Assembly (NCBI GenBank): GCA_019116705.1
Contig: DXBF01000025.1
Coordinates: 1-35,425, forward strand
Direction: 5' to 3'
DNA length: 35,425 nucleotides
From: Candidatus Gemmiger avistercoris
Lineage (GTDB): Bacteria; Bacillota; Clostridia; Oscillospirales; Ruminococcaceae
Positions 1 through 35,425 of the stretch are shown piece after piece. The stretch's first letter is position 1. Every line of letters begins with the position of its first letter. A model generated the notes under the pieces. The model saw nothing but the letters and a program-made list of their open reading frames with translations. It had not been told where the DNA came from and did no database searches. Made by a program: the position numbers and the translations under genes.

Positions 1-59
1 TCAGAATTTCCTGTTCCAATGCCTGTATATGTGTGTATTTCCTTCGTGACATACGAACA

Positions 60-93
60 CCCCCTGTATAGGTTTATTGTCCTACACAGGGGG
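60..93 (+). terminator. Terminator of a gene upstream of the window
   Basis: A 13-bp stem (arms CCCCCTGTATAGG and CCTACACAGGGGG, one G-T pair) with an 8-nt loop is followed by CGTTTTG. It probably ends a plus-strand gene lying before base 1. Bases 1-59 show no supportable gene. Confidence 0.6.
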
Positions 94-162
94 CGTTTTG
101 TCTATTGTCCGTTTTTACTGGTTCGGTTCACCAGGGCGGGGGCTTTTTGTAACGTTCTGTCA

Positions 163-191
163 TTGCACGGCCGGTCGGTTTGTGCTATACT
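163..191 (+). promoter_or_regulatory. Probable promoter of the MATE gene
   Basis: TTGCAC (163-168), 17 bp, TATACT (186-191). The -10 is good and the -35 keeps only TTG. It would give a leader of about 115 nt before the start at 313. The rest of 94-312 shows only a weak inverted repeat around 253-284. Confidence 0.5.
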
Positions 192-312
192 GGCTGCGGG
201 AAAGCAGCTGTTTCCGCCGGCAATGCCCGGAAACTCCTACGGAACGTTCTTTTGCTTCTTTTCTTGCAAGATAAAGAAGAGCAAACATCAGAACAAAAGA
301 GGGGATGCTGCC

Positions 313-1695
313 ATGCAGCAACAAAAGACCGCGCCGCTTTTCACCAACCACCAGCTTCTGACCCTGCTGTGGCCGCTCGTCATCGAGCAGGCGCTGGAAG
401 TGCTGGTGGGCATGGCCGACACCATGATGGTCTCCTCCGCGGGGGAGGCCGCCATCTCCGGCGTATCGCTGGTGGACATGATCAACCAGCTCATCATCAC
501 GATCTTCGGCGCACTGGCCACCGGCGGTGCCGTGGTGACCAGCCAGTACCTGGGCGCCAAAAAGCCCGGGGACGCCGCCCGCAGCGCCGGGCAGCTGGTA
601 GCCCTGAGCGCCATTCTGGGCACGGCGGTAGCGGTGTTCTGCCTGCTGACCCGCACGGCCCAGCTGCGGCTGTTTTTCGGCACCATCGAGGACGACGTGA
701 TGGAAGCCGCGCTGACCTACTTTACGATCACCGCCCTCTCCTTCCCTTTCCTGGCGCTCTACAACGCCGGGGCGGCCATCTTCCGCTCCACCGGCAACAG
801 CGCCGTATCCATGAAGGTCTCCTTCCTGGTGAACATCATCAATTTCTGCGGCAACGCCCTGTGCGTCTACGGGCTGCACATGGGTGTGGCCGGCGTGGCG
901 GTGCCCACCCTGGTTTCCCGCACAGTGGGGGCCGTCATCATCCTTTCGCTGGCGTCCCGGCCCGACTACCTGCTGCGCATCACGCCCCGCTCGGTCACCC
1001 GCCTGCAGGGCGGCACGGTGCGGCGCATCCTGGCCATCGGCGTGCCGTCCGCCTGTGAAAACAGCCTGTTCCAGCTGGGCCGGGTGCTGGTGGTGAGCAT
1101 GATCTCGCTGTTCGGCACCGTACACATCTCGGCCAACGCCGTAGCCAACAACCTGGACGGCGTGGGCTGCATCATCGGCAACGCCATGGGCCTGGGCATG
1201 ATCACCGTCGTCGGCCGCTGCGTCGGCGCCCAGGACTTTGACCAGACCATCCTCTACACCAAAAAGCTGCTGCGGTGGGACTACATCGCCCAGGGGCTGA
1301 CCAACGCCCTGGTGCTGCTGTTGCTGGACCCGCTGCTGGGGCTGTACACCCTCTCGGCGGAGACCCACGCCCTCTCGGCGCAGCTGGTGTGGATCCACGC
1401 GGGCGTTTCCATCCTGATCTGGCCGCTGGCCTTCGTGCTGCCCAACGCCCTGCGGGCCGCCAACGACGTGCGCTTTACGATGGTGGTATCCATCCTGTCC
1501 ATGCTGGTGTGGCGGTTGGCGTTCAGCCAGGTGCTCTGCGTCCAGCTGGGCTGGGGCGCGGTCGGCGTCTGGTGGGCCATGGTGCTGGACTGGGTATGCC
1601 GCACGATCTGCTTTGTGGCCCGCTTTGCCGGCGGCGCCTGGAAGCGGCACGCCCTATCCTCAAAGAGGGAAACACGCACGCACGGCAGTGCCTAA
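313..1695 (+). CDS. MATE family multidrug/metabolite efflux transporter
   Basis: A 460-residue polytopic membrane protein of the MATE family, which exports drugs or metabolites using Na+ or H+ gradients. It has about twelve hydrophobic segments in two halves. The family-typical N-terminus runs through LLWPLVIEQALEVLVGMADT, and G-A-V-V-T-S-Q-Y-L-G-A follows near residue 80. The start at 313 has an AGAGGGG ribosome site just upstream; the frame stays open further 5' but without a ribosome site and without homology-like sequence. The substrate cannot be told. Oddly, the last residues (SSKRETRTHGSA) and the stop codon are encoded by the first hairpin of a modular repeat (1661-1850), so the C-terminus was probably replaced or extended by the repeat. 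It appears monocistronic. Confidence 0.92.
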   Translation: MQQQKTAPLFTNHQLLTLLWPLVIEQALEVLVGMADTMMVSSAGEAAISGVSLVDMINQLIITIFGALATGGAVVTSQYLGAKKPGDAARSAGQLVALSAILGTAVAVFCLLTRTAQLRLFFGTIEDDVMEAALTYFTITALSFPFLALYNAGAAIFRSTGNSAVSMKVSFLVNIINFCGNALCVYGLHMGVAGVAVPTLVSRTVGAVIILSLASRPDYLLRITPRSVTRLQGGTVRRILAIGVPSACENSLFQLGRVLVVSMISLFGTVHISANAVANNLDGVGCIIGNAMGLGMITVVGRCVGAQDFDQTILYTKKLLRWDYIAQGLTNALVLLLLDPLLGLYTLSAETHALSAQLVWIHAGVSILIWPLAFVLPNALRAANDVRFTMVVSILSMLVWRLAFSQVLCVQLGWGAVGVWWAMVLDWVCRTICFVARFAGGAWKRHALSSKRETRTHGSA

Positions 1696-1850
1696 CGTGC
1701 GTATTTCCCCCTTTGGATTCCCCTTCGACAAAATTTAGCCCAAAACCGCGCACTCAGCCTTCGGCCTCGCACACAATTTTGGGCGAAATTTCCCTGTATG
1801 TGTCCCCGCCGTCGGCGCATGTCCGCCGCCGGGGACGATTTGAAAATTTT
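1661..1850 (+). repeat. 3'-end modular repeat, copy 1 (modules A-C-D)
   Basis: First of five copies. Module A (1661-1715) is a hairpin with stem GGGAAACACGCACG/CGTGCGTATTTCCC and apex CACGGCAGTGCCTAA. Module C (about 1712-1796) starts at GGATTCCCCTTCGAC, contains arms AAATTTAGCCCAAAA/TTTTGGGCGAAATTT and ends TTTCCCTG. Module D (1801-1850) has stem GTCCCC/GGGGAC, apex GGCGCATGTCCGCC and tail GATTTGAAAATTTTC. The MATE stop codon lies in the apex of module A. The copy ends 40 nt before exonuclease III, whose ribosome site follows. Confidence 0.85.
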
Positions 1851-1889
1851 CCCCGGTATGGTTTAAAATTCTACCAAGGAGTTTATGTT

Positions 1890-2672
1890 ATGAAATTTGT
1901 AAGTTGGAACGTCAACGGGCTGCGGGCCTGCCTGAAAAAAGGCTTTGCCGAGGTATTCGCCGCCCTGGATGCCGACTTTTTCTGCATCCAGGAGACCAAG
2001 ATGCAGCCCGGGCAGGCGGATTTTGCCCCCGAAGGCTACACCGAATACATCTACAGCGCCGACAAAAAGGGCTATTCGGGCACGGCCGTCTGGGCCAAAA
2101 CCCCGGCGCTGTCGGTGCGGTACGGGCTGGAACAGGACCTGCACAACCACGAGGGCCGGGCCATCACGCTGGAATACCCGGACTTTTACCTGGTGAACCT
2201 CTATGTGCCCAACTCCCAGAACGAGCTGGCCCGCATCGACTACCGGATGCAGTGGGAGGACGACCTGCGCGCCTACCTGCAAAAGCTGGACGCCGAAAAG
2301 CCGGTGATCCTCTGCGGCGACCTCAACGTGGCCCATGAGGACATCGACCTGAAAAACCCCGGCCCCAACCGCGGCGCGGCAGGCTTCAGCGACCAGGAGC
2401 GCGGCAAGCTGGACGAACTGCTGGCCGCCGGTTTCACCGACAGTTTCCGCCACCTGCACCCCGACGCCACCGGCATGTACAGCTGGTGGAGCATGCGCTT
2501 CCGCGCCCGGGAGCGCAACGCGGGATGGCGCATCGACTATTTCCTGGTCAGCGACCGGCTGGCGCCCCGCATCCGGGAGGCGGACATCTGCATGGACATT
2601 ATGGGCAGCGACCACTGCCCGGTGACGCTCACCCTCAACGCTTCAAAAGGGGCAACAGTCGCGCACGGCTGA
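1890..2672 (+). CDS. xth: Exodeoxyribonuclease III (AP endonuclease)
   Basis: A 260-residue enzyme of the exonuclease-endonuclease-phosphatase superfamily. It cleaves DNA 5' of abasic sites and removes 3' blocking groups in base excision repair. Visible motifs in order: NVNGLRA near residue 7, QETKM with metal ligand E35, GDLNVAH with D144 and N146, a WRIDYFLVS motif near 214-222, and GSDHCP with catalytic D241 and H242. The length is normal for the bacterial family. The start at 1890 follows CAAGGAG with 8-nt spacing. The last ten residues (ASKGATVAHG) and the stop are encoded by repeat copy 2, so the natural C-terminus probably ends near LTLN. The gene is flanked by two direct copies of the repeat. 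Confidence 0.95.
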   Translation: MKFVSWNVNGLRACLKKGFAEVFAALDADFFCIQETKMQPGQADFAPEGYTEYIYSADKKGYSGTAVWAKTPALSVRYGLEQDLHNHEGRAITLEYPDFYLVNLYVPNSQNELARIDYRMQWEDDLRAYLQKLDAEKPVILCGDLNVAHEDIDLKNPGPNRGAAGFSDQERGKLDELLAAGFTDSFRHLHPDATGMYSWWSMRFRARERNAGWRIDYFLVSDRLAPRIREADICMDIMGSDHCPVTLTLNASKGATVAHG

Positions 2673-2836
2673 CGCCTAACGCTCCTGTTTCCCCTCTTTG
2701 GAATCCCCTTCGACAAAATTTTGCCCAAAATCGCGCACTCGTCGCAGGCTCCTCGCACACAATTTTGAGCAAAATTTCCCTGGCGGTGTCGCAGCCGTCG
2801 GCACATGTCCGCCGGCCGCGACGATTTTAAAATTTC
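2645..2836 (+). repeat. 3'-end modular repeat, copy 2 (modules A-C-D)
   Basis: Module A (2645-2699) has AAAAGGGGCAACAG facing CCTGTTTCCCCTCTTT with apex CACGGCTGACGCCTAA. Module C (2700-2781) has arms AAATTTTGCCCAAAAT/ATTTTGAGCAAAATTT (15 of 16 pairs). Module D (2787-2836) has stem GTCGC/GCGAC, apex GGCACATGTCCGCC and tail GATTTTAAAATTTC. The exonuclease III stop codon lies inside module A. Orientation is the same as the gene. Confidence 0.85.
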
Positions 2837-2846
2837 TGCTCTACCA

Positions 2847-2869
2847 AAATCGCATGGATATGCGATTTT
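2847..2869. repeat. Short palindromic repeat, copy 1
   Basis: AAAATCGCATGG followed by ATATGCGATTT. The arms AATCGCAT/ATGCGATT pair over 8 bp. A second copy with two changes lies at 4660-4682; both are followed after some bases by CTTTGG. Both flank the sigma operon, one before and one inside it. Confidence 0.6.
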
Positions 2870-2885
2870 CTTTGGGGTTTCTTTG

Positions 2886-2909
2886 ATTCTTTCTTTGCAA
2901 AGAAAGAAT
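2886..2909. repeat. Perfect 24-bp palindrome
   Basis: ATTCTTTCTTTG is followed directly by its exact reverse complement. Without a loop it suits a dimeric DNA-binding protein better than an RNA hairpin. It lies about 130 bp before the sigma gene, next to short direct repeats of TTTGCAATAT. The role is unknown. Confidence 0.6.
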
Positions 2910-2942
2910 ATTTGCAATATCTGCAATATTGGCAAAAAAATC

Positions 2943-2973
2943 TCCCCCGCGCTGCAAAAAACGGCGCGGGGGA
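2943..2973. terminator. GC-rich hairpin upstream of the sigma operon
   Basis: Arms TCCCCCGCGC/GCGCGGGGGA (10 bp) with an 11-nt loop. Seven A's precede it (2934-2940), so it reads as an intrinsic terminator on the minus strand, although no minus-strand gene is seen here. Just downstream, TATAAT at 2979-2984 is a good -10 element without a recognisable -35, and may serve the sigma operon. Confidence 0.4.
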
Positions 2974-3017
2974 ATCGTTATAATAAACAGAAAGACAAAG
3001 CAAGGGAGGTGTGGGGG

Positions 3018-3542
3018 CTGAGCAATGAAGAATTTACGGGCCTGATGCAGCAATATCAGCGGCTGATCTATACCGTCTGCCTGCAGTTCGTGCATGACCC
3101 CCACACGGCAGAGGATCTGACGCAGGACACCTTCCTGGCTGCCTTTTCGGCCATAGACCGCTGCGAACCGCAGTACTACAAAGCCTGGCTGGTGCGTGTG
3201 GCGGCCAACAAATGCAAGGACCACCTGAAAAGCGCCTGGGTGCGCCGGGTGGAAGCCCCGGGTGACGACGCCTTGCCGGAGCCCCGCGGCGCCCCGCCGG
3301 GCGACGCGGCCGACCCGGCGGAACAGCTTGCCACCCGGGCCGGGGCCGAGGAACTGGAGGATCTGATCCGCGGCCTGCGGGAACCCTACGGCAAGATCGC
3401 GGTGCTGTACTTTTTGCAGCACAAAGACACCGCCGAGATCGCGGCCCTGACCGGCCGCCCCCAGACCACCGTGAACAACCAGCTGTGGCGCGCCAAACTG
3501 CTGCTGCGCCGCCAGATCAGCGAAAGGAGGCTGAAGGAATGA
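3018..3542 (+). CDS. RNA polymerase sigma factor, ECF/sigma-70 family
   Basis: A small sigma factor of about 174 residues. Region 2 is visible as QRLIYTVCLQFVHDPHTAED followed by LTQDTFLAAF. Region 4 is the helix-turn-helix around AVLYFLQHKDTAEIAALTGR with VNNQLWRAKLLLRR. It should direct core RNA polymerase to a small regulon, typically envelope stress. Start choice: GGGAGG at 3004-3009 sits 8 nt before a CTG codon at 3018, which matches the expected N-terminus LSNEEF; the in-frame GTG at 3009 overlaps the ribosome site and the nearby ATG at 3025 is out of frame. A CTG start is therefore likely. Its stop overlaps the next gene (ATGA), which indicates translational coupling to the anti-sigma factor. 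Confidence 0.88.
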   Translation: MSNEEFTGLMQQYQRLIYTVCLQFVHDPHTAEDLTQDTFLAAFSAIDRCEPQYYKAWLVRVAANKCKDHLKSAWVRRVEAPGDDALPEPRGAPPGDAADPAEQLATRAGAEELEDLIRGLREPYGKIAVLYFLQHKDTAEIAALTGRPQTTVNNQLWRAKLLLRRQISERRLKE

Positions 3543-4066
3543 GCCTGTATTTTGACAACAACGACCTCTTTGATGCCGACGGCCACCTGACCGACGACGG
3601 CCTGTACGCCCTGAAGGACGGCACGCTGGACGACCTGGGCGCGCTGGAGGCGGCCGAACACCTGAGTTTCTGCGACTACTGCCTGCTGCGCTACACCGAA
3701 CTGATCGACGCCGCGCCCGCCTGCCTGCAGCAGCCCATGCGCGACCTGATCCCCCAGGTGCAGAACCTGATGCGGCTGCGGCGGTTCCGCATCATGACCA
3801 ACCGTTATGTATCGGCGGCAGCCGCCGTGGTGCTCTGCTTCATGCTGTGGGGCTTCGTTTCGATGGGCGGCAGCCAGCGCGCGGCGCAGCGCGCCATCCA
3901 GCCCGCCGAGCCGCGGGCCAGCTTCGGCCAGTGGGTCAACGCCACTGTCGGCGACTTCTATGCCGGCCTGGGCGACGCCTTCGACCAGTTCACCCAGGCC
4001 GCCGGGAACGGCCTGGCCCAACTGCAACACAAAGATGACGGCGGGCAGCCCGCCAAGGGAGATTGA
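3539..4066 (+). CDS. Anti-sigma factor, zinc-finger type, single membrane span
   Basis: A 175-residue protein overlapping the sigma gene by 4 bp. The cytoplasmic N-terminus carries the zinc anti-sigma signature H-x3-C-x2-C (EHLSFCDYC, near residues 41-49). One membrane span follows (YVSAAAAVVLCFMLWGFVSM, near residues 84-103), then an extracytoplasmic tail of about 70 residues. The arrangement indicates that it binds the upstream sigma factor and releases it on an envelope signal; this is inference from the family and the gene order. AAGGAATG provides the ribosome site inside the sigma gene. Confidence 0.8.
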   Translation: MSLYFDNNDLFDADGHLTDDGLYALKDGTLDDLGALEAAEHLSFCDYCLLRYTELIDAAPACLQQPMRDLIPQVQNLMRLRRFRIMTNRYVSAAAAVVLCFMLWGFVSMGGSQRAAQRAIQPAEPRASFGQWVNATVGDFYAGLGDAFDQFTQAAGNGLAQLQHKDDGGQPAKGD

Positions 4067-4070
4067 GACC

Positions 4071-4610
4071 ATGAAAAAGAACGCTTTACTGACCTTCATT
4101 TTCGCCTGTATCCCCGGCGCCGGGCAGATGTACTACGGCTACATGCAGCGCGGGCTTTCGCTCATCACGCTGTTCTGCGCCTCCTTCATGCTGGGCGCGC
4201 TGGCCGGGCCGCTGGTCGTCACCATGTTCATCGTCTGGATGTTCAGCTTCTTCGACACCTACGACCTGATCCGCCACCTGGCCGCCGGGGACCCCAAACC
4301 CGATTCCCTGCTGCTTCTGGGCGACTGGGAGGATTTGAAACGGATGGTCCCCAAGCACAACCGCCTGCTGGGCTGGGGGCTGATCGCGCTGGGCATCTGG
4401 GCGCTGTACGATATGCTTCTGGAACCCCTGCTCTACAACCTGCTGGCAATGCTGAACTATGATCTGGCCTGGCAGGTCGTCAGCGCCATCCCCACCATGG
4501 TCATTGCGGTGGCGCTCATTGCCGCGGGCATCTGGCTGCTGGGGCTGCACCCCAAGCGCAGCGACAGCAGCGATGTGCCGCCCTTCCCCGGCAGCGACGG
4601 CCCGCAGTAA
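4071..4610 (+). CDS. Small polytopic membrane protein of the sigma operon (TM2-like)
   Basis: A 179-residue protein. The N-terminal stretch CIPGAGQMYYGYMQRG recalls the G-x-G-x-x-Y-x-G pattern of TM2-domain proteins. Hydrophobic segments lie near residues 5-20, 24-60 (probably two), 105-125 and 143-163. It starts 5 nt after the anti-sigma stop, behind AAGGGAG, so it belongs to the same transcript. It may be part of the signal input or an output of the sigma system. No enzymatic motif is visible. The tail (KRSDSSDVPPFPGSDG) is polar and probably cytoplasmic. Confidence 0.7.
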   Translation: MKKNALLTFIFACIPGAGQMYYGYMQRGLSLITLFCASFMLGALAGPLVVTMFIVWMFSFFDTYDLIRHLAAGDPKPDSLLLLGDWEDLKRMVPKHNRLLGWGLIALGIWALYDMLLEPLLYNLLAMLNYDLAWQVVSAIPTMVIAVALIAAGIWLLGLHPKRSDSSDVPPFPGSDGPQ

Positions 4611-4621
4611 ACTGCAAATTC

Positions 4622-4642
4622 CCGCTTTCTTGACGAAAGCGG
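4622..4642 (+). terminator. Weak terminator/attenuator hairpin
   Basis: CCGCTTTC/GAAAGCGG (8 bp) with loop TTGAC lies 11 nt after the stop of the TM2-like gene. The T content downstream is poor (ACAAAGAGCTTTTC), so read-through into the next gene is plausible. Confidence 0.4.
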
Positions 4643-4659
4643 ACAAAGAGCTTTTCTTC

Positions 4660-4682
4660 AAAACCGCATGAATATGCGATTT
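4660..4682. repeat. Short palindromic repeat, copy 2
   Basis: AAAACCGCATGA followed by ATATGCGATTT; 21 of 23 bases match the copy at 2847-2869. Confidence 0.6.
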
Positions 4683-4709
4683 CAGCCGGAATTTCTTTGG
4701 TCCTTTCCA

Positions 4710-4871
4710 GGGTGCAGCGGACCAGGCAACGGTGCTGGAATGTTCGCTGCCGGACGCAGCCGCCAGGAGGGAGACCGCAGCCATACTGTATGTATGGCAA
4801 GGCCGAGTGACGCAGCGGATGCCGTCCGGCAGTAGAACAGAACGGTGCCGGGGATCTGGCCTGCTGTACCC
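4710..4871 (+). ncRNA. 162-nt structured RNA element, copy A
   Basis: Lies between the TM2-like gene and the LiaF-like gene. Four nested helices are visible. P0 pairs the ends, GGGTGCAGCGGACCAGG with TCTGGCCTGCTGTACCC, using G-U pairs. P1 pairs TGTTC with GAACA. P2 pairs CTGCCGGACG with CGTCCGGCAG. P3 is GCCATAC/GTATGGC. P1 and P2 are separated by an asymmetric loop G/TA. Unpaired blocks shared with copy B (24406-24573) are GTGCTGGAA, ACCGCA, CAAGG-YY-GAG, ACGCAGC and GAACRGTGC. Strand is assigned by the G-U pairs and by similarity to copy B, which lies in a plus-strand leader. I do not recognise the family. Confidence 0.75.
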
Positions 4872-4910
4872 GAAGTAAAGAAAGGACGAGAAACACACGA
4901 GGTACAAAAA

Positions 4911-5885
4911 ATGGATGAGAACAAAACCGCTTCCCCCGCGCCGGAGACCCCGGCCGCGCCGAAAAAAGTCCGCCGGGTGGGCCGGGTGGCCTTCGCCCTG
5001 CTGCTGATCCTGGCCGGCGTCCTGCTGCTGGTGCAGCAGTTCGTGCCCCGGTTCGACCTGATCGGCCTGGTCCGCTTTGCCCCGGCCATCCTCATCGTAC
5101 TGGGCGTGGAGCTGCTGGTCTACTCCGCCCGGCCCGACATCAAAGTCAAATTCGACTGGCTCAGCGTCATCGGCTGCGCCTTTATCCTCTGCATCGTTGG
5201 CGGCGCGTCGGTGCTGCCCTACCTGTGGAGCGTGGCCGGGCCCGAGCGCAGCTACGCCCAGGGCCGTTACACGAGCCAGATCCAGGACCAGGCCTACCGG
5301 GCGCTGAACGCCGATACCGACCTGAAAGCCAAAGTGACCAACCTGTATGCCAACGTCTACTTCCAGCATATGCAAAGCGGCGGCTACACCCTGCAGGATG
5401 GCGACGAGGTCTACCTGCACGTGGTGCTGCCCCAGAACGGCTACACCACCGCCCAGGCTTTTGCCGAGGACGCCTGGAACATCACCCGGCTGCTGGAACA
5501 GGCGGACGTGCCGGTGACGAATTACTCTTTCAGCAGCTACGCCGCCGATGACGGCACCGGCAACGGCTATGCGCTGGATTTTCTTCCCAGCTTTGCCGAA
5601 GGGCTGACCGCCGGCCAGCTGGCCCAGCGGGTACAGTCCCAGTACCAGTTTGAGGGCGACGTCTACGACACCCAGGCCGACCGGGACAACGCCGTGAAGG
5701 CCGAACTGCGGGAACGGATCATTGAGCAGTTCGGGAACGACAACGACGGCGCCTACCCCGGCGAGGAGTACATCAACGAGCAGGTGGAACAGCAGTTCAG
5801 CCGGATGTTCCCCGCCCCGGCCGCCGTCGAATCCTCCACCGCCGAGAGCGCCGCCCCGCAGGCCCCCGCCGCCCCGGCCCTCTGA
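4911..5885 (+). CDS. Membrane protein with LiaI/LiaF-like (DUF5668-type) N-terminus
   Basis: A 324-residue protein. After a short proline-rich cytoplasmic N-terminus come three membrane spans: AFALLLILAGVLLLVQQFV near residues 27-45, FAPAILIVLGVELLVYS near 56-72, and WLSVIGCAFILCIVGGASVL near 82-101. This resembles the LiaI/LiaF-like membrane module found in envelope stress systems. The extracytoplasmic part (about 105-300) has no recognised motif and ends in an Ala/Pro/Ser-rich tail. The start at 4911 follows GAGG with 8-nt spacing. It probably belongs to the sigma/anti-sigma operon but is separated from it by the structured element at 4710-4871, which could adjust its expression. Confidence 0.7.
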   Translation: MDENKTASPAPETPAAPKKVRRVGRVAFALLLILAGVLLLVQQFVPRFDLIGLVRFAPAILIVLGVELLVYSARPDIKVKFDWLSVIGCAFILCIVGGASVLPYLWSVAGPERSYAQGRYTSQIQDQAYRALNADTDLKAKVTNLYANVYFQHMQSGGYTLQDGDEVYLHVVLPQNGYTTAQAFAEDAWNITRLLEQADVPVTNYSFSSYAADDGTGNGYALDFLPSFAEGLTAGQLAQRVQSQYQFEGDVYDTQADRDNAVKAELRERIIEQFGNDNDGAYPGEEYINEQVEQQFSRMFPAPAAVESSTAESAAPQAPAAPAL

Positions 5886-5903
5886 TTTTTCGTTCTCACA
5901 ACA

Positions 5904-5935
5904 GCACCCCCGCGCCCGGATGGGCGCGGGGGTGC
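5904..5935. terminator. Bidirectional intrinsic terminator
   Basis: A perfect 14-bp stem (GCACCCCCGCGCCC/GGGCGCGGGGGTGC) with loop GGAT lies between two convergent genes. TTGCATTTT follows on the plus strand and an A-containing flank serves the minus strand. Confidence 0.85.
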
Positions 5936-5946
5936 TTGCATTTTAT

Positions 5947-6534
5947 TCAGCGCCGGACGGCGTTATGGATATACTTGCGGTCCAGCCCGTAGCTGAGGGC
6001 GGCGCGCAGCACCATCCAGGTGAGGAACACTTCCAGCGGCAGCAGCACGGTGTTTTTGACAAGGCCGGTGCTGACGTAGTACAGGTACCCCTTGCCGTAG
6101 AGCATGGCCTTCCACACGCTGCCCAGCAGCACGTTGCTGCCGTAGTTGATGATGAGCCGGGTGACCAGCAGCCGCGGCACCGTGGGCTTGCGGCGGTAGA
6201 GCATGACGCCGTAGATCAGCCCCGACAGTATGGCGGTGATCAGGTACCCGGGGAAGTACGGCTCCCCGTACCCGGCCAGCAGGAAGCCCACCGAGTCGAT
6301 GACGCCGCCCACGGCCATGCCTACCAGCGGGCCGTAGCACATGCACCCCAACGACACCGCCAGGTAGCTGAAATAGATCTTGAGGCTGGGCCCCAGCAGG
6401 TAGATGGGCATGCTTTCCAGCACGATGGCCATGGCGCAGACCAGGCCGGACAGCGCCAGCACCCGGACGTTGCGGAATTCCGCCCGGGCGGCGCGCCAGT
6501 AGGCGGCAGAAAAAACGGACAGGGGTTCCCTCAT
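5947..6534 (-). CDS. folT: Folate ECF transporter substrate-binding S component (FolT-type)
   Basis: A 195-residue membrane protein with five or six hydrophobic segments. It has the look of ECF-transporter S components (PIYLLGPSLKIYFSYLAVSL, then PLVGMAVGGVIDSVGFLL and YFPGYLITAILSGLIYGVML). S components bind a vitamin and dock on the shared EcfA-A'-T module, which is not in this window. The substrate is assigned from the THF riboswitch in its leader (6627-6748), so folate is a strong inference. The start at 6534 follows GAGGAGGAG; a longer open frame upstream runs through the riboswitch and is not coding. A hairpin buries this ribosome site. Confidence 0.88.
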   Translation of the reverse strand: MREPLSVFSAAYWRAARAEFRNVRVLALSGLVCAMAIVLESMPIYLLGPSLKIYFSYLAVSLGCMCYGPLVGMAVGGVIDSVGFLLAGYGEPYFPGYLITAILSGLIYGVMLYRRKPTVPRLLVTRLIINYGSNVLLGSVWKAMLYGKGYLYYVSTGLVKNTVLLPLEVFLTWMVLRAALSYGLDRKYIHNAVRR

Positions 6535-6541
6535 AAACAAA

Positions 6542-6579
6542 CTCCTCCTCATTGTGCAGTTTGCTGCACAATGGAGGAG
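6542..6579 (-). promoter_or_regulatory. Ribosome-site-sequestering hairpin of folT
   Basis: On the minus strand, CTCCTCCATTGTGCAG pairs with CTGCACAATGAGGAGGAG around loop CAAA, with one bulge. The 3' arm contains the GAGGAG ribosome site of folT, so the helix would block translation. It lies directly after the THF riboswitch and is the likely expression platform, or a second independent gate. Confidence 0.65.
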
Positions 6580-6626
6580 ACGAAAGCGGGCATGGCTCAC
6601 ACGCCATACCCGCCGTTGCACACCGT

Positions 6627-6748
6627 CATGCAGCAGCGGGATGCGGGCGCCGCACCGCGGACCATGACGGTCGCTTCGTCCTGCCACAACTCCCCGTTGG
6701 TCAGGCACTTCGGGGCAGACGCCCCACGCGCGGTTCCCTACTCTGCGA
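6627..6748 (-). ncRNA. THF (tetrahydrofolate) riboswitch
   Basis: The minus-strand leader of folT carries the conserved blocks of the THF-I riboswitch in order: AGAGTAGGGAACCGCG, GAAGTGCCTG, GGGGAGTTGTGGCAG, ACGAAGCGACC, then GCGGTGC and CGCATCCCGCTGC. The class senses reduced folates and normally represses folate transport genes when they are abundant. Ends are approximate. Confidence 0.85.
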
Positions 6749-6764
6749 TTTTGCTTGTATTCCC

Positions 6765-6793
6765 ATTATAGCCCCGCGGGCCGCAGATTACAA
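6765..6793 (-). promoter_or_regulatory. Promoter of the folT leader
   Basis: Minus strand: TTGTAA (6788-6793), 17 bp, TATAAT (6765-6770). Transcription would begin just before the THF riboswitch. Confidence 0.75.
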
Positions 6794-6818
6794 GCCCTTT
6801 CGCCAAAAAGCGGCGCGG

Positions 6819-8399
6819 TCAGCGGCCGCTGGCGCCGTAGTTGGCCAGCACCCGGGCGCTGGGGTCGTCCACGTCGCAGCCGGGCCAGGCGCGGTTGGGC
6901 ATCCAGTAATCCGCGATCATTTCTGCCTGGCCGGGGTAGTATTTCTCGAACAGTTCCCGGTAGAGCAGGCTCTCCTTGGTAAAGGGGCGGGAGTACCCGT
7001 ACTGCGCGGCGCGGGCGGCAAATTCCCCGTCGGTGTAAAGGCTTTCTGCGTATTCTTTCAGGTCGTCCACCATGGAATGGCCCACCGCGTCGCTGAAAGC
7101 CGCCTTCTCCCGCCAGAGGATGGCGTCGGGCAGCCAGTCCCCCTCGAACGCCTTGCGCAGCAGGTACTTGCCCTTGCCGTAGGTGTTCAGCTTTTTCGCC
7201 GGGTCGATGGCCATGACGTACCGCACGAAATCCAGATCCCCGAAAGGCACCCGGGCTTCCAGGCTGTGGACGCTGATGCAGCGGTCGGCCCGCAGCACGT
7301 CGTACATATACAGTTCCCGGATGCGCTTCTGGCTCTCGGCCTGGAAGGCCGCGGCGCCGGGGGCGAAGTCGGTGTACTTGTAGCCGAACAGTTCGTCGGA
7401 GATCTCGCCGGTGAGCAGCACCCGGACGTCGGTGTGCTCGTGGATATACCGGCAGACCAGATACATGCCGATGGACGCGCGGATGGTGGTGATGTCCCAG
7501 GTGCCCAGGGCGGCCACCACCGGCTCCAACGCCGCCACCACGTCGTCCCGGCTGATGATGACCTCGGTGTGGTCGGCGTGGAGGTAGTCCGCCGCCTGAC
7601 GGGCGTATTTGAGGTCGATGGCGTCCACGTCCATGCCGATGGCGAAGGTGCGGATGGGTTTGCCCAGCTTTTTGGCCGCGATGGCGCAGACCAGGCTGGA
7701 ATCCAGCCCGCCGGAGAGCAGGAACCCCACCGGGGCGTCGGCGTCCAGCCGCTTTTCCACCCCGGCCACCAGCTTTTCCCGGATGTTGCGCAGGATGGTG
7801 TCCATATCGTCCTGGCAGTAGGCGGGGGTGTCGGCAATGTCGCAGTAGCGCACGAACTGCCCGTTGCAGTAGTAGCTGCCGATGGGGAAGGGGTAGATCT
7901 TCTTTACCAGCCCCACCAGGTTTTTGGCCTCCGACGCGAAGGCGATGGCCCCGGAGGCGCTGTAGCCGTAGAACAGCGGCCGGATGCCGATGGGGTCCCG
8001 GGCGGCGATGAGCAGTTTTTTGCGGCTGTCGTAGAGGATCATGGCGAACTCGGCGTCCAGGTGTTGGAACATGTCCAGCCCGTACCGATCGTACAGGGGC
8101 AGCAGGATCTCGCAGTCGGAGTCCGACTGGAAGATGCAGCCCTCGGCCTCCAGCTGCCGTTTGAGGGGGCGGAACCCGTACAGCTCGCCGTTGCAGGCCA
8201 CGCAGTCCTGCCCCCGGAAGAACGGCTGCATCCCCGCTTCGGTCAGGCCCATGATGGCCAGCCGCCCGAAGCCCAGCAGGCCGAACTCCGTCCTGCAGAC
8301 GCGGTGGTCGTCCGGCCCGCGGGAGGCGGTGCGCAGCAGATATTTGGTGAAAGTTTCGGCGGGCAGGTCATGCCCGGCATAGCCCATGATACAGCACAT
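6819..8399 (-). CDS. asnB: Asparagine synthase (glutamine-hydrolysing)
   Basis: A 526-residue class II amidotransferase making asparagine from aspartate, ATP and glutamine. The start at 8399 is chosen because it places the nucleophile cysteine at position 2 (MCCIMGY); the frame is open 11 codons further, but that would bury Cys2. The glutaminase domain fills about residues 1-200 (SRGPDDH, CNGELYGF). The synthetase domain begins with the ATP pyrophosphatase loop SGGLDSS at 229-235 and continues with TGEISDELFGYKYTDFAP and LEARVPFGD. A GGAAGG ribosome site lies 12 nt upstream. A T-box leader and a strong promoter precede it, so expression should respond to uncharged tRNA, most likely tRNA-Asn. 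Confidence 0.95.
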   Translation of the reverse strand: MCCIMGYAGHDLPAETFTKYLLRTASRGPDDHRVCRTEFGLLGFGRLAIMGLTEAGMQPFFRGQDCVACNGELYGFRPLKRQLEAEGCIFQSDSDCEILLPLYDRYGLDMFQHLDAEFAMILYDSRKKLLIAARDPIGIRPLFYGYSASGAIAFASEAKNLVGLVKKIYPFPIGSYYCNGQFVRYCDIADTPAYCQDDMDTILRNIREKLVAGVEKRLDADAPVGFLLSGGLDSSLVCAIAAKKLGKPIRTFAIGMDVDAIDLKYARQAADYLHADHTEVIISRDDVVAALEPVVAALGTWDITTIRASIGMYLVCRYIHEHTDVRVLLTGEISDELFGYKYTDFAPGAAAFQAESQKRIRELYMYDVLRADRCISVHSLEARVPFGDLDFVRYVMAIDPAKKLNTYGKGKYLLRKAFEGDWLPDAILWREKAAFSDAVGHSMVDDLKEYAESLYTDGEFAARAAQYGYSRPFTKESLLYRELFEKYYPGQAEMIADYWMPNRAWPGCDVDDPSARVLANYGASGR

Positions 8400-8456
8400 G
8401 TTGGTGACGCTCCTTCCATTTCTTACGGCCATTTTCCCCGAATGGCAAGAAAAAAA

Positions 8457-8741
8457 GACAGCCCATTCGCCTTTCCATAGGACGAATCGCTGTCTGGACC
8501 CGCGGTGCCACCTATCTTACCGCAGCCGGAAACCCGGCGTACGGTCACTTTTCCGTACACGTTCACCTTTGAAACGCTGCCGCTGTAACGCACGGCCTGC
8601 GGCGCCCCTACTGCCCTTGCGGGGGTTCAGTTTGCAACTCCCGGGTGTTCTTTCGCGTCCCGTCCCCGTCCCGGCTCACACCATATACCGGGCTCTCTGT
8701 GCGGATCTTGGGCGGTACTTTTCCCGTTCCACGCTTTTAAC
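8457..8741 (-). ncRNA. T-box leader of asnB
   Basis: The minus-strand leader carries the T-box core GGTGGCACCGCGGGTCC (8496-8512). A terminator follows, AGACAGC/GCTGTCT with extra pairs (8457-8495), then a run of seven or more T's. Stem I features include AGAGAGCCCGG, GGTGTGAGCCGGG and a CAGTAGGG block after the stem. Asn codons (AAC) occur on the 3' side of stem I, but I cannot fix which triplet is the specifier. Uncharged tRNA should stabilise the antiterminator and let asnB be transcribed. Confidence 0.9.
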
Positions 8742-8747
8742 TTTTTC

Positions 8748-8776
8748 AGCATAGCACCATTCGGCGGCGGTGTCAA
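8748..8776 (-). promoter_or_regulatory. Promoter of the asnB T-box leader
   Basis: Minus strand: consensus TTGACA (8771-8776), 17 bp, TATGCT (8748-8753). It starts transcription at about 8741, the 5' edge of the T-box. Confidence 0.85.
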
Positions 8777-8836
8777 GACTTCCGGGCGCGGCGTGTGTAC
8801 TTTTTTCAAAATCTACCATTTTCATAGGATTACCTC

Positions 8837-8865
8837 TTGTACTTTGCCCCTGTTCATGGTATAGT
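8837..8865 (+). promoter_or_regulatory. Promoter of the smsCB operon
   Basis: TTGTAC (8837-8842), 17 bp, TATAGT (8860-8865). It is divergent from the asnB promoter, 60 bp away. The leader is about 95 nt, with the ribosome site AAGGAG at 8951-8956. Confidence 0.7.
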
Positions 8866-8965
8866 ATTATTTCGGTAGGACAGGACAATCCTTTCCATAC
8901 CGGCATTTTTACAAGGCGGCGCCCCGCCCCGCGCCGCGCCGCCATACACAAGGAGCATCTTCACC

Positions 8966-9706
8966 ATGCTAGAACTGCGCAACGTCGGCTATGAGACCGA
9001 CGACAACAAAGAGATCCTGCACGATGTGAGCCTGACCGTGCAGGAGCGTTTCGTGGCCATCACCGGCCCCAACGGCGGCGGCAAATCCACCCTGGCCAAA
9101 GTCATCGCCGGCATCTACCAGCCCACCAGCGGCCAGATCCTGCTGGACGGGGTGGACATCACCCACCTGAGCATCACCGAGCGCGCCAACCTGGGGCTGA
9201 GTTACGCCTTCCAGCAGCCGGTGCGCTTCAAGGGCCTGCGGGTCAAGGACCTGCTGAGCCTGGCCGCGGGCAAGAACACCAGCGTCACCGAAGCCTGCAA
9301 CTACCTGAGCGAAGTGGGCCTGTGCGCCCGGGACTATATTGACCGGGAACTCAACGACAGCCTCTCGGGCGGCGAGCTCAAGCGCATCGAGATCGCCATG
9401 GTGCTGGCCCGCGGCACCAAGCTCTCGATCTTCGACGAGCCGGAAGCGGGCATCGACCTGTGGAGCTTCCAGAACCTGATCCGCGTTTTTGAGAAGATGT
9501 ACGAACAGACCCGGGGCAGCATCCTGATCATCAGCCATCAGGAACGCATCCTGAACATCGCCGACCGCATCGTCGTCATCAAGGACGGCCGCATCCAGAA
9601 AGCCGGCTCCCGCGCCGAGATCCTGCCCGCCCTGCTGGGCAGCGCCGACGCCAGCAGCCCGGCCTGCAGCGTTCTGACCGATAAAGTGGAGGGGGTGCGC
9701 AGCTGA
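8966..9706 (+). CDS. smsC: SufC-like ATPase of a minimal Fe-S assembly system
   Basis: A 246-residue soluble ABC ATPase. Walker A is GPNGGGKST at 34-42, the signature is LSGGELKRIE from 133, Walker B is LSIFDEPEAGID from 153, and the switch histidine is in IISHQ. The close resemblance to SufC and the partner gene identify a scaffold ATPase for Fe-S cluster assembly rather than a transporter. Its stop overlaps the next start by one base (TGATG), so the two are coupled. No sufS, sufU or sufD lies beside it: this is the two-gene arrangement described as SUF-like minimal (SMS), so the symbol follows that naming. Confidence 0.88.
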   Translation: MLELRNVGYETDDNKEILHDVSLTVQERFVAITGPNGGGKSTLAKVIAGIYQPTSGQILLDGVDITHLSITERANLGLSYAFQQPVRFKGLRVKDLLSLAAGKNTSVTEACNYLSEVGLCARDYIDRELNDSLSGGELKRIEIAMVLARGTKLSIFDEPEAGIDLWSFQNLIRVFEKMYEQTRGSILIISHQERILNIADRIVVIKDGRIQKAGSRAEILPALLGSADASSPACSVLTDKVEGVRS

Positions 9707-10626
9707 TGCTGGACGTAATTGAGAAAAATTTGCTGAAAGAGGTCGCCGAACTGGACAGCCTGCCGGTGGGCGCCTACAACATCCGGGCCAACGGTGAGCT
9801 GGCGGGACGCAATACCACCGCCAACATCGACATTGTGACCAAGACCGACAAACCGGGCATCGACATCTACATCCGCCCCTTCACCAAGAATGAGAGCGTG
9901 CACATCCCGGTGATTTTGAGCCAGACCGGCCTCAAGGACCTGGTGTACAACGACTTCCACATCGGCGAAGGAGCCGACGTGACCATCATTGCCGGGTGCG
10001 GCATCCACAACTGCGGCGGCGGCAACGCCCAGCACGACGGCATCCACACCTTCTACCTGGCAAAGAACGCCAGGCTGCGCTATGTGGAGAAGCACTACGG
10101 CGAGGGCGACGGCCGCGGCAAACAGATCATGAACCCCACCACCATCGTCCATCTGGCCGAGGGCGCCCAGATGGAGATGGAGACCACCCAGATCGCCGGT
10201 GTGGACGACACCATCCGCAAGACCAGCGGCGACCTGGCCGCGGGCGCCAGCCTGGTGATCCGCGAAAAGATCATGACCACCGGCGACCAGCACGCCGTCA
10301 CCGACTTTGACGTGGACCTCAACGGCGAGGGCTGCTCGGCCAACGTGGTGTCCCGCAGCGTGGCCAAGGATGTGAGCCGCCAGGAATTCGTCAGCCACAT
10401 CAACGGCAACTGTGCCTGCGCGGGCCACTCCGAGTGCGACGCCATCATCATGGACAACGCCTCGGTCATTGCCAGCCCCGCCCTGACCGCCAACAGCGTG
10501 GACGCCAGCCTGATCCACGAGGCCGCCATCGGCAAGATCGCGGGCGAACAGCTCATCAAGCTGATGACCCTGGGCCTGACCGAAAAAGAAGCCGAGGACC
10601 AGATCGTCAACGGCTTCCTGAAATAA
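9706..10626 (+). CDS. smsB: SufB/SufD-like scaffold of a minimal Fe-S assembly system
   Basis: A 306-residue protein, much shorter than SufB (about 470). It consists mostly of the beta-helix core and the C-terminal SufBD region (DNASVIASPALTANSVDASL, then HEAAIGKIAGEQLIKLMTLG). Several cysteines are present, including the GCGIHNCGGG cluster near residue 98 and the NCACAGHSECD cluster near 237. It should form the SmsB2C2 scaffold on which Fe-S clusters are built; the sulfur source is not evident here. The gene is coupled to smsC by a one-base overlap and ends at a strong terminator. Confidence 0.87.
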   Translation: MLDVIEKNLLKEVAELDSLPVGAYNIRANGELAGRNTTANIDIVTKTDKPGIDIYIRPFTKNESVHIPVILSQTGLKDLVYNDFHIGEGADVTIIAGCGIHNCGGGNAQHDGIHTFYLAKNARLRYVEKHYGEGDGRGKQIMNPTTIVHLAEGAQMEMETTQIAGVDDTIRKTSGDLAAGASLVIREKIMTTGDQHAVTDFDVDLNGEGCSANVVSRSVAKDVSRQEFVSHINGNCACAGHSECDAIIMDNASVIASPALTANSVDASLIHEAAIGKIAGEQLIKLMTLGLTEKEAEDQIVNGFLK

Positions 10627-10640
10627 CATCCCATGGCAAA

Positions 10641-10667
10641 GCCGCCGCAGCATCCCGCTGCGGCGGC
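10641..10667. terminator. Terminator between smsB and the AI-2E exporter gene
   Basis: GCCGCCGCAGC/GCTGCGGCGGC (11 bp) with loop ATCCC, followed by TTTTTCT on the plus strand. It lies between convergent genes and could act both ways, since AAA precedes it. Confidence 0.85.
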
Positions 10668-10705
10668 TTTTTCTGCCTGTATCATGTTTTTCTGCCTGTA
10701 TCATG
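10668..10705. repeat. Perfect 19-bp tandem duplication
   Basis: TTTTTCTGCCTGTATCATG occurs twice with no spacer. The first unit carries the T tract of the smsB terminator. The second covers the stop codon of the minus-strand exporter gene (stop at 10701-10703). Confidence 0.9.
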
Positions 10706-11918
10706 GCACGGCGGCGGGTTCCCGTTCCTCCTGCGTTTCCTCCTCCGCCGGGTCCGGGGCGTCCGCCCCGGTTCCGCCGGCAGGGCGGCCCTCGGCGTCG
10801 ATGCCGCGGCGGCGCAGCAGGGCGGCCACCGCTTCCTGCGCCACGCCGTAGAGGGTGGCAAACAGCGGCACGCCCACGATCATACCCGGCACGCCGAAGA
10901 GGCCGCCGCCCACCACGATGGCGAACAGCACCCACAGCGGCGAGATGCCCACCGACTGCCCCAGCACCTTGGGGCTGATGAGGTTGCTGTCCAGCTGCTG
11001 GATGACCACCACCAGCACGGCAAAGACCAGCGCCTGCAGCGGGTCCACCAGCAGCAGGATGAACAGGCTGGGGATCGCGCCGATGAAGGGCCCGAACACC
11101 GGGATGATGTTGGCCACCCCCACGAACACGCTGACCAGCAGCGCGAAGTCCAGCCGCAGGAAGGACATCAGGGTGAAGGTGAGCACCCCGATGATGGCGG
11201 AGTCGATGATCTTGCCGATGAAGAAGGCGGTGAAGTTTTCGTTGGCATAGTGGCAGATGCGCAGCACCCGGCGCGCCGCGCGCGGCGGCAGGAAGGCGTG
11301 GGCCATCGTGCGCAGCTGGCGGAGCAGCTTCTGCTTGCCGGAAAGCATGTAGATGCTGGAGGCCACCGCCGTGAACACCGCCACAAAGTTGGAGGCTGCG
11401 TTCCCCAGCGCGCCGACGATCTGGGGGACCGCGCTGCTGGCCATGTTGTACACTTCCCGCATCAGGGCTTCAGAGTCCTCCAGAAGATTTACAAAGCTCT
11501 GCACAGGCAGGTGATAGTTCTCCTGCAGATAGTACAGCGTCTGCTGCATGCCGGCCACATACCCCGGCAGGTTGGTGAAGAGGGTGACGGCGCTTTTGAC
11601 CAGCTGCGGCACCACCAGCCAGCCCAGCAGCGCCACCAGCAGGATCGCCGTCAGGTAGCTCAGCAGGATCGCCGCCCAGCGCCAGCGCGGCTCCCCCCGC
11701 AGCAGACGGTACTGGAACCCTTCCACCATAGGGTTGAGCACATAGGCGATGAGCGCGCCGCCCGCAAAGGGCGACAAAATGCGCAGCAGCCGGCCCGCCC
11801 CGCCCAGCACTGTGCCCAGATTGCTCAGGATCAGGTAGAAGGCCACGCCTGCAAACAGCAGGCAGAGCCATTCCCACATGGTATCCGGGCGTTTGTTCAG
11901 ATAATACCTTCCTCGCAA
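10701..11918 (-). CDS. AI-2E family transporter (permease), paralog 1
   Basis: A 405-residue membrane protein of the AI-2 exporter (YdiK/PerM/TqsA) superfamily. Hydrophobic segments cluster near residues 15-70, 85-115, 180-200 and 240-370. The family block NIIPVFGPFIGAIPSL and the following DPLQALVFAVLVVVIQQLDSN region are clear. The C-terminus is a charged, Pro/Ala-rich tail. The start is a TTG at 11918 behind AAAGGGA; the only nearby ATG (codon 14) has no ribosome site. It lies about 95 bp after a paralog in the same direction, so one transcript is likely. What it exports is unknown; members may transport ions or small molecules rather than AI-2. Confidence 0.88.
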   Translation of the reverse strand: MRGRYYLNKRPDTMWEWLCLLFAGVAFYLILSNLGTVLGGAGRLLRILSPFAGGALIAYVLNPMVEGFQYRLLRGEPRWRWAAILLSYLTAILLVALLGWLVVPQLVKSAVTLFTNLPGYVAGMQQTLYYLQENYHLPVQSFVNLLEDSEALMREVYNMASSAVPQIVGALGNAASNFVAVFTAVASSIYMLSGKQKLLRQLRTMAHAFLPPRAARRVLRICHYANENFTAFFIGKIIDSAIIGVLTFTLMSFLRLDFALLVSVFVGVANIIPVFGPFIGAIPSLFILLLVDPLQALVFAVLVVVIQQLDSNLISPKVLGQSVGISPLWVLFAIVVGGGLFGVPGMIVGVPLFATLYGVAQEAVAALLRRRGIDAEGRPAGGTGADAPDPAEEETQEEREPAAVP

Positions 11919-11980
11919 CGTTGCAGTATCCCTTTCTTCGTTTTAGCTCGTCCCCTGTTTCCTCGCTCCTTCTATTGTAA

Positions 11981-12000
11981 GCGGCCGCCGGGGCGGCCGC
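11981..12000 (-). terminator. Hairpin between the two AI-2E exporter genes
   Basis: GCGGCCGC/GCGGCCGC with a 4-nt loop, 14 nt after the stop of paralog 2. On the minus strand it is followed by TTACAAT, a poor T tract, so partial termination is more likely than full termination. Confidence 0.4.
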
Positions 12001-12013
12001 AAGACAAAAGTTG

Positions 12014-13180
12014 TTAATTTTTCGGGTCGGGGGGCGGCTGCAGCGGGCGGCCGTCCTCGTCGATCCCCCGGGCCGCCAGTCCGGCGCCCACCGCCTGCTT
12101 GAGCAGGGTGACCAGCACGGCCAGCGTGGGCACACCCACCACCATGCCCGGCACGCCGAACAGGTTGCCGCCCACGATGATGGCCAGCAGCACCCCCAGC
12201 CCCGGCATGCCGGTAGCGCCGCCCAGGATGCGGGGCGCAATAAAGTTGCCGTCCACCTGCTGCACCACCAGGATGATGATGACGAATTCCAGCGCCTGCA
12301 GCGGGGATTCCAGCAGCAGGATCAGCGCCCCGGGCGCCGCCCCGATGAAGGGCCCCAGCAGCGGGATGATGTTGGTCACCCCCACCAGCACCGCGATGAG
12401 GGGGGCGTAGTCCAGCCGGAACAGCGACATGAGAAGGAAGGTCTCCACCCCGACCAGCAAAGCATCCACCAGCTGGCCGCCGATGTAGCCGCTGAAGGTG
12501 CGGTTGGCCATGGTGCACACCGAAAACAGGCCGCCCACCTTCTGCGGGGGCAGGGCGGCGCGCAGGCAGGTGCGGGCCGCGTGGAGCAGCAGTTCCTTGC
12601 TGCTGAGCAGATAGATGCTGACCGCCAGCGTGACGAAGCCGTCCACCGCTGCGCCGGCCACGCCGGCCGCCGCGCCTGCGGCCACATCGGCCGCCGCCTG
12701 CGCCGCCGCGCCGGAGACGGAGGCAAACCACTGCTGCAGCTGCACGGTCGCCTGCTGGACATAGAGTTCCAAGGTCTCGGTCTCCAGGCCGAAGGTTTCC
12801 CGCACCCAGATCAGGCCGTCCTGGATGGCGGCCTCATAGGCGCCCAGGCTGGCGATGAAGGACTGGACGCTGGCGATCAGCTGCGGCACCACCAGCGCCA
12901 GCAGCAGGGCAATGACGCCGAACATCAGGATATAACTGAGCACGATGGCCAGCACCCGCTTGCCGCCGAACAGTTTCTGCGCGAACAGCCGGGTGGGGAT
13001 GTCCAGCACATAGGCCAGCACCACGCCCCAGGCAAAGGGGCTCAGGATTTCCAGGACCGTACCGGCCCCCTGCAGCAGCGCCGGAAGCTGCCAGGCAAGG
13101 CCGAAGATCACCGCCGCCCCCAGCGCCAGGCAGAGATAGTCGCCGCTGGTCCTGGGAGGGCGCGCAAGCCATTTTTTCAA
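12014..13180 (-). CDS. AI-2E family transporter (permease), paralog 2
   Basis: A 388-residue membrane protein of the same family as its downstream neighbour. It shares the blocks NIIPLLGPFIGAAPGALILL, VVQQVDGNFIAPRILGG and VGGNLFGVPGMVVGVP. The central region (about residues 140-180) is unusually alanine-rich (AAAQAAADVAAGAAAGVAGA) and may be a flexible or helical insert. The start is TTG at 13180, 8-9 nt after a strong AAGGAGG; no ATG competes. A -10 box TATAAT lies at 13237-13242 on the minus strand. The two genes look like a tandem duplication that has diverged. The substrate is unknown. Confidence 0.88.
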   Translation of the reverse strand: MKKWLARPPRTSGDYLCLALGAAVIFGLAWQLPALLQGAGTVLEILSPFAWGVVLAYVLDIPTRLFAQKLFGGKRVLAIVLSYILMFGVIALLLALVVPQLIASVQSFIASLGAYEAAIQDGLIWVRETFGLETETLELYVQQATVQLQQWFASVSGAAAQAAADVAAGAAAGVAGAAVDGFVTLAVSIYLLSSKELLLHAARTCLRAALPPQKVGGLFSVCTMANRTFSGYIGGQLVDALLVGVETFLLMSLFRLDYAPLIAVLVGVTNIIPLLGPFIGAAPGALILLLESPLQALEFVIIILVVQQVDGNFIAPRILGGATGMPGLGVLLAIIVGGNLFGVPGMVVGVPTLAVLVTLLKQAVGAGLAARGIDEDGRPLQPPPDPKN

Positions 13181-13236
13181 AAGAGATCCTCCTTGGGTTC
13201 AGACCGCCCGGGCAGCGCCGGGGCGGGTATACGGAT

Positions 13237-13242
13237 ATTATA
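13237..13242 (-). promoter_or_regulatory. -10 element upstream of the AI-2E exporter pair
   Basis: Minus strand TATAAT, 57 nt before the TTG start. No convincing -35 at 16-18 bp. The rest of 13181-13369 shows no gene. Confidence 0.4.
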
Positions 13243-13369
13243 GCATATCCCCTAACAATATGCCACCGTCAGGCAGGTTTCATGCCCTGCCGGACACTTT
13301 TTGCGGCGGCGGGACGCTCTATCCTTTACAACGAGCCGGACGCCTGTTTTTTTGCCGTTCCGGCAAAAA

Positions 13370-13397
13370 CCGGGCGGCTGCGTGTGCAGCCGCCCGG
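13370..13397 (-). terminator. Terminator of the aconitase gene
   Basis: CCGGGCGGCTGC/GCAGCCGCCCGG (12 bp, 4-nt loop) lies 9 nt after the aconitase stop. TTTTTGCC follows on the minus strand, with a second small hairpin TTGCCG/CGGCAA and more T's at 13345-13366. Confidence 0.85.
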
Positions 13398-13406
13398 CCC
13401 TGTTTT

Positions 13407-15653
13407 TCAGTGATTCTTGTAGTAGTTGATCAGGCAGCCGTCCGCCAGGATCTGGCGCTCGGCGCCGGTCATGTCGCCCAGGCGCACCGTGAAGCGCACG
13501 ATGCCGCCGTCAGGCTTGACCGCCACGGCCTCGATGTTTTCCGCCGCGTTCAGCAGCGCCGCCCGCACGCCGGGCAGGAACACATAGTCGCCGTTGTCCA
13601 GCACGTTGGGCGTGTCCAGCAGGAAGGGCAGCATGCCCCAGTTGATGCAGTTGGAGCGGTAGCGCTTGGTGGCGTACTCGCAGGCGAAGTTGGCCGCGCC
13701 GCCCAGCACCCGCTGGCAGCTGGCGGCCTGCTCGCGCGCCGAGCCGTCGCCGGGCTTGTTGGCGAAAATGGCCGAGCCGATGTTGGTGGCCGCCGGGTCA
13801 ACGGCGTAGCCCAGCTTGCCCAGCGCGGCGTAGACCGCGGCCACCTCGGCGGGCAGTTCGCCGCCGCGGCGGGCGGCGTCCAGCGCCTGCACGGCTTTGG
13901 CGGCGGGCACATAGGCCGGGTCCTTGCGGGAGAGGGTGAACTCCGCCAGACGCAGGGGGTTGGAGCGGAAGGAGGAAGTCTCGCCCGAGGGGATCAGTTC
14001 GTCGGTGGTGGTCACCGGGTCGGTGATGTAGCTGACGATCTTCACCAGCAGGTCGTCGCTGAGGGCGGGCTGTTCGGGCCAGTCCTTGATGTTGGGGCCG
14101 AACTTGAGCCGGTAGTCCGGCTCGGGGCGGCCCCAGCCGTTGTAAACGCGCTTTTCGTACACGCCCTGGTCAAAGTGGTAGGCCGGGGCGGCGGGCTCCC
14201 GGTCGCAGACCTCGCTGGCGGCGGTCAGGTAGCCGCCGTTGGCGGCGGTAGCCGCGATGGAACGGGCGTCCATCAGGGCCACGGCGCTGATCTGGCCTTC
14301 GCCGGGCTTGGAGCCCTCCCGGTTGGGGAAGTTGCGGGTGGTGTGGCGGATGCTGAACTCCCCGTTGGCCGGGGTGTCGCCCGCGCCGAAACAGGGGCCG
14401 CAGAAGCATTCGCGGAAGATGCCGCCCGCCGTGACGATGTCCGCCACTGCGCCGTTCTTGACCAGTTCCAGGTAGGTGGGCATGCTGTCGGGGTAGACGC
14501 TGAACTTGAACGCCCCGTTGCCGCAGCTTTTGCCGCGCAGGATCTCGGCCACCGCGCAGATATTCTCATAGGTGCCGCCGGAACAGCCCGCCACGACGCC
14601 CTGTTCCACATAGATGCGGCCGTCGGGCTGCACCTTGCTGACCAGGTCCATCCGCACCTTGCCGCCCAGCTGCTCGTTGGCGCGGGTCTCGATCTCATGC
14701 AGGATGTCTTGGGCGTTGGCCTGCAGTTCCCGGATGGGGTAGGCGTAGCTGGGGTGCATGGGCAGGGCGATCATGCACTCCACCGTGGAAAGATCCAGTT
14801 CGATGCAGCCGTCGTAGTAGGCCACGTCTGCCGGGGCCAGGGGCTTGTACGCTTCGGGCCGGCCGTGGACCTCGAAGTAGTCCCGGGTGATTTCATCGGT
14901 CTGCCAGATGCTGGACCAGCAGGTGGTCTCGGTCGTCATGACGTCGATGCCGTTGCGGTAATCCGCCGAGAGGTTCGCCACGCCGGGGCCGATGAACTCC
15001 ATGATCTTGTTCTTCACATAGCCGTTGGCGTAGGTGGCGCCCACCAGCGCCAGGGCCACGTCGTGAGGGCCCACGCCGGGGCCCGGCTTGCCGGTCAGGT
15101 AGACGGCCACCACGCCGGGGCGGGCCATATCGTAGGTGCGGCCCACCAGCTGCTTGGCCAGTTCGCCGCCGCCCTCGCCCACCGCCATGGTGCCCAGCGC
15201 GCCGTAGCGGGTGTGGGAGTCGGACCCCAGGATCATGCGGCCGCAGCCGGCCATCATCTCCCGGTTATAGCTGTGGATGACCGCCATGTTCGGCGGCACG
15301 TAGATACCGCCGTACTTGTGCGCCGCCGAGAGGGCGAACTGGTGGTCGTCCTCGTTGATGGTGCCGCCCACCGCGCACAGGCTGTTGTGGCAGTTGGTCA
15401 TGACGTAGGGCAGCGGGAACCGCTCCATGCCGGAGGCCCGCGCCGTCTGGATGATGCCCACGTAGGTGATGTCGTGGCTGGTCATCGAGTCGAACTTCAT
15501 GCGCAGGTCGTCCATATCGCCGCTGGTGTTGTGCGCTTCCAGGATGCCCCAGGCGATGGTGCCGCGGCGGGCCTCCGCCTCGCTCACCCCCGCCGGGGCG
15601 GCCTCCTGGGGCTTGCCGTGCACCAGATACATACCGTGTGGCCAGAGTTTCAT
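13407..15653 (-). CDS. Aconitate hydratase family protein
   Basis: A 748-residue protein of the aconitase family, shorter than AcnA (about 890) and of the size of the YbhJ/hydratase branch. Aconitases isomerise citrate to isocitrate with a 4Fe-4S cluster. The three expected cluster ligands are visible: C357 in [11 protein letters not shown], and C418 and C421 in [10 protein letters not shown]. Other family blocks are [23 protein letters not shown] and [19 protein letters not shown] site precedes the ATG. The gene is divergent from citrate synthase, which argues that it really acts on citrate, feeding 2-oxoglutarate synthesis for glutamate; isocitrate dehydrogenase is not in the window. Substrate assignment is inference. 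Confidence 0.87.
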
Positions 15654-15745
15654 GGTTTTCCCTCCATCATGTTATTTTTATTCAGCGCATCCCGTCCGGC
15701 GGCGCGGCCGGACAGGGGCCGGGTGCGTCTGTCCATTCATTCTAC

Positions 15746-15774
15746 ACTATACCCGCTTTGCCCCGGGTTGTCAA
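15746..15774 (-). promoter_or_regulatory. Promoter of the aconitase gene
   Basis: Minus strand: consensus TTGACA (15769-15774), 17 bp, TATAGT (15746-15751). The leader of about 85 nt contains a small hairpin, GTCCGGC/GCCGGAC (15694-15713). Confidence 0.85.
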
Positions 15775-15864
15775 CGCGGTTTTTTATGCAAGGGCGTTCT
15801 GCGCCGCCGCGCCTTAACAAAATAAAGTTATCCCAAGATTCCCCGCATCTTTTTTAAGTTTTTC

Positions 15865-15893
15865 TTGACGCGAGGCAAAACATATTCTAAAAT
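15865..15893 (+). promoter_or_regulatory. Promoter of the citrate synthase gene
   Basis: TTGACG (15865-15870), 17 bp, TAAAAT (15888-15893). It is divergent from the aconitase promoter; the 90 bp between the two is AT-rich and could hold a shared operator, but none is obvious. Confidence 0.85.
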
Positions 15894-15980
15894 AGAACTG
15901 TCCAGTCCGCTGTCCGTGCCGCGGCGCACGCCGCAGGCGCGAATAAATATGCAGACGGACCACGGGAAAGGAGCCTGCCG

Positions 15981-17354
15981 ATGTATTACCCCGACGTACC
16001 GGCGCTGGAGCCGGAGGAAATGGAACTGCTCTGCCATGAATACCTGGAGCACAACGCCCACCTGGACGCCCGGCTGGCCGACCGGCTGGGGGTCAAGCGG
16101 GGGCTGCGCAACCCCGACGGCACCGGCGTGCTGGCGGGCGTCACCAACGTGTCCAGCGTCATCGGCTATGACCGCACCGAGGACGGCGCCATCGTGCCCA
16201 TTCCGGGGCGGCTGGTGTACCGCGGCATCGACATCGACACGCTGGCCGCCGAGGCCGACAACCACGACCGTTTCCTGTTTGAAGAGGTGGTCTGGCTGCT
16301 GCTGTTCGGCTCACTGCCCGACCGGGACCAGCACGCCCGTTTCTGCAAGCTGCTGGAAAGCCACCGCGAACTGCCCCGCGGCTTTGCCGACGACATGATC
16401 CTGAACTCCCCCTCCCCCAACCTGATGAACAAAATGGCCCGCAGCGTGCTGACCATGTACAGCTACGACGAACACGCAGAGGACCTGAGCCTTGCGAACA
16501 TCCTGCGGCAGAGCATCAACCTGATCGCCGAGCTGCCCACCATGATGGTCAACGCCTACCAGATCAAGCGGCGGGTCTATGACCGCGCCAGCATGTACTT
16601 CCACCTGCCCACCGAAGGCCAGAGCACGGCGGAGCATATTCTGAGCACCTACCGCGCCGACCAGAAATTCACCCATGAGGAAGCCCGCCTGCTGGACCTC
16701 TGCCTGCTGGTACACGCCGACCATGGCGGCGGCAACTGTTCCACCTTCACCTGCCGCGTGCTGTCCAGTTCGGGCACCGATACCTACGCGGCCATCTCGG
16801 CGGCCATCGGCGCGCTGAAAGGCCCCAAACACGGCGGCGCCAACCTGAAAGTCATGCACCAGCTGGACTACATTTTGCAGAACGTGGAAAACCCCCGCGA
16901 CGACGGCGAAGTGCGGGAGTTCCTGCGCAAGATCCTGCGCAGGGAGGCCGGGGACGGCAGCGGCCTGATCTACGGCATGGGGCATGCGGTGTACACCGTC
17001 AGCGACCCCCGGGCGCAGATCCTGAAAAACCATGCCCGCCGCATGGCCTACGAGAAGGGCTATGACGAGGAATACGAGATGCTGTGCAGCATCGAGCGGC
17101 TGGCGCCCCAGATCTTTGCCGAGGAGAAGCACGGCCCCAAAAAGGTCTGCGCCAACGTGGACCTGTTCAGCGGGCTGATCTACCGCATGCTGGGCATCAG
17201 CGAGGACCTGTACACGCCGCTGTTCGCCATCGCCCGCGTACCGGGCTGGTGCGCCCACCGGGTGGAGGAAGTGGAGTTTGCCAACCGCATCATCCGCCCG
17301 GCCTACAAATACGTGGGCAAGCCCCAGCCCTACATCACACTGGCGGAGCGCTGA
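15981..17354 (+). CDS. gltA: Citrate synthase
   Basis: A 457-residue enzyme condensing oxaloacetate and acetyl-CoA to citrate. Catalytic residues are visible: H245 and H248 in HADHGGG, H335 in YGMGHAVYT, and D394 in NVDLFSG. Additional family blocks are RGIDIDTLAAEA and GPKHGGAN. The N-terminal extension of about 55 residues fits the type found in Clostridia. The start has AAAGGAG at 7-8 nt. It is divergent from aconitase, giving the first two steps of the oxidative branch. 2-methylcitrate synthase activity cannot be excluded, but no propionate genes are near. Confidence 0.94.
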   Translation: MYYPDVPALEPEEMELLCHEYLEHNAHLDARLADRLGVKRGLRNPDGTGVLAGVTNVSSVIGYDRTEDGAIVPIPGRLVYRGIDIDTLAAEADNHDRFLFEEVVWLLLFGSLPDRDQHARFCKLLESHRELPRGFADDMILNSPSPNLMNKMARSVLTMYSYDEHAEDLSLANILRQSINLIAELPTMMVNAYQIKRRVYDRASMYFHLPTEGQSTAEHILSTYRADQKFTHEEARLLDLCLLVHADHGGGNCSTFTCRVLSSSGTDTYAAISAAIGALKGPKHGGANLKVMHQLDYILQNVENPRDDGEVREFLRKILRREAGDGSGLIYGMGHAVYTVSDPRAQILKNHARRMAYEKGYDEEYEMLCSIERLAPQIFAEEKHGPKKVCANVDLFSGLIYRMLGISEDLYTPLFAIARVPGWCAHRVEEVEFANRIIRPAYKYVGKPQPYITLAER

Positions 17355-17368
17355 GTTTTCCCTGCAAC

Positions 17369-17404
17369 AAATATCCCCCGCACCGGATGGTGCGGGGGAT
17401 ATTT
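17369..17404. terminator. Bidirectional intrinsic terminator
   Basis: A perfect 16-bp stem (AAATATCCCCCGCACC with its complement) and loop GGAT lie between the convergent citrate synthase and surface protein genes. Confidence 0.9.
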
Positions 17405-17434
17405 ACGTTATAAAGGGATTACTGCGAACCTGGT

Positions 17435-20400
17435 TCAGCGGTTGCTGCGCTTTTTCATCACAACCGTGACACCCAGGCCCAGCAGAGCCGCAATGGCTAC
17501 GACCACCAGGCCGACCAGCGGCAGTTCATCGCTGGTCTGCGGGATGGCAGACGTGGCGGCGGCATTGCCGGAGGCAGCAGCGGCAGCCGCAGAGGTCTTG
17601 GGCTCGTAGACGCCCTTGACATTGCCGTAGCCGGACAACTGCTTCACGGACTCCACATAGCCGCAGTGATCACACTTGTAGCCGTCCGTTCCTGCAGTCC
17701 AGTTGTGGTAGCCGCAGGCCGGGCAGGTGTAATAGGTGATGTTGCTGCCGGACTGTGTCGTCGTAGTGGTGGAGCTGCTGGAGCTGCTGGAGGTGTTCTC
17801 CGTGGTGGTGGTGGAGTTGCCACCGGCCTGATTCTCGGTAAAGACAGCAGTGGCTGCAATCGGAGTACCCTTATAAACATTTGCCAGTGCCGTCAGCAGA
17901 TCTTCGGCCATGACTTTGTAAGGACCACCAGCAACACCTGCGAAGGTCCAGCCCTCAAAATTAGCCTGGGAAACTCCCATGAGAGATGCTCCAATATCAG
18001 TCGGAGTATACGTAACGATATTCGTGGGATACTTCACTTCCACCGTGCGGGGATCATTCGTCAGCGCAAAAACGCTAAATCCATGCTCATTCGTGAAAGT
18101 CACACTAATCTTGGCATTCGAGACATTCACAATCGGACGATAGTAATACACGCTGCCTTCGTGATCGTGACGCACAAACAGCGTTTTTGCTACCTCGTTA
18201 GCATTCACATCGTCTTTATATCCCAGCGCTGCAACGGGAACATCCTTAATTTCAATATCCATAACCGGCGGATTGGTAACGGCAGGAAGGCTACTTTCAT
18301 CCAGAAGGTTTGTCTCAACGTTTTGACCATTAAACGCAGTGGCGCTGGCCGTCACTTGGTAAAGCAGTTCAATATCGAAAGGAACGCTCTTATAGTTGCC
18401 GTTCTCAACCACAGGAGCCTGCGGCTCCACCTTCAGAATCGGTTTAACAGTGATGGTAACGTCCGGGTCAGCAGGGAGGGTAGCACCCGAGTCATCAGCT
18501 TTTTCCTTAAGGGCTTCCAGCGCCATTTCTTTCACTTCGGTGCTGTTGACCTTATACCCATCCACCTTGGCTTCAACCAAGACAGCGTTCGACACGACCT
18601 GGGCGGTGCCGTCGGTAATTTGAGTATTCTTAGCCGCTGTATTCAGATTGCTGGCCAGTTCGCTCTTGTCGATGCTACCAACTTCAGGGATCTCGCTCGC
18701 ATCAATTTCTTCAGCGACAGAATCGGGCTTCACCACTTCAAGCTGGACATCCGCCACATCTTCGTTCTTTTCACCAACCTGATAGGCATAAACACCTTCA
18801 TACAGAGAATCCAGCAGGTTGCAGGCCTTGCCCTCGGCAAGCTGTGCTTCGGCGACTTCCTCGGTATAATAACCGGCAGAAATGGTCGTATTGTTCTTAC
18901 TTGTCTCATCCGCGCCGTTCACGCTGATGGTCCCCTGGACCTTGGTGTTTTCGCCGTCAATGGTCAGCGTGGCTTTGCGGCTATCATTGTCCATGCCATA
19001 GGTATAGATAGCAGGCACAGCGTCGTCCTGCGAAATGATGGTCGTGTTTTCCACCGTGCAGGTAGCCGGGTAGGCGTAAGCACCGCCCTCATTGACACGG
19101 TTGCCGACCACGAGCGCCGCCATCGGCACCTCGTTGCCGCTCGACCAGACACGGTCAAGATATTTTCCCACGCCTGCCGTGTAAGTGCCGGTCGTCGTGA
19201 TCGAAGAGTTTTTAATGGTCGCAGTACCGCCGCGCACGAACACGCCCTGGCGGTTGCTGAGGACCGTGCAGCCATCCATCTCTAATGTACCAGGCACGTT
19301 GATCATCACCGTGCAACCATCCTGGTCATTGTTCTGATAACCATACTTGCTGCTGAAGGTGGAATCTTTGAGAACGATCTTCACATTGTAGTTATCCGAC
19401 GTAGCAGCATTGGTGCCAACGGCATAGATGCCCGCATCAATGGTGGAGTCCGTCACCTCCACGCGGGCGGCATTCCCCTGCGGGAACAGAGCGGTGCCGG
19501 TGGTATCCATCTGCACATTATTCAGATAGATGCTGCTATCCTTCTGGATGTTGAACAGCGCAGCCGTGCCGTCCGTTATTTCTTTAGCCACGACCTTACC
19601 GTTCTGGAGTTTCAGACTGGCGCCCTCGCTCAAAACCACCGAGTCCATCACCATTTTGCTGCTATCCGTAGTGTTTTTGTTCGTCAGCGTCAGGGTATGA
19701 CCACCCAGTTCCAGCGTAGCTTTTGTTCCCGCCGGGACGCTCAGACGCTCGGCAGAATCCGCCAGCAGCTGGACCGTACCGTCCGTTTTGCCCGCGTCGG
19801 CCAGCGCCGCGCTCACCGTACCGTAGAATTTTTCGCCGTTCTGGGCCACTGCGCCCGGAACATCGCCGAGGATCGTATCCCACCCCTTCAGGGTCGCACC
19901 GGCGAAACCGCTATCCTTCGGTGCAGCATTGATGCCGACGTATTCGTCCACATTCGAACCTTCGTTCGTGAACGAAGTCCCATCCGCCAATTCAAGGGTC
20001 ACGTCATCGGCAGAGTCGCCATAGTTGTTCTCGACATAGATGCCGACAGACTTTTGTACGCCCTGGAACAGCAGCTTGCCCTGTACCTTCAGGTAAGCGG
20101 CATTGTCTTCCAGGTCACGGCTATCCAGATTGATACCGTACCAGGAATTCTGACCGGCAACGACCGTGACGGTATCGTCATTGGAATCAGCAAGGCCGAT
20201 GGTCACATCGGAGGAACCGATGACCAGCGGAGCGCCGCCATAGGAAGCCGTATTGTCCAGCGTCAGCTTATACAGCTGCACGCCATCGGCATTCCAGATG
20301 TTCAGCGTGTGGTTATTGTTTGCGCCTGCGGTCAGGGTGCCATTGGTGATGGTCACGCCATCGGCGGTAACATCGACCAGATGGTTTTTATTATCCTCCC

Positions 20401-20905
20401 CGCCTTTCGGGAACGTCTCGTCCGCACTGATGGTGTGGTCGCCCAGGTCGATCGTCACCGCACGGCTAACGGTCAGCATGGAAGTCAGTTCGATGTCGCC
20501 CGTCAAGGTGATCGTTTGGTCCGATCCGCTCAGCGCAGCGAGCAGTTCCGCTTCGGTGTCAATGCCTTCGCCGCCTTCGCCGTCCGTTGCCGCGCCATCC
20601 GCCGCCGGTTCTTCATTTTCCGACATCAGCATGATCGGGGGGAGCTTTTCTTCCTCCCCGGCAAGGTCCTCGCCGCCGTCCTGCTGGCCGACGGTCTCAT
20701 CGTCGGCCTTGGCGTCGGTCTCGCCGTCCGGCGTCTGGTCCTCGTCCCCATCAGGGTCGGCGGTCTCGACCGTCGAGACTTCCCCCTCGGTCCCCTGCGT
20801 CAGGGTGGTAGATGTTGTTCCCGTTTCCGCCCAGGCGGTGGCGCACAGCGAGACCGCCATGCTCATCGCCAACAGTGCGGAAAGGAGTCGTTTTTTCAAG
20901 CTCAT
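17435..20905 (-). CDS. Large cell-surface protein with beta-helix-like repeats and IPQTS sorting signal
   Basis: A 1156-residue secreted protein. The signal peptide is residues 1-26 (KKRLLSALLAMSMAVSLCAT, then AWA|E). An acidic low-complexity linker runs to about 115. A region of about 120-700 is rich in short strands and Asn/Asp/Thr (DGVTITNGTLT, LTLTNKNTTDSS, GTATIKNSSITTTGTYT), resembling pectate-lyase-type right-handed beta-helices. A mixed domain (about 720-1010) and a Thr/Ser linker follow. A zinc-ribbon with CxxC pairs at 1061/1064 and 1078/1081 precedes the variant sorting signal IPQTSDELP (from 1121), a membrane span and KKRSNR. It is probably sortase-anchored. GC looks lower than in the neighbours, which suggests transfer or different selection. 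A GGAGGG site lies 11 nt upstream. The ligand is unknown. Confidence 0.85.
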   Translation of the reverse strand: MSLKKRLLSALLAMSMAVSLCATAWAETGTTSTTLTQGTEGEVSTVETADPDGDEDQTPDGETDAKADDETVGQQDGGEDLAGEEEKLPPIMLMSENEEPAADGAATDGEGGEGIDTEAELLAALSGSDQTITLTGDIELTSMLTVSRAVTIDLGDHTISADETFPKGGEDNKNHLVDVTADGVTITNGTLTAGANNNHTLNIWNADGVQLYKLTLDNTASYGGAPLVIGSSDVTIGLADSNDDTVTVVAGQNSWYGINLDSRDLEDNAAYLKVQGKLLFQGVQKSVGIYVENNYGDSADDVTLELADGTSFTNEGSNVDEYVGINAAPKDSGFAGATLKGWDTILGDVPGAVAQNGEKFYGTVSAALADAGKTDGTVQLLADSAERLSVPAGTKATLELGGHTLTLTNKNTTDSSKMVMDSVVLSEGASLKLQNGKVVAKEITDGTAALFNIQKDSSIYLNNVQMDTTGTALFPQGNAARVEVTDSTIDAGIYAVGTNAATSDNYNVKIVLKDSTFSSKYGYQNNDQDGCTVMINVPGTLEMDGCTVLSNRQGVFVRGGTATIKNSSITTTGTYTAGVGKYLDRVWSSGNEVPMAALVVGNRVNEGGAYAYPATCTVENTTIISQDDAVPAIYTYGMDNDSRKATLTIDGENTKVQGTISVNGADETSKNNTTISAGYYTEEVAEAQLAEGKACNLLDSLYEGVYAYQVGEKNEDVADVQLEVVKPDSVAEEIDASEIPEVGSIDKSELASNLNTAAKNTQITDGTAQVVSNAVLVEAKVDGYKVNSTEVKEMALEALKEKADDSGATLPADPDVTITVKPILKVEPQAPVVENGNYKSVPFDIELLYQVTASATAFNGQNVETNLLDESSLPAVTNPPVMDIEIKDVPVAALGYKDDVNANEVAKTLFVRHDHEGSVYYYRPIVNVSNAKISVTFTNEHGFSVFALTNDPRTVEVKYPTNIVTYTPTDIGASLMGVSQANFEGWTFAGVAGGPYKVMAEDLLTALANVYKGTPIAATAVFTENQAGGNSTTTTENTSSSSSSSTTTTTQSGSNITYYTCPACGYHNWTAGTDGYKCDHCGYVESVKQLSGYGNVKGVYEPKTSAAAAAASGNAAATSAIPQTSDELPLVGLVVVAIAALLGLGVTVVMKKRSNR

Positions 20906-20979
20906 CCTTTGTTACTCCCTCCGTCGTATGGATTTGCCCGGCAAGCGCCGGAAGTAACCAAATTTTAGTTACGTAAATA

Positions 20980-21010
20980 AGTGTACCCCCCCCCCCCCGT
21001 ATAAAATCAA
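20980..21010 (-). promoter_or_regulatory. Putative promoter with poly-G spacer for the surface protein
   Basis: Minus strand: TTGATT (21005-21010), a 19-bp spacer ending in 13 consecutive G's (C's at 20986-20998), then TACACT (20980-20985). At 11 G's the spacer would be the optimal 17 bp. An alternative promoter, TTGTTG-17-TATACG, would place the tract at the transcription start. Either way the tract is prone to slippage. Confidence 0.5.
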
Positions 21011-21081
21011 GACACATTTTCAACAAATTTTCATGATTTTTTTGGCTAAAATATAGGACTTTCTGGAAACATAGCAGCAAA

Positions 21082-21111
21082 ACGCCCCCGCGTGCATCTG
21101 CACGGGGGCGT
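21082..21111 (-). terminator. Terminator of azlCD
   Basis: On the minus strand CGCCCCCGTGCA pairs with TGCACGCGGGGGCG (one bulge of two bases), followed by TTTTGC. It lies about 25 nt after the azlD stop. Confidence 0.75.
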
Positions 21112-21134
21112 CGTCAAATCATCATCATAAGAAA

Positions 21135-21470
21135 TTATACAAAGACCAGCTGCACCAGCACCATGTACAGGGCGGTGCCGCCGGCGATGGAGAGCAGCGT
21201 GTTTTTGCGCCAGAGGTGCAGCGCCACCACCGCGGCGGCGGCCAGCAGTTCGGGCAGGCCGTGGGCAGGCCCTGCCAGGTCCACGCCGCGCAGGCAGTAG
21301 ACCACCAGCATGGCCATGATGGCGCAGGGCAGCACGTTGGCCAGGTAGACCACATACTTGGGCGTGGGGCGGCCCCCGCCGAACACCACAAAGGGCAAAA
21401 AGCGCAGCAGGACCGTCACCGCCGCAATGACCGCCACCTGGGCGGCGGCGTGCAGATCAATGGGAAGCAT
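21135..21470 (-). CDS. azlD: AzlD-type branched-chain amino acid exporter subunit
   Basis: A 111-residue protein with four hydrophobic segments and the AzlD pattern ([14 protein letters not shown], then [19 protein letters not shown]). AzlC and AzlD together export branched-chain amino acids. The ATG at 21476 directly abuts AGGAGG, so the ATG at 21470, six bases after it, is the better start. It overlaps the 3' end of azlC by 14 bp, as usual for this pair. No regulator is adjacent. Confidence 0.9.
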
Positions 21471-22161
21471 GGGCATCCTCCTGTTCCGGGGCGCCGGGGC
21501 GGCGGCGCAGCAGCGTCAGCGCCAGGGTGATCCCCACCATGGCGGGAATGAGGAAGTTGTCCGCCCCGAACACCGCCAGACAGGCAAGGGATACCCCCAG
21601 CCCCACCAGGGCGGCCGTATGGTCCCGCGCGGCACGCCACTGTTCGGTCATGACCACCAGGAACAGCGCCGTCATCGAAAAGTCGATGCCGGTGGTGTCA
21701 AAAGGCAGCAGGCCGCCCACCAGCGCCCCGGCCAGGCTGCCCGCCACCCAGTACAGCTGGTCGAACAGCGAGACCAGAAAGAAATACCGCCGCCGGTCCA
21801 CCCCGGCGGGCACATCGCCGCTGCATACGAGGGAGTAGGTCTCGTCGGTCAGGGCGAAGATCAGGTAGGGCTTGGCGGGTCCGGCGTCCCGGTAGCGCTC
21901 CACCATGGAAACGCCGTAGAACAGGTGCCGGGCGTTGACGGTGAGCGTCATCAGCGCGGTGGCGATCAGTGAAGCGCCCCCGGCCAGCAGGTCCACCGCC
22001 ACATACTGCATGCTGCCCGCATAGACCAGAACGCTCATGGCCAGCGCCCAGCCCGCGCCGTACCCTTTGGTCTGCAGCAGCACGCCGAACCCCAGCCCCA
22101 GCACCAGATACCCCGCCATGACCGGCAGGGAGCGGGCGAAGGCATAACGCGCAGTTTTCAC
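21457..22161 (-). CDS. azlC: AzlC-type branched-chain amino acid exporter subunit
   Basis: A 234-residue membrane protein of the AzlC family, with the blocks [44 protein letters not shown] and LTDETYSL. The start is GTG at 22161, 8-9 nt after GAGGGGG. A TATAAT box (22196-22201, minus strand) lies about 35 nt upstream and directly abuts the end of repeat copy 5, so the -35 position falls inside the repeat and is poor. It is translated with azlD. Confidence 0.92.
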
Positions 22162-22206
22162 AAGAAGGCCCCCTCTTTTTCGTCAAATTAGCCTTTATTA
22201 TAGCAC

Positions 22207-22374
22207 AAAGAGGGCTGCGGAGCCGAGCGCCGCCTGCGGCGGATACAGCGAGGCGGAGCAGGGGCAGCGGTCGCAGAGCGCAAGCGCCGTCCCAAGGCGC
22301 GCCGCGCGATGCGGGCACCGCAACCCGTCAAATAGACGCGTTAGGCGCAGCCGTGCGCGGCTGTTGCCCCTTTT
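22207..22374 (-). repeat. 3'-end modular repeat, copy 5 (modules A-B only)
   Basis: Minus strand, starting 6 nt after the dnaK stop: AAAAGGGGCAACAGCC, apex CACGGCTGCGCCTAA, then module B, from GACGGGTTGCGG to AGCCCTCTTT. Modules C and D are missing; the sequence after CCTCTTT is the azlC promoter region. Orientation is that of dnaK. Confidence 0.8.
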
Positions 22375-22380
22375 GCAGGT

Positions 22381-24162
<1,782 letters not shown>

Positions 24163-24342
24163 AGTGCGCTTTTCCTTTCAAAGAAAAAGACCAGACAGTG
24201 AACGCGCGCCACACCGCAGCAGGTGCGGCCGGGACAGCCGCCCCGCATACGTATGGGCCTGCGCCAGAGTGGATCTTGATTTTATTGTAGCGCGGCAATG
24301 GGTGAAATGTGTTGCGATTTCGTAAATAAATTTTACAACTGC

Positions 24343-24378
24343 CAACGTTTTCGTCCCCGCAGGGCGCTGCAAACGTTG
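24343..24378. promoter_or_regulatory. Inverted repeat overlapping the hisB -35 box
   Basis: CAACGTTT (24343-24350) and AAACGTTG (24371-24378) are exact inverted repeats with 20 bp between. The second arm covers the first bases of the hisB -35 box, so a bound dimer or looped pair could block RNA polymerase. No regulator is assigned. Confidence 0.4.
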
Positions 24379-24404
24379 ACGCTGCCCGCCGTGCATGGTA
24401 CAAT
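24376..24404 (+). promoter_or_regulatory. Promoter of hisB and its structured leader
   Basis: TTGACG (24376-24381), 17 bp, TACAAT (24399-24404). Transcription would begin at about 24411, at the 5' edge of the structured element, leaving a leader of about 200 nt. Confidence 0.8.
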
Positions 24405-24405
24405 T

Positions 24406-24573
24406 CTAGGGTATATCTGATAAATCAAAAGTGCTGGAAAATTCGCTAAAAAGTAGCGAATGCAAGGCGCGAAACCGCAGGAATACTTGATGTATTCCAA
24501 GGTTGAGCAACGCAGCAGGCGCTGCTTTTTAGTAGAATTGAACAGTGCTGGGGATTTTTCAGATACACCCTAG
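24406..24573 (+). ncRNA. 162-nt structured RNA element, copy B (hisB leader)
   Basis: Outer helix P0 pairs CTAGGGTATATCTGATAAAT with ATTTTTCAGATACACCCTAG (two mismatches). P1 is AATTC/GAATT. P2 is CTAAAAAGTAGCG/CGCTGCTTTTTAG with one G-U pair. P3 is GGAATAC/GTATTCC. Counted from GGG to CCC (24409-24570) it has the same 162-nt length as copy A, and its shared unpaired blocks stand at the same distances, while almost every helix base differs. It lies between the hisB promoter and start. P0 lacks a T tract after it, so it is not a simple terminator. Confidence 0.78.
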
Positions 24574-24608
24574 ACATACACCCCCGGAACGGAAAGGAGT
24601 TCCCGCTT

Positions 24609-25196
24609 ATGGCACGCACGGCAACGGTAACGCGCAACACCCGCGAGACGCAGATCACCCTGACCCTGGCGCTGGACGGCGCCGGCAAGACCGACCTGGA
24701 CACCGGCATCGGCTTTTTCGACCACATGCTGGACGGGTTCGCCCGCCACGGCCTGTTCGACCTGACCGTACACTGCCGCGGCGACCTGCATGTGGACTGC
24801 CACCACACCATTGAGGATGTGGGCATCGCCCTGGGCACCGCCCTGCGCCAAGCCCTGGGGGACAAGGCGGGCCTTGTGCGGTACGGCAGCTGCCTGCTGC
24901 CCATGGACGAAACGCTGGCGCTGTGCGCCGTGGACCTGGGCGGGCGGCCCTATTTCGTGTACGACGCCGCCTTTGCCGGGCCCCGCTGCGGCGGCATGGA
25001 CACCCAGATGGCGCGGGAGTTCTTTTACGCCGTCAGCTACGCCGCGGCGATGAACCTGCACCTGAAGATCCTCTACGGCGCAAACGACCACCACAAGCTG
25101 GAAGCGCTGTTCAAAGCCTTCGCCAAGGCGCTGGACGCCGCCAGCCGACCCGACCCCCGGATCGAGGGCGTGCTTTCCACCAAGGGCACGCTCTGA
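24609..25196 (+). CDS. hisB: Imidazoleglycerol-phosphate dehydratase
   Basis: A 195-residue enzyme of histidine synthesis, removing water from imidazoleglycerol phosphate. Both metal-binding histidine blocks are visible: [13 protein letters not shown] near residue 64 and [15 protein letters not shown] near 158, plus [14 protein letters not shown] near 34. The length is that of a monofunctional HisB. It stands alone, with no other his gene in the window. It is followed 104 bp later by glyA, with no terminator seen between, so read-through is possible. The ribosome site GGAAAGGAG lies about 10 nt before the ATG. Confidence 0.95.
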
Positions 25197-25300
25197 GCGC
25201 GGCGCGTTTTGCAACGTTCCCCCGCGGGGCACGGGCCCCGCATCCGTATAGAAACCGTGGACCCCGGCTGCGGCCGGGCAGGAGAGGAGTGTCGAAAGTA

Positions 25301-26554
25301 ATGTATTCGGATATGATGGATACCATCGGCTGCGTGCGGAACGCCGACCCCGAGGTGGGCGCCGCCATGGAGCGGGAGCTGGCCCGCCAGCGGGAAAACA
25401 TCGAACTGATCGCCAGTGAGAACATCGTTTCCCCCGCCGTGATGGCCGCCATGGGCAGCGTGCTGACCAACAAATACGCCGAGGGTTACCCCGGCCACCG
25501 CTATTACGGCGGCTGCCGCTATGTGGACGAAGCGGAGCAGATCGCCATTGACCGCGCCTGCCGCCTGTTCGGCGCGCAATACGCCAACGTGCAGCCCCAC
25601 TCCGGCGCGCAGGCCAACCTGGCCGTCTACTTTGCACTGCTCGACGTGGGCGATACCGTCATGGGCATGGATCTGTCCCAGGGCGGCCACCTGACCCACG
25701 GCTCCCCCGTGAACATGAGCGGTAAAAACTACCACTTCGTCTCCTACGGCGTGGACGAAAACGGTTTCATCGACTACGCCGCCCTGGCCAAACAGGTAGC
25801 CAAGGTGCGCCCCAAGCTGCTGGTGGCGGGCGCTTCCGCCTACCCCCGCGCCATCGACTTTGAGAAGCTGGCCGCCATTGCCCACGGTTACGGCGCCATG
25901 CTGATGGTGGACATGGCCCACATCGCCGGACTGGTGGCGGGCGGCGTCCACCAGAACCCCGTGCCTTACGCCGACGTGGTGACCACCACCACCCACAAAA
26001 CGCTGCGCGGCCCCCGCGGCGGCCTGATCCTGACCAACAACGAGTACCTGGCCAAACGCATCAATTCGGCCATCTTCCCCGGCACCCAGGGCGGCCCGCT
26101 GGAGCATGTGATCGCCGCCAAGGCGGTCTGCTTCGGCGAGGCGCTGCGCCCCGAGTTCAAGGTCTACGCCCGGCAGGTCGTGGACAACGCCCAGGCCCTG
26201 GCCGCGGCGCTGGCCGGCCGCGGCGTGCGCCTGGTCTCCGGCGGCACCGACAACCACCTGATGCTCATCGACCTGACCGACGAGGCCTGCACCGGCAAGG
26301 AACTGGAGCAGAAGCTGGACGCCGTGCACATCACCGCCAACAAGAACACCGTCCCCGGTGAGAAGCGCAGCCCCTTCGTGACCAGCGGCCTGCGGGTGGG
26401 CACCCCCGCCGTGACCACCCGCGGCATGGGCCCCGCCGAGATGGCGGTCATCGCCGGCTGCATTGCCGACTGCATCCACGACTTCGATGCGAAACAGGCG
26501 GGCATCGCCGCCCGCGTGGCGGAACTGACCGCCCGCTTCCCGCTGTACGAGTAA
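25301..26554 (+). CDS. glyA: Serine hydroxymethyltransferase
   Basis: A 417-residue PLP enzyme exchanging a one-carbon unit between serine/glycine and tetrahydrofolate. The PLP lysine is K233 in [14 protein letters not shown]. Further family blocks are [30 protein letters not shown] and [12 protein letters not shown]. The start at 25301 lies 11-12 nt after GGAGAGGAG; an in-frame GTG at 25289 overlaps that site and is less likely. It may be co-transcribed with hisB. A strong terminator follows at 26600. Confidence 0.96.
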
Positions 26555-26599
26555 GCTGCCCCGGCGGGGACGGCGGCATTTGCCTCTTCCGGCAGCCTG

Positions 26600-26623
26600 A
26601 GCGCCCGGCGCCCGCCGGGCGCT
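26600..26623 (+). terminator. Terminator of glyA
   Basis: AGCGCCCGGC/GCCGGGCGCT with a 4-nt loop, ending in TTTTT. Confidence 0.88.
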
Positions 26624-26675
26624 TTTTGCCGCCCTTTGCCGGCTTTGCGCGGCCGCCCTCCCGCGGGAAAATTCC

Positions 26676-26704
26676 TTGCGCTTTCGGCGGATCCGGGGTA
26701 TACT
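26676..26704 (+). promoter_or_regulatory. Promoter of the cytidylate-kinase-like gene
   Basis: TTGCGC (26676-26681), 17 bp, TATACT (26699-26704). The downstream genes to 29526 are closely packed and may share this promoter. Confidence 0.65.
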
Positions 26705-26778
26705 ATAGGTAAGATCATCCTTTACCCCGGGCCGGGGACCAGCCCGCCTAGGAAACGGAATGTGAGGTGCATAAGGAT

Positions 26779-27387
26779 ATGGAACCACTGGTCATTACCG
26801 TCGCGCGCGAGTACGCCTCGGGCGGCAGCGAGATCGCCCGGGCCGTCGCAGACAAACTGAACATCCCGCTGTACAACAAGGAGCTCATCACCATGGCCGC
26901 CAAAAAGAGCGGCCTGACCGAAGAGGCCATCGCCGCCAGCGAAAACCAGCGCAGCGGCAGCCTGATCTACAGCCTGTATATGATGGGCAACACCATGCCG
27001 CTGGCAGACCAGGTCTATATCCTGCAGAGCAACGTCATCAAAGAATTGGCCGGACGGGAGTCCTGCGTGATCCTGGGCCGCTGCGGCGACTATGTGCTGC
27101 GGGAACGCCCCAACGTGCTGCGCGTCTTTCTCTACGCCCCGCTGGCCGAGCGCATCCGCCGCGCCAAGGCACGCCCCGGCGCCAAGCAGATGGCCGACCG
27201 CCTGTGGGAAGTCCAGCTTGCCAAACATGACCGCGCCCGCGCCAGCTACTACAATTATTATACCGAGAACCGCTGGGGCGAAGCCAAAAACTACGACCTG
27301 TGCCTGAATGCGGCGCTGGGGCAGGAAGTCTGCGCCGGGCTGATCGCCGAAGCCGCCCGGGCGCTGGAGGCCCGCAACCGGGGCTGA
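26779..27387 (+). CDS. Cytidylate kinase-like family protein
   Basis: A 202-residue P-loop-type kinase of the cytidylate-kinase-like group common in Clostridia. The N-terminus VITVAREYASGGSEIARAVA contains the glycine-rich nucleotide loop in the degenerate form typical of the group. LGRCGDYVL (near 94) and the R-rich lid (ERIRRAKARPGAKQMADRLW) follow. The true substrate of this group is not established; CMP kinase proper is a different protein. The start at 26779 is placed 9 nt after GAGGTG; an upstream in-frame GTG at 26767 is less favourable. The next gene starts 31 bp downstream. Confidence 0.85.
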   Translation: MEPLVITVAREYASGGSEIARAVADKLNIPLYNKELITMAAKKSGLTEEAIAASENQRSGSLIYSLYMMGNTMPLADQVYILQSNVIKELAGRESCVILGRCGDYVLRERPNVLRVFLYAPLAERIRRAKARPGAKQMADRLWEVQLAKHDRARASYYNYYTENRWGEAKNYDLCLNAALGQEVCAGLIAEAARALEARNRG

Positions 27388-27418
27388 CCTGCGCCCCGGG
27401 CCGGAAGGAGTGTATACC

Positions 27419-28099
27419 ATGCTGCGTTATGTAAAAGCCGGGGTCCTGCCCAGCCTTGCCTTTCTGGTGCTGGGGGTCCTGCTGCTCGTTATGCCGCAGA
27501 CCAGCCTTTTGTGGATCTGCTACGCCTTTGGCGCGGTGGTGCTCGTCACCGGCATCGTCTGCCTGATCCAGTACGCCCGCGTCCGCGGCAGCGGGTTCGC
27601 CGCCCCCTTTTTGCTGGTGGGCGGCGTGATCACCGCGGCCCTGGGCCTGTTCACGCTGGCCCAGCCCCACACGGTGGCCAGTTTCCTGCCGGTGGTGTTC
27701 GGGCTGTTCATCCTGGTGGAAGGGTGCAGCCGCATCGGCGCCGCCCTCGATCTGGCCCGGCGCAAGGCCTCCAAGTGGTGGGTGCTGCTGCTGCTCAGCC
27801 TGCTTTCCATCGCGCTGGGCCTGTTGCTGCTGTTCGACCCCTTTGAAGCCGCCGTCAGCGCCGTGATGCTCTGCGGCGTGCTGCTGATCGTGGAAGGCGC
27901 GCTGAGCCTGGCCTGCGCGCTGTACGCCGCGATGGAACTGCGGGCGCTGGACCGCATGGCGGACGCCGCCATGACCGCCACCCTGCAGGCCCTGGGCGAC
28001 CTGGCCGACGAGGAGGACGCCCCCGACGCCCCTGCGGGGGAGATCGTCTACGACGCCGAGAGCACCGACGTTTCCGACGGCGCCCCGCCCGCACCCTGA
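27419..28099 (+). CDS. DUF308/HdeD-like membrane protein
   Basis: A 226-residue protein with six hydrophobic helices in about residues 8-165, arranged as three repeated pairs (GVLPSLAFLVLGVLLLVMP, FLLVGGVITAALGLFTLAQP, VLLLLSLLSIALGLLLLFDP). This is the DUF308 pattern of HdeD-like proteins. The C-terminal 60 residues are soluble and acidic (DEEDAPDAP). The ATG at 27419 lies 8 nt after GGAAGGAG; an in-frame GTG at 27410 abuts that site. The gene is followed after 23 bp by the FAD oxidoreductase, so an operon is likely. The function is unknown. Confidence 0.8.
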   Translation: MLRYVKAGVLPSLAFLVLGVLLLVMPQTSLLWICYAFGAVVLVTGIVCLIQYARVRGSGFAAPFLLVGGVITAALGLFTLAQPHTVASFLPVVFGLFILVEGCSRIGAALDLARRKASKWWVLLLLSLLSIALGLLLLFDPFEAAVSAVMLCGVLLIVEGALSLACALYAAMELRALDRMADAAMTATLQALGDLADEEDAPDAPAGEIVYDAESTDVSDGAPPAP

Positions 28100-28122
28100 C
28101 CATGAAGGAGACCCGTTCACCC

Positions 28123-29526
28123 ATGTACGACCTGATCATCGTTGGCGCCGGTCCGGCCGGCATCTTCACCGCCCTGGAACTGCTGCGCAAGAGCAGCCGC
28201 CCCCACAGCATCCTGCTGGTGGAAAAGGGCAAGCCGGTGGAAAAACGCCACTGCCCCAAGGACAAGACCGGCGTCTGCGTCAACTGCAAGCCCACCTGCG
28301 CCATCACCACCGGGTTTTCCGGCGCAGGCGCTTTCTCGGACGGCAAACTGTCCCTGTCCTACCAGGTGGGCGGCGAGCTGCCCGACCTGATCGGCGAGGA
28401 TTTTGCCCAGGCGCTGATCGACTATACCGACAAGATCTATCTGGAATTCGGCGCTGACCCCCATGTGGAGGGCATCTACCAGGGGGCCGAGATCAAGGAC
28501 ATCCGCAAACGCGCCATCCAGGCCGGGCTGCAACTGGTGGACTGCCCGATCCGCCACCTGGGCACCGAGAAAGCCCAGCAGCTTTATCTGAACATCCAGA
28601 ACCACCTGCAGGACGCCGGGGTGGAGATGCTGTTTGAGACCGAGTGCGAGAACATCCTGCTGGAAGGCTCGGTCTGCAAAGGCGTGCGCCTGCGGGAAAA
28701 GACCGGCGCCCGGGACGTGTACGGCCGGCAGGTGGTCATTGCCACCGGCCGCCGGGGCGCCGACTGGCTGGAAAAACTCTGCGCCGAACACCACATCGCC
28801 CACAAGCCCGGCACCGTGGACATCGGCGTGCGGGTGGAGTGCCGCAACGAAGTGATGGAGACCATCAACAAGGTGCTCTACGAGGGCAAGCTGATCGGCT
28901 ACCCCGCGCCCTGGCGCAACAAGGTGCGCACCTTCTGCCAGAACCCCGGCGGCTTTGTCGCCCAGGAAAACTACGACAACGACCTGGCGGTGGTCAACGG
29001 CCACAGCTTCAAGGAGAAAAAGAGCGACAACACCAACCTGGCCATTCTGGTGAGCCACAACTTTACCGAGCCGTTCAACCAGCCCATCGCCTACGCCCAG
29101 AAGGTGGGCGAGCTGACCAACATGCTGGGCGCGGGGCACATCCTGGTGCAGCGCTACGGCGACATCCTGGACGGCAAGCGCACCTGGGCCAAGGAACTGG
29201 CCCGCGCCAACGTGCGCCCCACGCTGAAAGACGCCGTGGCCGGGGATATCACCGCCGCCATGCCCTACCGCGCCATGGTCAACATCATTGAGTTCATCAA
29301 GATGGTGGACCAGGTGGTGCCGGGCTTTGCCAGCCCCGAAACGCTGCTCTACAGCCCTGAGTTGAAGTTCTATTCCAACAAGGTCAAAATGGACACCGAC
29401 CTGGAGACCAACATCGCGGGCCTGCACTGCCTGGGGGATTCCTCCGGCTGGACCCGCGGGCTGATGATGGCCTCGGTCATGGGCGTGCTGATGGGCCGCA
29501 AACTGCTGGAAAAGCACGATTTCTGA
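28123..29526 (+). CDS. FAD-dependent oxidoreductase/dehydrogenase (COG2509-like)
   Basis: A 467-residue flavoprotein. The N-terminal dinucleotide-binding fold is explicit: YDLIIVGAGPAGIFTALELL at residue 2 onward, then LLVEKG. A second FAD block, VVIATGRRGADWLEKL, lies near 204, and a C-terminal GLHCLGDSSGWTRGLMMASV block holds the cofactor. A cysteine cluster C-x8-C-x2-C-x3-C (HCPKDKTGVCVNCKPTCAI, near 45-60) is a mark of this family. The reaction is not known. The start follows AAGGAG at about 12 nt and gives MYDLIIVGAG; the ATG at 28102 precedes the ribosome site. Repeat copy 3 begins 6 nt after its stop. Confidence 0.85.
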   Translation: MYDLIIVGAGPAGIFTALELLRKSSRPHSILLVEKGKPVEKRHCPKDKTGVCVNCKPTCAITTGFSGAGAFSDGKLSLSYQVGGELPDLIGEDFAQALIDYTDKIYLEFGADPHVEGIYQGAEIKDIRKRAIQAGLQLVDCPIRHLGTEKAQQLYLNIQNHLQDAGVEMLFETECENILLEGSVCKGVRLREKTGARDVYGRQVVIATGRRGADWLEKLCAEHHIAHKPGTVDIGVRVECRNEVMETINKVLYEGKLIGYPAPWRNKVRTFCQNPGGFVAQENYDNDLAVVNGHSFKEKKSDNTNLAILVSHNFTEPFNQPIAYAQKVGELTNMLGAGHILVQRYGDILDGKRTWAKELARANVRPTLKDAVAGDITAAMPYRAMVNIIEFIKMVDQVVPGFASPETLLYSPELKFYSNKVKMDTDLETNIAGLHCLGDSSGWTRGLMMASVMGVLMGRKLLEKHDF

Positions 29527-29532
29527 GAAGTC

Positions 29533-29840
29533 AAAAGGGGAAACACTCGCCCACGGCAATTGCCTAAGGCTCGTGTTTAACGGGTTGCGGTGCCCGCATC
29601 GCGCGGCGCGCCTTGTGGCGGCGCTTGTGCTCTGCGGCCGCTGCCCCTGCTCCGCCTCGCTGTATCCGCCGCAGGCGGCGCTCGGCTCCGCAGCCCTCTT
29701 TGGAATCCCCTTCGACAAAATTTAGTCCAAAACCGCGCACTCGGCGCAGAGCGCCTCGCACACAATTTTGGCCTAAATTTCCCTGATTGTGTCGCCGCCG
29801 GCGGCGCATGTCCGCCGGCGGCGACGGATTTTTGAATTTC
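29533..29840 (+). repeat. 3'-end modular repeat, copy 3 (modules A-B-C-D, complete)
   Basis: Module A (29533-29578): AAAAGGGGAAACACTCGCC facing GGCTCGTGTTT, apex CACGGCAATTGCCTAA. Module B (29579-29700): from AACGGGTTGCGG to AGCCCTCTTT, GC-rich with several small hairpins such as GCCGC/GCGGC. Module C (29701-29784): arms AAATTTAGTCCAAAA/TTTTGGCCTAAATTT and inner hairpin GGCGC/GCGCC. Module D (29790-29840): a perfect 14-bp stem GTCGCCGCCGGCGG with its complement, loop CGCATGT, tail GGATTTTTGAATTTC. It fills the gap between the FAD gene and the HtrA terminator. Confidence 0.88.
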
Positions 29841-29853
29841 TCGGCGACCCAAA

Positions 29854-29886
29854 CAGCCCCCTGCCGGGTGACCCGGCAGGGGGCTG
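29854..29886. terminator. Terminator between convergent FAD gene and htrA
   Basis: CAGCCCCCTGCCGGG/CCCGGCAGGGGGCTG, a perfect 15-bp stem with a 3-nt loop. The minus strand continues with TTTGGG; T tracts are short on both sides. Confidence 0.75.
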
Positions 29887-29902
29887 TCGCTGTGGTATGG
29901 TT

Positions 29903-31333
29903 TTATTGGGTGCCGCTGCCCAGCGTGACGCTCAGGGTCAGCACCTTGCCTTCGCGCTCCACCTGCAGGTTGACGGTATCGCCCACCTGTTTGTCGGCCA
30001 GATAGCTCTTGACGCTGTTGCTGGAACTGACCGCCGTATCGTCCACGGCGATGATGCGGTCGCCCGCCTGGACGCCCGCGGCCTCGGCGCCGCCGCCCGC
30101 GGTCACTTCCACCACATAGACGCCGGTGGCGCTGACGCCCAGCTGGTTGGCCGTGTTGGCGTCCATCACGTCCAGGATCTTGACGCCCAGCGCCGGGCGG
30201 ATCACCGCGCCGTTCTCGATCAGCTGCTGGGCGATCTCCATGGCCTGGTCGATGGGGATGGCGAAGCCGATGCCCTCGGCCTCGGAATAGCTGCTCTTGG
30301 CGTTGACGATGCCGATCAGCTCGCCGTTGGCGTTGAACAGGCCGCCGCCGGAGTTGCCCGGGCTGATGGAGGCGTTGGTCTGCAGCAGGGTCATGTCGTT
30401 GTCTTCCACGGTGACTTCCCGGTTCAGGGCGCTGATGATGCCGTCGGTGACGGTGTTGGACAGGGTGCCCAGCGGGTTGCCCACGGCCACCACGGTCTCG
30501 CCCACGGCCAGGGCGTCGCTGTCGCCGATGACCGCCGGGGTCAGGCCGGTGGCTTCGATCTTGAGCACCGCAATGTCCGAGGTGGCGTCCGACCCGACGA
30601 TGGATGCGTCATAGGTCTCGCCGTTCTGCAGCTGCACCTTGACGCTGGTGGCGCCGTCCACCACATGGGCGCAGGTCAGGATATAGCCGTCCTGGCTGAT
30701 GATGACGCCGGAACCGGCGCCGCTCTGCACATAGTAGCCGCCGAACCAGGTCTGGGAGCCGCTCATCTGCTCGGTGGTGATCGCCACCACGCTGGGCGAC
30801 ACCACCGACGAGATCTGCTGCAGGCTCATGGATTCGCCGCCGGTGCTGTTGGCGTTGGCGGCGTCGCTGGTATCCCGCTGCACCTGCTGCACCACCACCT
30901 GGTTGCCGGTCAGGCCGGTGCGGCTGGCCAGGACCGCCCCGCCGATACCGCCGCCGAAGCCCAGGGCCGCCACGCCCACGCAGGCCAGCACCCGCAGCAG
31001 GGTGCGGCGGCCTTTGCGCGGGGGTTTGGGGGCGGGCTGCTGGGGCGCGCTGGCGTAGCTGTAGCCGTTGTAGCCGCCGTTGCTGCCGCTGCCGCCGCTG
31101 AAACTGCTGGTGTACCCGTTGCTGCCGCCGGCGGGGCTGCCGGCCGCGCCGCTCTGCGCCGAGGAGTAGTCGGTGCGGGCGGTGTTGGCGGTGTTCATGC
31201 CGCTGCTGCCCACGTTGGGGTAGCTGTTCTGGCTGCCGGTTTCGGCAGGCTGCTGGTCCTGGGCGCTGTTCCGGGGTGCGCCCCCGTCGGATGTATGATC
31301 GTAAAGGCCGGAGTAATCGTATTCGTTGCTCAT
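29903..31333 (-). CDS. htrA: HtrA/DegP-like membrane-anchored serine protease with PDZ domain
   Basis: A 476-residue protein. The N-terminal 105 residues are Ser/Gly/Asn/Tyr-rich and disordered, in the cytoplasm. One membrane span follows (VLACVGVAALGFGGGIGGAV, near 114-133). The trypsin-like domain has the triad H223 (TCAHVVDG), D253 (SDIAVLKI) and S328 (GNSGGG). One PDZ domain lies near 385-470 (GVYVVEVTAGGGAEAAGVQA, GDRIIAVDD). Such proteases degrade or remodel misfolded exported proteins. The start at 31333 follows AAGGAAGG; the frame is open upstream but unsupported. TATACT (31391-31396, minus strand) is a likely -10 without a good -35. Confidence 0.93.
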   Translation of the reverse strand: MSNEYDYSGLYDHTSDGGAPRNSAQDQQPAETGSQNSYPNVGSSGMNTANTARTDYSSAQSGAAGSPAGGSNGYTSSFSGGSGSNGGYNGYSYASAPQQPAPKPPRKGRRTLLRVLACVGVAALGFGGGIGGAVLASRTGLTGNQVVVQQVQRDTSDAANANSTGGESMSLQQISSVVSPSVVAITTEQMSGSQTWFGGYYVQSGAGSGVIISQDGYILTCAHVVDGATSVKVQLQNGETYDASIVGSDATSDIAVLKIEATGLTPAVIGDSDALAVGETVVAVGNPLGTLSNTVTDGIISALNREVTVEDNDMTLLQTNASISPGNSGGGLFNANGELIGIVNAKSSYSEAEGIGFAIPIDQAMEIAQQLIENGAVIRPALGVKILDVMDANTANQLGVSATGVYVVEVTAGGGAEAAGVQAGDRIIAVDDTAVSSSNSVKSYLADKQVGDTVNLQVEREGKVLTLSVTLGSGTQ

Positions 31334-31439
31334 ACATGTCCTTCCTTTCTGTGTACTTTCGGGAGGGGCTTTCTGCCCTCTCTGCTTAAGAGTATACCCG
31401 GGAATTGTGAAATAGGTTTCGCCAGTGGGTGAAAAGAAT

Positions 31440-31483
31440 GTGAAAAACTGCCGTTTTCGGGGCCGTTCGACGGCAGTTTTCAC
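31440..31483. repeat. Inverted repeat between htrA and mnmM promoters
   Basis: GTGAAAAACTGCCG and CGGCAGTTTTCAC pair over 13 bp with one bulged A and a 17-nt loop. It lies 25 bp before the mnmM -35 box and 44 bp from the htrA -10 box. It could be an operator or a hairpin; the flanking GGTGAAAAGAATGTGAAAA also carries direct GTGAAAA repeats. Confidence 0.5.
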
Positions 31484-31507
31484 ATATTTTATCATTTCTG
31501 GCAGCAC

Positions 31508-31537
31508 TTGACAATGCCCCCCGGGTGCTTGTATCCT
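31508..31537 (+). promoter_or_regulatory. Promoter of the GNAT-MnmM and helicase genes
   Basis: Consensus TTGACA (31508-31513), 18 bp, TATCCT (31532-31537). The start codon is about 25 nt further, behind GAAGGGA. Confidence 0.7.
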
Positions 31538-31561
31538 TTTCAGAGAAAGAAGGGACGCAGT

Positions 31562-32416
31562 ATGGAGATCCGTCGGCAGGGGGACGCCTTCCTCCTCTAC
31601 AAAGAACAGACGCCCATCGGCACGGGGCGTCTGGCCCGGGGCGCGCTGTGGGTGGAGATCGACCCCGCCTGGCGGCAGCGGGGCTACGGCAGCTATCTGC
31701 TCAAGGAACTGCTGCGCCGGGGCGGCGGCCTGGACCCCAGGCAGGAGAGCTGCTTCACCGCGCCCCTGCCCGACGGCGCCGCCGGGCGGGCCCTGGCCGC
31801 CAAGTTCGGGTTTCTGCCGCAGGACGGGCGGCTGGTGCGCCGCCGCCTGCCCGACCTGAGCGCCGTGCAGTTCTGCCACGATTTCCTGGCCGCCCGGCTG
31901 GCCCCGGGCGGGCTGTACATCGACGCCACCTGCGGCAACGGCCACGACACGGAATTCCTCTGCCGTCTGGCCGGACCGCAGGGCCGGGTGCTGGCGCTGG
32001 ACATCCAGCCTGCGGCGGTGGACGCCACCAACGCGCGGCTGGCCGCCGCCGGGCTGGCGGGTACCGGCCGGGCCGTCCTCCACGACCACGCCCGCCTGGG
32101 GGAACTGGCCGCCCCCGCCTCCGCCGACTGCGTGCTGTTCAATTTCGGCTGGCTGCCGGGGGCCGACCACACGGTCCATTCCACCGCCGCGAACAGCGTG
32201 GCCGCCCTGCGCGCCGCCCTGGCCGTGCTCAGACCCGGCGGCGTGCTGGCGGCGGTGCTTTACAGCGGGCGGGTCATCGGCGACGGTGAAAAGCAGGCCG
32301 CGCTGGCCCTGTTCCGCGCGCTGCCGCTGACGCAGTACACCGTGCTGGAATGCCGCTTCGCCAACTGGGCCGCTACCGCCCCCCTGCCCTGCTTCGTGCT
32401 GAAAAAATACCCCTGA
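31562..32416 (+). CDS. mnmM: GNAT-like domain fused to MnmM/YtqB-type tRNA methyltransferase
   Basis: A 284-residue two-domain protein. Residues 1-95 resemble a small GNAT acetyltransferase, with the acetyl-CoA loop RQRGYGSYLLKELLRRGG near residue 40 and AGRALAAKFGF near 80. Residues 100-284 form a class I methyltransferase of the YtqB/MnmM type: DATCGNGHDTEFL at 121, LALDIQPAAVDATN near 143, and the family mark FNFGWLPGADH at 193 followed by HSTAANSVAAL. MnmM methylates the wobble uridine side chain (nm5 to mnm5) of certain tRNAs. The GNAT fusion is unusual and could act on the same or a related modification; that is inference. The start follows GAAGGGA. The helicase gene starts 16 bp downstream. 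Confidence 0.85.
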   Translation: MEIRRQGDAFLLYKEQTPIGTGRLARGALWVEIDPAWRQRGYGSYLLKELLRRGGGLDPRQESCFTAPLPDGAAGRALAAKFGFLPQDGRLVRRRLPDLSAVQFCHDFLAARLAPGGLYIDATCGNGHDTEFLCRLAGPQGRVLALDIQPAAVDATNARLAAAGLAGTGRAVLHDHARLGELAAPASADCVLFNFGWLPGADHTVHSTAANSVAALRAALAVLRPGGVLAAVLYSGRVIGDGEKQAALALFRALPLTQYTVLECRFANWAATAPLPCFVLKKYP

Positions 32417-32432
32417 GAGGAGGCCCCGCCCC

Positions 32433-34580
32433 TTGGAGAAGGAAGCCTTTATCCGGCAGTATCTGGCCGGCTTCAACCCGCAGCAGCTGGCGGCGGCGAC
32501 CGCCGTGGAAGGCCCGGTGCTGCTGCTGGCCGTGCCGGGAAGCGGCAAGACCACGGTGCTGGTGGCCCGCCTGGGGTACATGGTGCAGTGCTGCGGCATC
32601 CCGCCCGAACAGATCCTGACGATGACCTACACCGTGGCCGCCACCCGGGAGATGCGCAGCCGCTTTGCCGCCCGCTTCGGGCAGGGGCCGGCCGCACGCA
32701 TGGCCTTCCGCACCATCAACGGCCTGTCGGCGGTGGTGCTGCAATATTACAGCCGCCGCTATGGCCGCCAGCAGCCCCGCCTGGTCACCGACGAGGGGGA
32801 GCTGACCCGCCTGCTGACCCAGCTGTACATGAGCGTCAGCAGCGACTACCCCACCGAGAGCACGCTGAAAGAACTGCGCACCGTCATCACCTACATCAAA
32901 AACAGCATGCTGGACGAGGAGGGCGTCGCGGCGCTGGAGACCGGCCTGCCCGACCTGCCCGGCCTTTACCGCCGCTACCAGGCGGAACTCAAGCGCCAGG
33001 GCTGGATGGACTACGACGACCAGATGGTCTACGCCCTGCAGATCCTGCGGGCCGTGCCGCCGGTGCGGGCCTGGTTCCGGCAAAAGTACCGTTACCTCTG
33101 CGTGGACGAAGCCCAGGATACCTCGCGCATCCAGCACGAGATCATCCGCCTGCTGGCCGGGGAACACCGCAACCTGTTCCTGGTGGGGGACGAGGACCAG
33201 AGCATCTACGGTTTCCGGGCCGCCTGGCCCCAGGCCCTGATGGAGTTTGAAAAGACCTGGCCCGGGGCGCAGGTGCTTTTGATGGAACAGAACTACCGTT
33301 CCAGCCGGGAGATCGTGACGGCGGCCGACCGCTTTGCGGCCCGCAACCGTTACCGCCGCCCCAAGACGATGGCCGCTGTGCGCGGTCCCGAGCGCCCGCT
33401 GGAAGTGGTGCGGACAGCCTGCCGGGAGGATCAGTTCACCTGGCTGTTCCGCCGCGTGCAGCAGGGCGGCGGCCCGCTGACGGTGCTGTTCCGCAACAAC
33501 GAAAGCGCCCTGCCGCTGGTGGACCTGTGCGAGCGCCACGGCGTAGGCTGGCAGTTCAAGAAAAACGACCTGCTGTTTTTCAGCGACCGCATCGTGCTGG
33601 ACGTGCAGGACCTGCTGGAATTTGCCGCCGACCCCCGCCGCAGCGACCTGTTTTTGCGGCTGTACTACAAGTTCGGGCTGCCCATCGCCCGGCGGCACGC
33701 CCTGTACGCCTGCGACCGCAGCCGGACCAGCGGCCGCCCCATCCCGGAGGAACTGCTGCAATGCCCCGAGCTTTCCAACCGGGTGCGGGGCGGTTTTGCC
33801 GACGTATGGGCCGCCCTGCGCCGGGTCCCCGGCCAGACGGCCGCCCGGGCGCTGGACGCGCTGCGGGACGGCGCGGGCTACGGGGCCTACCTGGAACAGA
33901 AGCACATGGACCCCGGCAAGCTGGAGATCCTGCGGCTGCTGGCCGCGCAGGAGCCCACCCCCGCCCGCCTGCTGGCCCGCCTGGGGGAACTGCGCGCCCT
34001 GCTGGCCGCGCACGGCGGCAGCGGCGAAGAGGACGGCGGCGCGCCGCTGGTGCTTTCCACGATCCACAGCAGCAAGGGCCTGGAATACGACGCGGTGGCG
34101 CTGCTGGATGTGTTCGACGGCGTGCTGCCCGCCCAGCCCGAAGCCCACTGCCGCACGCCGGAGGAGATCCGCCAGTATGAGGAGGACCGGCGGCTGTTCT
34201 ACGTAGCCATGACGCGGGCCCGGCGGCAGCTGATCCTGTTCGACTGTTCGGCCCTGCCCTCGGCCTTTGTGCAGGAGGTCCTGGGCGAACTGCCCGAGGC
34301 CCGGGCCGAACGGGAGCGTCAGGCCGCCGAGGCCGCCCGCCTGACCGGCCGTTCCCCGGCCCCCTTTGCGCCTGCGCCGGAGCCTGCCGCCCCGGTACCG
34401 CTGGAAACGCTGGCCGTTCCCGGCGCCGCCGTGGAGCATATCGTGTTCGGCCTCGGCGTAGTGACCGGGTGGGACGGCCGGTTCCTGACCGTCCGCTTCC
34501 GGGACGGCCGCCCCCGCCGCCTGGACGGCGCCACCGTGGCCGCCCACCGGCTGCTGTGGCCGGTGGAGGGGCAGCCATAA
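32433..34580 (+). CDS. UvrD/PcrA-type ATP-dependent DNA helicase (SF1A)
   Basis: A 715-residue superfamily 1 helicase. Q motif FNPQQLAAATAVEGP, Walker A AVPGSGKTT (A33-T41), Walker B CVDEAQDTS with D225/E226, motif III VGDEDQSIYGFRAA, motif IV QNYRSS, motif V STIHSSKGLEYDAV and motif VI YVAMTRARRQL are all present. The C-terminus (about 670-710, VEHIVFGLGVVTGWDGRFLT) resembles the Tudor-like domain by which PcrA/UvrD contacts RNA polymerase. It is slightly shorter than PcrA, so a RecQ-like or accessory paralog is possible. The start is TTG at 32433, 9 nt after AGGAGG. Probably co-transcribed with the MnmM fusion. Confidence 0.92.
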   Translation: MEKEAFIRQYLAGFNPQQLAAATAVEGPVLLLAVPGSGKTTVLVARLGYMVQCCGIPPEQILTMTYTVAATREMRSRFAARFGQGPAARMAFRTINGLSAVVLQYYSRRYGRQQPRLVTDEGELTRLLTQLYMSVSSDYPTESTLKELRTVITYIKNSMLDEEGVAALETGLPDLPGLYRRYQAELKRQGWMDYDDQMVYALQILRAVPPVRAWFRQKYRYLCVDEAQDTSRIQHEIIRLLAGEHRNLFLVGDEDQSIYGFRAAWPQALMEFEKTWPGAQVLLMEQNYRSSREIVTAADRFAARNRYRRPKTMAAVRGPERPLEVVRTACREDQFTWLFRRVQQGGGPLTVLFRNNESALPLVDLCERHGVGWQFKKNDLLFFSDRIVLDVQDLLEFAADPRRSDLFLRLYYKFGLPIARRHALYACDRSRTSGRPIPEELLQCPELSNRVRGGFADVWAALRRVPGQTAARALDALRDGAGYGAYLEQKHMDPGKLEILRLLAAQEPTPARLLARLGELRALLAAHGGSGEEDGGAPLVLSTIHSSKGLEYDAVALLDVFDGVLPAQPEAHCRTPEEIRQYEEDRRLFYVAMTRARRQLILFDCSALPSAFVQEVLGELPEARAERERQAAEAARLTGRSPAPFAPAPEPAAPVPLETLAVPGAAVEHIVFGLGVVTGWDGRFLTVRFRDGRPRRLDGATVAAHRLLWPVEGQP

Positions 34581-34654
34581 TCACAAAACCCCGGCCCGCC
34601 GCGGTGCATTATGGCAGATGCGGTTTTGGTATTGGTCGCGCGGGGCCGTTGCGT

Positions 34655-34750
34655 GTAGGGGCGGCGTGTACGCCGCCCGGGGGTGTGGCGGCAGCCCGGA
34701 AATTTACGGGCCACGCAAAATGGCACGGCGGGGTCAAGACCCCGCCCTAC
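34655..34750. repeat. GTAGGG...CCCTAC palindromic repeat element
   Basis: About 96 bp bounded by GTAGGGGCGG and CCGCCCTAC in inverted orientation. Inside are three hairpins: GGGCGGCG/CGCCGCCC (34659-34678), CCCG/CGGG flanked by GTGGC/GCCAC (about 34684-34714), and GGCGGGGTC/GACCCCGCC (34727-34746). It looks like a REP/MITE-like intergenic repeat. Bases 34581-34654 show nothing else. Confidence 0.55.
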
Positions 34751-34765
34751 GGCAAACGGCAAAAA

Positions 34766-34793
34766 CCCCCGCCCTGCGTATGCAGGGCGGGGG
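34766..34793 (-). terminator. Terminator downstream of pckA and repeat copy 4
   Basis: CCCCCGCCCTGC/GCAGGGCGGGGG (12 bp, loop GTAT). AAAAA at 34761-34765 gives TTTTT on the minus strand, so it ends the transcript from pckA after the repeat. It may also stop helicase transcripts. Confidence 0.75.
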
Positions 34794-34802
34794 CAATTTG
34801 TA

Positions 34803-35108
34803 GAAAATTTCAAAATCCGTCACCGTCGGCGGACATGTGCCGACGACAGCGACACCGACAGGGAAATTTTACGGCAAGAGTGTGCGAGGAACGAAGTGAT
34901 GAGCGCGCGGCTTGCCGTAAAATTTTGTCGAAGGGGATTCCAAAGAGGGCTGCGGAGCCGAGCGCCGCCTGCGGCGGATGCAGCGAGGCGGAGCAGGGGC
35001 GGCGGCCGCAGAGCGCAAGCGCCGCCCCAAGGCGCGCCGCGCGATGCGGGAACCGCAACCCGTTAAACAGGAGCGTCAGGCAATTGCCGTGCGCGACTGT
35101 TGCCCCTT
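34803..35108 (-). repeat. 3'-end modular repeat, copy 4 (modules A-B-C-D, complete)
   Basis: Minus strand, starting about 8 nt after the pckA stop. Module A: AAAAGGGGCAACAGTCGCG facing CGCTCCTGTTT, apex CACGGCAATTGCCTGA. Module B: AACGGGTTGCGG to AGCCCTCTTT. Module C has perfect 15-bp arms AAATTTTACGGCAAG/CTTGCCGTAAAATTT, whose inner half differs from all other copies on both sides. Module D: GTCGCTGTCGTCGG/CCGCCGACGGTGAC with two G-U pairs, loop CACATGT, tail GGATTTTGAAATTTTC. Confidence 0.88.
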
Positions 35109-35116
35109 TTGATTTT

Positions 35117-35425
35117 TTACAGCTGCGGACCGGCGCTGACCAGGGCCTTGCCGGCGGCGTTGCTCTCGTACTTGACGAAGTTCTTCTGGAAGCGGGAAGC
35201 CAGGTCCTTGGCCTTGGCGTCCCACTCGGCGGCGTCGGCGTAGGTGTCGCGCGGGTCGAGGATCTTGGGGTCCACGCCGGGCAGCTCGGTGGGCACTTCA
35301 AAGTTGAAGTAGGGGATGGTCTTGGTGGGCGCGGTCTTGATGGAGCCGTCCAGGATGGCGTCGATGATGCCGCGGGTATCCTTGATGGAGATGCGCTTGC
35401 CGGTGCCGTTCCAGCCGGTGTTGAC
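35117..35425 (-). CDS. pckA: Phosphoenolpyruvate carboxykinase (ATP), 3' part
   Basis: The last 102 residues of the ATP-type enzyme, cut by the window edge. The visible sequence begins [20 protein letters not shown] and continues with [20 protein letters not shown], ending [14 protein letters not shown], a typical PckA C-terminus. The enzyme interconverts oxaloacetate and PEP with ATP/ADP and links glycolysis to the C4 pool; in anaerobes it often runs toward oxaloacetate. The stop is at 35117-35119, followed by AAAATC and then repeat copy 4. Confidence 0.93.

Follow-up and report, generated by a model that had tools for sequence, protein, structure and literature searches.

Copies A and B, two intergenic elements in a 35,425-nt stretch of contig DXBF01000025.1 from Candidatus Gemmiger avistercoris (assembly GCA_019116705.1; hereafter, the window), are best read as members of two subfamilies of a widespread superfamily of non-autonomous DNA transposons. 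In kind these elements are MITEs, and what is new about them is a deeply conserved, strand-specific core common to several transposon types, the fold of which is under selection. Very probably, they represent an undescribed MITE superfamily that carries a strand-specific folded module and relies for its movement on transposases acting in trans, IS5-like ones among them. MITEs are usually seen as inert leftovers, with their ends as the defining feature. In the present elements, neither ends nor arms remain recognizable from group to group, yet one strand-specific folded core is retained throughout a bacterial class and reaches a few genomes of the same phylum beyond that class. The elements thereby provide a testable case of function at the level of the single strand in a bacterial mobile element.

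Two hairpins of equal length

Copy B (24409-24570, plus strand) is a hairpin MITE whose core-sense strand is the plus strand, and copy A (4710-4871, plus strand) belongs to a divergent subfamily with GC-rich arms. They score 191 and 147.2 bits, respectively, with model R1, which was built from 11 copies. As claimed in an earlier note on this DNA, both copies are 162 nt long (GGG...CCC), and the sequence blocks that they share, said there to stand at constant spacing, are in register in the A/B alignment. Each copy folds as a single long hairpin. In RNA folding, copy A with its flanks reaches -109.9 kcal/mol (z -8.44) and copy B -85.8 kcal/mol (z -11.10), and none of 200 dinucleotide shuffles is as good in either case. 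The helices, described in the same note as changing on both sides at once, do so in the consensus structure of the 11 copies, where 20 of 53 pairs are altered on both sides against a shuffled mean of 6.0 (0/500 shuffles reach 20, and slid partners give at most 5), with the structure derived from the same alignment that was scored.

A scan of the whole window with Rfam 15 at the gathering score gave no match on copy A or B, and a permissive search of the two copies yielded sub-threshold matches only (best E 0.18). Rfam likewise had no match on any element at 20 other loci of the family. The matches obtained in the window and these 20 loci, THF (window 6632-6747) and Fusobacteriales-1 (L070 3957-4075), both lie outside the elements. 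The view that the family had gone unrecognized thus agrees with the comparison to Rfam.

Distribution and anatomy of the core

Model R1 finds the element in 26 of 35 genomes of the genus at E 0.01. These matches are not copy numbers because the palindromic R1 hits the minus strand of the very same copies as well, with up to 72.5 bits. A pattern scan of named genomes collected 49 loci in records titled Gemmiger, Ruminococcus, Angelakisella, Oscillospiraceae or Clostridia, which are alike in their centre and have unrelated arms. The centre is described by model R2, the core, with 65 positions, 19 pairs, and 38 sequences. The core of A lies at 4758-4822 (plus strand, 67.8 bits) and that of B at 24458-24522 (plus strand, 82.8 bits). 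For the order, Oscillospirales in GTDB, R2 detects the core in 90 of the 394 genomes at E 1e-4, and, at E 1e-5, in 40 of 391 genomes of the class and 8 of 398 genomes of the phylum; all three counts include the own genome and near ones, and copy numbers per genome from these searches are lower bounds (at most 13 candidates were scored in each). Five of the genomes with phylum-level matches fall outside the class, one of them being a single-contig 6.5-Mb genome with at least six matches; the weakest of the five, G1167, looks doubtful. With 90 of the 394 sampled order genomes carrying it, the family would be a large addition of RNA or single-stranded DNA to the annotation of gut bacteria. The covariance-model search of related genomes, which the earlier note had proposed, thus brought out further homologues with covariation. 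Of the other outcomes that the note listed as refuting its view, an explanatory Rfam match was not found, and identical copies account for a part of the homologues, some of which are near-identical.

In the core stem, each strand reads CAAG-N9-CGCAG, so that the same internal-loop motif occurs twice, in opposite orientation and about 9 nt apart, under a short hairpin. For example, the core of B comprises two CAAG/CGCAG internal loops, a short helix, and a hairpin cap. Among 113 distinct cores with a length of 60 nt or more, the exact CAAG-9-CGCAG spacing is present on the 5' strand in 51 and on the 3' strand in 67, and no version of the pattern fits the 5' strand of 31 and the 3' strand of 20. 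Arms that are unrelated in sequence also have a recurring internal loop, a tandem GA/GA, seen in 22 of 90 elements and often located some 19-21 nt beyond the core; the mirror loop AG/AG was seen in one of the 90. The count of GA/GA loops is exploratory, as is the suggestion that the loop is a further motif of the folded strand.

Selection on one folded strand

Like structured RNAs, the elements have covarying helices and a preferred strand. Fourteen of the 19 pairs are altered on both sides in the core alignment A5, with a covariation score of 0.353 against 0.138 for shuffled alignments (0/500 reach the observed score) and at most 0.093 for slid partners. In 52 cores outside model building, which were aligned without structure, 93.4% of the cells pair, compared with a mean of 68.4% and a maximum of 72.0% in shuffles and at most 46.2% in slides. 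Some bias is left in this comparison because the cores were found with R2, which scores structure. In the same set, 17 of the 19 pairs are altered on both sides.

The arms carry a second signal in their mismatches. The 130 model matches correspond to 117 distinct elements after removal of 13 that were duplicates or too close to a contig end, and 90 of these, with a stem of at least 30 pairs, entered the counts (27 were dropped). When these elements were oriented by the core and their arms were aligned with equal penalties for the two mismatches, G·T outnumbered A·C by 334 to 111. Individually, 74 elements lean toward G·T, six toward A·C, and 10 are tied; by arm cluster, 23 lean toward G·T and four toward A·C, with two ties (P 3e-4). 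Whether decay is slight or advanced, the ratio stays near 3:1 (92:32, 127:46, and 115:33). A laxer arm alignment of all 117 elements, which overran the true ends, gave the same lean (623 to 402). If a DNA palindrome decayed or underwent correction symmetrically, G·T and A·C would be expected in equal numbers, and a simple mutation bias of one strand is disfavoured because insertions occur in both orientations. Selection on structure, as claimed in the earlier note, is thus supported at the level of a single strand by covariation and by strand-asymmetric wobble.

The plus (core-sense) strand folds better than its complement in 85 of the 90 elements, and in 78 of 90 when the arms are taken alone. 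This preference does not separate RNA from single-stranded DNA, since DNA parameters give the same 85 of 90 as RNA parameters. The arm clusters leaning toward A·C are L110/L113/L122 and the single-element clusters L121, L138, and L155. In L110, L113, and L122 (genomes G163, G143, and G073), A·C averages 2.7 per element and G·T 0.3, and two of the three fold better as the minus strand.

Insertion sites of copies B and A

The outer helix of B (P0 in the earlier note) is present, but it is the terminal inverted repeat of an element flanked by TA. The left repeat, GGGTATATCTGA, occupies 24409-24420 on the plus strand, and the right one, which reads GGGTGTATCTGA on the minus strand, 24559-24570. 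The inverted ends of B-type copies have the form TA-GGGTGTATCTGA...TCAGATACACCC-TA. The two TA dinucleotides, at 24407-24408 and 24571-24572, are a target duplication. At the orthologous hisB site of G022, G004, G001, and G018, B is missing and one TA is kept; joining the flanks of B restores the layout of the relatives, TTGACG-17-TACAAT-TCTA-GACATAC. The hisB promoter, TTGACG-17-TACAAT (24376-24404, plus strand), has the same layout in six relatives, and hisB itself (imidazoleglycerol-phosphate dehydratase; Pfam PF00475, E 1.1e-66) follows downstream of B at 24609-25196 on the plus strand. Because this promoter ends 4 bp before B and points in the sense direction, B would be part of a transcribed hisB 5' leader.

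The unit of 162 nt proposed for both copies stands, but for A it is perhaps not the whole repeat. A stretch of about 4696-4889 (plus strand), with outer arms GGTCCTTTCC ... GAAAGGAC, is common to three other loci (G018:C43, G026:C1, and G000:C39, with 81-84% matches). Copy A is flanked by CA and GA, with no target duplication seen, and the intergenic region that bears it is about 40 bp long in relatives without A. A second repeat lies beside A: parts of window 4619-4707 have 78-86% matches, two of them in G000:C38 and one in G000:C39. Elsewhere, A-type copies are seen in compound repeats with a terminator-like hairpin.

Dispersal and genomic context

The elements are short, non-coding, dispersed, multicopy, and bounded by terminal inverted repeats, as is expected of MITEs; a target duplication together with an empty site is available for B, and duplication alone for other types. 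A DNA search of the 35 genus genomes found 14 B-like copies with 90-100% identity over 131-179 bp in G003, G007, G012, and G014, and the B locus as query retrieved further B-like copies down to 70% identity. The exact pattern of the B 5' half occurs in five of 100 genomes, including the own genome, with six copies in G003. Several B-type copies lie at contig ends, as is typical of repeats, and short derivatives with internal deletions retain the element ends. At L027 (2994-3330) and L040, an element of a different type has inserted into a B-type copy. The L027 locus belongs to phage record MT836497.1, which is labelled as a phage from human faeces.

These data bear on the earlier statement that the copies reflect selection on RNA structure and "not a recent transposon copy". 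The first half holds, as the fold is selected; the second does not, as the elements are mobile. Against it stand the 14 near-identical copies of B, with their inverted ends, TA flanks, and the empty sites for B, and also the absence of the A stretch from relatives. Covariation alone does not rule out a transposon, and changed helices with constant loops cannot separate RNA selection from mobility; here, both hold.

There is no clear orientation preference relative to neighbouring genes. At 36 low-GC loci with both neighbours, the left gene is co-directional with the core in 15 and the right gene in 22, and one of 37 elements at low-GC loci lies inside a long ORF. This recount replaces an earlier one (co-directional left 48/95, right 52/95; 13 elements under a long ORF), which relied on a crude ORF caller that misassigned the neighbours of both window copies. 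A terminator role was considered and rejected, with two weak terminator-like sites in B against 0.6 expected, none in A, and no clear orientation preference. A phage-borne element was likewise considered and dropped: two patterns run against viral_contigs gave zero and two matches, and the single phage record holds the nested copy. A plasmid search with B and the Angelakisella element gave no match, nor did a phage search with the Ruminococcus element.

Element ends and candidate transposases

Target duplications differ by arm type, and at least three kinds of ends therefore enclose the same core. Of 16 Ruminococcus-type elements, 12 have exact duplications of 4 bp (the other four are without a full duplication), and TTA duplications flank both Angelakisella-type elements caught by the pattern, which missed a third, L102. 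TA is present on both sides of four of eight B-type elements, the other four being without a full duplication. TA flanks alone are indistinguishable from an inverted repeat because TA is its own reverse complement. Consequently, an empty site is the sole proof for TA types, and among these it is available for B only. The TA flanks (5/5) of a second Gemmiger type (L042 and kin) are not counted as duplications because these flanks are conserved between copies. A TA duplication in all types, once considered, is ruled out by the 4-bp duplications at Ruminococcus-type ends.

A lead to the responsible enzymes came from G036, the one genome among 16 copy-rich genomes with DUF4096, which holds an IS with TA-flanked ends similar in style to those of the elements. 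The orfB of this IS has relatives in 18 of the 394 order genomes. From an inverted-repeat scan of these 18 loci, seven ISs with clear ends were analysed together with L265, and L281 and L287, which also have inverted repeats, were left out. All eight ISs are TA-flanked and 813-920 bp long, and the four tested (L265, L271, L276, and L279) carry PF13340 and PF01609. As far as the family is described in the part of the source available, the IS427 group of the IS5 family has mostly 2-bp target duplications, inverted repeats of 13-21 bp, a length of 832-865 bp, and mostly two transposase ORFs (PMC3281130). The two domains, the TA flanks, and the length of the eight ISs are features of this group.

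Each element was represented by its better end and compared over 16 nt with the IS ends. The best IS end agrees with L111 at 15 positions, with the right end of B at 14 (against L276), and with L110 at 14, a level reached in 0 of 2000 shuffles for each. Weaker agreement is found for L137 (13/16), L114 and L125 (12/16), and the Ruminococcus type and L092 (11/16); the ends of A and L132 resemble IS ends weakly (10/16, P 0.01), and that of L139 does not do so significantly (9/16, P 0.13). Genomes that hold a MITE did not yield a transposase with ends matching it, and a search of five Gemmiger genomes for two B-type ends spaced 0.8-3 kb, with at most one mismatch, was negative (coordinates by eye; 12 loci viewed). 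Among the 394 order genomes, six of the 18 with an IS427-like orfB also have the core, which is not a significant co-occurrence (P 0.21). G036 and G232 hold both the IS and the core, with ends that differ by eye. A search for the core in 27 IS loci was negative (best match 16.4 bits, E 0.032), and the transposase therefore seems not to need it. Mobilization by IS5-like enzymes is thus a putative step, since the matching ISs lie in other genomes, co-occurrence is not significant, and the IS loci are without the core.

A proposed mechanism and its alternatives

Each element is one long hairpin whose terminal inverted repeats would be used, and presumably cut, by transposases supplied in trans. 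IS427-group enzymes (IS5 family) may move B and similar TA types, and other transposase groups may move the types with 3- or 4-bp target duplications. The core would work when the core-sense strand is single and folded. That this strand acts as RNA rather than as single-stranded DNA is moderately favoured, on account of conserved tandem G-U pairs in B-type copies and of the position of insertions such as B in a leader predicted to be transcribed. The RNA would be made by read-through from neighbouring promoters, for example from that of hisB in the case of B. In what is the least supported step, the folded strand may bind a protein dimer or soften what the insertion does to the host transcript; a dimeric protein bound through the two symmetric loops is a guess. 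Tentatively, and with rather less than even confidence, the core module could be viewed as a genomic hitch-hiker that keeps its fold over deep bacterial time while swapping transposon ends (TA, TTA, and 4-bp), one core thus being carried by different transposase groups, with the two-fold symmetric CAAG/CGCAG motif as a protein-binding site. If so, the bound protein would give the element its advantage.

The same data allow other readings of the folded strand. In the main rival, it acts as single-stranded DNA, the ends being paired as one duplex on one replication strand and recognized by a transposase or by a hairpin-binding host protein. Precedents for strand bias from folded single-stranded DNA exist in integron attC sites, which belong to cassette arrays next to an integron integrase, and in REP/RAYT elements, and the pairing of the arms over most of their length in the types inspected, the identical strand preference with DNA energy parameters (85/90), and the repetition of the same sequence on both strands of the internal loops all fit. 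However, the ends resemble those of DDE elements with target duplications, and the conserved tandem G-U pairs of B-type copies (pairs 24-139 and 25-138) are of a kind that is stable in RNA and poor in DNA, which leaves this reading on the unlikely side. A host-beneficial or regulatory RNA that was captured and spread by MITEs, with copies such as B in the hisB leader being regulatory, would account for the covariation of the core, its strand preference, and the position of B 4 bp past the hisB -10 element in the sense direction. Yet the absence of B at hisB in relatives indicates that it is not needed there, and with co-directional neighbours at 15/36 (left) and 22/36 (right) of the low-GC loci there is no clear preference for orientation; we regard such an origin as distinctly unlikely.

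Two further readings would do away with either the selection or the proposed enzymes. Template-switch correction of quasi-palindromes, which occurs in bacteria, would homogenize the arms and keep them complementary, thereby mimicking covariation with no selection on a folded strand. It is strand-symmetric, whereas G·T exceeds A·C three to one once elements are oriented by the core, and it would not keep identical unpaired loops in unrelated arms, so that it appears very improbable. An origin as IS630/Tc1-mariner MITEs, which target TA, was first considered because of the TA flanks and is in line with the TA duplication of B, but scarcely any weight can be given to it after a negative DDE_3 search and end comparison. 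DDE_3 is present in seven of 30 genomes and absent from the Gemmiger ones searched (G000, G003, G012, G002, and G007 are among those without it), no element ends were found at the DDE_3 loci (five of nine probed), and other element types have 3- and 4-bp duplications.

Relation to described elements

A MITE superfamily with a folded, strand-specific core, the reading preferred here, has partial counterparts among described repeats, with MRSC-65-2 and the bcr repeats coming closest; a literature search, mostly of titles and abstract openings and including few subscription journals, found no paper on this element. In the accessible portion of its description, the MRSC-65-2 motif (Narunsky et al. 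2024, PMC11109978) has more than 20,000 representatives in diverse phyla, a conserved repeat UYCCGG, and, according to its authors, a possible action as DNA. It is similar to the present family in its single long stem, strong covariation, dozens of copies per genome, and candidacy as a mobile element or repeat. In contrast, the core described here has CAAG and CGCAG repeats in place of UYCCGG, which sets the two apart by description, not by alignment. The bcr1-bcr3 repeats of the Bacillus cereus group are likewise intergenic, MITE-like, often located in UTRs, and transcribed; they too are set apart by description, since the available part of the report gives no shared core (PMC3446304). The whole transcript of QMITE2, a MITE of Coxiella burnetii, folds as one stem-loop, as do the elements here, but QMITE2 has direct repeats of 7-9 bp, and no core conserved across families is described in the sections available (PMC10969869). 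The IS427 group shares with B its TA-flanked ends and differs in that the 27 IS loci examined are without the core. RAYT transposase is the enzyme associated with REP palindromes. A REP/RAYT palindrome was rejected because the elements are about 160 nt long and have inverted ends with target duplications, whereas REP palindromes, as characterized in the part of the source available, measure 20-40 bp and carry a GTAG or CGTC tag (PMC3733652).

Other features of the window and loci

The THF riboswitch in the window (RF01831, 6632-6747, minus strand, 54.6 bits) lies just upstream of a minus-strand membrane-protein ORF (5947-6708), the product of which looks, on our assumption, like the folate transporter FolT. 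At L070, a Ruminococcus-type element is preceded, some 50 nt upstream, by the Fusobacteriales-1 RNA (RF02920, 3957-4075, 73.7 bits). ORF translations at about 2500-2830, 21698-22318, 29590-29852, and 34683-35066 of the window contain similar nonsense peptides, such as RGAP..GACALRPLPLLRLAVSAAGGARLRSPL, which is read from the minus strand at 21698 and from the plus strand at 29590, and the recurrence of these peptides suggests that the window holds another dispersed intergenic repeat.
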